DNA from: Fodinibius sp. Rm-B-1B1-1
GTDB taxonomy: Bacteria; Bacteroidota; Rhodothermia; Balneolales; Balneolaceae
Assembly (NCBI RefSeq): GCF_038594945.1
Contig: NZ_JBCFYD010000001.1
Coordinates: 1,116,001-1,180,000, forward strand
Length of the DNA stretch: 64,000 bases
Direction: 5' to 3'
The position numbers were made by a program, and so were the translations under genes. Below the pieces are notes generated by a model. It did not search any database, was not told the origin of the DNA, and worked only from the letters and a program-made list of their open reading frames with translations. Of the stretch, positions 1 through 64,000 are shown piece after piece; position 1 is the first letter of the stretch; each line of letters opens with the position of its first letter.

Positions 1-714
1 CGCAGCTTTGATGCATCTCAGAGTTTTTCTTATTACCCGGGATGGGATTGGTTGTCAAGCGGAACGATAAGTACAAGTGGAACATGGAGATACGATTTTT
101 CAGGACAATTTCAGGAGCGATATATCTTTACAAGATGGAGTAATAACTTGGGAGGGCAGACTAATATATCTGTTAGCTATTTGCCTGTGAATGATGAACA
201 TTTTCGGGGTCAATTTTTTACGAAGATGAATCGCTGGATGTTTGATGTGAGAACGGCCCCACTAAACGAGATTTCATTAAGTGGCAGTGTGGATTTTGGT
301 AAATATGTTAATCGGCAAGAAAACCCTACGTTGGGTAAAGGGTATAGTATTTCGGCGGATGCTACCCTAAAGCCTACTGCTCGATTAGAGGTGGAGTTTA
401 GCTACAATTATTCTACCCTTTCAGCAGTTGATGGAGAGGGGCATTATTTTAGTGGTGATATCTACCGGTTAAACAGTAAATATAACTTTTCGAAAAAACT
501 GTTTGCTCGTTTAATTACCGAGTATAATTCTTTTAATGAGCAGCTTCAGCTCTATCCATTAGTATATTACAAGGCTAATCCCTTCACCAAATTTTATATT
601 GGGATGACTGATAATCTGAACCATTTTGATCAACCCGGCCCCGATGGTTCTACCGGATTTAAAGAAATTAATCGGCAGTTTTTTGTAAAATTTCAGTATT
701 TGATTCGTAGTTAG
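1..714 (+). CDS. DUF5916-type outer-membrane beta-barrel protein, C-terminal part (5' partial)
   Basis: The frame is open from base 1 without a start, so only the last 237 residues are present. They are rich in alternating aromatic and polar residues (for example YDFSGQFQERY, FFVKFQYLIRS), as expected for amphipathic strands of an outer-membrane barrel. The sequence resembles the C-terminal barrel of the Bacteroidota DUF5916 proteins, which carry a family-9-like carbohydrate-binding domain at the N-terminus; that domain would lie outside this window. The family assignment is by recognition, and the substrate is unknown. An in-frame TTG at 52 should not be taken as the start, because the same frame continues upstream. 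Confidence 0.7.
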   Translation, partial: RSFDASQSFSYYPGWDWLSSGTISTSGTWRYDFSGQFQERYIFTRWSNNLGGQTNISVSYLPVNDEHFRGQFFTKMNRWMFDVRTAPLNEISLSGSVDFGKYVNRQENPTLGKGYSISADATLKPTARLEVEFSYNYSTLSAVDGEGHYFSGDIYRLNSKYNFSKKLFARLITEYNSFNEQLQLYPLVYYKANPFTKFYIGMTDNLNHFDQPGPDGSTGFKEINRQFFVKFQYLIRS

Positions 715-734
715 CAAGCATGTCAGGTTGTATC

Positions 735-1523
735 TTAGAACTCCTTTTTGTGAAGGAAATAGTAACTTGCCAATCCAAAAGGCAGGTAGGTGACAACAGA
801 AAAGACGAGTAGGTTACCATCGATCGTTGAAAAGCCACCCATCAGTAACTTGCTGGTAATCTGTTCAAAACCGCCGGCACTGGGTATGAGATAGCTACAT
901 GTAGTGATTAGGATATCAGCAAAGGTACCCTCCCAGCCGAGGTTTTTTAGGAACTGGTCAATATTTAAAAAAAGACTGGAGAATCCGGTAAGGAAATATC
1001 CCAATATAACACCGGCCAGATAGGAATTTGAGAATAACAGAAATAGCGAAATCGTAATGTAATAGGCCAGAATAATTAGTGGTAAAAAGAGAAAGATCCC
1101 CAGAAAAAGCTGGTAGGGGAAAATGCCAGCTTTGACAATTGTTAATATACTTAGCAGCAGGATGGTGATACCGGTGTAGGCACACACGCTTAGGAGCATA
1201 CTTGCATAGTCGGAGAGGAACATCTCGGTTCGAGAAATGGGTTTGGATAGCAGCAACGAGGCGCGTGCGGGTTTCAGGTTCTTGGCCAACGGACTGGGCA
1301 GACCAATGATAGCGATGAGGGTGATTAGGGAAATCAAAAACTGGTTGATAAACATGCCGGAAGGTATTTGGAGATCGCCAATATGAATGATAAATGAATA
1401 GCTGTTTTGAGTGGCGGATACATCTCCCCAGACAATAATGCTGGCAACAAATAATAGCACGATACCCGGCCAGGCCCATAAAGTTTTATTTTTGAGATGC
1501 GTTTGCAGCAGATAGCGGATCAT
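735..1523 (-). CDS. ABC-2 type transporter permease subunit
   Basis: This 262-residue protein has about six hydrophobic helices, starting near residues 17-33 and ending near 239-256, with short polar loops: the layout of an ABC-2 type permease without a large periplasmic domain. Its start overlaps the stop of the ATPase gene by 4 bases (1520-1523), so the two are co-transcribed and probably translationally coupled. The pair should form an exporter or a membrane-stress transporter; the substrate cannot be read from sequence. The C-terminus ends in HKKEF on the cytoplasmic side. Confidence 0.85.
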   Translation of the reverse strand: MIRYLLQTHLKNKTLWAWPGIVLLFVASIIVWGDVSATQNSYSFIIHIGDLQIPSGMFINQFLISLITLIAIIGLPSPLAKNLKPARASLLLSKPISRTEMFLSDYASMLLSVCAYTGITILLLSILTIVKAGIFPYQLFLGIFLFLPLIILAYYITISLFLLFSNSYLAGVILGYFLTGFSSLFLNIDQFLKNLGWEGTFADILITTCSYLIPSAGGFEQITSKLLMGGFSTIDGNLLVFSVVTYLPFGLASYYFLHKKEF

Positions 1524-2257
1524 AAGGTAATAGTACTTTTAGTTTCAAAATGGCTGAGATAGTAATCTTCGACCGACGCAAACTGCTCTTGCATTTCGGT
1601 TTTAGTCGCTGAATTGATGATGCTCCCATCTTTGATGAGATACAGTGAATCGCAGATTTTGTCGATATCTGAGAGAATATGTGTTGTAATCAGGATGGAG
1701 ATGTTACGTTCATTTTGTAGGGTGAAAATATAATCGATGACGGCCTTTTTCTGTACGGCATCGAGTCCGTTGAAAGGTTCGTCGAGAATGTAAAACTGGT
1801 CATCCGCCAGAAAGGTGTGCATCAGCGCGGCCGTTTGGGTCATTCCCTTGGACAAGTTTTTTATCTTTTTGTCCAGAAAGTTTACGTTAAAAGCATCTGA
1901 TAAATCCGTAATTTTCTGCTCAATATTGACCACGGGCTTGTCTTTTAGCTTGGCGAAACTGTGGAGCATTTGTTGTACAGTAAAATTATCGGGAAAGGAG
2001 AAGTTTTCGGGCAGGTAACTAACGTGCGAACGGGCCTTCTTCTGCTTGTGATCGGTTCCCATCAATGAAATTTGAGCTGAATCAGCAAAAAGGAGATCCA
2101 GAACTATTTTAAGAAAGGTGGATTTACCCGATCCGTTGGGACCGAGAATAGCTGTAAAGCTGCCTTCTGGGATTTCAACATTATCGATCTGCAGCCGAAA
2201 TGCATTACCTCCTGATTGTTTAAAAGTCTTGGTGATGTTCTGGGCTTTTAGCATCAT
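1520..2257 (-). CDS. ABC transporter ATP-binding subunit
   Basis: This is a 245-residue nucleotide-binding subunit. Walker A GPNGSGKST lies at about residues 39-47, the signature appears as LSKGMTQ, Walker B is FYILDEPFNGLD, and the switch histidine is in LITTHIL. The order and length fit the ATPase of a two-gene ABC-2 exporter, and the partner permease follows with a 4-base overlap. The LSKGM form of the signature is common in the CcmA/NatA-like group. The first two codons are both ATG, so the start could be 2257 or 2254. The decayed DUF2975/XRE module lies just upstream in the same orientation. Confidence 0.93.
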   Translation of the reverse strand: MMLKAQNITKTFKQSGGNAFRLQIDNVEIPEGSFTAILGPNGSGKSTFLKIVLDLLFADSAQISLMGTDHKQKKARSHVSYLPENFSFPDNFTVQQMLHSFAKLKDKPVVNIEQKITDLSDAFNVNFLDKKIKNLSKGMTQTAALMHTFLADDQFYILDEPFNGLDAVQKKAVIDYIFTLQNERNISILITTHILSDIDKICDSLYLIKDGSIINSATKTEMQEQFASVEDYYLSHFETKSTITL

Positions 2258-2309
2258 AGAAGTTTCTCTTATGATTCTTATTTGGTGGTTGTGTACGAGG
2301 TACAGCTAT

Positions 2310-2522
2310 TCACGTTTCGGATTCATCATATTCTAAAATATCGCCTGGCTGGCAATTTAATGCTTCACAGATGGCATTAAGCGTCGAAAATCGTACGGCT
2401 TTGGCCTTGCCGGTTTTTAGGATAGATAAGTTTGATATTGTTATGCCCACCTCTTCAGAAAGCTCGGTCAGCGTCATGTCGTGCTATACCAGCATAAGAT
2501 TCAAATATATTTTGAGAGCTAT
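2310..2522 (-). pseudogene. Decayed XRE/HTH regulator of the DUF2975-linked (YozG-like) family
   Basis: Read on the minus strand from 2522, the frame gives a normal small Cro/C1-type regulator: a start region ending LNLMLV, then an amber stop, then HDMTLTELSEEVGIT, NLSILKTGKAKA, RFSTLNAICEALNCQPGDILEY. Two lesions are visible. The expected ATG start is ATA (2520-2522), and a TAG codon stands where the family usually has a basic or polar residue. An internal ATG at 2475-2477 could still give a 55-residue protein holding most of the helix-turn-helix, so residual function is possible. The family assignment is strong; calling it a pseudogene assumes the two lesions are real. Confidence 0.75.
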
Positions 2523-2524
2523 TG

Positions 2525-2650
2525 CTATACCGTAAGTTTTTGTTCTTCGTATAGGTGGCTGTCCTCCTTGAATACATAGCCCAGTACAATGATGAAAATG
2601 CCGGCATAGATGTAATCATTGTGTCCCCAAATGTTCACACCTGATGTTTG
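2525..2650 (-). pseudogene. Fragment of a DUF2975 membrane protein (C-terminal about 41 codons)
   Basis: Between the amn stop and the XRE remnant the minus strand encodes TSGVNIWGHNDYIYAG, then a hydrophobic run ending VLGYVFKED and EEQKLTV, then a stop at 2525-2527. This matches the last transmembrane helix and tail of DUF2975 proteins, which normally sit directly upstream of a YozG-like XRE regulator in one operon. The rest of the gene is missing: an in-frame TAG at 2651-2653 directly abuts the amn TAA at 2654-2656. A deletion seems to have removed the N-terminal three quarters. Confidence 0.7.
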
Positions 2651-2653
2651 CTA

Positions 2654-3841
2654 TTAATCGTCATCGGGTCCACCCATCAACGGCTCATTCATGGCGCGGA
2701 TGCTGGCGTTGGGCAGTCCTTCGGGATAAGTTTCTTTACACATATTGAGGACTTCAACAGCCATCTCAACGTGTAGTTGTTTTGAATCCTCATAAAATTC
2801 CTGGGCATCGTCGCTAAGCTTGGGTTTGCCGTGTAGAGGCTTGTCACTCACACAGAGCATGGTGGCATTAGGGATGCGATATCGATAGCCGTTGGTAGCT
2901 ACTGTAGCCGATTCCATATCTACCGCGATGCTGCGGCTCATATGAATTTGTTCTACCGTTCGTCGTTTTATAAACTCCCAATTGCGATTAGCAGTCGTGA
3001 AAATAGTCCCCATTCGGTGATTCCGATTATATTTATCGAGCACTTCTTTAAGGTATACATTAAGCAGATAATTTGGCGTAATGGGAATGTTTAGGGGCAG
3101 GATATCATCTAAAACACCATCGTTGCGCATAAACCCGGTAGCCAATACAAAGTCGCCAATATCTTGGTGATTGCGGAGCCCGCCGCAGTGCCCCACCATA
3201 ACCATAGCATCGGGACGTAGTACGGCTACATGATCGGTGATGGTTTTCGCATTGGACGGGCCAACCCCAATATTGATGAGCGTTACCCCTTTATTATTGT
3301 CCAGCTTATGGTGATAAGCCGGCATTTGAACGCCTTCTCGTGCTGGGGTTACACAATCGGGAAACATCTCTTGGAAAACCTCAACGTGCATATCATAATT
3401 AGTAAACAGGATATAACGCTGAAAATCTTCGGGATCGGTACCGGTGTAGTGCTCTAATCGGTTAAGTGAGATTTCAATGCGTTCCGGACTAAACAGAAAG
3501 AGTTTTTTCTGGGTGATATCCCAATCATCTTCATCAGTGTTATCAAGCAAGTCCGGATCATTGAGGGGTAGTCGTTCACGGGAGGGGATAATTTTTATAA
3601 CGGCGCCTTTGTGCCCAAGCTTTTTGAGCTCCCGAAGTAAATACCAGCGGTAGGCCTCAGGTTTGGCCATTTCACCGGTAATAATAGGATTATGTTTTGA
3701 CCACGATCGTTTGACTAGTACTTTGGGATATTCCCCATTTTCATAGATGTTCTCCATCGTATCGCATGCTTGCACCATGCGGTCATGGAGTTCTTCTTGG
3801 GAATTTACTTCATCTGTTTCAAATTCAAATCGATCTGACAT
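2654..3841 (-). CDS. amn: AMP nucleosidase
   Basis: This 395-residue enzyme hydrolyses AMP to adenine and ribose 5-phosphate, controlling the adenylate pool. The N-terminal half (residues 1 to about 175) is the AMP-nucleosidase-specific domain. The C-terminal half is a nucleoside phosphorylase fold with GVGPSNAKT, MVGHCGGLR and VDMESATVAT motifs, the last carrying the expected acidic residues. It is shorter than E. coli Amn (about 484 residues), mainly at the N-terminus. The start lies only 21 bases from the divergent Nudix gene, so at least one promoter must overlap the neighbouring coding region. Confidence 0.93.
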   Translation of the reverse strand: MSDRFEFETDEVNSQEELHDRMVQACDTMENIYENGEYPKVLVKRSWSKHNPIITGEMAKPEAYRWYLLRELKKLGHKGAVIKIIPSRERLPLNDPDLLDNTDEDDWDITQKKLFLFSPERIEISLNRLEHYTGTDPEDFQRYILFTNYDMHVEVFQEMFPDCVTPAREGVQMPAYHHKLDNNKGVTLINIGVGPSNAKTITDHVAVLRPDAMVMVGHCGGLRNHQDIGDFVLATGFMRNDGVLDDILPLNIPITPNYLLNVYLKEVLDKYNRNHRMGTIFTTANRNWEFIKRRTVEQIHMSRSIAVDMESATVATNGYRYRIPNATMLCVSDKPLHGKPKLSDDAQEFYEDSKQLHVEMAVEVLNMCKETYPEGLPNASIRAMNEPLMGGPDDD

Positions 3842-3862
3842 AAATCGTAACCTGTTCGCCTT

Positions 3863-4435
3863 ATGAGTGAAAAATCATTCCAATTTACTATTGAACCGTG
3901 GTCGGTTGTCCGTGAAAATAAGGAATATCATACACCAATTTTTAATCTTTTACAGCGAAAAATGAGATTAGAGGCAAAAGATGAACGTAATGAGGGTGAT
4001 TTTTTTGTTTTAGAGGCTCCAGCATGGGTAAATGTTATTCCCATCACAGGCAATAACGAGGTCGTATTGGTAGAACAGTATCGGCATGGGATAGAACAAC
4101 CTACGCTCGAAATTCCGGGTGGCATGGTGGACCCGGGTGAAAAACCATTGGAATCTATCAAACGAGAGCTTATTGAAGAGACCGGATACGAATCTAAAAA
4201 ATGGAGCAGTTTGGGGAAAGTCAGTTCGAATCCGGCTATTATGACGAATTATACTCATCTATATTTGGCAGAGGATTGTGAATTAAGCACATCCGAAATC
4301 CCGAAAGGAGATGAGCACGAGCGTATTAATGTACACCTTTTGGATATGGATGATTTTCTGAATTATGTGGCCAATGGAACTATTCATCACAGTATTATGG
4401 TAGCAGCCGTAGCGCGATTTATGTTGAATAAGTGA
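3863..4435 (+). CDS. Nudix hydrolase, ADP-ribose pyrophosphatase-like
   Basis: This 190-residue protein has a complete Nudix box: GGMVDPGEK at its start, then RELIEETGY, matching G-x5-E-x7-REUxEExGU. The upstream VLVEQYRHG and EIPGG segments are typical of the ADP-ribose/ADP-sugar pyrophosphatase branch. It probably cleaves a nucleoside diphosphate sugar such as ADP-ribose into AMP and ribose 5-phosphate. Its divergent neighbour hydrolyses AMP to ribose 5-phosphate, so the two could work in sequence; that link is inference. No clear ribosome-binding site precedes the ATG. Confidence 0.9.
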   Translation: MSEKSFQFTIEPWSVVRENKEYHTPIFNLLQRKMRLEAKDERNEGDFFVLEAPAWVNVIPITGNNEVVLVEQYRHGIEQPTLEIPGGMVDPGEKPLESIKRELIEETGYESKKWSSLGKVSSNPAIMTNYTHLYLAEDCELSTSEIPKGDEHERINVHLLDMDDFLNYVANGTIHHSIMVAAVARFMLNK

Positions 4436-4660
4436 AAAGTAAGAAGGAACTGTCTTGTTCTCACTTCTTGCTTTATCCGCCTTCATCTAATCTTCAACTA
4501 ATAGCAATACCTTCCGCAATCAAAATGATTTATTGCAGTATCTTGTTGATCACTTTATTATAAAAGATCGCAATATGCTGATATGCAGAACGAAATAGCT
4601 TGAACATTGAGTTAATAGTTGCACTGCAACATCAAAAGTTAAACAGTTTAAGAGGCAAAC

Positions 4661-5134
4661 ATGATTGAGACGGGTTCTAAAATCGATACTGATTTTACGC
4701 TTGACGTCGTGGAAAATGGCGAAGAAAAATCGGTTATATTTAAGGAATTATTAGATCGTCCGACAATTGTATCTGTGTATATGCGCAACAACACATCGGG
4801 CTGTGATAAGCAAAATAAAAGTCTGGCTGAGCATTCTGATTGGTTTGACGAGCAGGGATATAACTTAGTGGCTATCAGTAAAGATACCTGTGGTTCGCAC
4901 AAAAATTATGCAGAAAAATTTGATATTAACTATCTGCTGGCCTCCGATCCTGATTATAAATTTGCCAAAGCCACTGATTCAATTGTCGAAAAACAGATGT
5001 TCGGCAATAAATACGAGGCCCCTTCCCGTTCTGCTTATGTGATTGATACTGATGGAACGGTGGAAGCCATTATTGAAAAAGTAAATACTAAAGATCATGC
5101 CTCCGAGTTAAAGGAAGTGATCCAAAATTTGTAG
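4661..5134 (+). CDS. Peroxiredoxin of the Bcp/PrxQ type
   Basis: This 157-residue thioredoxin-fold protein aligns with bacterioferritin comigratory protein. The peroxidatic cysteine sits in NNTSGCDKQ, corresponding to the usual TPGC motif, and LVAISKDTCGSHKNYAEKF follows at the expected place. The resolving cysteine five residues after the active site of classical PrxQ is absent (the sequence continues DKQNKSLAE). A second cysteine occurs in DTCGSHK, where the family usually has serine or alanine. It should reduce hydroperoxides in the cytoplasm. It lies 12 bases upstream of topA in the same direction. A 225-base gap to the Nudix gene shows only an imperfect inverted repeat near 4436-4482. 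Confidence 0.82.
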   Translation: MIETGSKIDTDFTLDVVENGEEKSVIFKELLDRPTIVSVYMRNNTSGCDKQNKSLAEHSDWFDEQGYNLVAISKDTCGSHKNYAEKFDINYLLASDPDYKFAKATDSIVEKQMFGNKYEAPSRSAYVIDTDGTVEAIIEKVNTKDHASELKEVIQNL

Positions 5135-5146
5135 AAAACGAGGTAT

Positions 5147-7693
5147 ATGAAATCTCTTGTAATTGTAGAGTCACCCACAAAAATTAAAACGCTTAAGAAG
5201 TACCTGCCCAAGGAATATACGATTGATTCGTCAATGGGGCACATTCGCGATCTTCCGGCTAACGCCAAAGAGGTTCCAAAGAAGTTTAAGGGCGAGGATT
5301 GGGCAAATCTGGGTGTGAATACTGATGAAGGATTCGAACCAATTTATGTGATACCGCACGGCAAAAAGAAAGTGGTAAATCGTCTTAAAAAGGAGCTTAA
5401 AAACTCTGACGAACTTATTTTGGCGACGGATGAAGATCGTGAGGGGGAAGCGATTTCGTGGCACTTAACTGAACTACTTAAACCTGATGTGCCGGTCAAG
5501 CGCATGGTTTTTCGCGAGATTACCGAGGAGGCCATTAAAGATGCGCTGAATAATTTTCGCGATATCGATATGAATCTGGTAAATGCACAAGAGGCACGCC
5601 GAATTATTGATCGTCTGGCGGGGTATACAATATCGCCACTGCTCTGGAAAAAAATTGCTCCAAAGCTTTCAGCCGGACGGGTTCAGTCAGTAGCTGTTCG
5701 ATTCTTGGTAGAGCGTGAGCGTGAACGCATGAAGTTTCGTTCGGCGCGTTACTGGGATTTAAAAGCCCAGCTCCACAAGCAGGATGACACCAATAATTTT
5801 GAGGCCGACTTAACACACCTTGACGGTAAGCGCTTGGCTTCGGGCAAGGATTTTGATGAAAGTACCGGCAAGCTCAAAAAGCCAAAGAAAGTAGTACTGC
5901 TGGATGATAAAACGGCTGGTGAATTGCGGGATGATCTCGATAAGGCGAAATGGGAAGTTTCGGAAGTCAAAAAGAATCGACAGAAACGAAATCCGTCGGC
6001 AGCCTTTATTACCTCTACCTTGCAGCAGGAGGCTAACCGGAAGTTAAACTTCTCGGCCAAGCGCACGATGGGCGTGGCACAGAAGCTTTATGAGAATGGA
6101 TACATTACCTACATGCGTACTGACTCGGCGCGTTTATCCGGACAGGCAATAAATGCGGCTCGTAATGCGGTCAAAAAGGAATACGGGGAAGAGTATTTGT
6201 TTGACCGACCTCGAAATTATGGGGGCGGTTCTAATGCGCAGGAGGCGCACGAGGCTATTCGTCCGGCGGGTAGTTATTTCAGAAAGCCCGAAGAGGCAGG
6301 ACTAAGCGGTGATCAGTTTAGGTTGTATGATTTGATCTGGAAGCGGACCATTGCCACGCAGATGGAGCAGGCCGAGCTTGAGTTTACAAACGTGACAATA
6401 GAGGCCGAAGCCAACGGTAAAGTAGCTGAGTTTAAAACCAGTGGAAAAACGATTGTCTTCCCTGGTTTTTTCCGTGCCTATGTGGAAGGCAGTGACGATC
6501 CCGATGCAGCACTGGAGAATCAGGAGAAGTTCTTGCCTGAAATGAGTGAGGGAGAAGAGGTTTTGGAAGACGGTATCGAGCCTATATCCCACGAAACCAA
6601 GCCACCATCACGTTTTACTGAGGCGACGTTGGTGAAAGAACTCGAAAAGCGTGGTGTTGGACGTCCGAGTACGTATGCTTCAATTATCAGTACTATTCAA
6701 AATCGCGGATATTGTGAAGCCGACGGCAAAACCTTGGTGCCTACGTTTACGGCATTTGCAGTTACGGAGCTGTTGGAAGAAAACCTGCATGATGTGGTAG
6801 ACAGTGATTTCACTTCTGAGATGGAGGCTAAGCTTGATGAAATTGCCCAAGGAAAGCTGGATACGGAAAACTATTTGAAAACCTATTATAATGGTGAAAA
6901 GGGATTAAAGGCCAAGGTTGAAGAAAATGAGGATGCTATTGATCCACAGGAAGCACGACAGCTGGATCTGCCTATTCAAGATCTTGAGGATATCCAGATT
7001 TTTGTAGGACGATATGGTCCCTACATTAAGAAGGAAGTGAATGGGGAAGAATTGACGACATCCATTCCGGAAAGCTGGAAGCCGAGTGATATCACGGTAG
7101 AGAAGCTCGAAGAGTTAATCAAAGCGGAAGAGGAGGGGCCAAAGTCAATTGGCAATCATCCGGAAACCGGAGAGCCAATTTTTGTGCTTAATGGACGATA
7201 TGGTCCCTATGTTCAGGTTGGTGAACGCACGGAAGATAATAAAAAGCCCGATCGCGCTTCGCTGCTTAAAGATATGAAGCCGGAAGATGTAGATGTTGAT
7301 TTGGCATTGCGATTGTTGGAGTTGCCACGTCCGCTTGGTAAGCATCCAGAAACAGGAGAGGTTGTTCGGGCTGGAGTTGGACGCTATGGACCTTTTGTAG
7401 TGCATGACGGAACCTTTGCTTCGCTACGGAAAAGTGATTACGTACTGGATGTTGAATTGGATCGTGCTCTTGAGCTTCTGGAGCAGAAAAAGAATAAGAA
7501 ATCGCGCAAGAGTAATGTAATTAAAGAGCTTGGCGACCATCCCGAAAATGGAAAAAAAGTACGTGTAATGACTGGTCGCTACGGACCCTATATTAAGTAC
7601 GGAAAAACAAACATTAGCTTGCCTGATGATTTTGACCCCGAAGATGTTAATATGGATATTGCGGTACAGCTGATTACTGAGAAAGGGAAGTAG
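5147..7693 (+). CDS. topA: DNA topoisomerase I (type IA)
   Basis: This 848-residue enzyme relaxes negative supercoils. The N-terminal TOPRIM domain has VIVESPTK with the catalytic Glu, and the metal triad ATDEDRE at residues 93-99. The nucleophilic tyrosine lies in YITYMRTDS at residue 322. SAGRVQSVAVR and RPSTYASII are further type IA hallmarks. Instead of zinc fingers, the C-terminus has four Topo_C_Rpt repeats, marked by VGRYGPYIKK, NGRYGPYVQV, VGRYGPFVVH and TGRYGPYIKY. No C4 zinc motif is present. The length is normal. It probably shares a transcript with the peroxiredoxin gene 12 bases upstream. Confidence 0.98.
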   Translation: MKSLVIVESPTKIKTLKKYLPKEYTIDSSMGHIRDLPANAKEVPKKFKGEDWANLGVNTDEGFEPIYVIPHGKKKVVNRLKKELKNSDELILATDEDREGEAISWHLTELLKPDVPVKRMVFREITEEAIKDALNNFRDIDMNLVNAQEARRIIDRLAGYTISPLLWKKIAPKLSAGRVQSVAVRFLVERERERMKFRSARYWDLKAQLHKQDDTNNFEADLTHLDGKRLASGKDFDESTGKLKKPKKVVLLDDKTAGELRDDLDKAKWEVSEVKKNRQKRNPSAAFITSTLQQEANRKLNFSAKRTMGVAQKLYENGYITYMRTDSARLSGQAINAARNAVKKEYGEEYLFDRPRNYGGGSNAQEAHEAIRPAGSYFRKPEEAGLSGDQFRLYDLIWKRTIATQMEQAELEFTNVTIEAEANGKVAEFKTSGKTIVFPGFFRAYVEGSDDPDAALENQEKFLPEMSEGEEVLEDGIEPISHETKPPSRFTEATLVKELEKRGVGRPSTYASIISTIQNRGYCEADGKTLVPTFTAFAVTELLEENLHDVVDSDFTSEMEAKLDEIAQGKLDTENYLKTYYNGEKGLKAKVEENEDAIDPQEARQLDLPIQDLEDIQIFVGRYGPYIKKEVNGEELTTSIPESWKPSDITVEKLEELIKAEEEGPKSIGNHPETGEPIFVLNGRYGPYVQVGERTEDNKKPDRASLLKDMKPEDVDVDLALRLLELPRPLGKHPETGEVVRAGVGRYGPFVVHDGTFASLRKSDYVLDVELDRALELLEQKKNKKSRKSNVIKELGDHPENGKKVRVMTGRYGPYIKYGKTNISLPDDFDPEDVNMDIAVQLITEKGK

Positions 7694-7780
7694 ATAGACG
7701 GTAGTCGTGGGATGGCAAATGTAAAACGTTGGACGTCTGCCATTTCACATTTAAAACACTAAATTATTTATCGAATTTTG

Positions 7781-7875
7781 TGTCATGCTGAATTTATTTC
7801 AGCATCTGTTGCAAGGAGATCCTGAAGCGAGATCAGGATAGTCGAATTAGAAATTCGCGTAAATTTAACATGACA
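7781..7875. repeat. REP-like compound palindrome (TGTCATG...CATGACA)
   Basis: An outer inverted repeat TGTCATG (7781-7787) / CATGACA (7869-7875) encloses two further hairpins: GCTGAA/TTCAGC near 7788-7804 and ATCCTGA/TCAGGAT near 7820-7838. Similar TGTCATGCTGAA...TTCAGCATCT elements are dispersed between genes in many Bacteroidota genomes. Here it fills the gap between topA and the next gene and may also act as a transcription terminator. The nested palindromes are seen directly; the family link is from recognition. Confidence 0.7.
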
Positions 7876-7906
7876 ATGAACGTCCAGTTTTCTAACTTGA
7901 TGCGTC

Positions 7907-8476
7907 ATGGAAAAACAGTCAGATACATACTTTAGTTATCCGCCCAATTTACACGAGTTGGATTTGGCTACGTTGGTTTCGATGTACCGTGATCGGGGCA
8001 TCCCCAAGAAGGCCAAGCCCGGGGAATACTTTGCATGTACTGTTACTAATAGGCTCATCAAAGAGGGAAAATGGTGGTTTGGCCGGTATTATAGTCAAGA
8101 TGCTTGGAATGACACTTTAAGTCGAAGTTCGGAGGGCTTTCCACTTACCGAAGTTGAAATGAATGTCCTTGGCTTGGTATATGCTGCAGATGATCAACCC
8201 CCTCGGCGCGATTATGTAGAGCAAAATTGTGGTGCCGTAAGCAAGCTTGCTTATATGATTGTGAATGATCTCAAAGAGTTTGGCTTTTTGTCGCTGGATG
8301 ATCATGAGCGCCTGCTTATTACACCTCGTGGTGAAAAGGCGTTACAGGGCATTGCCAAGAAAATTTATGGCAAAAAGTTTAAGCCGAATATGCTCAAAGT
8401 TGAGCAGGGAGAGATTGCGAATCCGAAGATAGAAAGAGCGCCCAAAGAAGATAGCGAGCAAGCCAATCTGTTTTAG
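7907..8476 (+). CDS. Conserved hypothetical protein, possible winged-helix
   Basis: I do not recognise a named family for this 189-residue soluble protein. It has no signal peptide or membrane segment. The middle (about residues 80-145: LTEVEMNVLGLVYAADD, then KLAYMIVNDLKEFGFLSLDD, then LLITPRGEKAL) reads like a winged-helix DNA-binding fold with a C-terminal wing. The tail (KIERAPKEDSEQANLF) is charged and probably disordered. Codon use matches its neighbours, so it is likely a real gene. It is flanked on both sides by short palindromic repeats. Confidence 0.7.
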   Translation: MEKQSDTYFSYPPNLHELDLATLVSMYRDRGIPKKAKPGEYFACTVTNRLIKEGKWWFGRYYSQDAWNDTLSRSSEGFPLTEVEMNVLGLVYAADDQPPRRDYVEQNCGAVSKLAYMIVNDLKEFGFLSLDDHERLLITPRGEKALQGIAKKIYGKKFKPNMLKVEQGEIANPKIERAPKEDSEQANLF

Positions 8477-8513
8477 GGTCTTCTTTCTTACCAGTTTAAG
8501 CCATCACCCCGTA

Positions 8514-8602
8514 GTGATTTCGAACGGAGCGTAGAGATAAATCTATGTTCTGTTTTCAACCTTCACTTAAAACAAAGATCTCTCCCTGCGGTCGAGATGA
8601 CA
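8514..8602. repeat. Inverted-repeat element R1 of the 'TTTCGAgcG..GAGAaATCT' family
   Basis: The left arm (8514-8544, TGATTTCGAACGGAGCG then TAGAGATAAATCT) and the right arm (8574-8602, AAAGATCTCTCCCTGCGG then TCGAGATGACA) are imperfect inverted copies around an AT-rich spacer. The right arm closely matches that of R3 at 9122-9151. Elements of this consensus are scattered through Bacteroidota genomes. Confidence 0.7.
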
Positions 8603-8634
8603 GTTAAGTTATGAGTTCCATTACTTTTTTGAGT

Positions 8635-8663
8635 TGTCATTTCGAGTGTAAATGAGAAATCTT
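8635..8663 (+). repeat. Solo arm R2 of the same repeat family
   Basis: TGTCATTTCGAGTGTAAATG followed by AGAAATCTT matches the left arm of R3 (9064-9096) in the same orientation. No inverted partner follows, so this is a half element. It lies about 80 bases upstream of the GIY-YIG start. Confidence 0.65.
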
Positions 8664-8740
8664 AGTTATTTTGAATAAATGTGTAAGGATTCAGCTTCTC
8701 TTTGATCTTACTGTCTATACTTCAATTCACAAGAGGCAGA

Positions 8741-9057
8741 ATGCCTTATTACGTTTATATTACGATTAACCCCGGAAGAACAACGTTATATATTGGAATA
8801 ACGAATGACCTTGCTGAGCGGCTTAAAGATCATGAGAAAAACAGGGGAGAAGGGGAGACCGCAAAACATTTGCCGGACGCTACTATTGCTATAAGCTGAT
8901 TTATTACGAAGCGTATAAAACAGCTCAAGAAGCCATAGAACGAGAGAAAGAATTAAAGAAATGGCGCCGCGAGAAAAAAGAAAAATTGATTAATGAAGTT
9001 AACCCTGAGTGGGAGTTCCTTAATTATAAAGATGATTTCCGAGTTGGAAGGATTTAA
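8741..9057 (+). pseudogene. GIY-YIG nuclease family protein, frameshifted
   Basis: The ATG at 8741 opens MPYYVYITIN, then LYIGITNDLAERLKDHE, the GIY-YIG core with its conserved Arg. The frame then runs into a stop at 8897-8899. From about 8860 the -1 frame continues the family without a break: KTFAGRYYCYKLIYYE, AIEREKELKKWRREKK with the catalytic Glu, then NPEWEFLNY, stopping at 9055-9057. One missing base between about 8850 and 8860 explains the shift; no canonical slippery heptamer is visible. The full protein would be about 105 residues, normal for the YhbQ-like group. It lies between repeats R2 and R3, which suggests a nuclease-associated mobile repeat unit. A sequencing error is the alternative. 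Confidence 0.8.
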
Positions 9058-9063
9058 TTTTCA

Positions 9064-9151
9064 GGTCATTTCGAGCGTGAGCGAGAAATCCTTGTTTTGC
9101 TTTCACTTATTAATTTGTAACAACAAAGATCTCTTTCTGCGGTCGAGATGA
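9064..9151. repeat. Inverted-repeat element R3, directly after the GIY-YIG remnant
   Basis: The left arm (9064-9096: GGTCATTTCGAGCGTGAGCG then AGAAATCCTTGTT) and right arm (9122-9151: AACAAAGATCTCTTTCTGCG then GTCGAGATGA) form an imperfect hairpin around an AT-rich loop. It starts seven bases after the stop of the GIY-YIG remnant. R3 is the best-preserved full copy in the window. Confidence 0.75.
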
Positions 9152-9186
9152 GAAATGTTTGATATTAATTTATAATCAGTAATATA

Positions 9187-9284
9187 GCTGTCACTTGGAG
9201 TGTAGCAAAGGGGAATGAGAAATTTGTGTTTCAGAAGTGGGGCAAGCTCTGAAGAAAAGGTCTTTTACTTATGCTCGAGATGAT
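9187..9284. repeat. Degenerate inverted-repeat element R4
   Basis: Decayed arms of the same family: GCTGTCACTTGGAGTGTAGC near 9187 (with AATGAGAAATT further on) and GAAAAGGTCTTTTACTTATG then CTCGAGATGATG near 9253-9284. Several substitutions break the pairing, so this is an older copy. Confidence 0.45.
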
Positions 9285-9385
9285 GAAATGATTGGATTCT
9301 AAAAAGCTTCATTTTATTTATTCTAAGCTGTCATAACCCGGAAAATGATTAGTATTCAAAAAGATGCGCATGTTTTGAATAAAAG

Positions 9386-9437
9386 ATAGGCATGATTTGG
9401 GAAAAATATGCTTATGTTTTTATTAGATCATGCCTAT
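9386..9437. repeat. 11-bp perfect inverted repeat, 30-base spacer
   Basis: ATAGGCATGAT (9386-9396) and ATCATGCCTAT (9427-9437) are exact reverse complements. They lie in a gene-free tract between R4 and R5. No poly-T tract follows, so an intrinsic terminator is unlikely. Function unknown. Confidence 0.5.
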
Positions 9438-9458
9438 GGTCTAATTAGGTTACTTGTT

Positions 9459-9498
9459 TGTCATGCTAACAAAGACCTTTCACGTGTGTTAGAGATGA
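9459..9498. repeat. Degenerate single arm R5 of the repeat family
   Basis: TGTCATGCTAACAAAGACCT followed by TTCACGTGTG and TTAGAGATGA resembles the right arm of R3 (AACAAAGATCT...TCGAGATGA) with several changes. It completes a gene-poor tract from 8477 to 9578 that otherwise holds only the GIY-YIG remnant and related repeats. Confidence 0.4.
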
Positions 9499-9528
9499 GG
9501 TATAAAGAAAATATATACCATCAATAAA

Positions 9529-9555
9529 AAAGCCCGGATCGATAAATCCGGGCTT
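9529..9555 (-). terminator. Intrinsic terminator, M1 peptidase gene
   Basis: AAAGCCCGGAT (9529-9539) and ATCCGGGCTTT (9545-9555) form an 11-bp perfect stem with a 5-base loop. On the minus strand it is followed by a T-run (complement of AATAAA upstream). It lies 24 bases past the stop of the gene at 9579-11471. Confidence 0.85.
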
Positions 9556-9578
9556 TAATAGTTTATGAATGATTGGTA

Positions 9579-11471
9579 TCAGTTTTGGATGGGATTCAAA
9601 TACTCATCCATCTCAATAACATTGTTATCACGATTGATATCAGCCATTCGTTTTGTAGGATCGATCTCAATCTTTTGAATTTCACTTGGAGAACGCTCAA
9701 TTTCTACTGTATACGTTGGATTCACCCACGGCCAATCCCTTTTGATAGTACGTGGGGTATCCGGATTTTCATTCGGTTTTTCATTCTGCATAATGCGCAT
9801 TGGAATGTAAAACTGCTCCTTGCTTCCATCCTGATACGTAACCATTAAGTCAATAGGCATGGGCATTAAGTCCTCACGCTTTAGCGTTACATAAGTCGAT
9901 CCTTCAACACCTAAAACCGAGTTGATGCCATAATCGATATGCTTGGTGCTCTCGATGAAATATTGGTAATACCAATCGAGCACCATATCAGACTCTTCCT
10001 CCATCACGCGCAGAAAATCCCGCCCATCAGGGTGTTTAAACTTCCACTCATTGAAAAAGGTTTTCATACCCTGATCAAAAGTCTCACCGCCAATAATATA
10101 GCGCAGTTGATTTAAGAATATCGCACCGGTTGAATAGGAAGCCGTTCCGTAAGCGCGGTTTGTATGGAAGTGATCGGCATGGGTGTCGAGCGCTTCTTGT
10201 TTACCATCTTCAATAATACTGTAATACGATTGATAGGAGCGTTCGTGCAGATTTTTTCCTTGTCCACCATTGAATAACTGATCCATGACTATTGAAGAGG
10301 CATAGGTTGTAAATCCTTCATCAAACCAAGGATAGCGGCTTTCGTTATTTGCCAAAACGCCTTGATACCAGGCATGAATAAGCTCGTGAACCGATACGCC
10401 TACTAAGCTGCCAAACGAACGATTACCCGTAATGAGCGTGCCCATGGGATATTCCATGCCGCCGTCGCCCCCCTGAATAAAAGAGTACTTATCATAGGGA
10501 TACTTCCCAAAGTGCTCGTTCATATATTCAAAAGCTTGCACTGCATACTCTGGTAGACGTTCCCAGTTTTGGCGTAGCTGCTCTTGTGAGTATCGGTCAG
10601 CATTAACAGCTACCGTATCTTGTTGGTAGAAGAAATGGAGCTTAGTTCCATTGGAAAGTTCAGCTTTGGTATGCGTAAAATCCGGATCAGCACCCCACAT
10701 AAAGTCGTGTACGTTATCCGCTTTCCAGTGCCACGTTAGTTTTTCGGAATCGGGACGGTCGTAGTCATCAGCATAACCGTGTCCAATTTCCTCGGGATTT
10801 TGCAGATATCCGGTTGATCCCATCACGTACGAGCTGTCGATAGCAATTTTTACATCAAAGCTGCCCCACACACCGTGAAATTCACGCCCGATATATGGAT
10901 TGGGATGCCATCCATCCTCATCATACTCCGAAAGTTTGGGATACCATTGACTCATCGAAAACTCAACACCTTCTTTATTCATCCAGCCACTGCGTCGAAT
11001 TTGTCGTGGAACCTGACTCTCAAACTCCATGTCAAAAACAGCAGTTTCACCGGGTGCTATAGGATCGTTAAGGGTAACCTCCATGATCGTGCCATCTACC
11101 GTATACTGCACAGCATCACCATCTTGTGCAAGGCTGTTAATATGATGGTAGCCAATTTCATCGTCCGGCAACTTTTGAATGCGATCACGCACCCGGCTGT
11201 CGGGATCTTCGATAGTTCGCGAACGGACATCCATCATGCTATTCGGTTGAAAGGCATTAAAATACAGGTGGTAGAATACCCGGTGCAGCGTATCGGGAGA
11301 ATTGTTGTGATACGTCAACTTTTGGGTACCGGTAAACTGATGGTTTTCGACATCCACATCAATATCCATCTCATATTCCACCTTTTGCTGCCAGTAATTT
11401 TCGTCCTGGGCTTGGGCAGAAAATGAAATCCCCAAAAAAAGTAGCGGTAAAAGTAGATGTTGTAATTTCAT
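9579..11471 (-). CDS. M1 family metallopeptidase, exported
   Basis: This 630-residue protein has an N-terminal signal peptide (hydrophobic residues 4-20, cleavage likely after AQA). Residues about 28-270 form the M1 N-terminal beta domain. The catalytic part has GGDGGMEYP (the GxMEN-like exopeptidase motif, here MEYP) at 334-342, the zinc motif HELIH at 362-366 and the third ligand Glu at 385 in WFDEGF. It should act in the periplasm or at the outer membrane as an aminopeptidase or peptide scavenger. It is a single-gene unit closed by the terminator at 9529-9555. Confidence 0.93.
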   Translation of the reverse strand: MKLQHLLLPLLFLGISFSAQAQDENYWQQKVEYEMDIDVDVENHQFTGTQKLTYHNNSPDTLHRVFYHLYFNAFQPNSMMDVRSRTIEDPDSRVRDRIQKLPDDEIGYHHINSLAQDGDAVQYTVDGTIMEVTLNDPIAPGETAVFDMEFESQVPRQIRRSGWMNKEGVEFSMSQWYPKLSEYDEDGWHPNPYIGREFHGVWGSFDVKIAIDSSYVMGSTGYLQNPEEIGHGYADDYDRPDSEKLTWHWKADNVHDFMWGADPDFTHTKAELSNGTKLHFFYQQDTVAVNADRYSQEQLRQNWERLPEYAVQAFEYMNEHFGKYPYDKYSFIQGGDGGMEYPMGTLITGNRSFGSLVGVSVHELIHAWYQGVLANNESRYPWFDEGFTTYASSIVMDQLFNGGQGKNLHERSYQSYYSIIEDGKQEALDTHADHFHTNRAYGTASYSTGAIFLNQLRYIIGGETFDQGMKTFFNEWKFKHPDGRDFLRVMEEESDMVLDWYYQYFIESTKHIDYGINSVLGVEGSTYVTLKREDLMPMPIDLMVTYQDGSKEQFYIPMRIMQNEKPNENPDTPRTIKRDWPWVNPTYTVEIERSPSEIQKIEIDPTKRMADINRDNNVIEMDEYLNPIQN

Positions 11472-11549
11472 AATATAGTTATTGGTTAAATATTTGATAA
11501 CAAAATGGAAAAGTGATCAAGCTTCGAGTTTAGATCAAGATGTTTGTTC

Positions 11550-12158
11550 CTAAAAAGTATTACGGCTGGCAAACGCACGTCCGAGGGTAGCTTCGTCGAT
11601 AAATTCGAGCTCGGTACCCATGGGAATGCCATAAGCAATGCGCGTCACTTCAACCTCATCAAAGGGCTTAAGCAGCTTGTTGATGTAGTACGAAGTGGCT
11701 TCGCCTTCTGAATCAGGATTAAGGGCCAGAATGATTTCATTGATTTCTTCATCCTCATCATTAATGCGCTGCATTAATTGCTTAATACGAACGTCATCGG
11801 GGCCAATATTATCAAGGGGAGAGATAACGCCGCCAAGTACGTGGTAGCGACCACGAAATTCATTCGTTTTTTCGATGAGAAACACATCTTGCGATTCCTC
11901 AACGACACAGATCTGTCCCGTTTGACGCTTTGCATTTTGACAAATAGAACAAGGGTCACCATCGCTGATAACTCCGCATGTTGAGCAGCGTGTAATAGAT
12001 TTTTTGAGGCTAACCAGCGCTTCAGCCAGCTTGATAACTGACTCATCATTTTGTTTAAGTAGATAGAGGGCAATGCGTCTGGCTGATTTCCGTCCCGTCC
12101 CCGGGAGCTTAGCCAACTCTTCGATTGCTTGCTCCAGTATTTCCGAAGTTCCTTCCAT
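11550..12158 (-). CDS. recR: Recombination mediator protein RecR
   Basis: This 202-residue protein acts with RecO/RecF in gap repair. The N-terminal helix-hairpin-helix (LAKLPGTGRKSA) is followed by a C4 zinc finger (cysteines at about 58, 61, 70 and 73: CSTCG...CSIC) and a TOPRIM domain starting CVVEESQDV, with NPDSEGEAT and GGVISPLDN. Length and motifs are normal. It belongs to the conserved dnaX-ybaB-recR block, in that order on the minus strand. Confidence 0.97.
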   Translation of the reverse strand: MEGTSEILEQAIEELAKLPGTGRKSARRIALYLLKQNDESVIKLAEALVSLKKSITRCSTCGVISDGDPCSICQNAKRQTGQICVVEESQDVFLIEKTNEFRGRYHVLGGVISPLDNIGPDDVRIKQLMQRINDEDEEINEIILALNPDSEGEATSYYINKLLKPFDEVEVTRIAYGIPMGTELEFIDEATLGRAFASRNTF

Positions 12159-12241
12159 AGGATAGTGTTAAATTTTGAATGTTGAATTCTGAATAATCAA
12201 CCAATTAATTCAAAATTCATCATCTAACATTCAAAATTCGA

Positions 12242-12586
12242 TTAAAGCCCCAGTTTGCCAAGGTCCATACCGGGAATACCGCCACCGGGCAGAATATCCT
12301 TATAGGTTTCCTGCATACGTTCCTGGGCGGCTTCTTCCGCTTTTTCGAGTGCCTTATTAACGCCGGCGACTACCAAGTCTTCCATCATTTCAGCATCTTC
12401 CGGATCAATAACATCTTTGTCTAACTTGATGCTCAAAATTTGACGTTTACCGTTTGCTTTAACTTTTACCATGCCACCGCCGGCTTCAGCTTCCACTTCT
12501 AATTTCGCCAGTTCCTGCTTGGCTTCTTCTACTTTTTCTTGCAGCTCGGAAAACTTTCCGAACATATTGGCCATATTGTTCATCAT
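12242..12586 (-). CDS. YbaB/EbfC family nucleoid-associated protein
   Basis: This 114-residue protein has the family layout: an N-terminal helix (KFSELQEKVEEAKQELAKLE), a central beta-hairpin (VKVKANGKRQILSIKLD), then DPEDAEMMEDLVVAGVNKAL. It binds DNA as a dimer, and its gene typically sits between dnaX and recR, as here. A glycine-rich tail ends PGMDLGKLGL. The glycine-rich AGGGMVKVKANG segment is characteristic. Confidence 0.96.
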   Translation of the reverse strand: MMNNMANMFGKFSELQEKVEEAKQELAKLEVEAEAGGGMVKVKANGKRQILSIKLDKDVIDPEDAEMMEDLVVAGVNKALEKAEEAAQERMQETYKDILPGGGIPGMDLGKLGL

Positions 12587-12668
12587 ACTAAAAGTTTAAG
12601 TGTTTAAAATTTGGTTGTATCATACAATAACAATCATTCAACGATTGTATAAAGATAAGAGTCTTTAC

Positions 12669-14621
12669 TTACTGATTTAAATTATAATCAAGTTCGGCTC
12701 CAAAGAGTTCAACTAATTTCTTTATGGTAGGATCACGTTCCTGAAGCTTCTTAAATCGCTCATACGGACTCATAGAATCCTCGGAGTTTTTCTCCTGCTT
12801 TTTAACAAAGCACGAAAAGCTGAGAAAAGCTCCAATTTCATCCTCTAAAAACTTGCCGAGGCGCCGTTTGTTTTCGTCCACAATTTTTTTAGCGAACTCA
12901 TCCGTCGCACGAAGTTTTAAATCTCCGTTTTTTAGTTCAACAGCATCAACACGCTGCATTTGCAAATACAATAAATGAGGTACATGATGTCGCAGACTTC
13001 CCAGATAATCCTCCCAGCAATCGTTGATTTCTTGTAACGTTACGTCTTTGGGCGCCCGTTTTTGAACAGTGGTAGTTTCGGTTTGTTGGGATTCCTGAGG
13101 TTCAGGAGCAGAATTTGGTTGGGGAGCGTCTGGTTCAGGTTTTTCCAGCGATGATGTCCCAAACAGATTATCAAATTCATCATCTTTTTGGGAATCCTCC
13201 TTTTCGCTTTCACTGGCAGCAGTATCTGCTACTTTTTGCTTAGATTTTGGCTTTTCCTGTGGTGTCTGCTGCCCATTAGTATTCTTAGCCGGTGTTGTAC
13301 TTGTATCAGGTTCTGTTTGTTTTTGGGGATGGGTTGGTTGCTCGGGTGATTGGGAAGCCTCCGCTTTGCCTTTTTGGTTTGGAGGCTTCGTATTGGGTAC
13401 AGGCTCTTCGGTTTTTTGCTCGGAGGCCGGCGGAGATTTAATTTCCGAATCGAGTTCTTGCTTAGCAGATTCTTGCGTATCAGAGGCAGGAAGCTCCGAA
13501 TTATTTAGCTTTTTTTTTAACCCCTCTAACTCTGTAAGCAGGGTGTTCAGTTTTTGCGACCGCTCCATATGGATGAGTTTTAGAAGCGTAATCTCAAACT
13601 GAATTTTGGGCTGATGGGCTTCCTTAATCTTGTATTGGGCTTCACTTACAATATGGAGCATCCGCATCAGGTCATCCTCAGAAAATGCTTTTGACGATTC
13701 CCGATATCGTTTTTTGGTATCAGGTGATGCTTCTACCAAGTGCATTTGCTCGGAACTTTTAGCAACATATAAATTGCGCAAGTGTTCGGTTAATCCTACT
13801 AAGTATTCCTGGATGTCGTATCCCTCTTGGAGCAAGTCGTTGATAAGTTCGAGGCCGCGACTGGAATCCTGTGCTTCCACGGCATTCATAAAGTCGAACA
13901 TGCGCTCGGTGCTCACTACATTAAGTGCACGTAGTAGTTCCTCGTGTTCAATGTTGTTTCCACAAAAGGCGATAGCTTGATCCATCAATCCAAGAGCATC
14001 ACGCAGAGCTCCATCGGCTTTCTTAGCGATTACGTGTAGCGATTCTTCATCAATACGAATGCCTTCATTTTCAGCTACGTTGGCAAGGCGTTCTACGATT
14101 TGGTCTACGCTAATACGTTTAAAATCGAACCGTTGGACACGCGACAAAATAGTAGGCAATACTTTGTGCGGCTCGGTCGTCGCAAAAATAAAAATGACAT
14201 GATCGGGAGGCTCTTCCAATGTTTTCAGCAGGGCATTAAACGCCGATTTGCTGAGCATGTGAACCTCGTCAATAATATAAATCTTATAGCGACCGTTTTG
14301 TGGCGGAATACGGACGCGTTCGCGCAGGTCGCGAATATCATCTACGCTGTTGTTAGAAGCAGCATCAATTTCAACAACGTTGAGTGTCTGATTCAGTGAT
14401 TCCCCATCAACATCTCGATCAATTTCATTAACCGTTCGTGCTAATACACGGGCCATTGTGGTTTTTCCAACTCCACGCGGACCGCAAAACATATACGCGT
14501 GAGCCAAACGACTTTTTTTGATGGCATTTTTTAGCGTACTGCTAACATGCTTCTGTGATACAATATCATCAAAAGAAGTAGGGCGGTAGGTACGTGTTAA
14601 CGCGCGATAGTTATCAGACAT
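12669..14621 (-). CDS. dnaX: DNA polymerase III subunit gamma/tau, lacking the usual zinc module
   Basis: This 650-residue clamp-loader ATPase has Walker A GPRGVGKTT at residues 47-55, Walker B with IIDEVHML, sensor 1 FIFATTEPHKV, and the SRC region as ILSRVQRFDF. Most DnaX proteins have a four-cysteine zinc module after Walker A; here residues 61-84 (ARTVNEIDRDVDGE and on) contain no cysteine. Residues about 365-510 are a low-complexity Pro/Gln/Glu/Lys linker, followed by a tau-like C-terminal domain. No slippery A6 sequence for gamma production was noted. It is first in the dnaX-ybaB-recR block. Confidence 0.96.
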   Translation of the reverse strand: MSDNYRALTRTYRPTSFDDIVSQKHVSSTLKNAIKKSRLAHAYMFCGPRGVGKTTMARVLARTVNEIDRDVDGESLNQTLNVVEIDAASNNSVDDIRDLRERVRIPPQNGRYKIYIIDEVHMLSKSAFNALLKTLEEPPDHVIFIFATTEPHKVLPTILSRVQRFDFKRISVDQIVERLANVAENEGIRIDEESLHVIAKKADGALRDALGLMDQAIAFCGNNIEHEELLRALNVVSTERMFDFMNAVEAQDSSRGLELINDLLQEGYDIQEYLVGLTEHLRNLYVAKSSEQMHLVEASPDTKKRYRESSKAFSEDDLMRMLHIVSEAQYKIKEAHQPKIQFEITLLKLIHMERSQKLNTLLTELEGLKKKLNNSELPASDTQESAKQELDSEIKSPPASEQKTEEPVPNTKPPNQKGKAEASQSPEQPTHPQKQTEPDTSTTPAKNTNGQQTPQEKPKSKQKVADTAASESEKEDSQKDDEFDNLFGTSSLEKPEPDAPQPNSAPEPQESQQTETTTVQKRAPKDVTLQEINDCWEDYLGSLRHHVPHLLYLQMQRVDAVELKNGDLKLRATDEFAKKIVDENKRRLGKFLEDEIGAFLSFSCFVKKQEKNSEDSMSPYERFKKLQERDPTIKKLVELFGAELDYNLNQ

Positions 14622-14734
14622 CAGAGGCTCTTGTTCACCTATTGGTTATTGCTTTAAACAACGGATAAATCTACAAAAAATGAAGCCCATTTCGCAGTGT
14701 AATTTCGACGGGATAAGTGGTTTTGAAGGGGTAT

Positions 14735-15196
14735 TTACGGTTGGAGGGTAAAGCTGTTGGTATGGATTACTTTTTTGCTATCTGAATCTGCTTCTTCATC
14801 CAGGTATAAAATATACTCAAACCGATACTGTCCTTCATCAAGGGAGACCATATCTTGAATAGCATTAATTGCAACATCTCTTGGGAAGGTATTATCTGAT
14901 CCCAACGGAATGGGTTCGGGTACGACTGCAGCTGTAAAGTACCACGAGCCGAGATTCGTCCAGTTACCATTAGATTTTGTAGCAATAGTAAGGTTATGGC
15001 TTGGCTCGGTAATATAGTATTTAGTGTCGGTATTGTTTTCAATCGAAAGGGTGATTGTACCATCTGCAGATAGGGAGTAGGATGATTGATCAGTATGAAA
15101 ATAAATACCCGATTCACTGCTGGTAAAGGGGGATGGAAATTGTTGGCATCCCCACGTAGTTATGATGAGTATAATACCGATGGCAACATTTTTCAT
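14735..15196 (-). CDS. Small lipoprotein with a predicted beta-sandwich
   Basis: I chose the internal ATG at 15194-15196 because it puts MKNVAIGIILIITTWGC at the N-terminus, a lipoprotein signal with the lipid-modified Cys at residue 17; a longer frame opens at 15226. The mature part is about 137 residues and strand-rich (YSLSADGTITLSIENNT, RFEYILYLDEE), resembling Ig-like intracellular-inhibitor (BsuPI/macroglobulin-type) domains. The exact family is uncertain. It probably sits in the outer membrane or periplasm. It is on the same strand as the downstream dnaX block, but a separate promoter is likely. Confidence 0.7.
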   Translation of the reverse strand: MKNVAIGIILIITTWGCQQFPSPFTSSESGIYFHTDQSSYSLSADGTITLSIENNTDTKYYITEPSHNLTIATKSNGNWTNLGSWYFTAAVVPEPIPLGSDNTFPRDVAINAIQDMVSLDEGQYRFEYILYLDEEADSDSKKVIHTNSFTLQP

Positions 15197-15259
15197 ACCA
15201 GACAAAAGAACTACCTTAAATAGCATTAATACATTATTTAGATAATACTTTTTGGGTAG

Positions 15260-16336
15260 TTATGCAACGTCATTCATTATCGAATGTTCTAATTTGTGAT
15301 GATGAGACTCACCATGTTGCAGAGTTTGAAACTTTTTGCTTGATATGTTCTCTTGTGTAAGAGCTTTTTTGAGGTCGTTAATGGGTTCATGCATGCCATC
15401 ATCTGCCATCGGGAACGTCCCAAAATGCATGCCGATACTGTTGGTTGGATTGAGATCTTGGTGTGCCATTACAGCTTCCTCGGGCGACATGTGTATTGCT
15501 TCCATAAACCAACGTGGCTTGTAGGCACCAATAGGAAGGATAGCGGTATCTATAGAGTTGAATTGTTGGCGGATTTCTTTGAAAAAATCTCCATAGCCGG
15601 TATCACCTGCGAAGTAAATATTGCCCGAAGGACTTTCCAAAACATATCCGCACCAGAGCGTTTTATTGCGATCAAAAAGACCACGGCCTGAGAAATGTCG
15701 GGCGGGCACGGCTGTTAGTTTGATTTCGTTGCCCAGTCCATATTTATCCCACCAATCCATACGGAGAGTGTTGTCAATACCTTGGCTATGTAGATAACGT
15801 TCTACCCCCAGGGGTACGATAAATTGCGGGTCGCATTTGTTTCGCAGACGCTTCGCAGCATCAATATCTAAGTGGTCGTAATGATTGTGACTTACTAACA
15901 CCGTATCAATATGAGGAAGATCATCAAAATCAATGCCGGCTGGTCGTTTTCGTTTGGGACCTATCCACTGGTAGGGACTGGCACGAAAACTCCAAACGGG
16001 ATCTGTTAAAATATTTTGGTTGCCTATTTGTATTAAAAAGGTGGCATGATTGATAAAGGTAATACGATATTCCCGTTCGTTTACAGATTGAGGCGGAGGA
16101 GAAAAGTTAGGTAGATCTTTTTTGCGATACGTTTTCCACGGCCCCTTGTTATTTCCTCCAAGCCACCATTTAAGGACTTCACCATAATGATGCGTTCCGG
16201 CATCATCGGGATTGACAAATTTTTTGCCGTCAAAATGGTCAGAGTTATTTTCAACGTATTTTGGGGCAGCAAGTAACTGATCCGCAACAAATAATGCGGC
16301 AACAAAGAAACCCACAGCAGCCAGGATCCAAATCAT
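15260..16336 (-). CDS. Metallo-beta-lactamase-fold hydrolase, NAPE-PLD/UlaG-like, membrane-anchored
   Basis: This 358-residue protein begins with a transmembrane or uncleaved signal helix (ILAAVGFFVAALFVADQLL). The MBL core has FINHATFLIQ, ILTDPVWS, the metal motif SHNHYDHLD, then FAGDTGYGDFF, GAYKPRWFMEAIHMSPEEA and MHFGTFPM. The YKPRWFM...HM segment is characteristic of the N-acyl-phosphatidylethanolamine phospholipase D branch. Its substrate may be a phospholipid or cyclic phosphodiester; that is inference. Metal-ligand residues are complete. Confidence 0.88.
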   Translation of the reverse strand: MIWILAAVGFFVAALFVADQLLAAPKYVENNSDHFDGKKFVNPDDAGTHHYGEVLKWWLGGNNKGPWKTYRKKDLPNFSPPPQSVNEREYRITFINHATFLIQIGNQNILTDPVWSFRASPYQWIGPKRKRPAGIDFDDLPHIDTVLVSHNHYDHLDIDAAKRLRNKCDPQFIVPLGVERYLHSQGIDNTLRMDWWDKYGLGNEIKLTAVPARHFSGRGLFDRNKTLWCGYVLESPSGNIYFAGDTGYGDFFKEIRQQFNSIDTAILPIGAYKPRWFMEAIHMSPEEAVMAHQDLNPTNSIGMHFGTFPMADDGMHEPINDLKKALTQENISSKKFQTLQHGESHHHKLEHSIMNDVA

Positions 16337-16411
16337 TTCTATTACAAGGTGTTTTTAATCATGAGATAGGAATAGTTACAACAAGCCAACTGCCGATTTG
16401 TTTCGTATGAA

Positions 16412-18502
16412 TTAAGAATCTTCACTTTTTAGATTTTTATTAAAGAAGTCAAAAATTCGGGAGTACTCATCGTACCATGCGTCGGGATCTTGAAAGCTGT
16501 GACGTTCAGTAGGATACATCATCATGTCGAACTCTTTGTTACCGGTTTGGATGAGTTCTTCTATATACTGTGCTGCATCCTGGAACCCCACATTGTTGTC
16601 GGTAAGTCCATGTAAAATAAGAACTGGATCTTCTAACTCTTCGACATATGTGATGGGAGAGCTTCGGGCAAAATTTACAGAGTCGGCTTCGGGGGTACCC
16701 AAGCGAGGTTGGGTGTACCACGGATTAGTATGATAATAATTCTCCCAGTTTGTTACGGCGCGCAATGCAGCAGCGGCATCAAAATAATTGGGCGCTACAC
16801 TGGTCGCATAAAGGGCCATAAACCCACCGTAACTACCACCGTAAATACCGACGCGAGAGGTGTCGGCCTGTTCATAATGTTCGGCCAGGTAATCAATGCC
16901 GTCAATAATATCCCGTGTTTCATACTTTCCCATCCAATCGGTAACATCTTCACGGAACTCACGCCCATAGCCGGTACTGTGACGATAATCCACCTCTATG
17001 ACGTAGTACCCTTTTGCCGTTAGATATTGATGAAACATATATTCGCGGTAGTAATTGTTGGACCATCCCTTGTATACATTTTGCAGAGAGCCGGCTCCAT
17101 GAACAAATACAACGACTGGGTGCTCAGAGTTTTGTGTTTTGTTGATGGGTTCCAGAATCGACATGGATAACTTTGTTTCACCATCGCGGGCTGTAAATCG
17201 AATGTAATCTTCTTTTTGCCAGTCCACTTGCGAAAACTGATCAGGGATCGTTTGTGTTAAGCGTTTTTCGTCTTTGTTGTTCGTCAAATTTAGGCTATAC
17301 AGTTCAAATGGTTCATTAAAATAACTGTACTGATAAACGACATGGCTTTTATCGTCACTGAGCTCGAAATTTTGTCGAAAACCTGTTTCGGTTGTCAACT
17401 TCTCAGTTTGGTTTTTGTCAATGTCCATGCGATAAACATGACGTTCACCCGGATCGACTTCGGTAGACGCATAAATAATTTCAGCACCATTGAGCCACTC
17501 CGCCCAGGGGACTTCAAATGCCCCTTTCGTATGTTGATGTAATTGCGATCCGTCAGGATTGACCGTATAAATATGATTCCATCCATCCTTCTCGGAATGT
17601 ATCATCAACTTATTTCCGGATGGAGCGAAAGCAATTTCAGTGTCATAAAGCCATCCATCGGTAGAATCTTCAAAAACAGTGGTTGGCTTGTTTGATTCAA
17701 GGTTAAAAACCTTGACGTCACGTTTTTTCATGGGAGCGCCAGTAATATCGGTGGCCAGATACAAGCCATCAGTGCTAATTTCGGTGTCAACATATCCCTT
17801 TTTCTCCAACAATTGAGTAATTTCTCCCTTTTTGAGATCTGCTATAGAAATCACACGTCGGGCAATACCGCGACGGGTTGCACCTGGTTCTACGTATTTT
17901 CCAGCATATTCAGGAAAGTAGTACTCCTCGTAACCAGAAGTATCATACTGTGATAGTACAAGTTTATGATTGCCAGCCCATCCTTCAATGCTGTATCCCG
18001 TTTCATCCTCGTCTTTGTTAGTAACCTGGGTAAGTTTGGAGTTGTTTATATCAATAATATAAATGTCACCTTCTTGAACATATGCAATTCGGTCACTGTC
18101 AGGACTCCATTCGGCTCCATACTCTGAGCTCTGGGTGTCAACCAGCTTTCTTTTATTGCTAAAATCGATATTGGCAATCCAGATGTCCCCTTCGTCGAGA
18201 TAGAATAACTTTTTTCGATCCGGTGATACGCTAAAATTTTGTTCTACTTTATCAGCAACAAGTGTTTGTTCTCCACCTTTTACAGGACGTTGAAAAAGTT
18301 CTTCTTCCGTCATCGAAGAATCATTGGCTTGATAGTAGATATGAGATCCATTGGGGGAAAAAGATACAATATCTGGCCGATTTCCAGCCAGCAGGGGATC
18401 ATAAAAAATACTTTCGAGACTCAGGGTGTCAACACCGGACTGCCCGTGAGCTAACATTGGGATGAAAAGAAATAATAGGCAAATTTTGAGAAATGATCGC
18501 AT
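16412..18502 (-). CDS. S9 family (DPP-IV-like) serine peptidase, exported
   Basis: This 696-residue protein has a signal peptide (about residues 1-20, AHGQ). Residues about 30-420 form a beta-propeller with WD40-like/TolB-type units (SPDSDRIAYVQEGDIYI and similar). The alpha/beta-hydrolase domain carries the nucleophile in YGGSYGGF, Ser at residue 557, with Asp in GLTDNN (about 640) and His in ERHSF (about 673). The composition fits a dipeptidyl peptidase IV or prolyl oligopeptidase acting in the periplasm, perhaps alongside the M1 peptidase nearby. The length is typical. Confidence 0.93.
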   Translation of the reverse strand: MRSFLKICLLFLFIPMLAHGQSGVDTLSLESIFYDPLLAGNRPDIVSFSPNGSHIYYQANDSSMTEEELFQRPVKGGEQTLVADKVEQNFSVSPDRKKLFYLDEGDIWIANIDFSNKRKLVDTQSSEYGAEWSPDSDRIAYVQEGDIYIIDINNSKLTQVTNKDEDETGYSIEGWAGNHKLVLSQYDTSGYEEYYFPEYAGKYVEPGATRRGIARRVISIADLKKGEITQLLEKKGYVDTEISTDGLYLATDITGAPMKKRDVKVFNLESNKPTTVFEDSTDGWLYDTEIAFAPSGNKLMIHSEKDGWNHIYTVNPDGSQLHQHTKGAFEVPWAEWLNGAEIIYASTEVDPGERHVYRMDIDKNQTEKLTTETGFRQNFELSDDKSHVVYQYSYFNEPFELYSLNLTNNKDEKRLTQTIPDQFSQVDWQKEDYIRFTARDGETKLSMSILEPINKTQNSEHPVVVFVHGAGSLQNVYKGWSNNYYREYMFHQYLTAKGYYVIEVDYRHSTGYGREFREDVTDWMGKYETRDIIDGIDYLAEHYEQADTSRVGIYGGSYGGFMALYATSVAPNYFDAAAALRAVTNWENYYHTNPWYTQPRLGTPEADSVNFARSSPITYVEELEDPVLILHGLTDNNVGFQDAAQYIEELIQTGNKEFDMMMYPTERHSFQDPDAWYDEYSRIFDFFNKNLKSEDS

Positions 18503-18613
18503 AGAAAGCTTAACTGATTATTTGGTTGCTGAACGACAATAAAGAAAGGTTTTATGAGATGGGCAAAATCTGCAACACAATTTTACGAAAATTGTTAAAC
18601 TCAGATTGGAAAG

Positions 18614-19372
18614 TTAACGATAGTAGAATGCTCCTTTCTTCTTCGAAGCGATCATTGCAGCCCCAACAATGCTGGCATCATTTAAAAAACTGGCTGCTTT
18701 AAAGGTAGTATTAATTTTAATGTAGGGGAACGTTTTGTTTGCTTTTCGGCTTAGCTGTCCACCTAAAATGAAAAGATTGGGGTGTAAGATTTTTTCCAAA
18801 TGTTCCAACACTAATTGCAGGCGTTTAGCCCATTCTTTTTTGCCAATGCCTTCTTCTTTACGAGATTTATTTGATGCTCGTTCTTCAATAGTAAGACCTT
18901 GGATTTCTAACAAGCCCAATTCGGAATTAGGCATCAACCTGCCATCCATAAAGAGGGAGGAGCCAATGCCGGTGCCTACCGTTAATACAATTGTCAGTCC
19001 ATCCTGATGTTGGCCAGCACCAAAATACATTTCTGCTAATCCCGTGGCATCGGTATCATTGATAACGGACACTTCATTATCAGTGATTTCAGAGAATAGT
19101 TGCTCAGCATCAGCATCTATCCAGGAATCATCTATGCGTTTGGCAGAAAGTACAATACCCTTTGTGACAGGAGCGGGAAATGCGCAACCGATCGGACCAT
19201 CCCAATTGAATTCATTGCGTACAATGTGGTGCATCTTTGCAAGAATCTTATGGGGGGTGGTATCATCAAGGGGCGGGGTACTTTTTCGCTCAGAAATAAT
19301 TTCGCCTTTATCGGTATCAACAATACAACCCTTTATCCCATAACTGCCGATATCAATGCCTAAGATTTCCAT
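18614..19372 (-). CDS. ROK-family kinase, polyphosphate-glucokinase-like
   Basis: This 252-residue protein has the sugar-kinase ATPase fold: phosphate-1 motif MEILGIDIGSYGIKG, phosphate-2 LTVGTGIGSSLF, and MPNSELGLLEIQ, which matches the polyphosphate glucokinase signature (GTGIG...PNTELGHLE). The ROK zinc-binding cysteine motif is absent, as in PpgK. It would phosphorylate glucose using polyphosphate and/or ATP. Whether polyphosphate is the donor cannot be settled here. A glycogen phosphorylase is encoded elsewhere in the window, so both feed glucose phosphates into metabolism. Confidence 0.85.
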   Translation of the reverse strand: MEILGIDIGSYGIKGCIVDTDKGEIISERKSTPPLDDTTPHKILAKMHHIVRNEFNWDGPIGCAFPAPVTKGIVLSAKRIDDSWIDADAEQLFSEITDNEVSVINDTDATGLAEMYFGAGQHQDGLTIVLTVGTGIGSSLFMDGRLMPNSELGLLEIQGLTIEERASNKSRKEEGIGKKEWAKRLQLVLEHLEKILHPNLFILGGQLSRKANKTFPYIKINTTFKAASFLNDASIVGAAMIASKKKGAFYYR

Positions 19373-19408
19373 ATCTGTTAGTGGTTTATGCAGGGCACTG
19401 GCTGACTG

Positions 19409-22400
19409 TTATTTTTCAATAAGTACCCAACCTTCGTCGTCAATCATGCGCTTGGCTTTTTTCCATTTGATGTCAATGACTTCGCCACTGTTCATGTTCT
19501 GGATTTTCACATAATCGTTGCGGCCGGGTTCTTCTTCAACAGTTACCGGCTGCGGTTTTTGATCACTACGTTGTTGTTGATTGCCGTTTTGTTGTGCTCC
19601 GCCGCCTGACTTAAAGCCCATGTTGGTAGCATCAGAATGCTGTGTTTTGGCGCGGTTCATATCAACCTTAGCACGTTCTTCGGGGGCCTGTTTCATTTTT
19701 TCTTGGTCGGCCTGCATTTCTGGTATTGCTTTCCAGATTAACGAGATGGCATCTTGGTTGATCTCATCAAGAAGCTGTTTAAACATCTCAAACGCCTCTT
19801 TCTTGTATTCGAGCAATGGATCTTTCTGTCCATAGGCTCGTAAGCCAATACCTTCTTTAACCGAATCAAGTTCACGCAAGTGGTCCATCCATTTACTGTC
19901 GATTGTAGAGAGCACGGCTGTTCGTTCAAGGGCACGGGCAACTTCTTTGCCTTCGTTTTCATATGCTTTATCAACATCAACCACTACGCGCATGCGACGG
20001 ATGCCATCGGTAAAGATAACCTGTACTTTGGATGGTTTGTCCTCGGCATCAGACTGTTTGATATTTTTGATAACCTGGTACAACGGCTTGGAGATCATCT
20101 CTTCCTTCTGGCGATATACCTCGTAAGCCCGCTCAATGATGTGATCAATGAGCACATCGGGTCCCATTTGTCCCATTTCCTCGCGGTCAAGCTGGATATC
20201 TACGGCCAAGAATCGAAGGATGGTATCACGTAGTTCATCAAGTTCTCCCTGTGGATAATGTTCATCTACAACACTTTGGACCAGATCTTCGAGCATGTCA
20301 TAAATATCGCTGCGAAGTTCTTCACCACCCAAGGCGTGTTTACGTCGTTTGTAAATAACTTCTCGCTGGTTGTTAAGTACGTCATCATATTCCAGCTGTT
20401 TCTTTCGAATGCTGAAATTATTTTGCTCTACTTTGCTTTGGGCCCGTTCCAGTGATTTTGTAATCCAAGAGTGAGTAATGGGTTCCCCCTCTTCAAAGTT
20501 GAGGCGTTCCATGACATTTGCCACTCGGTCTGACCCAAAAAGCTGCATTAAGTCATCTTCAAGAGAAACAAAAAATTGTGATTCCCCGGGGTCACCCTGA
20601 CGACCCGAACGACCACGCAGCTGCAAGTCAATTCGTCGCGATTCGTGGCGTTCAGTACCTAAAATAGCCAGTCCACCTCGTTCCTTAACACCCGGCGCCA
20701 GCTTAATATCTGTACCACGACCAGCCATGTTGGTAGCAACGGTTACGGCCCCCGGCTGACCCGCATTTTCTACAATTTCACTTTCTTTAGCGTGATGCTT
20801 TGCATTCAACACATTATGCGGAATACCTTCGCGTTTGAGCATGCGGCTGATGGTTTCCGAAACGTCCACGCTGGTAGTACCGACGAGCACCGGCTGTTTA
20901 GATTCGTGATATTCCCGGATGCGTTCAATAGCTGCATTATATTTTTCGCGTTTAGTACGGAAAACTAAATCTTCTTTATCATCCCGAATTACCGGTTCAT
21001 TGGTGGGAATGATAACAACATCAAGATCATAAATTTCATTGAATTCACCTTCCTCCGTAGCAGCTGTACCGGTCATACCCGACAGCTTATTATACATACG
21101 AAAGTAGTTCTGGAGGGTAATGGTTGCATACGTTTGAGTGGCTGCTTCAACGCTTACATTTTCTTTCGCCTCGATAGCCTGGTGTAGTCCGTCAGAATAG
21201 CGTCGCCCGGAAAGTACACGTCCAGTATGTTCGTCCACAATTTGCACCTTGCCATCCTGCACGATGTATTCTTCTTCACGTTCAAACAGGGTATAGGCTT
21301 TGAGCAGTTGGTTTACCGTGTGGATACGGTCGCTGCGTTCAGCAAACAAGCGGTGTATTTCGTTTAGTCGTTTTTCACGCTCTTGAGAGACTTCCTGCTT
21401 GGCTTCCTCAATTTTTTCTTCTTTGTATTCTTCGCTCCACTCGTCATTATTTTTGATCTCCTGAATCTTTTCTTCACGAAGTTTATCTATTTCTTCATCA
21501 AGATCAGTGGTTTCTGTACCAAGGTCAGGAATTACGAAAAATTCCTTATCCTCATCTGCCTGGGTTATAAAATCTTGTCCCTTTTCCGTCATCTCGATGT
21601 TATTCATCTTCATATCCACCGAATAGTAGAGCACTTTATCGACTTCAGGCAACCGACGGGCATTATCTTGCAGGTAAAAGGCTTCTGTCTCCTGAACCAG
21701 CTTCTGGTTTTCAGGGATCTGCATCATCTTGCGGAATTTCTTGTTTTTTGGAAATCCACGTTGGGCTCGATATAAAGCAAGACCTGCCTTTTCCCTATTC
21801 CCTTCTTCAAGATGATCTTGTGCTTCTTTAACAAGATTTGCAACCAGCTTTTTCTGGGCACTTACCAGCGATTCAACCCGTGGTTTTAGTTCTTCATATT
21901 TTTCTGATTGGGTATCTTCGGGTACCGGACCAGAAATGATGAGTGGAGTTCGGGCCTCATCAATAAGAATTGAGTCAATCTCATCAATAATGGCAAAGTT
22001 ATGATCGCGTTGTACCAGTTGCTCAGAGTTGACGACCATGTTATCACGCAGATAATCAAAGCCGAATTCATTGTTTGTTCCGTAGGTAATATCTGCACGG
22101 TAAGCCTGACGACGTTGTTCAGAGTTGGGTTCATAAAGATCAACACAGTCAACTTCGAGGCCGTGAAAATTAAACAGCGGTTCATTCCATTCGGCATCAC
22201 GTTTAGCCAGGTAGTTGTTGACAGTGACAATGTGCACGCCACGTCCGCTCAACGCATTGAGATAAGCAGGCATAATTGCAGCCAGTGTTTTACCTTCACC
22301 TGTTTTCATTTCAGCAATCTTGCCCTGGTGCATGGCAATGGCTCCAGCAATTTGCACATCGTAGGGAACCATACCCCATTCGTTCATATTGCCACCTACC

Positions 22401-22807
22401 ATCCATTTTTCGCCTAAGAAACGACGGCAGGTATCTTTCATTACAGCAAAAGCTTCGGGCAGAATTTCATTCAGAACTGCTTCAATGGTATCGGTTTGTT
22501 CTTGTTCCAGCTCTTCCAACTCTTCGGCCAGTTGTCGTCGCTTATTTACCGATAACTCATCGTCGCTGTTGAGAGTATCTTTTAAGGACTGTATGTCTTC
22601 GTTAATTTCTTTGGTAGCGTCCTGTATTTTCTGACGGAAGTTTTCTGTTTTTTGCTTTAATTCTTCATCAGAAAGTTCCTGCATCCCATCGTAATGTTCA
22701 TTTACTTCTTCAACGATAGGCCATATTTTTTTGAGGTCGCGATCGCTTTTAGAACCAAAAATGGAGGTTAAAACATCTCCAACTGTTTCCGTGAATGTTT
22801 CGAACAT
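19409..22807 (-). CDS. secA: Preprotein translocase ATPase SecA, without C-terminal zinc motif
   Basis: This 1132-residue motor drives proteins through SecYEG. Walker A MKTGEGKT is at residues 167-174, the DEAD-like box is in IDEIDSILIDEARTPL, and NMAGRGTDIKL, GRSGRQGDPG and the preprotein cross-linking regions are in order. An insertion of roughly 150-200 residues after TPLIISGP (about 295-480) explains its size and is common in Bacteroidota. The C-terminus has a Gln/Asn-rich linker and then GRNDYVKIQNMN...GWVLIEK, where most SecA proteins have the CxCxSGx8C(H/C) SecB/lipid-binding zinc motif. That motif is missing here. Confidence 0.98.
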   Translation of the reverse strand: MFETFTETVGDVLTSIFGSKSDRDLKKIWPIVEEVNEHYDGMQELSDEELKQKTENFRQKIQDATKEINEDIQSLKDTLNSDDELSVNKRRQLAEELEELEQEQTDTIEAVLNEILPEAFAVMKDTCRRFLGEKWMVGGNMNEWGMVPYDVQIAGAIAMHQGKIAEMKTGEGKTLAAIMPAYLNALSGRGVHIVTVNNYLAKRDAEWNEPLFNFHGLEVDCVDLYEPNSEQRRQAYRADITYGTNNEFGFDYLRDNMVVNSEQLVQRDHNFAIIDEIDSILIDEARTPLIISGPVPEDTQSEKYEELKPRVESLVSAQKKLVANLVKEAQDHLEEGNREKAGLALYRAQRGFPKNKKFRKMMQIPENQKLVQETEAFYLQDNARRLPEVDKVLYYSVDMKMNNIEMTEKGQDFITQADEDKEFFVIPDLGTETTDLDEEIDKLREEKIQEIKNNDEWSEEYKEEKIEEAKQEVSQEREKRLNEIHRLFAERSDRIHTVNQLLKAYTLFEREEEYIVQDGKVQIVDEHTGRVLSGRRYSDGLHQAIEAKENVSVEAATQTYATITLQNYFRMYNKLSGMTGTAATEEGEFNEIYDLDVVIIPTNEPVIRDDKEDLVFRTKREKYNAAIERIREYHESKQPVLVGTTSVDVSETISRMLKREGIPHNVLNAKHHAKESEIVENAGQPGAVTVATNMAGRGTDIKLAPGVKERGGLAILGTERHESRRIDLQLRGRSGRQGDPGESQFFVSLEDDLMQLFGSDRVANVMERLNFEEGEPITHSWITKSLERAQSKVEQNNFSIRKKQLEYDDVLNNQREVIYKRRKHALGGEELRSDIYDMLEDLVQSVVDEHYPQGELDELRDTILRFLAVDIQLDREEMGQMGPDVLIDHIIERAYEVYRQKEEMISKPLYQVIKNIKQSDAEDKPSKVQVIFTDGIRRMRVVVDVDKAYENEGKEVARALERTAVLSTIDSKWMDHLRELDSVKEGIGLRAYGQKDPLLEYKKEAFEMFKQLLDEINQDAISLIWKAIPEMQADQEKMKQAPEERAKVDMNRAKTQHSDATNMGFKSGGGAQQNGNQQQRSDQKPQPVTVEEEPGRNDYVKIQNMNSGEVIDIKWKKAKRMIDDEGWVLIEK

Positions 22808-23028
22808 AAAATATTACTGGTCTCGTACAATTTTTGTGATCTGTGAAAGTTACAGCTTACGCAGTGCCTGTTCAAATTATTTAACAGCTATCAAATATTT
22901 TTTGCGTTATAAGCCTATGAGACACTGTATACAATGTAACCCATAATTTAGGGTTCTTATTGTCTAAATTTATTTTTATTTTAGGAGTCTATCTAAGAAT
23001 TGAATTTTCATAAATCGACACTGTAACA

Positions 23029-23184
23029 ATGAAACGTACTTACCAACCAAGCAGCAAGAAGCGCAAATCAAAGCATGGTTTCCGTAAGCGTAACAGCAGC
23101 AAGAACGGAAGAAAAGTATTGAAGAAGCGCCGCAAAAAAGGGCGTCATCGTTTAACGATTAGTGATGACCAAGGGCCGAAGTAA
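23029..23184 (+). CDS. rpmH: 50S ribosomal protein L34
   Basis: A 51-residue, very basic protein starting [18 protein letters not shown], continuing [18 protein letters not shown], the L34 consensus. It has an extra tail SDDQGPK, whose codons overlap the start of rnpA. It is the first gene of rpmH-rnpA-yidD-yidC. The 221-base divergent gap to secA must hold both promoters; no DnaA-box cluster was seen there. Confidence 0.98.
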
Positions 23185-23590
23185 GCAATCTTCTGGCTCT
23201 GGTGATGATTTGAGCTTACCCAAGGATAAAATCCTGCGAGGCCGGAAGAATTTTAAACGTCTTTTTGAAAATGAGGCTCAGGTGATTCGCAATCAAATTG
23301 TGGATTTACGGTTTCAGATTTTGGATATGGATTCTTCCGGTTGTTTCATGGGATTTATTGTTAAAAAAAGCTTGGGTAAAGCTCATAAACGAAATCATAT
23401 GAAACGGCTTCTTAAAGAAGCATATCGGCACCATCAGCATATATTATCAAAGCCTGTAAGCGGTGCCTCGGTAACATTCCACGGGGCATTTATGGCTAAA
23501 GTAGTTGATGCTACGTATGCCGATGTAGAAAAAAATGTTATTGCTTTGCTTAGCAAAGTTCGAGATCAACTCTCTCCCGGCCATTCATGA
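23165..23590 (+). CDS. rnpA: Ribonuclease P protein component
   Basis: This 141-residue basic protein assists the RNase P RNA in 5' processing of tRNA precursors. The key RNR-type motif is [17 protein letters not shown] near the middle, and [13 protein letters not shown] is at the start of the fold. I chose the ATG at 23165; a GTG at 23162 is in frame just before. Either way the gene overlaps the 3' end of rpmH by about 20 bases in another frame, an unusually long overlap that suggests translational coupling. A basic, Ser-rich N-terminal extension precedes the core. Confidence 0.94.
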
Positions 23591-23814
23591 AGTATCTTTT
23601 AATAGGACTTGTCCGTTTATATCAACTCATTATCTCTCCGTGGATGCCCAGCAGTTGTCGTTTCCAACCCACCTGTAGCCAATATAGTATTGAAGCTTTT
23701 CGTAAGCATGGTGCAATAAAAGGGGTATGGTTGACAATCAAACGTGTGGGCAGTTGTCATCCCTGGAGTAAAGGGGGGCATGACCCTGTGCCGGAACCTA
23801 AGAATAATTCATAA
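23587..23814 (+). CDS. yidD: Membrane protein insertion efficiency factor YidD
   Basis: A 75-residue protein with the YidD signature: [34 protein letters not shown], then [15 protein letters not shown]. The conserved cysteines are present. Its ATG overlaps the rnpA stop (ATGA at 23587-23590), so translation is probably coupled. It assists Sec/YidC-dependent insertion and precedes yidC by 19 bases. Confidence 0.96.
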
Positions 23815-23833
23815 TTCAGACTGAGGATTTCTT

Positions 23834-25648
23834 TTGGATCGTAATACAGTAACAGGATTTATATTAATTTTTTTAGTAATGGTTGCATGGACCTATTATT
23901 CCATGCCGTCGGAACAGGAAATGCAACAACGACAGGCCGAACAGGCCCGTCAAGATAGTATTGCTGCCGCGCAGGCTGATACCCAGGCACAGGAGCAAGA
24001 GCAAGGAGTTGCCCAGCAGGCCGAGCAAGAGGAAGGCAGCCAAGATACCCAAACGCCGCAGCTTTCCGAAGAGCGCGATGATAAGCCCGAGATGGGAATG
24101 TTTGCAGAAGCCAGCATGGGTGATACCTCAAAGATCGTTGTTAATTCTCCTCTTTATAGTGCCACGTTTACAAATGTGGGGGGCGGACCATCGAAAATTT
24201 TATTTAGAGATTACGAGACTTGGGACCATAAGCCGGTCCAGATGATTGAGGATACAACAGAATCGGCATATTCGCTCGGGTTTTTGACCAGTGAAAATTA
24301 TAATGTAGAAACCGACGAACTTGTATTTGAGCAAATTACCAAAGGCGATACGTTATCGATTGCCTCTGGCGAAACGCAAGAGATTAAATATGCACTCAAC
24401 ATTAGTGACGAAAAACGGCTCATATATACGTATACCCTATTTGGGGATACCCATGAGATAACGTTGGATGTAGCATTTGAGGGGCTTGAACGAGATATTA
24501 TTGGCGGTACCGTTGATTTTGGATGGAAGTCGCCGCTAAATTTCACGGAGAAAAACCCCGCTACGACCGAAGCAATGTATATGAAAGCTTATGTATATAC
24601 CGGCGGTGAGATGGAAGAGCTTAAGCTGAGTGAAGCAGGCCGGAATGAGCAGAGCTATAATGGAAATATTGATTGGGTGTCGACACGGTCGAAGTTTTTT
24701 GCTCAGATCATGAAGACATCCAACAACACCCAGGGAGCTCGTCTGGTAGGAGAGCAAAGCGGGGAGACCGATCTTTCAACAACAGAACACCGATACCAAT
24801 CATTTATAACTACCGATCTCTCCGATAAGGGGAAGGCTTCGTATCACATGTATGTAGGTCCGCTGTCTTACTACTCTTTGCAGGACTATGAGGGTAGCAC
24901 CTATGGGATGGTCGATACGGGATACAGTTGGATTAGCTGGATTTCTGATCCGCTCGTGGAATATCTCATTATCCCATATTTTGGTTTTGCTGATAACTAT
25001 ATGGGATACGGTTTAGCCATTATCCTTTTTGCAATTCTGATTAAATTGGTGCTTTACCCGCTTACCAAGAAGAGCTATCGTAGTATGGCTGCTATGAAAG
25101 AGCTGCAGCCCAAGATGCAGGAAATCAAGGAAAAGTATGAGGATGATCCCGAGAAGCAGCAAAAAGCAACGATGAAGCTTTATAAAGAAGAAGGGGTCAA
25201 TCCGTTAGGAGGCTGTCTGCCGAACTTATTACAGCTTCCTATTTTGGTTACGCTCTGGCGCTTTTTCCAGAATTCTATTCTTATTCGTCAGCAGGAGTTT
25301 TTATGGGCTGCGGACCTTTCGGCACCGGATTATATTTTAAGTTTGCCGTTTAGTGTGCCCTTTTTAGGAGATCAAATTGCTGGTTTTGTTCTATTAATGA
25401 CCGGAGCAATGATGGTACAGAGTAAGCTTACTGGGGGAATGGGACCCGGTGGCGGAGGCGGCGGAGCAACCGGCGGCGTAAACATGAAGGCATTACAATA
25501 TATATTCCCGTTTATGCTTCTGTTTATCTTTAATAACTTTGCAGCGGGGCTTAGTCTTTATTATCTCATCTACAACGTTATGAATATTGGTCAACAGCTG
25601 ATTATTTACCGTCAGCTTGACAAAGAGAAGGAAGCCGCAGAGGCATAA
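23834..25648 (+). CDS. yidC: Membrane protein insertase YidC
   Basis: This 604-residue insertase has an N-terminal helix (TGFILIFLVMVAWTYYSM), a Gln/Glu-rich linker, a periplasmic beta-sandwich domain (about residues 90-360) and the conserved C-terminal five-helix core (PLTKKSYRSMAAMKELQP, GVNPLGGCLPNLLQLPI). The start is TTG at 23834: the sequence then begins MDRNTVTGFI like other YidCs, a stop lies just upstream, and a GAGG about 7 bases upstream is a plausible ribosome-binding site. A Gly-rich stretch (MGPGGGGGGATGG) is near residues 536-550. It ends the rpmH operon. Confidence 0.98.
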   Translation: MDRNTVTGFILIFLVMVAWTYYSMPSEQEMQQRQAEQARQDSIAAAQADTQAQEQEQGVAQQAEQEEGSQDTQTPQLSEERDDKPEMGMFAEASMGDTSKIVVNSPLYSATFTNVGGGPSKILFRDYETWDHKPVQMIEDTTESAYSLGFLTSENYNVETDELVFEQITKGDTLSIASGETQEIKYALNISDEKRLIYTYTLFGDTHEITLDVAFEGLERDIIGGTVDFGWKSPLNFTEKNPATTEAMYMKAYVYTGGEMEELKLSEAGRNEQSYNGNIDWVSTRSKFFAQIMKTSNNTQGARLVGEQSGETDLSTTEHRYQSFITTDLSDKGKASYHMYVGPLSYYSLQDYEGSTYGMVDTGYSWISWISDPLVEYLIIPYFGFADNYMGYGLAIILFAILIKLVLYPLTKKSYRSMAAMKELQPKMQEIKEKYEDDPEKQQKATMKLYKEEGVNPLGGCLPNLLQLPILVTLWRFFQNSILIRQQEFLWAADLSAPDYILSLPFSVPFLGDQIAGFVLLMTGAMMVQSKLTGGMGPGGGGGGATGGVNMKALQYIFPFMLLFIFNNFAAGLSLYYLIYNVMNIGQQLIIYRQLDKEKEAAEA

Positions 25649-25672
25649 AAAGATCTGTATTACATATTTAAT

Positions 25673-25700
25673 AAAAGGCTCCGACTATTCGGAGCCTTTT
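25673..25700 (+). terminator. Intrinsic terminator of the rpmH-yidC operon
   Basis: AAAAGGCTCCG (25673-25683) and CGGAGCCTTTT (25690-25700) form an 11-bp perfect stem with a 6-base loop, ending in a T-run. It lies 25 bases after the yidC stop. Confidence 0.9.
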
Positions 25701-25831
25701 TGATTTGAGCTCGATTTAATCTTTTTCATATTATTCTGAATTCTGATGCGGTGATACAGGATTCTAAGAAAGTATGAGGTGGCTATTAAAGTAGTCTTGT
25801 CACTTCACAAATCATCCCTATATTTGGTCTT

Positions 25832-26749
25832 ATGTCGAGTATTGCAAAGTATATATATCCCCAAGTTGTATGGCAGGAGCGGCAGAAAAAGTTGTGGAAT
25901 CCTATCCACAAAAAAGCCCTAAAAAATTTGCCTGAAGAACGAGTACGTCTTCGGATTATGGAGGCATTAATAAGAGCCGGTTGGTCAAAGCATCGCATTT
26001 CAACTGAAGAGTCTGTTGGCCAGTTGGGAGACCAGTCTATGCGATCCGATTTAATTTGTTATACACAGCAATTTGAGCCTAAACTTCTGATTGAGTGTAA
26101 GGCTGAACATATCAGGATATCGGCAAAAACAGCTGAGCAAGTAGCACGATATAATCAAAAGGTAGGGGCTGATTTTTTGTTGATGACGAATGGAGTTTCG
26201 GATTATTGGTATGCTATTGATAAAGCGGAGGCAAAACAGTTAGATGGGGAACCTGATTTGATAGAAGGAGCAACCGGTCAGCCAGAATACCATTTTGATG
26301 ATTGGAAACAGCGAGGTTTTGCCGGCGAAAAGGCTTCTCCAAACCTACGGCTTTGGCTCGAACAACTATTACCTGATCTATGGTTTCCAGGAGGATCTTC
26401 GAGTGTACAGTTTTTGTCGTTTAATGATGGTCCCTCGGATATCGATTTGAATCATTATTATCGAATCATAGAAGTTGGAGATGATAGAAGGTTGGCTATA
26501 TCTACAATCAATACAGCTTTTGGAGGGAATCGGATGATCGTGATTCTAAATAGGGAAAACGAAAATAAAGCTGTCCTGGAAGTGAACCTGGATGTATTTT
26601 TTGCCGATAAAAAGGGGAATGCTTCGGTCTATTCTCGAGAAGGAATACGGGCGTTTGATCTTTCCGATTATATTGATCTTAAGGCGATTAATGAAACTAA
26701 AATATTAGCAGATAAGGTGGAGACTTTGTTCAAAAATCATGTGGACTAA
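25832..26749 (+). CDS. Type I restriction HsdR N-terminal domain protein (orphan)
   Basis: The N-terminal half of this 305-residue protein (EERVRLRIMEALIRAGWSK, SDLICY, KLLIECKAEHIRISAKTAEQ, ADFLLMTNGVSDYWY) matches the HSDR_N_2 domain, with a PD-(D/E)xK-type nuclease core: Asp in RSDLI and E-C-K in IECKAE. There is no helicase part and no HsdM or HsdS nearby. The second half has no recognised domain. Such orphans are common single genes in Bacteroidota. A nuclease role is possible but unproven. Confidence 0.82.
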   Translation: MSSIAKYIYPQVVWQERQKKLWNPIHKKALKNLPEERVRLRIMEALIRAGWSKHRISTEESVGQLGDQSMRSDLICYTQQFEPKLLIECKAEHIRISAKTAEQVARYNQKVGADFLLMTNGVSDYWYAIDKAEAKQLDGEPDLIEGATGQPEYHFDDWKQRGFAGEKASPNLRLWLEQLLPDLWFPGGSSSVQFLSFNDGPSDIDLNHYYRIIEVGDDRRLAISTINTAFGGNRMIVILNRENENKAVLEVNLDVFFADKKGNASVYSREGIRAFDLSDYIDLKAINETKILADKVETLFKNHVD

Positions 26750-26827
26750 ATTTAGGTTCGCCAGGTTTGTTGGATAGGATATTTCCTGTAACTTCCACCT
26801 CACATTTCATTAAAAATTATTTTTATT

Positions 26828-28162
26828 ATGCATCATTTACACCGCGAAAAACTATTTTCTTTGCTCGATGAGGAAGAATCGGCCATTGTTTATATGAAAG
26901 GAGCTGATCTGATGTATCGGTATAATACAGATTATGAGTTTCCCTTTCGTCAGGAGTCGAATTTTTGGTACTTAACGGGTGTAAATGAGCCAGACTTCCA
27001 TCTTGTGTTGGATCTCAAAAATCAGGATTACCACCTGTTTGCCCCTAAACGCGATGCGCAGTATGCGGTGTGGCATGGACGTGTGAAAACCAAAGATCAG
27101 CTACAGGATGAGTATCAGCCTGACCATCTACATTACGAAGGAGCGTTGCCGAAAGTGTTGAAGGAGTTGGCGCCTGAAAAAATCTATTGTCTTAATGAGG
27201 AACAAGCCGAATTTATTGAGCAGTTTGAGCGAGAGTTGCCCATTGATTTGGATGCTCTTGATGATGCTCTGACGCATTGCCGTGTTTTTAAAACCGGATG
27301 GGAGCTTGATCAACTTCGAGAAGCAGCGCGGGTCAATAATATTGCACACCGGGCAGTGCTAAATAATTTGGAGCCGGGAAAATACGAACACGAAATGAAG
27401 GCAACATTCGATTATCACCAGATAAAAAATGGGCTCACGCAAGATGCCTATAATGGTATTTTTGCTGCCGGAAAAAATAGTGCGATTCTACACTATGTGG
27501 AGAACAATCGTGAGATCAAAGATGGTGATTTGTTTTTGATTGATGCCGGTTTTGAGTGCAATGGTTATGCTTCTGATTTTACACGGACATATCCTGCAAG
27601 TGGAGAATTTACGAGTGAGCAAGCTGAAATTTATGAGGCTGTATTGGAGGCGCAGAAGCAAGTTATTGATGCTTCTGAGCCTGATGTAAAAATGGAAGAT
27701 TTGCATATTTTGGCAGCGCGCGTGATGATGCAGGGACTTAAAGATGCCGATATTGTTTCAGGTTCTATCGATGATTTGATGGAGAAAGACATTTTCGCCC
27801 TGTTTTTCCCGCATGGGTTGGGCCATTTCCTCGGTCTCGATACACATGATGTGGGCGGATATCCCAAAGGCGTAGAACGCATAGACCGGCCAGGTATCAA
27901 GTACTTGCGAACGCGCAGAACGCTGCAGCCCAGTATGGTGCTGACAATTGAGCCCGGTCTTTATTTTGTGCCCGCACTGTTAAAACCTGCACTCGAAGAT
28001 GACGAGCAGTCTCAGTTTTTGAATGCTTCGAAGCTCAATGAGATGATGGACTTTGGGGGCGTTCGCATTGAGGATAATATTATTATCACTGAGGATGGAT
28101 ACGAAAATATGACGGATGTTCCTAAAGAACGCATCGATATTGAGAAAGAGATGGCAGGATAA
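26828..28162 (+). CDS. pepP: Aminopeptidase P (Xaa-Pro), M24B family
   Basis: This 444-residue enzyme has the N-terminal creatinase-like domain (residues 1 to about 165, including PFRQESNFWYLTG) and the pita-bread catalytic domain. Metal ligands are visible in FLIDAGFECNGYASDFTR (two Asp), FPHGLGHFLGLDTHD (His), LTIEPGLYF (Glu) and GGVRIEDNI (Glu). It releases N-terminal residues preceding proline. The size matches E. coli PepP. It is followed at once by a terminator shared with the convergent murF-like gene. Confidence 0.95.
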   Translation: MHHLHREKLFSLLDEEESAIVYMKGADLMYRYNTDYEFPFRQESNFWYLTGVNEPDFHLVLDLKNQDYHLFAPKRDAQYAVWHGRVKTKDQLQDEYQPDHLHYEGALPKVLKELAPEKIYCLNEEQAEFIEQFERELPIDLDALDDALTHCRVFKTGWELDQLREAARVNNIAHRAVLNNLEPGKYEHEMKATFDYHQIKNGLTQDAYNGIFAAGKNSAILHYVENNREIKDGDLFLIDAGFECNGYASDFTRTYPASGEFTSEQAEIYEAVLEAQKQVIDASEPDVKMEDLHILAARVMMQGLKDADIVSGSIDDLMEKDIFALFFPHGLGHFLGLDTHDVGGYPKGVERIDRPGIKYLRTRRTLQPSMVLTIEPGLYFVPALLKPALEDDEQSQFLNASKLNEMMDFGGVRIEDNIIITEDGYENMTDVPKERIDIEKEMAG

Positions 28163-28172
28163 GATTACTTTG

Positions 28173-28207
28173 TGGAGTCCACCTTGAAGTGGGCTCCATC
28201 ATTTTTT
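28173..28207 (+). terminator. Intrinsic terminator of the aminopeptidase P gene
   Basis: TGGAGTCCAC (28173-28182) pairs with GTGGGCTCCA (28189-28198), including one G-U pair, and is followed by CATTTTTT (T-run 28202-28207). It lies 10 bases after the pepP stop; the T-run overlaps the stop of the convergent gene. Confidence 0.8.
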
Positions 28208-29879
28208 ACTCATTAAAACTATCAGGCAGGTCATTTTCGTACAGCACAACATCGCCTTCTTGGGCAAAGTCCTGCATTAGGCGATTTGCTTCATAGAGGC
28301 TACTTACAGTTTTAACATTTTCCATATCAAAGCCAGTTGATGTAATGCCTTTTCTTATAGGTTCGGTTTGATTTTGTCCAACCAGGATCACCAGATCTAA
28401 ATTGGCTTTGCCGATTTGCTCTCCAAATTCGCGATTCTTTTCATCTTGAATTTCACCCAGCTCAATCATGCCTGGGGTGATGATTATTTTACGTCCGTTT
28501 TCAAAAGCGGCCAGCGTTTCGACGGCATTTTTAGCACCAACAGGATTAGAATTAAACGCATCATCAATAATCGTTATACCATTTTGAGATTTCAGCTCCA
28601 GCCGATGCTCAACCGGCTCCATGCGAGAAGCGGCCATGGCCATCGTAGTGAGGCGCAATCCCAATGATTGGGCCACCCCTACCGCCAGCAGCATATTTTG
28701 CACATTGTGAGAGCCCAACAGTTGCATGGTGAATGTCTTTTTTTCTTCACCAGCTGTCACCGTAAAAGTCATTCCCTCTGGTCCGTACGTGATATTTTGG
28801 CCTTGGATATCACCAGATTCCAATCCGGCATACGTAAACTTCAAATCATGTCGGAGGTCAGCCATAGCCGTAACGCGCTCATCATTGGCGTTTAAGACAG
28901 CTTTGCCATTTGGTTTGGTTCGTTTTACAATCGTGGATTTCGTTCGGGCAATGGCATCCTGCGAGCCAAAGGTTTCGAGATGAGCAACACCTACATTGGT
29001 TACTACTGAGATATCCGGTTCGGCAATGTCACAGAGTTCATCAATATTACCCTCATAGCGGGCTCCCATCTCAAGCACCAAAATCTGGTGACGGGCCTCC
29101 AGATCGTTGTTGATAACTTTACAAATGCCCATAGGGGTATTATAGCTTCCAGGCGTAGAGCAGACAGCATAGCGTTCGCTTAGCAGGTCACGGATCATGA
29201 ATTTGGTACTTGTTTTACCATAACTTCCGGTAATGGCAATGACCGTCAGGTTTGGCATCTGCGCCAGCTTCTTTTTTGCGAGTTTAATAAAGTGGCGGTG
29301 TACATATTTCTCAATAGGCTTTGTAATCAAGGCCGCCACAAAAATGAAAAAAGGAACCAATGCGTTTCCGAGCACCCATCCAAATGCAAGAAGGTACATA
29401 TCGGCGGCATAGAGGCCATCATTTTGAATACCCAATTCGGTAAAAGGAATATACCCCGCGTAGGAGATAAAGGTGACGGTTACAGGAATTAAAAGGGACA
29501 GGATAGCAAAAGGGATGGTGAGTCGAATCATCCGAGGGGTAAATACGAGCGGTTTTTTGGATTCTTCGCCGCCATAATAGTTGAAGGGACCAAACCAGGA
29601 AATCCCAAAAACGGCTAAAATGATAATAGCGGCGCTGCCGGTAACAGCGTTAGAGAGGAAAATCAGTAATACAAAAATAATGACATTATACAGCACATGT
29701 TCAGCTGTTAAGACCCGGCGGTTCCAGTTTTGTACCAGCCAGTGCCAAAATTCGTTGAGCTTGTAGCCATGCTGTTGGAAAATGTGCAAAAAGTAACGTC
29801 CTCTGAGTAGGGTATGACGTGCCAAGGTCAGCACAAATCCCAAAATGAGGAAATCAATAATGTTTAAATACCAGTTCAA
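28206..29879 (-). CDS. MurF-like Mur ligase with an N-terminal membrane domain
   Basis: This is 557 residues, about 100 longer than classical MurF. Residues 1-190 are new to MurF: hydrophobic helices near 7-25, 63-95, 119-140 and 163-187. The ligase follows with the P-loop TGSYGKTST (217-225), LEMGARYEGNI, TNVGVAHLETF and the C-terminal DDAFNSNPVGAKNA, the last being a MurF hallmark. It should add D-Ala-D-Ala (or a related dipeptide) to UDP-MurNAc-tripeptide at the membrane. No murein operon surrounds it, so it may be a paralogue of a standard murF elsewhere; the exact substrate is open. Confidence 0.85.
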   Translation of the reverse strand: MNWYLNIIDFLILGFVLTLARHTLLRGRYFLHIFQQHGYKLNEFWHWLVQNWNRRVLTAEHVLYNVIIFVLLIFLSNAVTGSAAIIILAVFGISWFGPFNYYGGEESKKPLVFTPRMIRLTIPFAILSLLIPVTVTFISYAGYIPFTELGIQNDGLYAADMYLLAFGWVLGNALVPFFIFVAALITKPIEKYVHRHFIKLAKKKLAQMPNLTVIAITGSYGKTSTKFMIRDLLSERYAVCSTPGSYNTPMGICKVINNDLEARHQILVLEMGARYEGNIDELCDIAEPDISVVTNVGVAHLETFGSQDAIARTKSTIVKRTKPNGKAVLNANDERVTAMADLRHDLKFTYAGLESGDIQGQNITYGPEGMTFTVTAGEEKKTFTMQLLGSHNVQNMLLAVGVAQSLGLRLTTMAMAASRMEPVEHRLELKSQNGITIIDDAFNSNPVGAKNAVETLAAFENGRKIIITPGMIELGEIQDEKNREFGEQIGKANLDLVILVGQNQTEPIRKGITSTGFDMENVKTVSSLYEANRLMQDFAQEGDVVLYENDLPDSFNE

Positions 29880-29998
29880 TATGTAACAGTTGAATTAATG
29901 AATGTCAGTTGATAAACGGTCGCTAAAGTATAGAACTTCCGTTATATTAATGCGCTTGAGAAAATAGATAATCTTTCATCTAAAATTCGTTCAAATAT

Positions 29999-31006
29999 AT
30001 GAAATTAATAATCCCAATGGCAGGTCGAGGTACCAGAGTTCGGCCCCATTCACATACCGTTCCCAAACCATTGTTGCCCGTCGCCGGAAAGATGATTGTG
30101 GAACGCATCGTAGAGACGTTTGCGCGTACACTTGATCGTGATATTGATGAGATTGTATTTATTCTTGGTCCTGATTTTGGCCAAGAAATTAAAGATGCCC
30201 TGAAGGCTATGAGTGATCGGCAAAATGCGAAGGCTGTTTTTCGTGTGCAGGAAAAAGCGGAAGGAACAGCCCATGCAGTGTATTGTGCTGAAGAAGATCT
30301 GGATGGTGAGTGTATCATCGTTTTTGCGGATACTATTTTTGATATGGAAGGTTCCGTTTCTATTGAAGATGCCGACAGCGTTGTTTGGCTGAAAGAAGTT
30401 GAGGATCCTTCTCGGTTTGGCGTGGCTGTCGAAAAGGATGGCAAGATTACTGATTTTGTTGAGAAACCAGAAGATCCGATTTCAAACCTTGCTATTATTG
30501 GGGTGTATTATTTTAAGGATGGATCTAAGCTCAAAAAAGAAATTGAGTATCTGTTGGATAATAATATTCGAGGCAAGGGGGGCGAATATCAGCTAACCGA
30601 TGCGCTCGACCGACTGCTGAAAGATGACAAGGTGTTTAAGAAAGCAACCGTCGACCAGTGGTTAGACTGCGGTACGTTGCCGGCTTGGCGGGAGACCTCA
30701 GGAATTATTACGGAGAAAGAGTACGAGGAGATCGAGGAAGACCGATTTCCGGATACCAAGATTATTCCTCCCGTATATATTGGGGATGATGTAGAGTTGG
30801 AGAATTGTATCATTGGTCCCAAAGCCAGTATTGCGGAAGGTTCGAAGCTCAAAAAGTGCACAGTTAAAAACAGCCTGATTCAGGAGCACGCTTCGCTTGA
30901 GGATTGTAATATTGAGGATTCAACTATTGGACGACATGTGGAACTCAAAGATGTTGATCAAGAAGTACATTTGGGTGATCACACGAAGATTGGAATAGAA
31001 GTTTAG
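29999..31006 (+). CDS. Sugar-1-phosphate nucleotidyltransferase
   Basis: This 335-residue protein has a G1P-nucleotidyltransferase domain (MAGRGTRVRPHSHTVPKPLL at the start, EGTAHAVYCAEE, IIVFADTIFD, VEKPEDP) followed by short left-handed beta-helix turns (IIGPKASIAEGSKL, IGRHVEL). It makes an NDP-sugar such as dTDP-, UDP- or GDP-hexose; the nucleotide cannot be told from motifs. The C-terminal part is too short to be the acetyltransferase of GlmU. It is a single gene with its own terminator. Confidence 0.88.
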   Translation: MKLIIPMAGRGTRVRPHSHTVPKPLLPVAGKMIVERIVETFARTLDRDIDEIVFILGPDFGQEIKDALKAMSDRQNAKAVFRVQEKAEGTAHAVYCAEEDLDGECIIVFADTIFDMEGSVSIEDADSVVWLKEVEDPSRFGVAVEKDGKITDFVEKPEDPISNLAIIGVYYFKDGSKLKKEIEYLLDNNIRGKGGEYQLTDALDRLLKDDKVFKKATVDQWLDCGTLPAWRETSGIITEKEYEEIEEDRFPDTKIIPPVYIGDDVELENCIIGPKASIAEGSKLKKCTVKNSLIQEHASLEDCNIEDSTIGRHVELKDVDQEVHLGDHTKIGIEV

Positions 31007-31027
31007 TTTTCTTAAAAGCTTTTTGGG

Positions 31028-31061
31028 AATAGCCTTGGGATTGATCCCGAGGCTATTTTTT
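31028..31061 (+). terminator. Intrinsic terminator between convergent genes
   Basis: AATAGCCTTGGGAT (31028-31041) pairs imperfectly with ATCCCGAGGCTATT (31044-31057), followed by T-rich sequence to 31061. It lies 22 bases after the nucleotidyltransferase stop and 6 bases before the end of the convergent CDF gene, so it could serve both. Confidence 0.8.
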
Positions 31062-31066
31062 ATCAA

Positions 31067-31999
31067 TTAAATAAAATCTTCTAAAGGTCGATTCTGGTCA
31101 GCATCTTTAAGGGTATCATGCACCTCTTCGTGATGTCCTTCTGGTTCAAGGTGGATGGTTACGATTACATCACCATTTACCGCATTGATAAGCCTTTTCT
31201 CAAGCAGGGTGGCATCATCATGTGCTTTTAACAAGCTCACCCCTTCTTTGAACACAGCATGGAGTTCAATCCAGGTGGTATTGCCGGTCGTACGGTGACG
31301 CAGGTTGTGGACATTAATCATAGAGCCGGGTAAGTTCTTTTTAAGCTCTTTACGAATTGCTTGGTCAATTTCCGGATCGCGGGAATCCATCAACCCATCC
31401 ACCGAGTATTTGAGGAGTTTAAACCCCTCGTACATAATATAAAATGCAAGAGAAATGGCTACGACCGAATCCAGGATAAGAAAGTCTGTGAATTTGATAA
31501 TCAGCAGGGTGGTTACAGCACCGGCGCTGGTCCATACATCCGTAAGTGTATGTTTAGCATTGCTGATTACGATCATGTTATTTTCGCGGCGTCCCACTTT
31601 TAACAGGTAGCTGCCCAGGGCAAAATTTATGAGCCCTGCACCTCCAATTAAATAAACACCTGCCATTAGTTCGCGCAGGTTGTATCCGAACAAATAGTTT
31701 TCGACGGATTGGTAGATGATGGTAATACCCGCAAGAGTGATAACAGCCCCTTCAATCCCAACGGATAAAAACTCCACACGTTCGTGTCCATACAGATGTT
31801 TCTCGTCGGCGGGTTTGGTGCTCAGTAGTAATCCATAGTACACAAAAGCTACAGCAAGAACATGGATAACCGATTCGGCTGCATCCGAAAGGGCGGTGTT
31901 AGACCCCGTTATGCCAAAGCCGGTCACCTTTAGGGAAAGAGATAGCACCGATACCATCAGGCTGATGCGCAGGGCCGTTTTGGCGGAAGATGTTTGCAC
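31067..31999 (-). CDS. Cation diffusion facilitator (CDF) transporter
   Basis: This 310-residue protein has about six transmembrane helices and a C-terminal cytoplasmic domain. Metal-site motifs are visible: SDAAESVIH in TM2, YGHERVEFL in the following loop, and the H-x3-D site in AKHTLTD of TM5. The ferredoxin-like tail (about 210-300) has NVHNLRHRTTG and VTIHLEPEGHHEE. It should export a divalent metal such as Zn, Fe or Mn in exchange for protons. The TM2 site (D-x2-E/x3-S rather than D-x3-D or H-x3-D) is atypical, so metal choice is uncertain. Confidence 0.9.
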   Translation of the reverse strand: MQTSSAKTALRISLMVSVLSLSLKVTGFGITGSNTALSDAAESVIHVLAVAFVYYGLLLSTKPADEKHLYGHERVEFLSVGIEGAVITLAGITIIYQSVENYLFGYNLRELMAGVYLIGGAGLINFALGSYLLKVGRRENNMIVISNAKHTLTDVWTSAGAVTTLLIIKFTDFLILDSVVAISLAFYIMYEGFKLLKYSVDGLMDSRDPEIDQAIRKELKKNLPGSMINVHNLRHRTTGNTTWIELHAVFKEGVSLLKAHDDATLLEKRLINAVNGDVIVTIHLEPEGHHEEVHDTLKDADQNRPLEDFI

Positions 32000-32122
32000 T
32001 GTTTTAGGATTAATTGCGGATATAATCAGACTAAAAGAAACCCTAAAGAATACCTGAAAGCAAGCGTATTAGTTCTTATTTTTACGCTCGTTTTAAAGAC
32101 CAGTAACAAATTAGCACCGAAC

Positions 32123-33541
32123 GTGGAAGATATCCCTCAAAAGCATCAGGAAGTATTTAAAGTAATATCTGAGGCCGGTAAGACAGTTGGGCAAGATGTA
32201 TATGTGGTGGGCGGATACGTGCGTGACTACTATCTGAACCGCACAAAGGACGAAGACTTACTGGATATTGATTTTGTAACCGTAGGATCGGGGATCGATA
32301 TTGCGAAAGAGATTGCAGATCGGCTGAATGCCGATAATCTTTCGGTATATAAGCAGTTTGGGACAGCACACATCCGGCACGGGAATATGGATTTGGAATT
32401 TGTGGGGGCACGTAAAGAGAGTTACCGAAAAGATTCGCGTAAGCCGATTGTGGAAGACGGAACGCTGGAAGATGATCAGCTGCGCCGTGATTTTACGATC
32501 AATGCTCTGTCATGGTCGTTGAATGAGGAGAATTTCGGTCAGCTGCTGGACCCTTTTGAGGGGATACAGGATTTAAAGAAGCAGCTTATTCGTACGCCAG
32601 TGGACCCGCTTACGACTTTTGAAGACGACCCGTTGCGGATGATGCGTGCTATCCGATTTGCTACACAGCTCAAGTTTGATATTGAGGAGCAGACCTACCG
32701 CGGTATTGAAGAGATGGCCTCACGGATTGAGATTATATCCAAGGAACGCATTATTGAGGAGCTGAATAAAATTGTTATGGCGGATAAGCCTTCTATAGGA
32801 TTTGACCACTTGTTCAAAACGGGATTGTTAGAGCATTTCTTTCCCGAGATGGTTGAACTGCATGGAGTTGAAGAGGTGCGTGGCGTACGTCATAAGGATA
32901 ATTTTTGGCATACGCTCAAGGTGCTTGATAATGTAGCTGAAATGGGCGGCGATTTGTGGCTGCGATGGGCGGCGATTATGCACGATATTGCCAAGCCGGC
33001 TACCCAGAAGTTTGTGGAAGGGACAGGATGGACCTTCCACGGGCATGATGCGCTGGGCGCCAAATGGGTGAAACGTATTTTTCGTCGATTGGGACTTCCG
33101 CTGGATGAACGGATGCGCTACGTTCGCAAGTTGGTGCGTCTACATTTACGCCCCATTGCCTTGGTGTCTGATAATGTGACCGATAGTGCCGTTCGTCGCC
33201 TGATATATGAGGCCGGTGATGATATTGATGATTTAATGATGCTCTGCCGGGCGGATATCACCAGTAGAAATGAATACAAAGTGAAACAGTACAACCGCAA
33301 TTTTGATTATGTTGAAAAGAAAATCGAGGAGGTCGAAAAGAAAGACCGTATTCGTAATTGGACGAATCCCATCCGTGGTGATGAAATAATGGAAACGTTG
33401 GGATTGGCTCCTGGTCCGGTAATTGGGGATATCAAAGATGCAGTAAAAGAAGCTATTTTAGATGGTAAAATTCCCAACGAGCACGATGCTGCTTTTGATT
33501 ATATGATGGAGATTAAAGATCAGTTTTTAGACGAGGAATAG
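32123..33541 (+). CDS. CCA tRNA nucleotidyltransferase / poly(A) polymerase family
   Basis: The enzyme adds or repairs the 3' CCA of tRNAs. It has VVGGYVRDYYL, DIDFVTVG (catalytic DxD), RRDFTINALSW, and a C-terminal HD domain (MHDIAKPAT) with HxH-type continuation. The frame is open back to 31994, but that start would overlap the divergent CDF start and add about 43 non-conserved residues. I chose the in-frame GTG at 32123, which gives 472 residues, the usual length in Bacteroidota. The start is therefore inferred; the product is firm. Confidence 0.9.
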   Translation: MEDIPQKHQEVFKVISEAGKTVGQDVYVVGGYVRDYYLNRTKDEDLLDIDFVTVGSGIDIAKEIADRLNADNLSVYKQFGTAHIRHGNMDLEFVGARKESYRKDSRKPIVEDGTLEDDQLRRDFTINALSWSLNEENFGQLLDPFEGIQDLKKQLIRTPVDPLTTFEDDPLRMMRAIRFATQLKFDIEEQTYRGIEEMASRIEIISKERIIEELNKIVMADKPSIGFDHLFKTGLLEHFFPEMVELHGVEEVRGVRHKDNFWHTLKVLDNVAEMGGDLWLRWAAIMHDIAKPATQKFVEGTGWTFHGHDALGAKWVKRIFRRLGLPLDERMRYVRKLVRLHLRPIALVSDNVTDSAVRRLIYEAGDDIDDLMMLCRADITSRNEYKVKQYNRNFDYVEKKIEEVEKKDRIRNWTNPIRGDEIMETLGLAPGPVIGDIKDAVKEAILDGKIPNEHDAAFDYMMEIKDQFLDEE

Positions 33542-33558
33542 TGTTAAAAACGAATTAG

Positions 33559-33589
33559 ACTTTGTGGATCTTTGATAGATCTGCAAAGT
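33559..33589. repeat. Hairpin between cca and ispE
   Basis: ACTTTGTGGATCT (33559-33571) pairs over 13 positions, two of them G-U, with AGATCTGCAAAGT (33577-33589) around the loop TTGAT. No poly-T tract follows at once, so it may be a dispersed palindromic repeat or a processing hairpin rather than a terminator. Confidence 0.6.
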
Positions 33590-33651
33590 TTGTGCAGGGA
33601 TAATATGAATGTTTCAAAACCTTCAGGGTTTAAATTAAATAAGAACTTTCT

Positions 33652-34527
33652 ATGGCCAACGACGTTTGGATTGCCGATTCATATGCGAAGATTAATCTTG
33701 GACTACACGTGTTAGAGCGTCTTCCAACCGGTTATCATGCTATTGAAACGGGACTCTGCTTTTTGGAATGGCGTGACCATTTTGAGGTGAGGCAAGCCCC
33801 GGAAATGAAACTGGAAATTGATGACGAGAGCATCCCCACTGATGAGAGTAACCTTATCAACCAGGCCATAGAAACACTCGATCGATACGTTGGGCTAAAG
33901 CACAATTATTTATTTCGGGTTGATAAGCGTATTCCCGCTGGGGCTGGGCTTGGGGGCGGAAGTAGCAATGCGGCATTAACACTACGAATGCTCAACAAAA
34001 TTGAAGAGCTTGGATTAAGCGATGATGAACTGATAGATCTCAGTCGTGATTTGGGAGCCGATGTTCCCTTTTTCATTAAGGGCAAAACCGGTATTGCCAA
34101 AGGAATTGGTCACGAAATTGAGGAAATCAATATTCAACCCAACTTTTGGATCGTAACCTGTTTCCCCAATGAGCAGAGCAGTACGCCCGAAGCCTACAAA
34201 CATTGTGCACCTAATCCCGACCCCGATTTTGATCTTAAGAAAACTCTTACCGAAGAGGAGATCGATGAGTGGCAATATATTCTCAATAATGATCTGGAGC
34301 AGTCGGTCTTTCCACGCATAAATGTGTCTGGAAATATGAAAGACCAGATGTATGAATTCGGTGCTGTATATGCTTCAATGACGGGAAGTGGATCAGCGGT
34401 ATACGGTATTTTTGAACAGGATTTTGTGGCTACGAATGCTTATAAAGGGTTGCTGGAGCTGGATTTTCCGACAAATATGACACGCCCGGGCTTTGAGCCT
34501 GATTATGGGATTTATCGGAAGGCGTGA
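33652..34527 (+). CDS. ispE: 4-diphosphocytidyl-2-C-methyl-D-erythritol kinase
   Basis: This 291-residue GHMP kinase phosphorylates CDP-ME in the MEP pathway to isoprenoids. The N-terminal motif SYAKINLGLHV, the ATP-binding loop PAGAGLGGGSSNAAL and the C-terminal MTGSGSAVYGIF are all present, as is LGADVPFF. Size and motifs are standard. It starts 110 bases after cca, with a hairpin between them, so it may have its own promoter. Confidence 0.96.
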   Translation: MANDVWIADSYAKINLGLHVLERLPTGYHAIETGLCFLEWRDHFEVRQAPEMKLEIDDESIPTDESNLINQAIETLDRYVGLKHNYLFRVDKRIPAGAGLGGGSSNAALTLRMLNKIEELGLSDDELIDLSRDLGADVPFFIKGKTGIAKGIGHEIEEINIQPNFWIVTCFPNEQSSTPEAYKHCAPNPDPDFDLKKTLTEEEIDEWQYILNNDLEQSVFPRINVSGNMKDQMYEFGAVYASMTGSGSAVYGIFEQDFVATNAYKGLLELDFPTNMTRPGFEPDYGIYRKA

Positions 34528-34559
34528 GATAAATTTCAAATAACAAGTATGCACAACAA

Positions 34560-34590
34560 GATGCCCGGCTCTTTTAAAGAGTCGGGCATC
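34560..34590 (+). terminator. Hairpin after ispE, at the MFS start
   Basis: GATGCCCGGCTCTTT (34560-34574) pairs with AAGAGTCGGGCATC (34577-34590). Position and stem fit a terminator for ispE, but the following sequence (TAAGTATTATG) lacks a T-run and the next ATG comes only 8 bases later. It could instead control translation of the MFS gene. Confidence 0.55.
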
Positions 34591-34598
34591 TAAGTATT

Positions 34599-35798
34599 AT
34601 GTCCGACAATAAGAAAGAAGTCTTTTTTATTATTTTTTCGCTCTGGCTGCTGGTATTTGCATCAAGCAGTCAGATTATGATCATTGCGCCCATCCTTCCG
34701 CGCATTAGCGAACAACTTGCTGTATCAGAAGCGCTTCTGGGGACATTGGTTACTTCCTATGCCGTAATGGTTGGCATTTGTGCATTGATAACTGGTCCCA
34801 TTTCTGATAAAATTGGTCGGCGCCGAATTTTACTTATCGGTACAGGACTCATGACCTTTGCGTTATTTCTGCATGGGCTGGTATTTAATTTTGTAAGTTT
34901 TCTTTCCGTCCGTGGATTGGCAGGAGCTGCAGGCGGTATTCTCAGCGGTGCTTCCGTTTCTTATGTGGGAGATTATTTCCCCTATGAGCGTCGCGGCTGG
35001 GCTAATGGATGGATTATGAGTGGCATCGCTATGGGACAAATTTTGGGTATTCCCATTGGTACTATTTTAGCCGAGTACATGGGATTTCGAGCCCCGTTTA
35101 TTGCTTTTTCCGTTCTCATGTTGTTTGCTTTGCTGCTTATCTGGATTACTGTTCCTCAACCTAATGTACAGCTGCAGAAAGCTAAAATTACGGTGTTGGG
35201 AGCTATCAGAAAATATCTATTGATGCTTCGTAAACCTGAAATCGTTGCATCGGCTATAAGCTACTTCTTAATGTTTTTGAGTCTCTCGGTGTACGTTATT
35301 TATCTGCCGAGCTGGCTCGAAGAAACGTTTGCCGTTTCCGGCAATGAAATAGCTATGCTCTTTTTAGTAGGCGGAGTAGCAAATGTAATCACAGGTCCAC
35401 AAGCCGGGAAGCTTTCTGATTTATGGGGACGTAAAAGCATTATCATCTTTTCTTGCTTGGGATTAGCTACCGTAATGGCTTTCACGGTTCCCGCTGTTAC
35501 TTCATTCTGGGTAGCTTATATACTCTTTTTTCTGATTATGGTATTGGTAGCCATGCGCATTAGCCCATTTCAGGCATTAACGACCGAACTGGTTTCAGCC
35601 CGAAAACGCGGAACACTTATGAGCCTGCTTGTTGCTATTGGTCAGGTGGGGTATGGCTTGGGGGGTACCATTGCGGGCCCGGCTTATGTTTCCCATGGAT
35701 ATTTAAGTAACACCATTATTGGAGCCACCATGATTTTCGGGATGGCTTTTATTGTCTGGAAATACCTGCCTGAACCGGAGCTAAATAACAATCGGTAG
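34599..35798 (+). CDS. Major facilitator superfamily transporter
   Basis: This 399-residue protein has twelve predicted hydrophobic helices. The loop 2-3 motif GPISDKIGRRRILL is the MFS motif A, with a weaker copy GKLSDLWGRKSIII at the 8-9 loop. The N-terminal PILPRISEQLAVSEALLGTLVTSYAV resembles drug:H+ antiporters of the DHA1 type. Substrate unknown. A hairpin sits directly before its start. Confidence 0.9.
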   Translation: MSDNKKEVFFIIFSLWLLVFASSSQIMIIAPILPRISEQLAVSEALLGTLVTSYAVMVGICALITGPISDKIGRRRILLIGTGLMTFALFLHGLVFNFVSFLSVRGLAGAAGGILSGASVSYVGDYFPYERRGWANGWIMSGIAMGQILGIPIGTILAEYMGFRAPFIAFSVLMLFALLLIWITVPQPNVQLQKAKITVLGAIRKYLLMLRKPEIVASAISYFLMFLSLSVYVIYLPSWLEETFAVSGNEIAMLFLVGGVANVITGPQAGKLSDLWGRKSIIIFSCLGLATVMAFTVPAVTSFWVAYILFFLIMVLVAMRISPFQALTTELVSARKRGTLMSLLVAIGQVGYGLGGTIAGPAYVSHGYLSNTIIGATMIFGMAFIVWKYLPEPELNNNR

Positions 35799-35896
35799 CT
35801 TAGTCATTTAGGCTGATCTGATTTTCCGCTTTTAATTGATCTATTTTCCTTATTACTTATTCCATCATTGTTTTAGGAACTAAACATGCCTCCCAT

Positions 35897-38350
35897 ATGA
35901 ATACCGATACTACTGTGAACCCTCGTACCGGAATGGATGTCGATTCTTTTCGGGAAGATATTAAGCAGCATCTTCACTATACGTTGGCCAAAGATAAATT
36001 TTCTTCCACTGACTGGGACCACTATCGCAGCGTAGTTCTTGCGGTAATGGATCGGCTGCACGATCGATGGATTAACACACAGCAGCGGTATTATCAGAAT
36101 GAATCGAAACGGGTCTACTACCTGTCGATGGAGTACCTTATTGGCAGACTCATGGATAATATGCTCATTAACCTGGGGTTACAAGATGTGGCTGCTGAGG
36201 CTATTGAGGATGTTGGTTTTGATTATGACAAGGTTCGAGAAGCCGAAGTCGATGCGGGACTCGGTAATGGTGGACTCGGTCGCTTGGCAGCCTGTTTTTT
36301 AGATTCCATGGCTACGCTCGGTGTTCCGGCGCTGGGCTACGGTATTCGCTACGATTACGGCATTTTTGACCAGGATATTGAGGACGGCTGGCAGGTGGAG
36401 AAGCCGGATATGTGGCTGCAGTATGGGTATCCATGGAGTGTTGTTCGTCCTAAGAAGAAATATAAGGTGCAATTTTATGGGGAAACGGCTGCGAGCGAAG
36501 ATGGCAATGGCCGCCTGCATTTCGATTGGGTAAATACTCACAACGTCACGGCATTAGCCTACGATACCCCCATTCCCGGATTTCAGAATGATGTCGTCAA
36601 TAACTTGCGGCTCTGGAAAGCGACCTCGGATGAAGGCTTTGATCTGAAGAGTTTTAATCAGGGGGATTATATTGAGGCGGTGCGGAATAACCTGCTTGAG
36701 GAGAATATTTCGCGCGTGTTGTACCCAAACGACAAAGTATTTAAGGGACAGGAGCTGCGACTGAAGCAAGAGTATTTCCTGGTTTCAGCCTCGCTGCAGG
36801 ATGCGATAAATCGGTTCAAAAAGCAATTTGATGACCTGCGCAAAATTCCTGAGCAGATGGCCGTTCAGTGCAACGATACACATCCGAACTTGGCGGTTCC
36901 CGAGCTGATGCGGATGTTGATGGATCTGGAAGGGTTGGAGTGGGAGCCGGCCTGGGATATTGTGAGTAAGACAATCAATTATACCAATCATACATTAATG
37001 CCCGAGGCACTTGAAAAGTGGCCCCTTTCGTTGATGTCGAACTTGTTGCCACGTCACGTGCAGATTATCCGTGAGATTGATCGAAGATTCTTGAATTCTA
37101 TTGAGGTATCTGGTGATGATCGAGATAAGAAGAATCGCATGCGGGTTATCAGTAATGAGATGGATGCTCGTGTGCGGATGGGGAATCTTGGGATTATTGG
37201 CGCGAAGAAGGTCAATGGCGTTTCGGAGTTGCATAGCGATCTGATGAAGAAGACCATCTTTAAAGATTTTGCTGATCATTATCCGGAAAAGTTTACGAAT
37301 GTGACTAACGGCATTACCCCGCGTCGCTGGTTGCGTCAGTGTAACCGTGAACTCGCAGATTTGATTTCCGATCGCATTGGCGATGATTGGGTTACGCATC
37401 TGGATCAGCTACAAGAGGTAGAGCAATTTGCTGAGGATGAAGAGTTTCAGTCAACGTTTAAGGCCATTAAGCTGCGTAATAAACAGAAGCTGGCCGATTA
37501 TATTAAGGAAACCATGGGTGTGAGGGTTAATCCCGAATCCATTTTTGATATACAGATCAAGCGCATTCATGAGTATAAACGTCAGTTGATGGCGTTGATG
37601 CATGCTATCACGCTGTATAATCGGATTAAAGATAATCCCAATGCTGACGTAGAGCCACGAACGTTGTTGTTTGCCGGTAAAGCGGCCCCGGGATATACGA
37701 TGGCGAAGATGCATATTAAACTGATTAACAGCGTGGCAGAAGTCATTAATAACGATCCGGAGGTGGCACCCAAGCTAAAGATATTATTTCTGCCGGATTA
37801 CAGCGTGTCGCTGGCCGAAAAAATGATTCCTGCTGCGAATCTTTCAGAACAAATTTCTACGGCGGGAATGGAAGCCTCGGGGACCGGGAATATGAAGTTT
37901 GCGCTCAATGGTGCACTTACGATTGGAACGTTGGATGGGGCTAATATTGAGATTCGTGAGCAGGTTGGGAAAGAGAATATCTTTATATTTGGTCATACCG
38001 TCGACGAGATCGAGGAGGTTCGAACCAAGGGCTATAACCCGCAGGAAATTTATGAGTCGGATGAAGAGCTTAAACGCGTGATTGATCAGATTCACGAGGG
38101 GTACTTTAGTCCCGATAATCCCGATCTGTTTCATCCCGTAACCAATGCGTTATTAAATCAAGGGGATTATTTTATGGTGTTGGCTGACTATCGCAAGTAC
38201 GTAGAAAAGCAGGAAGAGGTGGAGGTTAATTATCGCGATGAGTTCGACTGGAATCGCAAAGCCATAATCAACGTCGCTAATATGGGACACTTTTCGTCGG
38301 ATCGTTCAATCAAAGATTACTGCGAGCGAATTTGGGATGTGGAGGTGTAA
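35897..38350 (+). CDS. glgP: Glycogen/starch/alpha-glucan phosphorylase
   Basis: This 817-residue enzyme releases glucose 1-phosphate from alpha-1,4-glucan. It has GNGGLGRLAACFLDS, NDTHPNLAVPEL, GITPRRWL and the PLP site EASGTGNMKFALNGAL with the Schiff-base lysine at residue 667. Length and motifs match the classical GT35 family. Together with the PpgK-like kinase it points to storage-glucan turnover in this organism, but it has no glycogen-operon neighbours here. Confidence 0.98.
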   Translation: MNTDTTVNPRTGMDVDSFREDIKQHLHYTLAKDKFSSTDWDHYRSVVLAVMDRLHDRWINTQQRYYQNESKRVYYLSMEYLIGRLMDNMLINLGLQDVAAEAIEDVGFDYDKVREAEVDAGLGNGGLGRLAACFLDSMATLGVPALGYGIRYDYGIFDQDIEDGWQVEKPDMWLQYGYPWSVVRPKKKYKVQFYGETAASEDGNGRLHFDWVNTHNVTALAYDTPIPGFQNDVVNNLRLWKATSDEGFDLKSFNQGDYIEAVRNNLLEENISRVLYPNDKVFKGQELRLKQEYFLVSASLQDAINRFKKQFDDLRKIPEQMAVQCNDTHPNLAVPELMRMLMDLEGLEWEPAWDIVSKTINYTNHTLMPEALEKWPLSLMSNLLPRHVQIIREIDRRFLNSIEVSGDDRDKKNRMRVISNEMDARVRMGNLGIIGAKKVNGVSELHSDLMKKTIFKDFADHYPEKFTNVTNGITPRRWLRQCNRELADLISDRIGDDWVTHLDQLQEVEQFAEDEEFQSTFKAIKLRNKQKLADYIKETMGVRVNPESIFDIQIKRIHEYKRQLMALMHAITLYNRIKDNPNADVEPRTLLFAGKAAPGYTMAKMHIKLINSVAEVINNDPEVAPKLKILFLPDYSVSLAEKMIPAANLSEQISTAGMEASGTGNMKFALNGALTIGTLDGANIEIREQVGKENIFIFGHTVDEIEEVRTKGYNPQEIYESDEELKRVIDQIHEGYFSPDNPDLFHPVTNALLNQGDYFMVLADYRKYVEKQEEVEVNYRDEFDWNRKAIINVANMGHFSSDRSIKDYCERIWDVEV

Positions 38351-38464
38351 AATTTAGAGATGTTATTGTTTCGGTTGAAGTGATGGCATCATTTATTCCC
38401 AGAAATTTTTGTTTAGGTGATCCTTCTTTATATTTACTTGTATGCTCAAACAAAATAAGGTCTT

Positions 38465-38887
38465 ATGGCTGATATTATTGAAAATAACCTTTTTTATTTG
38501 ACAGGTGCACTGTCACGAAAGCTAACTAATCAGGCGGATGATGTTTTTGCTACAGTGGGACTTTCTTCATCCCATGCATTACTGCTTTGGATGATAAATG
38601 ATAATCCTAATATACAGCCGAGCCAGTTGGCCAATCAGATGCAGTTGAAACCATCAACGATTACGCGGTTGGTGCAAAAGTTGGAGCGAAGGGGGTTGGT
38701 AGAAAAAAAATCGAAGGGTCGAGCAATTGCGATCCGTTGTACTGATAAAGGAGGAGGGCTGGCACAAGAGATACAGCAGAAGTGGGATCAGCTCATCCAA
38801 CAGAAAAAGGATCAGTTGGGAGACCGTTACGTGGAAGTGCTTTCGGAAATGATTGCTAATGCAATTAGTACAGTAGAAAGAGAATAA
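38465..38887 (+). CDS. MarR family transcriptional regulator
   Basis: This 140-residue protein has a winged helix: NIQPSQLANQMQLKPSTITR is the recognition helix-turn-helix, followed by LVQKLERRGLVEKKSKG and the wing RAIAIRCTDKG. N- and C-terminal helices for dimerisation are present. MarR proteins often sense phenolics, quinones or oxidants. The electrophile-type genes at 40.5-46.4 kb lie nearby but not directly adjacent, so control of them is only a hypothesis. Confidence 0.9.
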   Translation: MADIIENNLFYLTGALSRKLTNQADDVFATVGLSSSHALLLWMINDNPNIQPSQLANQMQLKPSTITRLVQKLERRGLVEKKSKGRAIAIRCTDKGGGLAQEIQQKWDQLIQQKKDQLGDRYVEVLSEMIANAISTVERE

Positions 38888-38938
38888 ATTCTATTTACTC
38901 TGTTAGAATAAAATTGATAACTATTTAAATGTAGGATT

Positions 38939-39175
38939 ATGGCTGATAAACCCAGAAGAAATGATCCTTGTCATTGTGGAAGTGGTCAAAAGTATAAGAA
39001 TTGCTGTATCGAGAAAGACAATACATCAATTATATCTGGATTAGGTGTTGTTGGACTCGTATTAATGGTTGTGCTTGGACTTTGGTTTTTAAGCTCAGCA
39101 TTGTCGAGTGGAGGTGAATCACCAGATTGTCCGGCTGGACAAACTTGGTCAGAATCGCATCAGCATTGCCACTAA
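38939..39175 (+). CDS. Free-standing SEC-C zinc motif with a transmembrane helix
   Basis: This is a 78-residue protein. Residues 1-24 are the SEC-C motif: RRNDPCHCGSGQKYKNCC, with the C-x-C-x8-C(C) metal ligands. Residues about 33-54 form one membrane helix (ISGLGVVGLVLMVVLGLWFL), and the tail SPDCPAGQTWSESHQHCH has two more cysteines and several histidines. SEC-C motifs usually end SecA, and the SecA in this window lacks one. A link to SecA is suggestive but not shown. It lies 51 bases after the MarR gene. Confidence 0.75.
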   Translation: MADKPRRNDPCHCGSGQKYKNCCIEKDNTSIISGLGVVGLVLMVVLGLWFLSSALSSGGESPDCPAGQTWSESHQHCH

Positions 39176-39194
39176 TTTTGATCCTTGTAGTTGG

Positions 39195-40478
39195 TCAGAA
39201 GTAGTAACCAATGTTAATATTAAATCGGGTATTCCAACGGGGATCGTTTGCACCAGAACCTAAGCCTTTACCAAAACTATCGGTAAGCCACGGCTGGTTT
39301 TTTCCGGAAGCAATATCAAAATAGGTGTAAACTTTGCCGGCCGTGACCATAAATCCGAGTACGTTGTGTTGGGAATCTGTAAAAGAGTCATTGACTTTAT
39401 CCAAGTAGGTATAGTTATCGTAGAAGGTGAGATTTGATACCGGTCCCCAGTCTACATCTGTAGAGTATGAAACACCGAGTACGTACATATTCCCCTCAGC
39501 AGCCACATCATATCCCGGAGTGCCATCACTTGCCGGGAATCCGTAAGCGCCCATTTGTACGACATCAACTGGGTTGCCAAGATCGTTTTGGGCATTGTGA
39601 TTATAATAGATGTATTCCACTTTTACATTAAAGTTACCGTAGGTGCCATCGAGATGTGGGGCAAAAGCGTAGTGTTCAGAAATCTCATCCAATGCACTGT
39701 TATAGATTCCCCCGTATTGTACGGAAAATCCCAATTCGGTGCTGCCCAATGAGCCGTGATCCCAGTTGTAGGCGGCACGTCCATTAAATTGACTGGTTTC
39801 TGAGTTCGACAATCCTTCATTGGGCTCAGCAATGATATCATAGGAATAACGGGCCGTGTTTTGTGGAGCAAATTGGGCAATGCCGTTGGGATCGGCCTGC
39901 ATAAAATAGGCCAAGTGAAAATTCCAGTTATCATGCGAGGTGGTAAGTTTGAATCCCATGTCGTGATCGTCTTCCAGTCCCAAGTAATAGGGAAGTTGAA
40001 ACCACCAGTTATGAGAGGCATATTGCAGTAGTCCAAATGGAACCTGGGTAACGCCGACCTGTAGATTGGTTTGGTTTGAAAAGTCATAACCCAGCCAACC
40101 CTGCTTGATAAAATGTGTGCCAAAAGTTGGATAAAAGCGGTACTCCAAATTTATATTGATGCCTTCGGCGCGTCCTTCCACGTTGAGACGCCACATATCA
40201 AAAGTAAATTCGCTGTCTGTTTCACTGATAGATCCGCCATAATCCTCAAGATACAAGTTATAGCGTAGTGCACCTCCAAGTGATAAATAGTTACTGGTAT
40301 CTTCATTAGCCACTGTTAGTACACCGGAGTCCAGGATGGAAGGGCCAGAATCTCCTTGCTCATCATTATCAGTAAAGGCCAAGGCTGAGGATGAAAAGAA
40401 AATGAGAAGTCCAAAAAGTATTGAAAGAAATGAACGAAGTGAGGGTGCAGAGTTAGTGATAAATGATTTTATATCCAT
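39195..40478 (-). CDS. Porin-like outer-membrane beta-barrel protein
   Basis: This 427-residue protein has an N-terminal signal segment (SFLSILFGLLIFFSSSALA). The mature part is composed of alternating amphipathic strands rich in Tyr, Trp and Phe (LEYRFYPTFGTHF, AYFMQADPNG, YNFNVKV-like units) and ends in the aromatic residue F (NINIGYYF), typical of outer-membrane proteins recognised by BamA. It resembles OprO/OprP-type porins loosely. The substrate is unknown. It is convergent with the SEC-C gene and in line with the Kef-type antiporter upstream on the minus strand. Confidence 0.75.
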   Translation of the reverse strand: MDIKSFITNSAPSLRSFLSILFGLLIFFSSSALAFTDNDEQGDSGPSILDSGVLTVANEDTSNYLSLGGALRYNLYLEDYGGSISETDSEFTFDMWRLNVEGRAEGININLEYRFYPTFGTHFIKQGWLGYDFSNQTNLQVGVTQVPFGLLQYASHNWWFQLPYYLGLEDDHDMGFKLTTSHDNWNFHLAYFMQADPNGIAQFAPQNTARYSYDIIAEPNEGLSNSETSQFNGRAAYNWDHGSLGSTELGFSVQYGGIYNSALDEISEHYAFAPHLDGTYGNFNVKVEYIYYNHNAQNDLGNPVDVVQMGAYGFPASDGTPGYDVAAEGNMYVLGVSYSTDVDWGPVSNLTFYDNYTYLDKVNDSFTDSQHNVLGFMVTAGKVYTYFDIASGKNQPWLTDSFGKGLGSGANDPRWNTRFNINIGYYF

Positions 40479-40577
40479 AACATATCCCCAACTTTATTTG
40501 AATTCCCAGATATAGCTTACAAAAATTGGGATCTAATAATTCAAATAGTTCCCAGAAACTTTGATGCTAAGAAGCGT

Positions 40578-42152
40578 TTACGGAGTGGAAAAATCTGGAT
40601 CCAAAACAGTATCGCCGGGATTTATTTCATCCGAAAGACTTAGTTCTGCAAGTTTTTGCCCAGCTTGGGTGATGGGGATACAAACTGCGCTGGCACCGGC
40701 TTCGCTGAGTTCATGAAGTTCATCTTCTTGAGAGGTAAGGGCAATAATAGTTCCGTGGTAGCCATTTGATCGGAGATACTTTGTGGCATTGAGTTTGGCT
40801 TCTTTAGTTCCTATCGCCAATATTACTGATTTTATATGGCTTAGATCAATTTTTTGCCAAAGCTCAATATCCTGCATATCGCCATAGATAACACGTCGTC
40901 CATCTTCGATATTTTGCTGGATACGAGCTGGGTCGATATCCATTCCAACCACGTGTTTTGCTGATTGCCTTAGCCTATCATAAGCGGCCTGACCGGCATT
41001 ACCCATCCCGATAATCAAATATTCGGCTGACCCAAGTGATACAGTTTGCTGGTCGGGGTGGCGTACATCACGTTCAAATTGTATGAGAAAAGATTCCATT
41101 TTTTGCCAAAGTTCTTCTTCCCAGATAGCAAGGGGAGCATTTACTGCAAAGGAAATAGCTGTTAGCAAAGCAAAAGCTACTACGACACCCGAAGGTATAA
41201 ACCCGGCGGATGCCGCTACAGTTCCGGCAATGAGGGTAAATTCGCTGTATGAGGAAAGTGAGATAGTGGCAATAAATGAGGTTCGCGCTCGGAGTTTGAA
41301 CGCTACCATTAGCCCAAAAAAGAGGATAGATTTGAGCGGTAAGATTGCCAGTGCTGCTAAGGCAAGATAAAAATCTTGTAATGCGGGAAGGCCGGTTAAT
41401 CCTACTTCAAGGAAGAATCCGACCAGGAATGCTTCTTTAATTCCCCAGAGTTTTTTTGAGAGTTCATCGGCAACATCGTGTCCTGATAACAGCATTCCTG
41501 CAATGAGTGCTCCAAGTTCAGAAGAGAGTCCCAATTCTTCAAATAACGAGCCTCCGCCAACGGCCAGCATCAATCCAAATAAAAGTTTGAGCTCTTCTTC
41601 GTTGGCAAGCTCTATAATCTTGATAACAGCCGGACGAATAAGCGGGAGTCCAAGTAGTGCAAGGCTCCAGGGAGATGGGGCAGTGCCGCTGGTAAGCCCT
41701 AAAATTACGATTGCCACAATATCTTGAAGGATAAGAATCCCGATAGCCACACGTCCGTGGAAAGCGCCCAGCTCATTTCGTCGTTCCAGGTTTTTAGCTG
41801 TTAATACGGTGCTCGAGAATCCCAACACGATACTGATAATGATAGCCGCAGTAATACTATATCCAAGAAGTATAGCAACGGGGAGAAAAATAGCTGTGCT
41901 TACAACCAAGTGGATACCGCCGGTACCGAGTACTTCCGAGCGGATAATGTTTTTGAGACGAAGATGAAGACCCACGGTAAAAAGCAGAAATAAGACGCCC
42001 AGATGTGCTATTTCGTGAAGTGCAGTTCCAGCTTCATAGCCATAAGCCGATAATGCTCCGCCCGCTACGAGATAACCGACCAGTGGCGGCAGCTTGATGC
42101 GCGAAAAGAGCATTCCAAACACAAAGGCCATCCCAATCCAGACAATATCCAT
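40578..42152 (-). CDS. Kef-type (CPA2) cation:proton antiporter with TrkA-N domain
   Basis: Residues 1 to about 375 form a Na+/H+ exchanger domain with 12-13 helices (LVGYLVAGGALSAYG, SSTVLTAKNLERRNELG, DIVAIVILGL). The rest is a RCK/TrkA-N Rossmann domain starting YLIIGMGNAGQAAYDRLR. This is the architecture of KefB/KefC and YbaL. Such transporters release K+ and acidify the cytoplasm when electrophiles (via glutathione adducts in enterics) are sensed. Whether this one is gated by a thiol adduct cannot be seen here. It sits next to quinone-detoxifying enzymes. Confidence 0.92.
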   Translation of the reverse strand: MDIVWIGMAFVFGMLFSRIKLPPLVGYLVAGGALSAYGYEAGTALHEIAHLGVLFLLFTVGLHLRLKNIIRSEVLGTGGIHLVVSTAIFLPVAILLGYSITAAIIISIVLGFSSTVLTAKNLERRNELGAFHGRVAIGILILQDIVAIVILGLTSGTAPSPWSLALLGLPLIRPAVIKIIELANEEELKLLFGLMLAVGGGSLFEELGLSSELGALIAGMLLSGHDVADELSKKLWGIKEAFLVGFFLEVGLTGLPALQDFYLALAALAILPLKSILFFGLMVAFKLRARTSFIATISLSSYSEFTLIAGTVAASAGFIPSGVVVAFALLTAISFAVNAPLAIWEEELWQKMESFLIQFERDVRHPDQQTVSLGSAEYLIIGMGNAGQAAYDRLRQSAKHVVGMDIDPARIQQNIEDGRRVIYGDMQDIELWQKIDLSHIKSVILAIGTKEAKLNATKYLRSNGYHGTIIALTSQEDELHELSEAGASAVCIPITQAGQKLAELSLSDEINPGDTVLDPDFSTP

Positions 42153-42415
42153 TATTTAATGATACTTAGAAGAGTTATGAATTTTAGGTTTTAAATCGAG
42201 TGAACCGATATGCTGAATTATAATTACCTCAATATCAGCGATAAAGCAATAGACCAATCTAAATTACTACAAATGAATTTTATTAATTTTAGCCTGCCGG
42301 TTTATCATCAGCTAAGAAATTATATTCCACTGAAACCTCTAATCCCAAAGTCCACTTTTGATCCTGTTCGAAGACTGCCGACATATCAAGAGTAGAAAGT
42401 GATGTGCTCATAAAA

Positions 42416-43093
42416 TTAGTCGGTTTCAAGAATATGATTTATGATTTGCTGTGCATGCTCGATCTCATCTTTATTGACGGTGTGCCCCATCCCTACATAA
42501 ATTTTCTTGGTGACATCAGCGCTAAGCTTCTCAAAGACTTCTTCAGTAATGTCCACACGCCCCTGTGGAATATGTGGGTCACGGTCGCTGCATCCCAGAA
42601 ATACCGGTGTTTGTTCCAGCGATCCCTGGTAATTGTCGGGATCCACTTCTTCACCAATCAGTCCGCCACTGAATCCGACTACACCTCCAAAACGCTGTGG
42701 GTGACGAGCGGCAAATTCAGTCGTGAGACACGCACCCTGTGAAAACCCAAGCAGTATAATCTTTGCTGTAGGGATACCGGCTTCATTTAACTCAGATATC
42801 TGATCAAAAATAGCCTGCAATCCGCTTTTGATACCCGGCTGATTCATCTCTTTGGGAGCCAGAAATGACCGTGGATACCACGTATGTCTATTGGCTTGTA
42901 TAGCCCGATAGTGGATATTATTGCCCTCAAACTCATCCGCAAACATCATCATGCTTTGCGCAGATGCGCCACGTCCGTGAATAAAAATCATTGCCATTTC
43001 GGCATTATTGATTTTTGCTCCACTGGTCACTACTTCTTGATTTTGATGTGGGCCGTTAAAAGGGGTTTCGGGACCGATTCGGAATAAAGACAT
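42416..43093 (-). CDS. Alpha/beta hydrolase, carboxylesterase/MhqD-like
   Basis: This 225-residue protein has the phospholipase/carboxylesterase fold: FIHGRGASAQSM with the oxyanion region, nucleophile in LGFSQGACL, Asp in GCSDRDPHIP and His in GMGHTV. This group includes Bacillus MhqD (YodD), encoded with a ring-cleaving dioxygenase in the mhqNOD operon. Its neighbour upstream on the same strand is such a dioxygenase, which supports a role in hydrolysing quinone-derived products. The size matches MhqD. Confidence 0.87.
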   Translation of the reverse strand: MSLFRIGPETPFNGPHQNQEVVTSGAKINNAEMAMIFIHGRGASAQSMMMFADEFEGNNIHYRAIQANRHTWYPRSFLAPKEMNQPGIKSGLQAIFDQISELNEAGIPTAKIILLGFSQGACLTTEFAARHPQRFGGVVGFSGGLIGEEVDPDNYQGSLEQTPVFLGCSDRDPHIPQGRVDITEEVFEKLSADVTKKIYVGMGHTVNKDEIEHAQQIINHILETD

Positions 43094-43148
43094 CGTGATT
43101 TTTTAATTATATATAGTAAATAAATTGTTGTATTCAATCTCCCTAAAT

Positions 43149-43166
43149 CCCTCTTTTCTAAGAGGG
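43149..43166. repeat. Short hairpin between dioxygenase and hydrolase genes
   Basis: CCCTCTT (43149-43155) pairs with AAGAGGG (43160-43166) around the loop TTCT. It lies between the two minus-strand genes, downstream of the dioxygenase stop. It may attenuate read-through or be a dispersed repeat; no strong T-run follows on the minus strand. Confidence 0.45.
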
Positions 43167-43243
43167 GTTGTTATTTTGTCTCAGATTAGGTTAAGAAGTT
43201 CCTCTTTGGAGAAGGAAAATTGACAGTTTTTACTATCACATTT

Positions 43244-44173
43244 TTACGTTTTTATCGGCGGTAAGGCCGATTCAATTTGGTCTCGTTTAGACTCGTGCCA
43301 AGGTGTAAGTTCTAATATTTCGGACTGATCTTTTGATTTATCTGCGTTAACAAAATAGCCCGGTCCATTCGTGGCCATCTCAAATAACACGCCGCCGGGC
43401 GTGCGATAATAGACCGATTTAAAAAAGTGACGGTCAATAATTTCGGTAGGTTGCAGCCCTTTTCGAATTACTTCAAACCGCATATTTGTTAAGTCCTCTT
43501 CATCCTCACTTTGAAAGGCTACGTGATGTACAATTCCAGCCCCATTTCGTCCCGGCAGATTGTCAACCTCTTCAATAATAAGGCTGTGTCCCAGCCGGCT
43601 TTCTGTTTCATAAAGCGTGCGATTGTTCTCCGTTTGCGTTTTTTTAAAACCTAAAATAGTGGTTAATAGTTCTTCCGTTTCTTCGACCTGATCCAGCTTA
43701 AGTGTTGTACTCCAGAATCCCTGGATCTGATGCTCCTCAGGAACGGGAGATTGATCCCAGCTTTGCCGTTTATCATCATAATCAAAAACTAAGTGTAACT
43801 GCAATCCGTCGGGATCCTCAAACGAAATATGGGTTTTCCCAAAGCGAGTAAAGGGATCGCTGTGGTAGATGTTCTGTTCTTTTAGATGATTTTGCCAATA
43901 GTCCTGTGAGTCATTAGGCACGGCCAGTGAAATTTCAGTTGCTTCACCGGATCCGGGAGTGCCTTGTCGTGCTCCTGGCCAGGGGAAGAAGGTCAGGCTG
44001 GAACCCGGGTTTCCATCCGCATTGGCATAAAAAAGATGATACTTGGTAGGATCATCCTGGTTGACGGTCTTTTTAACCATTCGCATGCCCAATTTTTTGA
44101 CATAAAAATCATAGTTATCCTGTGGATCGCTGGCTATAACGGAAATGTGATGTAATCCTCTGTGCTGTGACAT
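43244..44173 (-). CDS. Ring-cleaving dioxygenase, glyoxalase superfamily, MhqO-like (copy 1)
   Basis: This 309-residue protein has two tandem vicinal-oxygen-chelate modules. Each half shows expected ligand motifs: HHISVIASDP in the first, and HHVAFQSEDEED and VLFEMATNGPG in the second (His and Glu iron ligands). It matches the Bacillus MhqO/MhqA/CatE-like family, which opens hydroquinone rings. The next gene upstream on the strand is a paralogue of identical length; only 5 bases separate them, so they share a transcript. Confidence 0.92.
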   Translation of the reverse strand: MSQHRGLHHISVIASDPQDNYDFYVKKLGMRMVKKTVNQDDPTKYHLFYANADGNPGSSLTFFPWPGARQGTPGSGEATEISLAVPNDSQDYWQNHLKEQNIYHSDPFTRFGKTHISFEDPDGLQLHLVFDYDDKRQSWDQSPVPEEHQIQGFWSTTLKLDQVEETEELLTTILGFKKTQTENNRTLYETESRLGHSLIIEEVDNLPGRNGAGIVHHVAFQSEDEEDLTNMRFEVIRKGLQPTEIIDRHFFKSVYYRTPGGVLFEMATNGPGYFVNADKSKDQSEILELTPWHESKRDQIESALPPIKT

Positions 44174-44178
44174 AATTT

Positions 44179-45108
44179 TTAATTATTTAATGATGGAAGT
44201 TCTTCTTCAATAACATGTCGCTCATGTTCAAGCCAATCGGGTAGTTTTAGGGATGAGCCAAGCTCATTCAGTTCTTCATCTCGCGTAAAGCCGGGGGGAT
44301 CGGTCGCAATTTCAAACAGGATTCCGCCGGGTTCATGAAAATATACTGATTTGAAATAATCGCGATCTTTCACCTCGGTCAGGTAGTACCCTTTATATTC
44401 CAGTTTTTCACAGAGAGAAAGCTGTTCTTGTTCATCCTCAGCCCGAAAAGCTATATGATGTACGGTACCTTTTCCGGATCGGCCACGCGGTCCAAACTGA
44501 TCAATTATTTCAATCGTTGATCCAAAAGAAGCTTCGCTTTCATATAGGTAGCGGTTTTCAAGTTGGTTTGTAAGTTGAAATCCCAGAAAATTTTCAAGCA
44601 ATGCTCCAGTAGATTGGTACTCTTTTTCGCCCAGTGTGGCACCGTGAATGCCGCGAATAGCATGCTGTTGTGGTACAGCTCCGTCCGACCATCCATCGTA
44701 GGAATTGGCTTCAGGATCGAGTACCAGCTCAAGATGTAATCCATCGGGATCTTGAAGCCCAATCACCTCCTTACCAAATCGCGAAAACGGTTCCTCAATA
44801 TCTAAGCCGTGATTACGTAAGTGTTCAAGCCAAAAGGCCTTAGAGCCAGTGGGAACTGAAAACGAAACCGCTACTACTTGTCCGCGGTCGGGACTCCCAT
44901 CCCGCAAGTGCTCCCACGGGAAAAATGTAAGAATCGAGCCCGGGTTTCCGGATTCATCCCCATAGTACAAATGGTATACCGAGGGGTCGTCGAAGTTGAC
45001 GGTCTTTTTGACGAGTCGGAGTCCCAGTGTTTCAGTATAAAATCGGTGATTTTCTTTGGGATCACCGGCCACGGCCGTGATATGATGGATGCCTTTACTG
45101 TGTGACAT
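44179..45108 (-). CDS. Ring-cleaving dioxygenase, glyoxalase superfamily, MhqO-like (copy 2)
   Basis: A 309-residue paralogue of the next gene, with the same layout: HHITAVAGDP, PSVYHLYYGDESGNPGS, HHIAFRAEDEQEQ and ILFEIATDPPG, so the His/His/Glu metal site is conserved. The two proteins are about half identical by eye, so the duplication is old and the copies probably differ in substrate. It is the first gene of the minus-strand dioxygenase pair, upstream of the MhqD-like hydrolase. Confidence 0.92.
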   Translation of the reverse strand: MSHSKGIHHITAVAGDPKENHRFYTETLGLRLVKKTVNFDDPSVYHLYYGDESGNPGSILTFFPWEHLRDGSPDRGQVVAVSFSVPTGSKAFWLEHLRNHGLDIEEPFSRFGKEVIGLQDPDGLHLELVLDPEANSYDGWSDGAVPQQHAIRGIHGATLGEKEYQSTGALLENFLGFQLTNQLENRYLYESEASFGSTIEIIDQFGPRGRSGKGTVHHIAFRAEDEQEQLSLCEKLEYKGYYLTEVKDRDYFKSVYFHEPGGILFEIATDPPGFTRDEELNELGSSLKLPDWLEHERHVIEEELPSLNN

Positions 45109-45256
45109 AAATAGTTATTATAATCTTTGGTTACATGAGCTGTTGAGTACAAAATAGCGGATGCAGTATAAAAATCTATATTGTGGTTTCAGTCAATTGT
45201 AGGATAAAATATTATTGATTAATGAGTTCCTGTATGTCTAAGAGGGACTTTTTATC

Positions 45257-46363
45257 TTATTCGGCCGCCACCTCAGTAGTCTCGTTCATAAACGGGTAGT
45301 CGGTGTATCCTTCTGCATCGCCGCCATAAAACGTACGTTGATCCGGCTCATTGAGATCAGCATCTGCAGAAAAGCGTGCGGGCAGATCAGGGTTTGCCAA
45401 AAAGAGTCGGCCGTAAGCAACCAGGTCAGCCGTTCCATTTTCAATAACTTTGTTTCCACTATTCTGATCAAAGCCCGCGTTGGTGATGATAGTACCGTTA
45501 TAAATATCGCGAAAATATTCTGTTACTTCTTCCGGGTAGTTATCCAAATCGCTCACGTCATCCATCGGCTCCATTAGGTGGATATAAGCCAGGTTGAAAT
45601 CATTGAGTTGTTCTAACAAATAGCTAAAGGTTTCTTTAGGATTGGAATCGCTGATGCCGTGATTACGTACCGTCGGCGAAAAGCGAATGCCTGTTTTCTC
45701 ATTCCCAATGGCGTCTGAAACGGCTTCTGTTACCTCAAGGGTAAGCCGACTGCGATTTTTAAGACTCCCTCCGTACTCATCATTACGTTTGTTGGTTCCA
45801 TCTTTCAAGAATTGATCAATGAGGTAGCCGTTGGCCCCGTGTATTTCTACCCCGTCAAAACCGGCTTTAACAGCATTACGGGCAGCCTGTGCATAGTCCT
45901 CGATAATTCCCGGAATTTCATCGGTTCCAAGGGCACGTGGCGTCACAAAATCCTTCATGCCTTCAGCAGTAAAAATTTGTCCTTCTGGTTTAACGGCCGA
46001 TGGTGCTACGGGTGGTTCGCCATCGTGATAGTGGGGATGCGAAATGCGTCCCACATGCCAGATTTGTGCAAATATCTTTCCGCCTTCGTTGTGAACTGCA
46101 CTGGTGACTTTCTTCCATCCTTCAACTTGTTCATAGGTATGGATGCCCGGCGTCCAGGGATAACCAATGCCCTGTTCCGAGATTTGGGTACCTTCAGAAA
46201 TAATCAATCCCGCCGATGTTCGCTGACGATAATATTTGACCATCAAATCAGTAGGCACATTGCCTTCGCCGGCGCGGCTGCGTGTCATCGGGGCCATCAC
46301 CATGCGGTTGGATAATTCGAGTCCCGATAAATTGTATGATGTTAACAATGGTTGCTTGCTCAT
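45257..46363 (-). CDS. Old Yellow Enzyme family alkene reductase (NemA-like)
   Basis: This 368-residue TIM-barrel FMN enzyme reduces activated C=C bonds of quinones, maleimides and enones using NAD(P)H. MVMAPMTRSRA, QIWHVGRISHPHYH, GVEIHGANGYLIDQFL and RFSPTVRNHG are family motifs; the last His-Ala-Asn motif positions the FMN. I chose the second Met (MSKQPLL, 46363) as start because upstream MIKNSII is not conserved; 46384 is possible. In E. coli NemA belongs to the electrophile (N-ethylmaleimide) response, fitting its neighbours here. Confidence 0.93.
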   Translation of the reverse strand: MSKQPLLTSYNLSGLELSNRMVMAPMTRSRAGEGNVPTDLMVKYYRQRTSAGLIISEGTQISEQGIGYPWTPGIHTYEQVEGWKKVTSAVHNEGGKIFAQIWHVGRISHPHYHDGEPPVAPSAVKPEGQIFTAEGMKDFVTPRALGTDEIPGIIEDYAQAARNAVKAGFDGVEIHGANGYLIDQFLKDGTNKRNDEYGGSLKNRSRLTLEVTEAVSDAIGNEKTGIRFSPTVRNHGISDSNPKETFSYLLEQLNDFNLAYIHLMEPMDDVSDLDNYPEEVTEYFRDIYNGTIITNAGFDQNSGNKVIENGTADLVAYGRLFLANPDLPARFSADADLNEPDQRTFYGGDAEGYTDYPFMNETTEVAAE

Positions 46364-46384
46364 AATTATAGAATTTTTGATCAA

Positions 46385-46701
46385 TGTTATTTAACTCGAA
46401 TATTAATTTAATGTTAAACTATTCAATAACAAAATAGATAATATCGATAGGGATGATTGGAGATGATTAAGACAGAGTAGGTGAACTTTTTCTGTGTAAA
46501 GTTGTGCTTATGCTCTATTGAGGCACGTTTATTATGCTTACCAAAATCAATTAACGATAAACAAAAGAGAAATGGTGGTCAGATTTAGGATTGTGCCACA
46601 AGCGCCAGTTATTTTAGCTTTAAGGGAGTTATATCCCTTAATTTTTTCCACACTCTGCTATTATGAGAACAGGCTCCAATTGAATTGTTTGGCACAACCG
46701 G
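46385..46701. other. Intergenic region with an orphan plus-strand terminator
   Basis: This 317-base gap separates the OYE gene from the kinase stop. No ORF with family similarity is visible. It holds a plus-strand terminator (separate entry) and an 8-bp inverted pair TTGTGCCA (46591-46598) / TGGCACAA (about 46691-46698) roughly 100 bases apart. The promoter of the OYE gene should lie at its left end. Confidence 0.6.
46620..46647 (+). terminator. Intrinsic terminator on the plus strand without an upstream gene
   Basis: TTAAGGGA (46620-46627), loop GTTATA, TCCCTTAA (46634-46641) and a run of six T (46642-46647). The T-run is on the plus strand, but both flanking genes are on the minus strand. 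It may end a small plus-strand RNA or act bidirectionally for the kinase gene, whose stop is about 60 bases away. Confidence 0.6.
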
Positions 46702-49443
46702 TTATCTGTTAATTGTAGCTTTCTTTGCCTTTTCTAAATAAGAAAGGGTTTCTTCAACGCGGGTGTCGTCTTCGCCAAAATTTTCTTTGAAGATGTCAGC
46801 GGCGCGTTCAAAATCCTTTTGGGCTTCCTCAAACTGTTTCTGTCTGAGTTTTAGTTGCCCGTGACTGACCAGATGTTCCGCTACTCGGTAGTGGTCATTC
46901 GGAAATGCATCCATAAAAATAGGTTTCGCTTCGGAAAAAATGGAATCAGCTTGGCTGTATGCTTCCATCTCACGGCTTACATCACCGAGCTTATTCAGAT
47001 CGACAGCTACCTCAGGGTGTTCGGGCCCCAGATTGTTTTTGTCAATATCAACGACGCGCTTATACATGGCGTATGCTTCTTCATATCGGCCGGTGGTCTG
47101 ATAGAGATGAGCCAGGTTGTAAATGGACGCGGCCAATGTGGGCAGTTCTTTCTCGTAATAATTCTCTTTTATGGCAATGATTCTTTCAAATAACTCTTCC
47201 GCCTCTTCATATTCTTCGAGATCTCTTTTGACTAGTCCAACAATATTCAAGGAGGGCGTAATCTTAATATGATCCTCGTCATACACTTCCTCCATAATTT
47301 CCAGGTCTTTTTGGGCAAATTTTTCAGCCTCGGCATAACGACCCATTATCCGCAAATTAATAGCGATATCCTGGTAGGAAATGGCGACGGAAGTATTGTC
47401 TTCGTCCAGTAACTGTAATTTCATATCAAGCGATTGCCGGTAATACTCATCAGCCTGTTCATGGTTACCCAGGCGCTGATGGATGTTTCCTATTTTGTTT
47501 AATGCTGTGGCAATGTTGATATGATCGCCATCATACAATTCCCGGTAAAAATCCAATGCCTTTTTGTTATATTTCAGGGCTTTCTCATATTCCCCCAGTT
47601 TTACCTTTACCTCTGCAAAATTACTCAGAGAATTGTATCGTCCTAACGAATTAGAAGCATCCGCGGCGATATACAAACTATCGGTGTAGTTAAAAAGCTC
47701 TTCAGACTTATGGTATTTGGATTTATATGCTTGATTATAAGCAAGGATGGAATATTTATTTGCCAGCTTTTTGAGGGCGGTATCGGCAATAGTTTCGTTG
47801 ATCTCAATGGCTTGATTAATCAGCTCATCCGACTTCTCATATTCTCCGGCATCGCGTTTTATTTTTGCCAGTGACGTATAAATGCTGGCTGTCTGCATAT
47901 CGTCCATACCAAAATGGTCCTTACTCTTTTCAAGTGCCATTTTTATAGCTTCTTCTGCGTCTTCTAATTCATCGAGGTTCCGGAATGCCGCGCCAATCGA
48001 AATCATAATCCCGATTTGTGTTTCCGGGTGATACTGTAACTCATTTTCCACATTTGACAGCCCTGCTTGTAATAGTTCTTGGGCCGTCAAATCTTTGCCT
48101 GCATACTCTTTGGCGTCGGGATTGTTGTATCTAAAAATATCTACCAAAAATTCTTGGATTTCGGTAGCTTTCTGAGCTTCAAATTTAGCCCGGTCACGCT
48201 CTTTGGCAATTTGATTGGTATAGTAAAAAGCGATGCTAAATATGAGCAAAAGAAAAGTAACTGCAACAGCTATGGGTGTTTTATGACGTTTAAAAAATTT
48301 GCTGATGCGATATGCGGTACTACCTTTTTGGGCATTGACCGGCATATTTTCTTGATAATTCCTGATGTCATCCAACAACTCTGTTATTCCTCGGTAGCGC
48401 TCTTCAGGATTTTTACGGATCGCTTTCAGTACAATGGCATCCAGGTCTCCTTTGAGTTGGTTTTCCGTGTTAGGGTTTTTCACTTTTTTGCTTGGGGCGG
48501 GTGGTTGTTTATGGAGGATCGTCTGCTCCACTTTGTAACCGGAGCATCCCGCAAAGTCAAAAGGCAGTATCCCGGCAAGTAGCTTGTAAAATACCATGCC
48601 CAGGGCATACAAATCGCAGGAGGTTGTGATATGTTTCTGGCGGATCTGCTCTGGTGCGGCATATTTTGGGGTTAGCAGCCGGGCACCTGTCTGTGTCAGG
48701 CTGGTATCCTCCTCATCTTCCAATAATTTGGAAATCCCAAAATCAAGTATTTTAATATTACCGGAACCATCAACAAGAATATTTCCGGGCTTCAGATCAC
48801 GATGAATAACGAGATTTTCATGGGCATAACGGACGGCCTCCAGAACTTGTTTAAAGAGTTCAATTTTTTCATCAACACTACAGTTATGCTGTAAGCAGTA
48901 TTCATCAATGGGAATGCCATCCACGTATTCCATGATGATATACGGAAATCCATCATCAGTTATCCCGCCATCATACAGTCGCCCAATACCGGGATGATTT
49001 AACCCAGCTAAAATTTGCTGTTCACGCCGAAAACGCAGAATGTTTTTATGGGTGTTATGTCCCTGTCGGATGATTTTTATAGCTACGCGATGGTCAAACT
49101 CCCCGTCAGTACGTTCGGCGAGATATACCGAGCCCATGCCGCCTTTGCCAATTTGTTTTTTAATCGTATAAGAGCCGACTTGCTGTCCGGTAAGGTCATT
49201 ATTACTGCCGGTAAGGGCCTTAATGTCATCAGCAACATCTTCACCGGGATAATACTTGTGCTCCTTGAGCTCTTCAAGCCATCCTTCGGAATCAAAAATG
49301 GATTTGAGTAATTGCGTAACCCTTCCCATTAATTCCGGGTCGTCACTGCATTGTTTTTCAACAAATCTCTGCTGCTCTTCTCGCGGGAGGTCTAAAACCT
49401 GATCAATAATGGTTTCAATTTTTTCCCAGTCTTGATTACCCAT
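46702..49443 (-). CDS. Membrane Ser/Thr protein kinase with TPR domain
   Basis: This 913-residue protein has, in order, an N-terminal helical segment, a Hanks-type kinase domain (about 90-370: IGKGGMGSVYLAER, VAIKIIRQG, VIHRDLKPGN, ILDFGISK, KYAAPEQ), one transmembrane helix (AVAVTFLLLIFSIAFYYTN, about 397-415), then at least nine tetratricopeptide repeats to the end (for example ADEYYRQSLDMKLQL, AEELFERIIAIKEN). All catalytic residues are present. Kinases of this layout are repeatedly encoded next to X6-type ECF sigma factors in Rhodothermota, Planctomycetes and relatives, as here, and probably modulate that sigma factor. Confidence 0.95.
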   Translation of the reverse strand: MGNQDWEKIETIIDQVLDLPREEQQRFVEKQCSDDPELMGRVTQLLKSIFDSEGWLEELKEHKYYPGEDVADDIKALTGSNNDLTGQQVGSYTIKKQIGKGGMGSVYLAERTDGEFDHRVAIKIIRQGHNTHKNILRFRREQQILAGLNHPGIGRLYDGGITDDGFPYIIMEYVDGIPIDEYCLQHNCSVDEKIELFKQVLEAVRYAHENLVIHRDLKPGNILVDGSGNIKILDFGISKLLEDEEDTSLTQTGARLLTPKYAAPEQIRQKHITTSCDLYALGMVFYKLLAGILPFDFAGCSGYKVEQTILHKQPPAPSKKVKNPNTENQLKGDLDAIVLKAIRKNPEERYRGITELLDDIRNYQENMPVNAQKGSTAYRISKFFKRHKTPIAVAVTFLLLIFSIAFYYTNQIAKERDRAKFEAQKATEIQEFLVDIFRYNNPDAKEYAGKDLTAQELLQAGLSNVENELQYHPETQIGIMISIGAAFRNLDELEDAEEAIKMALEKSKDHFGMDDMQTASIYTSLAKIKRDAGEYEKSDELINQAIEINETIADTALKKLANKYSILAYNQAYKSKYHKSEELFNYTDSLYIAADASNSLGRYNSLSNFAEVKVKLGEYEKALKYNKKALDFYRELYDGDHINIATALNKIGNIHQRLGNHEQADEYYRQSLDMKLQLLDEDNTSVAISYQDIAINLRIMGRYAEAEKFAQKDLEIMEEVYDEDHIKITPSLNIVGLVKRDLEEYEEAEELFERIIAIKENYYEKELPTLAASIYNLAHLYQTTGRYEEAYAMYKRVVDIDKNNLGPEHPEVAVDLNKLGDVSREMEAYSQADSIFSEAKPIFMDAFPNDHYRVAEHLVSHGQLKLRQKQFEEAQKDFERAADIFKENFGEDDTRVEETLSYLEKAKKATINR

Positions 49444-49528
49444 AATAAGTAATGATCCAAATATAAAATATAAGCAAAGAATTAAAGTGGTGAATCAGAA
49501 TGTATACCCTAACACACATTAGCTTGAT

Positions 49529-50098
49529 TTATTCAATTTCATATCGGGGTTTTAACTTGTTGTAAAGCCATCCTCGGGCTTTCATCCAGTCTCTTTTGAC
49601 GGTGCTTTCAGAAATTTCAAGGACATCAGCAATTTGAGCAATGGTCATTTCCCCGAAAAAGCGCATTTCTACCACTTTGCTCAAACGTTCATTTAATGTT
49701 TTCAAATCGTTTAGCGCAGCGTCAATATCTATAAGTTCTTCTGTTTTTTGTTTCTGTTCATTCAAAATACCGTCAATGTAGGTAACGTCTTTTTCTTTAC
49801 CGCCTCTTTTTCCGGCCTGTTTTTTACGTGCATGATCAATAAGGATTTGCCGCATGCAATGTGATGCAATAGCTAAAAAATGTGATTTATCATTAAAATC
49901 AATTTGTGTTTGATCAATCATCTTAAGGTAAGCTTCATGAACCAATTCGGTTTTAGAAAGCGTATGATCAGGGTTTTGGCGTGCCATATGGGCGTGCGCC
50001 ATGCTATGGAGCCGTTTATAGATGAGGGGATACAGTTTATCAAAAACCCCTTTTTCTCCCTCTTTGAGCCGGACTAAAAGTTGAGTAACCTCAGACAT
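49529..50098 (-). CDS. ECF sigma factor of the Sig-70_X6 (TIGR02999-like) type
   Basis: This 189-residue protein has sigma region 2 (LYPLIYKRLHSMAHAHMARQ, HTLSKTELVHEAYLKMID) and region 4 (LSKVVEMRFFGEMTIAQIADVLE, SESTVKRDWMKARGWLY). The HTL-ELVHEAYLK and LIDHARKKQAGKRGG sequences are typical of the X6 group. No anti-sigma factor gene follows; instead the next gene on the strand is a membrane Ser/Thr kinase, 85 bases downstream. Direct kinase control is the accepted model for related groups. Confidence 0.93.
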   Translation of the reverse strand: MSEVTQLLVRLKEGEKGVFDKLYPLIYKRLHSMAHAHMARQNPDHTLSKTELVHEAYLKMIDQTQIDFNDKSHFLAIASHCMRQILIDHARKKQAGKRGGKEKDVTYIDGILNEQKQKTEELIDIDAALNDLKTLNERLSKVVEMRFFGEMTIAQIADVLEISESTVKRDWMKARGWLYNKLKPRYEIE

Positions 50099-50535
50099 TT
50101 CTACGTGGGATCATAGATTTAAGCTTAGTACCTGATGAAAAAACCTTTATTCTGGTAACTGATTGATGATAGCTATTTATATATATGCAATAAAAAAAAT
50201 AATTAGTTTATCACCAATAAAATTCATCACAGGTTATGTTACTTGGTCCATGAATAATTTCCTTCCTAAACTTTGAACAGCGACTTGTTTTTTCTGGTGC
50301 GGTAGATGACCACTTTATTGACGAATATGAGCCCTTTTTGTATTCGTTTACGTATTTGATTACCTGGAGGTACTGTTTCGGCTATTTATCTAATTGTAAT
50401 GAAACGCTATCCATTATCTCATATAAGCTACGAGTAGATGTTTTTATCAGGATACCAGAACTGGAGAGTACCAGCCAATTCTAAACTGGATTGGGTATCG
50501 AATAAGAGAATAGGTTATAAGTTTAAAATAATATC
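50099..50535. promoter_or_regulatory. Divergent intergenic region between the sigma factor and the lipoprotein array
   Basis: This 437-base AT-rich tract must hold the promoter of the sigma-kinase operon (minus) and that of the first lipoprotein gene (plus). No ORF was recognised. Near its right end, leader A (50501-50537) contains TTATAAGTTTA, a partial match to the Bacteroidota -7 element TAnnTTTG; the promoter call is tentative. Confidence 0.5.
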
Positions 50536-50537
50536 AT
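50501..50537 (+). repeat. Leader A, copy 1 (upstream of lipoprotein gene 1)
   Basis: The 37 bases ending just before the start codon are identical to 54409-54445, upstream of gene 3. They begin AATAAGAGAATAGGTTATAA and end AATATCAT. Upstream of this block the two leaders differ, so it is a discrete shared module. Confidence 0.85.
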
Positions 50538-50538
50538 G

Positions 50539-52179
50539 ATGAGACGACTAACAGCACTACTTACCGTACTAACAGTAACAAGTTTAATCTTATGGTCTTG
50601 TGGAGGGGATTCGGGTACTGGCCCCGACCCTGACAATGCCAACAATGAAAATGAAGAAGCTACAACCTATACGGTTTCGGTAAATATGACTCCATCGGAT
50701 GCAGGGACCATATCACCTTCCGCGGATGATACTTACGAAGAAGGCGAAGAGGTTGAAGTACAGGCGAATCCCAATGACGAATATCGGTTTATCGATTGGA
50801 CAGGAGATGTAGAGAGTTCAGATAACCCTCTATCGCTTGTTGTAGACCAAGACTATTCGCTGACGGCTAATTTTGAAAAGAAAAGCTATGCTCTGACGAC
50901 TAATACCGAAGGGGAAGGGGCCATAGATGAAAATGTGGTTCAGAAAAAGTCAACCGATTACGAGCACAGCACGGTGGTAGAACTAACGGCTAATCCCGCT
51001 GACGGGTGGAAATTTGTAGAGTGGACCGGAGACGTGACCGGCACCGGTAATCCACAGCAGGTCACCGTGGACAGCCCCAAAGAAGTGACGGCCGTCTTTG
51101 AAAAAAAGAGCTATGAGCTTACGATTAATAAGCAGGGAGAAGGGGCCGTGGCCGAAGAGGTGGTGCAAGCCAAAAGCTATGAACACGGCACGGTTGTAGA
51201 TTTGACCGCTAACGCTGCTATTGGGTGGACGTTTTCTGAATGGCAAGGTGACCTGACGGGTAATAGTAATCCAGAGAAAATCACTATCGATAGGGCCAAA
51301 GAGGTAACGGTTGTGTTTGAATCGAAGCCATTTTATGTGTCATCGAATGGAGTAACTATTATTTGTGATGTGGCCAGTGTGGGCGATACGGGCACGATTA
51401 ACGGCACCACGTACACCAAGCGCAACAAGTCCCAGATCACTCCGGCCAATGCCCCGACGACTTGTACGTCCGGTATCACGGATATGAGTAATTTATTTAA
51501 TGGCGCCGGCTCTTTTAACGGAGATATCAGCCATTGGGATGTGTCCAGCGTGACAGATATGCAGGCTATGTTTATGAGTGCCACTGATTTTAACCAAGAT
51601 CTTAGTAGTTGGGACGTGTCTGGGGTAACGAATATGCGATCAATGTTTAATGGAGCTACACCCTTCAACCAGGATCTCAGTGGTTGGGACGTGTCTAGCG
51701 TGACAGATATGCAGACTATGTTTATAAATGCAGAATCCTTTAACGGAGATCTAAGTAGTTGGGATGTCTCTGCTGTAACAGATATGAGAGCAATGTTTGT
51801 GGGAGCTACTATTTTTAGCGGAGATATCAGTAGCTGGAATGTTTCCAGTGCAAATGATATGGCATATATGTTTCAGGATGCAAAAGCATTTAATGGTGAT
51901 ATCAACAGTTGGGATGTTAGCAGTGTCACACAAATGCATAAAATGTTTGACGGTGCAGGGTCATTCAACCAAGATCTTAGTGACTGGGATGTATCAAATG
52001 TGACTACCATGGCTGGGATGTTTCGGGATGCTTCCTCCTTTAACCAGGATATCAGCGGATGGTGTGTGGAGAATTTTGATTCAAAGCCATCAGATTTTGA
52101 TGATGGTGCCGGTTTTGAAGGCGATGACGATCCGGATACTGGGAAGCAGCCGGTCTGGGGAACCTGTCCCGGTAACTAG
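50539..52179 (+). CDS. Array lipoprotein 1: InlB-like repeats plus BspA/DUF285 repeats
   Basis: A secreted lipoprotein of 546 residues. The signal [21 protein letters not shown] carries the lipid-modified Cys, followed by a Gly/Asp/Pro-rich linker. Three InlB-B-like modules of about 70 residues follow (each with ELTANP-like, WTGD and ANFEKK/AVFEKK), then a two-cysteine cap (ICDVASVGDTG, TTCTSGITDM), seven full DUF285 repeats ([19 protein letters not shown]) and a C-terminal cap with WCV and WGTCPGN. A preceding ATG (50536) is in frame, but paralogues start at MRRL. Likely a surface adhesion or ligand-binding protein; the ligand is unknown. It shares an 84-base identical block with gene 5. Confidence 0.9.
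   Translation: MRRLTALLTVLTVTSLILWSCGGDSGTGPDPDNANNENEEATTYTVSVNMTPSDAGTISPSADDTYEEGEEVEVQANPNDEYRFIDWTGDVESSDNPLSLVVDQDYSLTANFEKKSYALTTNTEGEGAIDENVVQKKSTDYEHSTVVELTANPADGWKFVEWTGDVTGTGNPQQVTVDSPKEVTAVFEKKSYELTINKQGEGAVAEEVVQAKSYEHGTVVDLTANAAIGWTFSEWQGDLTGNSNPEKITIDRAKEVTVVFESKPFYVSSNGVTIICDVASVGDTGTINGTTYTKRNKSQITPANAPTTCTSGITDMSNLFNGAGSFNGDISHWDVSSVTDMQAMFMSATDFNQDLSSWDVSGVTNMRSMFNGATPFNQDLSGWDVSSVTDMQTMFINAESFNGDLSSWDVSAVTDMRAMFVGATIFSGDISSWNVSSANDMAYMFQDAKAFNGDINSWDVSSVTQMHKMFDGAGSFNQDLSDWDVSNVTTMAGMFRDASSFNQDISGWCVENFDSKPSDFDDGAGFEGDDDPDTGKQPVWGTCPGN
50860..50943 (+). repeat. 84-bp block identical to 58401-58484 (gene 5)
   Basis: I compared the two stretches base by base and found no difference over 84 bases, starting CTGACGGCTAATTTTGAAAA and ending AATGTGGTTCAG. 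Flanking sequences diverge. This junction spans the end of one InlB-like module and the start of the next. Confidence 0.9.
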
Positions 52180-52198
52180 CTTAATTTTTTCAAATTCA
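52096..52198 (+). repeat. 3' tail module, copy 1 (end of lipoprotein gene 1)
   Basis: The 103 bases covering the last codons ([19 protein letters not shown]), the stop and about 20 bases beyond match 54272-54374 with one mismatch. A third copy with more changes lies at 57901-58004. Confidence 0.85.
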
Positions 52199-52224
52199 TA
52201 TTCCGACCTATGGTAAATCGGGTT

Positions 52225-52269
52225 GGCATCACATGAGAATACAGATTAAAATTTTCAAAAATTTATCAT
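52225..52269 (+). repeat. Leader B, copy 1 (upstream of lipoprotein gene 2)
   Basis: Forty-five bases, beginning GGCATCACATGAGAATACAG and ending TTTATCAT, are identical to 58031-58075 upstream of gene 5. Genes 1 and 3 carry a different leader (A). Confidence 0.85.
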
Positions 52270-52270
52270 A

Positions 52271-54355
52271 ATGAGACGACTAACTGCACTACTTACCATA
52301 CTGATATTCACAGGATTAACACTGGTAGCCTGCGGAGGCGACTCCGGGACGGGCCCCGATCCGGGTAACGGAGATAATGGCGATAACGTAGACGACCCGA
52401 CTACATATACCGTTGAGGCCTCAGCGGCCGAGGGGGGTACGGTGTCTCCTTCCGGGGCCAATGACTATGAAGAAGGGGAAACCGTAGAATTGACAGCCGA
52501 CCCCAACGACGAATATCTGTTTTCAGGGTGGACGGGTGATATGGAAAGCGAAGACAACCCACTGTCGCTTACGGTAGACCAAGACTATTCGCTAACGGCA
52601 AATTTTGAGCTAAAAAGCTATGAGCTCACCATTAATAAGGAAGGTGATGGCAGCGTTAGCGAAGAAATTGTGGAGGAAAAATCCAAAAAATATGAGCATG
52701 GTACGGTTGTAGAACTCACCGCCAATCCCGCCGAAGGGTATAAATTTGTCGAATGGAAAGGGGATGTGGAAGGCAGCGAAAATCCGGCTCAGATTACCGT
52801 GGACGACCCAAAAGAGGTAACAGCCGTATTTGAGAAAAAAAGTTATAACCTTACGGTAAATACAGATGGTGATGGGGCCGTTGCCGAAGAGGTAGTACAA
52901 CATAAGTCCACGGAGTACGATCATGGTACGGTTGTGGAATTAACCGCGAATGCCGGGAATGGGTATAAATTTGTGGAATGGACCGGAGATCTGACAGGAA
53001 ATGATAACCCTGCTCAAATAACAGTGGATAAGGCGAAGAAAGTTACTGCTGTTTTTGAGAAGAAAGAGTACAAGTTAATGGTCGATACATCTGGTGACGG
53101 ATCGGTGTCGAAGGATCCCGATCAATCTACATACGAGTATAATACAGAGGTAGAACTCACCGCAAATGCTGCCGAAGGATATAAATTTGTAGAGTGGCAA
53201 GGTGCCATGACAGGATCTGAAAATCCTGAAAAACTGCAAATAAATGAAGAAAAGGAAGTGACGGCGGTATTTGAGTCAACCTTTTATATGGCATCCAATG
53301 GAGTAACCGTAAAGTGTGAAGACGCCAGCGTAGGGGAAACTGGGACGGTAAACGGAGATACTTATACCAAACGTAGCGCCGATCAGATTACTCCCTCCAA
53401 TGCCCCGACGACTTGTACCTCCGGCATTTCCGATATGAGCAATTTATTTGATGGTGCCGGCTCTTTTAACGGAGATGTCAGCCATTGGGATGTGAGCAGT
53501 GTAACTAATATGAAGTCGATGTTTAAAGATGCCAGTTCCTTCGACCAGGATATTGGTGCCTGGGATGTGTCTGGTGTAACCAAGACGAGTAATATGTTCT
53601 CTAACGCTGATTCCTTTAATCAAGATATCAGCAGTTGGGACATCAGTAGCGTAACGGATATGCATGGAATGTTTCAGGATGCTACCATCTTTAATCAGAA
53701 TATTGGCAATTGGAATGTCTCTTCAGTAACGAATATGAGAAGGATGTTTAATGGTGCCAGTTCCTTTAACAGTGATATTGGCAGCTGGGACGTCAGTAGT
53801 GTAACAACTATGCAAGAGATGTTTTGGGGTGCTTCATCGTTCAACCAAGATATTGGCAGCTGGGACGTATCCAGCGTAACCAGTATGGAAAGCATGTTTG
53901 CTGGTGCTAACTCCTTCAACCAAAATCTTAACAATTGGAATGTGTCCAATGTAACAGATATGCGGGCTATGTTTGACTCTGCCGATTCATTTGATAGTAA
54001 TATTTCCAGCTGGGCTGTGGGGAGCGTTACCGATATGAGCAAGATGTTTGAGGGTGCAAGCTCCTTTAACGGAAATATCAGCGGCTGGGATGTCAGTAGT
54101 GTAACGAATATGGGAAGTATGTTTTGGAGTGCTTATGCCTTTAACCAAGATATCGGCAACTGGGACGTCAGCAATGTAACTAACATGTATGGTATGTTTA
54201 ATTATGCCATTACTTTTAACCAAGATATCAGCAGCTGGTGCGTATCTAATATTTCTTCCAAGCCTACTAGATTTGATGATGGTGCCGGTTTTGAAGGCGA
54301 TGACGATCCGGATACCGGGAAGCAGCCGGTCTGGGGAACCTGTCCCGGTAACTAG
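52271..54355 (+). CDS. Array lipoprotein 2: InlB-like repeats plus BspA/DUF285 repeats
   Basis: At 694 residues this is the largest in the array. Signal [21 protein letters not shown] with the lipobox Cys at residue 21. Four InlB-like modules follow (ANFELK, AVFEKK, AVFEKK and AVFEST ends), then the two-Cys cap ([22 protein letters not shown]), ten DUF285 repeats (for example [20 protein letters not shown]) and the C-terminal [10 protein letters not shown] cap. Its tail is nearly identical to that of gene 1. More repeats are present here than in genes 1, 4 and 5. Role as for gene 1: extracellular binding, ligand unknown. Confidence 0.9.
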
Positions 54356-54374
54356 CTTAATTTTTTCAAATTCA
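54272..54374 (+). repeat. 3' tail module, copy 2 (end of lipoprotein gene 2)
   Basis: It matches 52096-52198 over 103 bases with one mismatch (C for T in the GATAC/TGGG stretch). It is followed by an imperfect inverted repeat beginning GATGCTGACC and ending GCATC. Confidence 0.85.
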
Positions 54375-54408
54375 GATGCTGACCTATGGTAAATCGGGCT
54401 GTGCATCA

Positions 54409-54445
54409 AATAAGAGAATAGGTTATAAGTTTAAAATAATATCAT
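54409..54445 (+). repeat. Leader A, copy 2 (upstream of lipoprotein gene 3)
   Basis: These 37 bases are identical to 50501-50537 in front of gene 1. Here the leader follows directly on the tail/inverted repeat of gene 2, which shows a modular junction. Confidence 0.85.
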
Positions 54446-54446
54446 T

Positions 54447-55952
54447 ATGAGACGACTAATTGCACTATTTACCGTACTAACGTTCACAGGATTAATACTG
54501 TTGTCATGCAGCGACTCCGGTACCGGACCCAGTTCGGATAACGGAGATAATGGTGGCGATGGTAGCGATGAAACCACCACCTACACTATGGATGTTACTA
54601 TATCGCCATCAGAAGGTGGTTCAGTTTCTCGGTCAGCCGATGGGCCGTATGACGAAGGTGAAACCGTAGAGCTCACCGCCGAGTCCGCTGAAGGCTATGG
54701 TTTTGTGGAGTGGCAGGGGGACCTATCCGGCACCCAGAATCCCGAAGAAGTTACCATGGACGAGTCTAAAGAGGTAACAGTGGTGTTCGAGGAGAAGCCA
54801 TCCTTTTATCTGGCCTCCAACGGGGTAACCGTTATTTGTGATGCTGCTTCCGTCGGTGACACTGGCACGGTGGAAGGCGTCACGTATACCAAACGTACCG
54901 CCGATCAGATTACCTCGGATAACGCTCCTACAACCTGTACCAGCGGCATCACAGATATGTATTCTATGTTCCGGGATTCCACGGACTTTAATGGCGATAT
55001 AAGCACCTGGGATGTGTCTGGCGTAACCAATATGATGCGCATGTTTTATAATGCCGGATCTTTTAACCAGGATATCAGTTACTGGGATGTATCTGCTGTA
55101 GAAACGATGAGAAGTATGTTTTGGGATGCTGATAACTTTGACCAGGATCTCAACAGCTGGGATGTGGGCAATGTTAACCGTATGGATTATATGTTTAGAT
55201 CCACTCCTTTTAACGGAAATATAAGCAGCTGGGATGTTTCTTCTGTTGCGAATATGCAAGACATGTTTCATGGTGCTATATCCTTCAACCAGGATATCGG
55301 TGACTGGGATGTTTCCGGTGTAGAAGATATGGCATCCATGTTTCTGAATGCTGAATCCTTTAACCAAGATCTCAACAGCTGGGATGTGGGTAACGTAAAA
55401 AGTATGGCCGACATGTTTAGAGATGCCACTTCCTTTGACGGAAATATAAGCGATTGGGACGTCAGCAGCGCCATGTATATGAATAGAATGTTTTCCGGGG
55501 CCACCTCTTTCAATCAGGATATCAGCGGCTGGGATGTAGGCAGTGTTACCAATATGAGACGCATGTTTTTTGAGGCTACGGTTTTTGACCAAAGTCTCAA
55601 CAGTTGGGATGTCTCCAAAGTAGAAGATATGAGTCAGATGTTTTATCGGGCTTTCAGCTTTAACCAAGACCTTAGCGACTGGGATGTCTCCAGCGTAACT
55701 GATGTGAGCGGCATGTTCGCCGGTGATAGTCAAGGAAGCTCATCCTTTGATGGAGCTCTCAGTGGCTGGGATCTATCAGGTATATCTGCTAAGGAAGATA
55801 TGGAAACAATGTTTTATAACGCTGATGACTTTAACCAAGATATCAGCGACTGGTGCGTACCAAATATTTCGGAAAAACCTGCTGGTTTTTCATCGTTCAG
55901 TGGGCTTGCAGAAGAACACGAGCCAGTGTGGGGAACCTGTCCCGGATCGTAG
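54447..55952 (+). CDS. Array lipoprotein 3: one InlB-like module, eleven DUF285 repeats
   Basis: This 501-residue lipoprotein has signal MRRLIALFTVLTFTGLILLSC with lipobox Cys 21. Only one InlB-like module follows (SVSRSADGPYDEGETVEL to VVFEEK), then the two-Cys cap (VICDAASVGDTG, TTCTSGITDM), eleven DUF285 repeats (SWDVGNVKSMADMFRDATSF and others) and a C-terminal cap with a different ending, WGTCPGS. It has the highest DUF285 to InlB ratio in the array. The signal and first module are almost the same as in gene 5. Its 3' tail does not belong to the tail family of genes 1, 2 and 4. Confidence 0.9.
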   Translation: MRRLIALFTVLTFTGLILLSCSDSGTGPSSDNGDNGGDGSDETTTYTMDVTISPSEGGSVSRSADGPYDEGETVELTAESAEGYGFVEWQGDLSGTQNPEEVTMDESKEVTVVFEEKPSFYLASNGVTVICDAASVGDTGTVEGVTYTKRTADQITSDNAPTTCTSGITDMYSMFRDSTDFNGDISTWDVSGVTNMMRMFYNAGSFNQDISYWDVSAVETMRSMFWDADNFDQDLNSWDVGNVNRMDYMFRSTPFNGNISSWDVSSVANMQDMFHGAISFNQDIGDWDVSGVEDMASMFLNAESFNQDLNSWDVGNVKSMADMFRDATSFDGNISDWDVSSAMYMNRMFSGATSFNQDISGWDVGSVTNMRRMFFEATVFDQSLNSWDVSKVEDMSQMFYRAFSFNQDLSDWDVSSVTDVSGMFAGDSQGSSSFDGALSGWDLSGISAKEDMETMFYNADDFNQDISDWCVPNISEKPAGFSSFSGLAEEHEPVWGTCPGS

Positions 55953-56022
55953 AAAGTAGATTAATAATATACCGTGCCGGTCACATCAGATAGGCTGGTA
56001 CAAATCAAAAAATATCAATCAA

Positions 56023-57984
56023 ATGAGACGACTAACTGCACTACTTACCATACTGATATTCACAGGAATCATGTTGGCCTGCGGAGATTCGGGCACCGGC
56101 CCCGACCCCGACAACAATGAAAATGAAGAAGCTACAACCTACACAGTTTCGGTAGATATGACGCCATCGGATGCGGGAATGGTATCCCCGACAACAGAGG
56201 AGACCTATGAGGAGGGCAAAGAAATTCAGCTGCTGGCCAATGCTAAAGATGAGTATGTATTTACTGGCTGGAGCGGGGATATGGAAGGAGATGTGAATCC
56301 GCTACCCTTAACCGTGAGTCAGGATTTTAATCTCACGGCCAATTTCGAGCTCAAAAATTATGATCTGAGTACTGACGTAGAAGGAGAAGGCTCGGTTCAG
56401 GAGAATGTGTTGGAGCAAAAATCCAAAGAATATAAGCATGGTACAGCGATAGAATTGATTGCGACTCCAGCCAAAGGCTATAAGTTTGTTGAATGGAACG
56501 GGGATGAGACCGGTACGGATAACCCAATGCAGATTACCGTGGATGATCCCAAAGAAGTAACAGCCGTTTTTGAAAAGAAGAGCTACAAGTTGGCCGTTAC
56601 CACCAATGGAAGCGGAGCGGTTTCGGAGCAGGTGGTATCAAAAGCCAAGGGCTATGAGTACGGGGATGTCGTAGAGCTGTCCCCCAGCGCCGCCGAAGGG
56701 TGGACATTTGTTGAATGGAGCGGCGACCTCTCGGGTTCGGATAATCCCGCCCAAGTTACCGTTGATGCGGCCAAGGATGTAACCGCCGTATTTGAACGCA
56801 AAACATTTGCTCTGGCCCCTGATATTCAGGGCGAAGGCAGCGTCGCCAAAGATCCCGACCAGACCGAATACAAATATGGTGAAAAGGTAATCCTGACGGC
56901 CGAGCCCAACAATAACTGGTCCTTTAAAGAGTGGGCAGGTGAAATTTCCGGCACGACGCCCGAAATAACTGTCACGGTGTATTCGGAGCGAGATATTACG
57001 ACCGTCTTTGAAGAGAAACCTCTGTTTTATTCAGCCCAAAATGGATATACCGTAGTATGCCCGGAAGCCGATCCCGGCCAGAAAGGCTTTTTAAACGGTG
57101 ATCCGAATGGCAAGCAGTATGAAGCCGTGGACCGGGCCATGCTGGTAGAAAAGATTGAAAACGACGAGGATGTGACCCGGGTTTGTACAACTCCCGTTAC
57201 GGATATGTATAATTTATTTGGTGGTCTTTTTGGTGATCCAGTCACGTTTAATCAGGATATTGGCCAGTGGGATGTAAGTAATGTAACCGATATGAATCGA
57301 ATGTTTTACAACGTAACAGACTTTAATCAAGATCTAAATAGCTGGGACGTGAGCAGTGTCACGAATATGTATAGAATGTTTCTTGATGCTTCATCATTTA
57401 ACCAGGATATCAGTGGCTGGGATGTTAGTAGCGTAACTAATATGAATTTTATGTTTAGTGGTGCCGAGGACTTTAACCAAGATATCAGTAGTTGGGATGT
57501 CAGTAATGTGGAGGGGATGAGTTATATGTTTCGCGATAGCAATTTCAATAGGGATATAAGCGATTGGGATGTCAGTAGCGTAACCGATATGTCCTGGATG
57601 TTTTTTAATGCCAGTTCGTTCAAACAAGATATTGGCAGCTGGGATGTATCTGCAGTAACTACTATGCGATATATGTTTCATGAGGCTTCATCCTTTAACC
57701 AAGATATTGGTAACTGGGACGTCAGCAATGTAACTGACATGCACGGTATGTTTGAGGAGGCCACATTATTCAACCAAGATATCAGCAGCTGGAATACCTC
57801 GGCAGCAACCACTATGGACAAAATGTTTAAGAATGCTTCCTCTTTTAACCAGGATATCAGCAGCTGGTGCGTTTCAAAAATTGATTCAAAGCCATCAGAT
57901 TTTGATACCAATGCCGGTTTTGAAGGCGATGACGATCCGGATACCGGGAAGCAGCCGGTCTGGGGAACCTGTCCCGGTAATTAG
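56023..57984 (+). CDS. Array lipoprotein 4: four InlB-like modules, eight DUF285 repeats
   Basis: This 653-residue protein has signal [20 protein letters not shown] (Cys 20). Four InlB-like modules (ANFELK, AVFEKK, AVFERK, TVFEEK ends) lead to a divergent cap ([31 protein letters not shown]) with an insertion before the second cysteine. Eight DUF285 repeats ([14 protein letters not shown] onwards) and the [10 protein letters not shown] end follow. The cap differs most from the other copies, so its ligand-facing surface may differ. It has neither leader A nor B, only a shorter AT-rich leader. Confidence 0.9.
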
Positions 57985-58004
57985 CTTAATTTTTTTCAAA
58001 TTCA
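57901..58004 (+). repeat. 3' tail module, copy 3 (end of lipoprotein gene 4)
   Basis: Same module as 52096-52198, with a changed first few bases and one extra T in the T-run after the stop. It is followed by an inverted repeat GATGCC (58005-58010) / GGCATC (58031-58036) with further CCC/GGG pairing inside, overlapping leader B of gene 5. Confidence 0.8.
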
Positions 58005-58036
58005 GATGCCGACCCATGGTAAACCGGGCTGGCATC
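58005..58036. repeat. Inverted repeat at the tail/leader junction of genes 4 and 5
   Basis: GATGCC-GACCC on the left pairs with GGGCT-GGCATC on the right, with one mismatch and one G-U pair. Related sequences lie at 54375-54407 (GATGCT...GCATC) and in degenerate form after gene 1. It could be a terminator without T-run or a recombination site. Confidence 0.6.
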
Positions 58037-58075
58037 ACATGAGAATACAGATTAAAATTTTCAAAAATTTATCAT
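58031..58075 (+). repeat. Leader B, copy 2 (upstream of lipoprotein gene 5)
   Basis: Identical over 45 bases to 52225-52269 in front of gene 2. Gene 5 then begins like gene 3 (MKRLIALFTVL), so leader and coding start come from different lineages. Confidence 0.85.
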
Positions 58076-58076
58076 T

Positions 58077-59567
58077 ATGAAACGACTAATTGCACTATTT
58101 ACCGTACTAATTTTCACAGGATTAATACTGTTGTCATGCAGCGACTCCGGTACCGGACCCAGTTCAGATAACGAAGGCAATGGCAATAACAGTGAAGGCG
58201 AAACTACCTACAGTGTGGACGTTAGCATATCGCCATCAGAAAGTGGTTCAGTTTCTCGGTCAGCCGATGGGCCATATGACGAAGGGGAAACCGTAGAGTT
58301 GACGGCCGAGGCCAGCGACGAATATCTGTTTTCAGGGTGGACGGGTGATATGGAAAGCGAAGACAACCCTCTATCGCTTACTGTAGACCAAGACTATTTT
58401 CTGACGGCTAATTTTGAAAAGAAAAGCTATGCTCTGACGACTAATACCGAAGGGGAAGGGGCCATAGATGAAAATGTGGTTCAGGAAAAATCCAAAGAAT
58501 ATGAGCATGGTACGGTTGTAGAACTCACCGCCAATCCTGCCAAAGGGTATAGGTTTGTCGAATGGAAAGGGGATATCGAAGGATCAGATAATCCGGCTCA
58601 GATTACCGTGGACGATCCGAAAGATGTAACAGCGGTATTTGAGAAAAAAAGCTATGAGCTGACTATAAACACCGAAGGAAAAGGAGCGGTAAACGAAGAA
58701 GTTGTCCAAAGTAAATCGTACGATCATGGTACGGTTGTGGAGTTGACCGCGAATGCCGGGAATGGGTATAAATTTGCAGAATGGACCGGAGATCTGTCTG
58801 GCAGTGATAATCCGTCCCAAATAACCGTCGATAAAGCCAAGGAAGTGACGGCTGTTTTTGGAAAGAAAAGTTTTGCATTGACTACAAATACAAGCGGAAG
58901 CGGTTCGATTACAAAAACGCCCGATCAGTCAACGTATGAATATGAAACGACTGTCGAGTTGGAGGCGACACCTGCTGACGGATATAAATTTGTGGAATGG
59001 ACCGGGGACAAAGCCAGTACTGATAACCCTGTTGAAATAACTATTGATGCCGAAAAAATAGTAACAGCGGTATTTGAGGAAACACAAGCAAAATTCTATT
59101 TGGCTGGAAATGGGGTTACCATAAAATGTGAGGAAGCCAGTGTAGGCGAATCCGGAACAGTAAATGGTGATGAATATATTAAACGTACCGTCGACCAGAT
59201 TACTACAGACAATGCTCCAACTACTTGTACTAGCGGGATCACGGATATGAGCTCTTTGTTTGAGGGAGCTGACTCCTTTAATAGAGATATCACCCACTGG
59301 GATGTATCTGAGGTAACCCGCATGAACCGCATGTTTACTGGTGTTGATCTATTTAACCAAGATATAAGCTATTGGGATGTGTCCAGTGTTAAAAACATGG
59401 ATAGGATGTTTTGGCTTGCCAGTGACTTCAATCAAAATCTCAGCGGTTGGTGTGTAAAGAACATTGGTGCAACAAAGCCCGATGACTTTGATGTCGGGAC
59501 ACATGATGATTTTGAAGGCAATATTAATAAGCTGCCGGATTGGGGTGCTAAGTGTTCCGGTTCATAG
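58077..59567 (+). CDS. Array lipoprotein 5: four InlB-like modules, only two DUF285 repeats
   Basis: This 496-residue lipoprotein starts MKRLIALFTVLIFTGLILLSC (Cys 21). Its first module begins like gene 3 (SVSRSADGPYDEG), continues like gene 2 ([20 protein letters not shown]), and then joins a block identical in DNA to gene 1 (58401-58484). Three more InlB-like modules follow, then the cap (IKCEEASVGESG, TTCTSGITDM), just two full DUF285 repeats and a shortened C-terminal cap (GWCVKNIG, WGAKCSGS). The N-terminus is thus a visible mosaic, and the repeat region is reduced. Still a complete frame. Confidence 0.9.
   Translation: MKRLIALFTVLIFTGLILLSCSDSGTGPSSDNEGNGNNSEGETTYSVDVSISPSESGSVSRSADGPYDEGETVELTAEASDEYLFSGWTGDMESEDNPLSLTVDQDYFLTANFEKKSYALTTNTEGEGAIDENVVQEKSKEYEHGTVVELTANPAKGYRFVEWKGDIEGSDNPAQITVDDPKDVTAVFEKKSYELTINTEGKGAVNEEVVQSKSYDHGTVVELTANAGNGYKFAEWTGDLSGSDNPSQITVDKAKEVTAVFGKKSFALTTNTSGSGSITKTPDQSTYEYETTVELEATPADGYKFVEWTGDKASTDNPVEITIDAEKIVTAVFEETQAKFYLAGNGVTIKCEEASVGESGTVNGDEYIKRTVDQITTDNAPTTCTSGITDMSSLFEGADSFNRDITHWDVSEVTRMNRMFTGVDLFNQDISYWDVSSVKNMDRMFWLASDFNQNLSGWCVKNIGATKPDDFDVGTHDDFEGNINKLPDWGAKCSGS
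58401..58484 (+). repeat. 84-bp block identical to 50860-50943 (gene 1)
   Basis: No difference over 84 bases from gene 1, although flanking sequence diverges. The two copies are about 7.5 kb apart. Confidence 0.9.
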
Positions 59568-59672
59568 AATAAGTAAAACAGAATTACCAACCATTCGTTG
59601 ATAATGTTCAAATGCATATGGTGTAGTCATCGGAACCCGGCAGGATCCGAAAAATGCCACAAACGTAGTTTT

Positions 59673-59890
59673 ATGAGTATCAGGAGACTTCATTTAGTAG
59701 CAACATAAGTCTATGGGATGTCAGCAGTGTGGGAGATATGAGTAATATGTTTAAAGATGCTTCTGTCTTTGGTGGAGACCTCAGCGAATGGTGTGTTGAA
59801 GATATTCCAGATGAACCGAGTGGTTTTTCGGACGGTAGTGCTTTAACAAGTACTAAAATGCCAGACTGGGGTGATTCCTGTGGCTCATAG
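59673..59890 (+). pseudogene. Remnant of a sixth array lipoprotein
   Basis: The frame through 59699-59890 encodes SNISLWDVSSVGDMSNMFKD, then a second repeat end (GGDLSEWCVEDIP) and a C-terminal cap with WGDSCGS and a TAG stop. That is one DUF285 repeat plus the terminal cap. An ATG at 59673 opens MSIRRLHLVAT in another frame and stops at once; it loosely recalls the MRRL signal start, so signal and tail may have been joined by a deletion. No full-length gene is possible. Confidence 0.75.
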
Positions 59891-60303
59891 GTGACGAGTT
59901 CACAGGATTTTTATAATGCCACATATACCAGTGTAAGATGGGATCTTGCACTGGTATTATTGCTAATAATCAAATGGGTTGATCATTCAGACTTGCCGCT
60001 TTTATATCCTAAACGACTAATGGTTCGAGCGTCCGCTCGGACCATATACTTGCTGGAGCTTGGGCTTGGGAAGGAGATAAGCAAAAGCATATCACAGTGT
60101 CTATCACAACAAGTTAGTAGTAAGTCTGGCAGTTTACCCAGCTGGATCGAGACCCATTACCGGGGATAATCTCTGCACGTTACATATTATCTAACTGTTG
60201 CCATACATCGGAATCAAATATCCGGTACTTCAGAAGCGTCCAGCATTTATGATAAAGATTCTGAAACAAGTTGAGAATGACACTATAGGCTAACTTCAAA
60301 TTG
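59891..60303. other. Gene-free tract after the lipoprotein array
   Basis: This 413-base tract has no recognisable gene. A 92-codon open frame (59891-60169) has no family features and no start context, so it was not called. The tract holds a sharp palindrome (next entry). It separates the plus-strand array from the minus-strand SDR gene. Confidence 0.5.
60020..60045. repeat. Tight 12-bp palindrome with 2-base loop
   Basis: ATGGTTCGAGCG (60020-60031) and CGCTCGGACCAT (60034-60045) are reverse complements with one mismatch (a G-U pair in RNA) around the loop TC. No T-run follows, so it is probably a protein-binding or recombination site or a dispersed repeat rather than a terminator. Confidence 0.65.
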
Positions 60304-61017
60304 TCAGCTTTTACCGTACACCGAAACCACACTCCCGCGCGTCACCTTATTTTCAGGCGAAACTAAGTAAGCAATCTGTTGGGCCAGCTGCTCAGGCTTG
60401 GGCCATTTATCAAAATTGGCATTGGGCATGCTTTCACGGTTTTGTGAGGTGTCAATTACGGAAGGGGCGATAGCATTGACCAAGATATCATCTTCGACCA
60501 CCTCGGCGGCCAGTGATTCCGTGAGTGCAGCCACACCTGCTTTGGATGTCGTGTAGGCGGTCATTCCGGCTCCTTGCCGTGGTTCCAAGGCGGGACGTGC
60601 GGCGATGTTGACAATACGGCCACCGTCGCCTTGGTCTTTAAACTGTTGTACGGCAGCCCGACAACTATTGTAGCAGGTAACCAGGTTCAAGTTAATCTGC
60701 TTCATAAAATCAGCTTTGGAAGTTTTCTGAATCGAACCCATCCCAAATCCCCCGGCAATGTGGATAGACCCCCAAAGTGGGCCCTGCTCGTCTATCGCAT
60801 CCTCAAAAAACGATTGTGCCTGATCTTCGTCGGTGAGATCTACATCAACTTTTGTGAATACGTTTTTGTGATCGGTCAGATCAAAGTTGTCCAGCTCGGA
60901 TTTGTTAAAACAGGGTACACTGCAACGAGCTCCAGCATCCAAAAGCAATTGCACAACGGCCGTACCCAACGAGCCGGCACCGCCTGTTATGATGAAATGA
61001 CGATCGGAAAAATCCAT
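60304..61017 (-). CDS. Short-chain dehydrogenase/reductase (SDR)
   Basis: This 237-residue NAD(P)-dependent oxidoreductase has the Rossmann glycine motif TGGAGSLG near the start, the catalytic Tyr-Lys in AYTTSKAG, and RIVNIAARPA carrying the serine-region position (here Ala-Ala rather than Ser), which is unusual. Substrate unknown. It is a single minus-strand gene between the lipoprotein array and the two-component system. Confidence 0.88.
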   Translation of the reverse strand: MDFSDRHFIITGGAGSLGTAVVQLLLDAGARCSVPCFNKSELDNFDLTDHKNVFTKVDVDLTDEDQAQSFFEDAIDEQGPLWGSIHIAGGFGMGSIQKTSKADFMKQINLNLVTCYNSCRAAVQQFKDQGDGGRIVNIAARPALEPRQGAGMTAYTTSKAGVAALTESLAAEVVEDDILVNAIAPSVIDTSQNRESMPNANFDKWPKPEQLAQQIAYLVSPENKVTRGSVVSVYGKS

Positions 61018-61306
61018 AGTAACAATTCATTTAATTTTATATTGAACTAAATAACAAGTGGGAAAGTACGTGCATTCCTTTCATTTTGATAAACGGGTTA
61101 TCAAAATAACATACTTAAGGCAAAAATAATCTTGAGGTTGGGCAAATGGCACCCACAGTTGATAGTAAGACTATTGCTCGGATAGTGGCATGGATTTCTT
61201 ATCAGTGTTTCCGTAACGCAGTCAATAACTCATTTAAGTAGTATGATATTCTTATTTTTAAGTTATATAAGTGTAATATTTGATTTTTACGCAAGGAAAT
61301 AATGAC

Positions 61307-63124
61307 ATGAAACTTAATCTTAAAACGAAACTGTATGCCGGTCTTGGTTTTTTAGTCTTACTGATTATTCTGCTGTGGACCAGCGGGCTAATTTTTATAA
61401 GTACACTGGCTGATACTTCGGGCGCGATTATTGAAAACAACAATCGTACGGTTACCTATATGCAGAATATGGAGCAGGCACTGACAGAAATCCATTTGGG
61501 GATGTCGAGAGAAAGATTGGGGAAAGTGGATTCGTTGGAGCAGGAGATTTTACAAAATCTACGCAATCAGCAACAAAACATTACGGAAGAGGGAGAGGCA
61601 GAACTCAGTAACAAGCTCCAAAAAAGGATAGTCAAATATTTTGATGCGATTGATGATCAAAAAAATCAGAGTGTTAGTAATGATGCATTCTTTCAATCCC
61701 TGGACGAGGAATATGGGCAACTACAATATTTGCTGGCACAGATTACTTATATGAACCTGGAGGCCATTCATCAGAAAAATGATCGGGCCCAGAAAACGGC
61801 TGGAAATATTATTTTTTACATGAGTATTATCGGTATTGCCAGCTTGTTATTGGCAGTGGGATTGTTGATAAACTATCCCGGCTACATTGTGAATCCGATC
61901 CAAGAGCTTATTGCCCGTATAAAGAGTATTGCCAACCAAAATTATGATCAGCGGCTGGAGTTTGAAACTGGGGACGAATACGAAGAGTTGGCCAAGGCGT
62001 TTAATACGATGGCGGCACGGCTGCAGGAATTTGAGTCGAGTAACCTGGCGAAAATAAAGAGTGAAAAGCAGCGGATTGAAGCTGTTATCAACCAGATGAA
62101 TGAGGCAGTGATTGGCTTGGATAATGAAGACAATATTTTGTTTGTAAATGCCAAAGCCGAAGAGCTCATAGGCATTGATCGAGAACTGTTGGTGGGTAAA
62201 TATGTCCCGGACTTAGCTGTTAAAAATGATTTGATTCGAAAGATGCTCTCTGATTCGAACAATGAGGATAAGAACAAGGATCAGGCCAATTCTCCGGATT
62301 TAATTAAGTTACCAACTGATGATCGGTTTGTGTATTACTCGAAGGAGGTTCAGCCGGTATTGTTGAATGAGCAATCTTCGAATCCCAAAAAGAAAATCGG
62401 ATCTATTATTACCTTGAAAAATGTAACACATTTCCAGGAGATCAATGAGGCCAAAACCAACTTTATTGCAGTGGTTTCTCACGAGCTTAAAACGCCTATT
62501 GCTTCCATTAATATGAGTTTGCGTTTGCTCGAGGATGAACGAGTGGGACCGTTAAATGATGAGCAATCGGAGCTGATCAGGAATATACGTCAGGATGCCG
62601 AAAGGATGAAAACGACGACCGCTGAACTATTGAATTTATCTAAAATCGAAACGGGGAATATTCAGCTTAATACCCAGCCGGCCAAGCCAGTGGATCTGCT
62701 GCAATATGCCTACGAGACAATGGTTATGCAGGCGAATCAGAAAAATATTGAGATTTCTACCGAATCTGATCAAGAATTGTCCCCGGTAAAGGTTGATTTG
62801 CAGAAAACCGTTTGGGTGCTCGTTAATTTATTATCGAATGCTATTCGCTACACACCACAGGATGGAAAAATTATAATGCGGGGTGAGAATAAAATATCAT
62901 CAGTACAATTTTCAGTCGTTGATATGGGAGAAGGCATTGCTGAGGAACATCTTGATAAAATATTTCAAAAGTATTTTCAGGTCTATGGTGATAGTGATGG
63001 CAGCGGATTGGGGCTGTCGATAGCCAAAGAATTTATTAACGCGCAGGGGGGAGAGATTGGCGTTGAAAGTGAAGTTGGCAAAGGAAGTACATTTTACTTC
63101 ACGTTACCTAAGGTGAAAGAATAG
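61307..63124 (+). CDS. Membrane sensor histidine kinase (HAMP-PAS-HisKA), KinB-like
   Basis: I chose the ATG at 61307 (preceded by AAGGAAAT) because upstream codons to a TTG at 61280 are not typical; this gives 605 residues. Layout: TM1 (about 9-30), periplasmic sensor (30-165), TM2 (about 165-190), HAMP with PIQELIARIKS, a PAS domain (about 250-365), HisKA with the phospho-acceptor His 392 in VVSHELKTPIAS, and HATPase_c (NLLSNAIRYTP, DMGEGIAEEHLDKIF, GSGLGLSIAKEF). Its stop abuts the start of the NtrC-type regulator, so the two form one operon. The signal is unknown; the plan resembles Pseudomonas KinB. Confidence 0.95.
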   Translation: MKLNLKTKLYAGLGFLVLLIILLWTSGLIFISTLADTSGAIIENNNRTVTYMQNMEQALTEIHLGMSRERLGKVDSLEQEILQNLRNQQQNITEEGEAELSNKLQKRIVKYFDAIDDQKNQSVSNDAFFQSLDEEYGQLQYLLAQITYMNLEAIHQKNDRAQKTAGNIIFYMSIIGIASLLLAVGLLINYPGYIVNPIQELIARIKSIANQNYDQRLEFETGDEYEELAKAFNTMAARLQEFESSNLAKIKSEKQRIEAVINQMNEAVIGLDNEDNILFVNAKAEELIGIDRELLVGKYVPDLAVKNDLIRKMLSDSNNEDKNKDQANSPDLIKLPTDDRFVYYSKEVQPVLLNEQSSNPKKKIGSIITLKNVTHFQEINEAKTNFIAVVSHELKTPIASINMSLRLLEDERVGPLNDEQSELIRNIRQDAERMKTTTAELLNLSKIETGNIQLNTQPAKPVDLLQYAYETMVMQANQKNIEISTESDQELSPVKVDLQKTVWVLVNLLSNAIRYTPQDGKIIMRGENKISSVQFSVVDMGEGIAEEHLDKIFQKYFQVYGDSDGSGLGLSIAKEFINAQGGEIGVESEVGKGSTFYFTLPKVKE

Positions 63125-64000
63125 ATGAAGACAGGTATTATGAGAAGAAATAACGTTTTAGTGATTGATGATGAGGAACGATTTCGTAAGCTGTTGTCAC
63201 GCATCATTGGACTGGAGGGATTTGAGGTTTTACAGGCCAAAAATGCTCGAGAGGGATTCAATATTTTAGAGAATGAGACAGTAAGTGTGGTGGTTTGTGA
63301 TGTAAAACTGCCCGATGGGAATGGCCTTGATATATTGGAGCGAATCAAGAAAGAGTACCCATTAATTGAAGTGATCCTGATTACAGCCTTTGGTACGATC
63401 CAAGACGGGGTGAATGCGATGAAGCAGGGCGCCTTCGATTATATTACTAAGGGGGATAATGACGATCATATTCATGTGGTCGTAGAACGTGCAGCGGAGA
63501 AAGCCAACCTTAATGCCAAGCTACAGCATCTTGAGCAGCGGGTTGAAAGCAAATACAGTTTTGATAGCATAGTAGGGGAATCGGATGCCATCCAGAAGTC
63601 TATTAAAATGGCCAGAAAGGTGGCTAAATCTGACATGAGTGTCCTGCTGCAGGGCGAAACAGGTACGGGCAAAGAACTTTTTGCCCAGGCTATACACCAA
63701 GCAAGCAACCGAAAAGATGGACCGTTTGTGGCTTTGAACTGTAGTGCTTTTCCAAAGGATATGCTGGAGTCGGAGTTGTTTGGATTCAAAAAGGGAGCGT
63801 TTACCGGGGCAACAGAATCCAAAAAAGGGCTGATCGAGGAAGCCGATGGTGGGACGTTATTTTTAGATGAAATTGGGGAAATGGATGTGGGGTTGCAAGC
63901 AAAACTATTACGATTTTTAGAGCATAAAACGTTTACCAAACTGGGAGAAACGAAAGAGCGTGAGGTGGATCTGCGAGTGCTTGCAGCTTCAAATAAAGAT
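63125..64000 (+). CDS. Sigma-54-dependent response regulator, NtrC family (3' partial)
   Basis: Open to the window edge, 292 residues seen. The receiver domain has the phospho-acceptor Asp 59 in CDVKLPDGNG, with acidic DDEE near the start and a Thr and Lys at the expected sites (LITAFGT, YITKGD). The AAA+ domain begins near residue 145 with Walker A GETGTGKE (177-184), the sigma-54 contact motif GAFTGA (224-229) and Walker B TLFLDEIGEM. The DNA-binding domain lies outside. ATG at 63125 directly follows the kinase stop; a second ATG at 63140 is possible. It should activate sigma-54 promoters upon phosphorylation by the neighbouring kinase. Confidence 0.95.
   Translation, partial: MKTGIMRRNNVLVIDDEERFRKLLSRIIGLEGFEVLQAKNAREGFNILENETVSVVVCDVKLPDGNGLDILERIKKEYPLIEVILITAFGTIQDGVNAMKQGAFDYITKGDNDDHIHVVVERAAEKANLNAKLQHLEQRVESKYSFDSIVGESDAIQKSIKMARKVAKSDMSVLLQGETGTGKELFAQAIHQASNRKDGPFVALNCSAFPKDMLESELFGFKKGAFTGATESKKGLIEEADGGTLFLDEIGEMDVGLQAKLLRFLEHKTFTKLGETKEREVDLRVLAASNKD

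Follow-up and report, generated by a model that had tools for sequence, protein, structure and literature searches.

A frameshifted GIY-YIG nuclease gene among CGTC-type REPs: evidence for a candidate mobile pair of repeat and nuclease

The window analysed here is a 64 kb stretch of contig 1 (1116001-1180000) from a genome of 3.4 Mb. Near its start a small, broken GIY-YIG gene sits among palindromic repeats, between a gene for a 189-aa protein and a convergent gene for an M1-type peptidase. This raises the question of whether the gene and the repeats are related, and of whether a nuclease of this kind could be what moves the repeats. The features of the locus are listed below in window coordinates.

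7782..7843 (no strand assigned): R1, a REP dimer of a different stem type, GTCATGCTGAATTTATTTCAGCATCT ... AGATCCTGAAGCGAGATCAGGATAGTC; the type is dispersed, with 46 copies in the genome.
7907..8476 (+): conserved 189-aa gene after topA; outside the element, an anchor for orthologous sites.
8514..8601 (no strand assigned): R2, a CGTC-type REP dimer with outward tags, GTGATTTCGAACG...AAATCT / AAAGATCTCTCCCTGCGGTCGAGATGAC; from repeat search and folding.
8636..8662 (+): R3, a single REP, GTCATTTCGAGTGTAAATGAGAAATCT, just 5′ of the gene; from repeat comparison.
8741..9057 (+): solo GIY-YIG nuclease gene, frameshifted; both halves match PF01541 and orthologues are intact.
9065..9152 (no strand assigned): REP dimer directly 3′ of the gene, GTCATTTCGAGCGTGAGCGAGAAATCC ... 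AACAAAGATCTCTTTCTGCGGTCGAGATGAG; from repeat comparison and folding.
9190..9284 (no strand assigned): degenerate REP dimer, GTCACTTGGAGTG ... TATGCTCGAGATGAT; folding no better than that of shuffled sequences.
9459..9499 (no strand assigned): R5, a weak REP remnant, GTCATGCTAACAAAGACC ... GTTAGAGATGAG; from repeat comparison.
9579..11471 (-): M1-type peptidase gene; convergent anchor on the other side, outside the element.

The nuclease gene is about 102 codons long. It starts with an ATG at 8741 and meets a stop at 8899; the rest of the domain is in another frame, which ends with the stop at 9055-9057. There are two PF01541 matches on contig 1 (1124747-1124911 and 1124842-1124982), one for each half of the gene. 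The reading frames, these matches and the repeat copies confirm the initial annotation of a frameshifted GIY-YIG gene within a cluster of palindromic repeats. Intact 102-aa orthologues are found in the congeners G002 and G008 (loci L066 and L059), beside the same peptidase gene. In both of these genomes the 189-aa gene is split off from the nuclease-peptidase block. A REP remains at the break in G002, where part of R2 is kept after the 189-aa gene and is followed by other genes (window 8476-8520 compared with L119), and this junction reads as a rearrangement breakpoint at the REP. At the window locus the gene is present in G005, where it also looks damaged, G009 and G010 have repeats without the gene, and G001 has neither gene nor repeats. 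We think it probable that what remains at the window locus is one copy, now in decay, of a mobile unit made up of a gene for a small GIY-YIG nuclease with a single domain and the CGTC-type REPs that bound it.

The repeats around the gene had been described as copies in the same direction. This is true of one arm of each: the copies at 8636-8667 and 9065-9096, which are 429 bp apart, have 81% identity. The unit, however, is a dimer with outward tags (GTCAT..ATCT - AGAT..ATGAC). The opposite arm is found at 8571-8600 and 9122-9151 with 93% identity, and there is a degenerate copy at 9254-9283. The 12-mer GTCATTTCGAGC occurs 11 times in the 64 kb when up to 2 mismatches are allowed, and 5 of these occurrences are within 8514-9284. 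The repeats had also been described as dispersed. This holds for the R1 type but not for the window type, which is rare: at up to 3 mismatches its 26-mer has only 2 copies in this genome, both at the window locus, and the R1 type was therefore taken for genome-wide work. R1 is a strong double hairpin (z = -3.5); the window-type stem (GTCATTTCGA) is imperfect and folds weakly better than shuffles. The R1-type helix has 8 pairs, of which the first, A-T, is retained in 52/54, and double changes occur at the inner pairs, with 19 double-change cells against 3.2 expected. This covariation shows that the repeat is constrained as a hairpin. Of the R1-type sites in this genome that were examined, most consist of two outward-tagged units at a distance of 60-87 bp, and the two stems usually differ.

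Two other arrangements of repeats were seen. On contig 2 of this genome (L325, about 337-348 kb) there are four window-type tags on one strand, spaced 3-5 kb apart, of which three are near-identical 47-nt forms (GTCATTTCGACCGGAGGCTG...). A similar one-strand set is present on contig 2 of G002, and the L325 series resembles a cassette array. The main repeat block of the window is elsewhere, at 50475-59800, and is a long run of related genes made from 75-bp tandem repeats in the style of BspA/DUF285.

GIY-YIG genes were gathered from this genome and 57 relatives, and 83 solo genes were analysed with flanks of up to 10 kb. An exact repeat of at least 13 nt is common to both 400-bp flanks in 69% of the 83 solo genes, compared with 1.3% of places picked at random from the same stretches. 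In a tree the solo genes form three well supported groups: UPF0213-like genes, nearly all of which are without flanking repeats; genes at tRNA 3′ ends and other direct repeats; and 42 genes beside palindromes (the REP class), where the sequence of the window gene places it. REPs were detected with a 5-bp outer-stem rule and with random places as controls. There is a REP within 260 bp of 40 of the 42 REP-class genes but of only 2 of the 15 UPF0213 genes, the level at random places being 14%. This genome has a third solo GIY-YIG gene, at 1448.8 kb on contig 2 (L005:1465-1780), which is degenerate with an internal TAG and beside which no such REP was seen.

The association extends well beyond the family. 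A cross-phylum sample, drawn with a narrow profile query as the 18-sequence profile was too diverse for a scan of the collection, gave 74 loci from Clostridia, Chloroflexi, Proteobacteria, Cyanobacteria, Ignavibacteria, Planctomycetes, Patescibacteria and others. A REP is present within 260 bp at 70 of these (random places, 16%) and at 9 of 10 named replicons (random places, 13-16%), where the matches in Rhizobium tumorigenes and Sinorhizobium K101 are counted but weak. Most of the cross-phylum repeats have mismatches within the stem and so escaped a strict finder of hairpins with 8-bp stems. When the hexamers within 250 bp of the 42 REP-class genes are ranked by enrichment, with no motif preset, TGTCAT comes first (65 against 9.7 expected). 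It is also the top hexamer at the 74 cross-phylum loci (276 against 22 expected), and there is no TGTCAT enrichment beside UPF0213 genes. The link between single GIY-YIG genes and repeats that the initial annotation had proposed thus stands up to a statistical test, with REPs at 95% of genes against 14-16% of random places and no such excess for UPF0213 genes. The data show that gene and cognate repeats co-occur across many bacterial phyla.

What are these repeats? Beside REP-class genes their general form is GTCAY-stem...RTCT, with a stem that varies by clade. Judged by this form, they belong to the CGTC (or TGTC) class of REPs, which was defined in the 2013 survey of Di Nocera et al. and includes Neisseria dRS3 and Rickettsia RPE-4/RPE-6 (PMC3733652). 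As in that class, there is an unpaired terminal CGTC or TGTC tag (CGTCATCCCCGCG.. and others beside the genes of the named replicons), a stem of 8-9 bp that opens with a paired A and T (as in the R1-type helix), a short loop and an intergenic location. Head-to-head heterodimers are frequent in both, and predominate at the R1-type sites of this genome, and both occur in Bacteroidetes and Proteobacteria. Many stems found here (TTTCGA..., with longer spacers) fall outside the form of the four surveyed families. The survey concluded that CGTC REPs 'apparently lack a dedicated transposase'; it sought transposases only and named no associated gene (PMC3733652). Consistent with this, none of the Y1_Tnp genes of the genus is flanked by such repeats. 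The suggestion that this is a poorly described class of repeat can therefore be given a precise sense: CGTC REPs, as described in 2013 without a transposase (PMC3733652).

In contrast with the class as surveyed, the repeats found here have a consistent partner, the GIY-YIG gene. Genes of this kind have canonical CGTC REPs on their flanks in Sinorhizobium, Rhizobium, Azospirillum, Sphingobium, Aeromonas and Neisseria, and the repeats beside the GIY-YIG genes of Sinorhizobium meliloti, Azospirillum lipoferum and Neisseria gonorrhoeae have the same form as CGTC REPs. Sinorhizobium meliloti, Azospirillum lipoferum and Neisseria were all covered by the 2013 survey (PMC3733652). The REP-flanked genes are annotated as 'GIY-YIG nuclease family protein' in Azospirillum lipoferum 4B, Sinorhizobium meliloti, Rhizobium sp. 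CIAT894 and Spirosoma, and as excinuclease in Sphingobium; in Aeromonas caviae and Neisseria gonorrhoeae they are unannotated. No REP was found near the gene of Novosphingobium aromaticivorans, another species of the survey, on the plasmid examined.

The stem of the repeat evidently follows the clade of the nuclease and not the host genome. Among genes from different genomes, stems are shared (at least 8/9 bases) by 0 of 254 pairs with less than 40% protein identity and by 80% of pairs with at least 70% identity. When orthologous and tandem copies are removed, the values are 1% at low identity and 76% at high identity. When repeats were shuffled among genes of the same genome, the observed correlation was reached 15 times in 1000 once orthologous and tandem copies had been left out, and 3 times in 1000 before that; this within-genome test is significant but not overwhelming. 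There is no common neighbour gene in 41 of 46 close gene pairs from different genomes, so the match of stems is not due to inherited position. Among 92 genomes of the family, at least 5 cognate repeats are present in 17 of the 18 with a close CCTGAACTTG-type nuclease and in 11 of the other 74, at a cut-off (best E <=1e-32) that was picked after the table had been seen and in a comparison that ignores kinship. At a preset E of 1e-20 the values are 22/32 and 6/60. In G006 perfect copies of the repeat occur only where they flank genes, and in G021 there are two close copies, which are the pair flanking the gene. The relation also works in reverse: among the matches listed, all 6 inward-facing R1-type pairs 420-550 bp apart enclose a GIY-YIG gene, one of which is frameshifted, had not been listed previously and was found only by this spacing rule. 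The flanking repeats face inwards in one clade and outwards in others, and any single cutting scheme must accommodate both orientations.

We then compared sites between relatives. This genome contains an intact element (contig 2, 186 kb), which is arranged as REP-gene-REP over about 430 bp and is common to G002 (this genome is labelled G000 in the comparison of the two filled sites). The corresponding site in G003, G008 and G010 is 104-132 bp long and has neither repeat nor gene, and in G004 there is an apparent single fused repeat, which looks like a scar. The repeats therefore came or went with the gene. The initial annotation had proposed a search for empty sites; at the intact element the search succeeded, but at the window locus the outcome was mixed, relatives having gene and repeats, repeats alone or nothing. 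The differing sites in relatives and the repeat-free empty sites show that the REP-gene-REP unit is mobile as a gene unit. A search for target-site duplications at the two filled sites, whose flanks are too diverged for a clear comparison, gave a 6-bp candidate at one of them only. In L063 (G001) and in L081 and L086 (G028) there are exact or near-exact tandem duplications of the whole GIY-YIG-plus-repeat unit, about 395-540 bp long. A phage origin was rejected, as there was no match among 50,697 phage records.

Orthologous pairs of REP-class genes have pN of 0.07-0.17 and pS of 0.66-0.85. As pN is well below pS, intact copies are maintained as proteins, and REP-class genes, including the orthologues of the window gene, are under purifying selection. 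Y8, Y18, G20, R28, H32, E65 and N84 are invariant in 18 REP-class proteins. The class has the GIY/YIG-like motifs, the catalytic R and E and the conserved N of the GIY-YIG family; the window copy is frameshifted.

In a sister class, solo GIY-YIG genes immediately follow tRNA genes (L074:9722-10265 on the minus strand, L294, L297, L304, L305 and others). Its subclades are each found at one tRNA (Gly-gcc, Ser-gct, Asn, Met, Leu or Val), the 3′ half of the tRNA and the terminator are duplicated 3′ of the gene, and tandem copies occur. There are empty sites in G004 and G008, and decayed remnants in G005 and near 260.7 kb on contig 1 of this genome. This looks like a tRNA-targeted mini-element and supports site-specific action of solo GIY-YIG enzymes.

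Solo GIY-YIG enzymes are, on this comparative evidence, the first good candidates for spreading CGTC REPs. Repeat and gene probably form a pair of non-autonomous and autonomous mobile elements, analogous to REP/RAYT systems but with a different nuclease. The initial annotation had suggested such a relation with the GIY-YIG nuclease as possible mover; the association and the repeat-free empty sites support it, and the enzyme may be what cuts and moves the repeats. The nuclease would recognise its own hairpin, whether extruded from the duplex as a cruciform or formed in single-stranded DNA during replication, and might nick at or near the unpaired GTC tag, next to the first A-T pair of the stem, which is nearly invariant. 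Repair of the break by copying would spread REP dimers, which would be non-autonomous passengers; more rarely, it would carry along the gene together with its two flanking repeats. Genes would later decay and vanish and the repeats persist, as appears to have happened at the window locus. A point against the proposal is that many cognate repeats are found without a recognisable partner gene in G101 (73), G080 (45; genome incomplete) and G009 (23), so that repeats outlive the gene or do not need it.

Alternatively, the GIY-YIG gene could be a homing parasite that targets REPs, inserts beside or into existing copies and duplicates its target, the REPs being spread by other means. The tRNA-associated class also feeds this explanation, since at tRNA genes it behaves in this way: the tRNA 3′ half is duplicated, and relatives have sites that are empty or decayed. 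Repeats far exceed genes (46 to 1 for the R1 type in this genome), and there are repeat-bearing genomes without the gene. However, the empty sites of the intact element contain no repeat, no other mover was found, and the only close copies in G021 are those flanking the gene. Stems also change with the nuclease clade, and a parasite whose target repeat evolved independently would need to keep pace with such changes. Both the empty sites that have no repeat and the match of stem to clade speak for the nuclease as mover rather than for homing into REPs spread otherwise, and we regard homing as possible but rather unlikely.

A further alternative is that REP nests are simply tolerant intergenic zones that gather any small mobile gene, with no functional link. 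Against it, neither UPF0213 genes nor Y1_Tnp genes are enriched beside the repeats in these genomes. REPs are indeed intergenic and mutually clustered, and some nests are without a GIY-YIG gene, but a match between stem and clade, and between the stems of the two flanks, would not be expected of passengers. The clade-specific pairing largely refutes this explanation, and we consider it highly improbable. Least probable of all is that RAYT (Y1) transposases move the repeats, as they do GTAG REPs, and that the GIY-YIG link is secondary. An association with RAYTs is known for other classes of REP (PMC2817692, PMC3733652), and Y1_Tnp genes are present in 6 of 12 genomes of the genus. This genome, however, has no Y1_Tnp gene and yet has its 46 R1-type repeats, and G004, G006 and G008, also without one, have 21, 12 and 30 repeats. 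None of the Y1_Tnp genes of the genus is credibly flanked by REPs, and the 2013 survey likewise found none for these REPs (PMC3733652). A RAYT was rejected as the mover for this genus because Y1_Tnp genes are absent from these four repeat-bearing genomes and unflanked elsewhere.

The system of GIY-YIG gene and CGTC REPs resembles GTAG REPs and REPINs with their RAYT (TnpA-REP) in its short tagged hairpins, its dimers and its clade-specific pairing: one or a few enzyme genes are flanked by their own type of repeat, which matches their clade, and the gene decays whereas the repeats persist. It differs in its tag, which is GTC(A) and not GTAG, and in its enzyme, a GIY-YIG nuclease where REP/RAYT systems have an HUH/Y1 transposase. 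As the partner is a PF01541 protein and there is no Y1_Tnp gene in the genome, it is not a REP/RAYT system with respect to the enzyme. Like free-standing GIY-YIG homing endonucleases, it consists of a single nuclease gene that would act as a selfish element at specific sites; unlike them, it is flanked by a dispersed repeat family rather than placed in one allele, has no intron and has no recognition domain beyond the domain of 95-110 aa. The closest solved structures by sequence are of the UPF0213/YhbQ type (PDB 1zg2, 1ywl; E = 2e-11), which has the same size and fold family but is a separate clade without such repeats beside its genes.

No report of a link between GIY-YIG genes and REPs was found in the open full-text literature; as far as that literature shows, the repeats are already known and the partner is new. 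On balance, the evidence tilts slightly towards CGTC-type REPs across bacteria being non-autonomous copies of a system powered by single-domain GIY-YIG nucleases that recognise hairpins. In that case, and we lean only a little towards this as well, the system would be the first REP mover other than an HUH transposase, previously unrecognised. CGTC REPs are widespread in bacteria, and their 2013 description ended by asking what moves them (PMC3733652). A clade-matched nuclease partner in many phyla makes this question directly testable. If the proposal is correct, it would explain many genes annotated as 'GIY-YIG nuclease family', some of which are called excinuclease or hypothetical, as parts of mobile elements, and GIY-YIG enzymes would gain a mode of spread beside homing and restriction.
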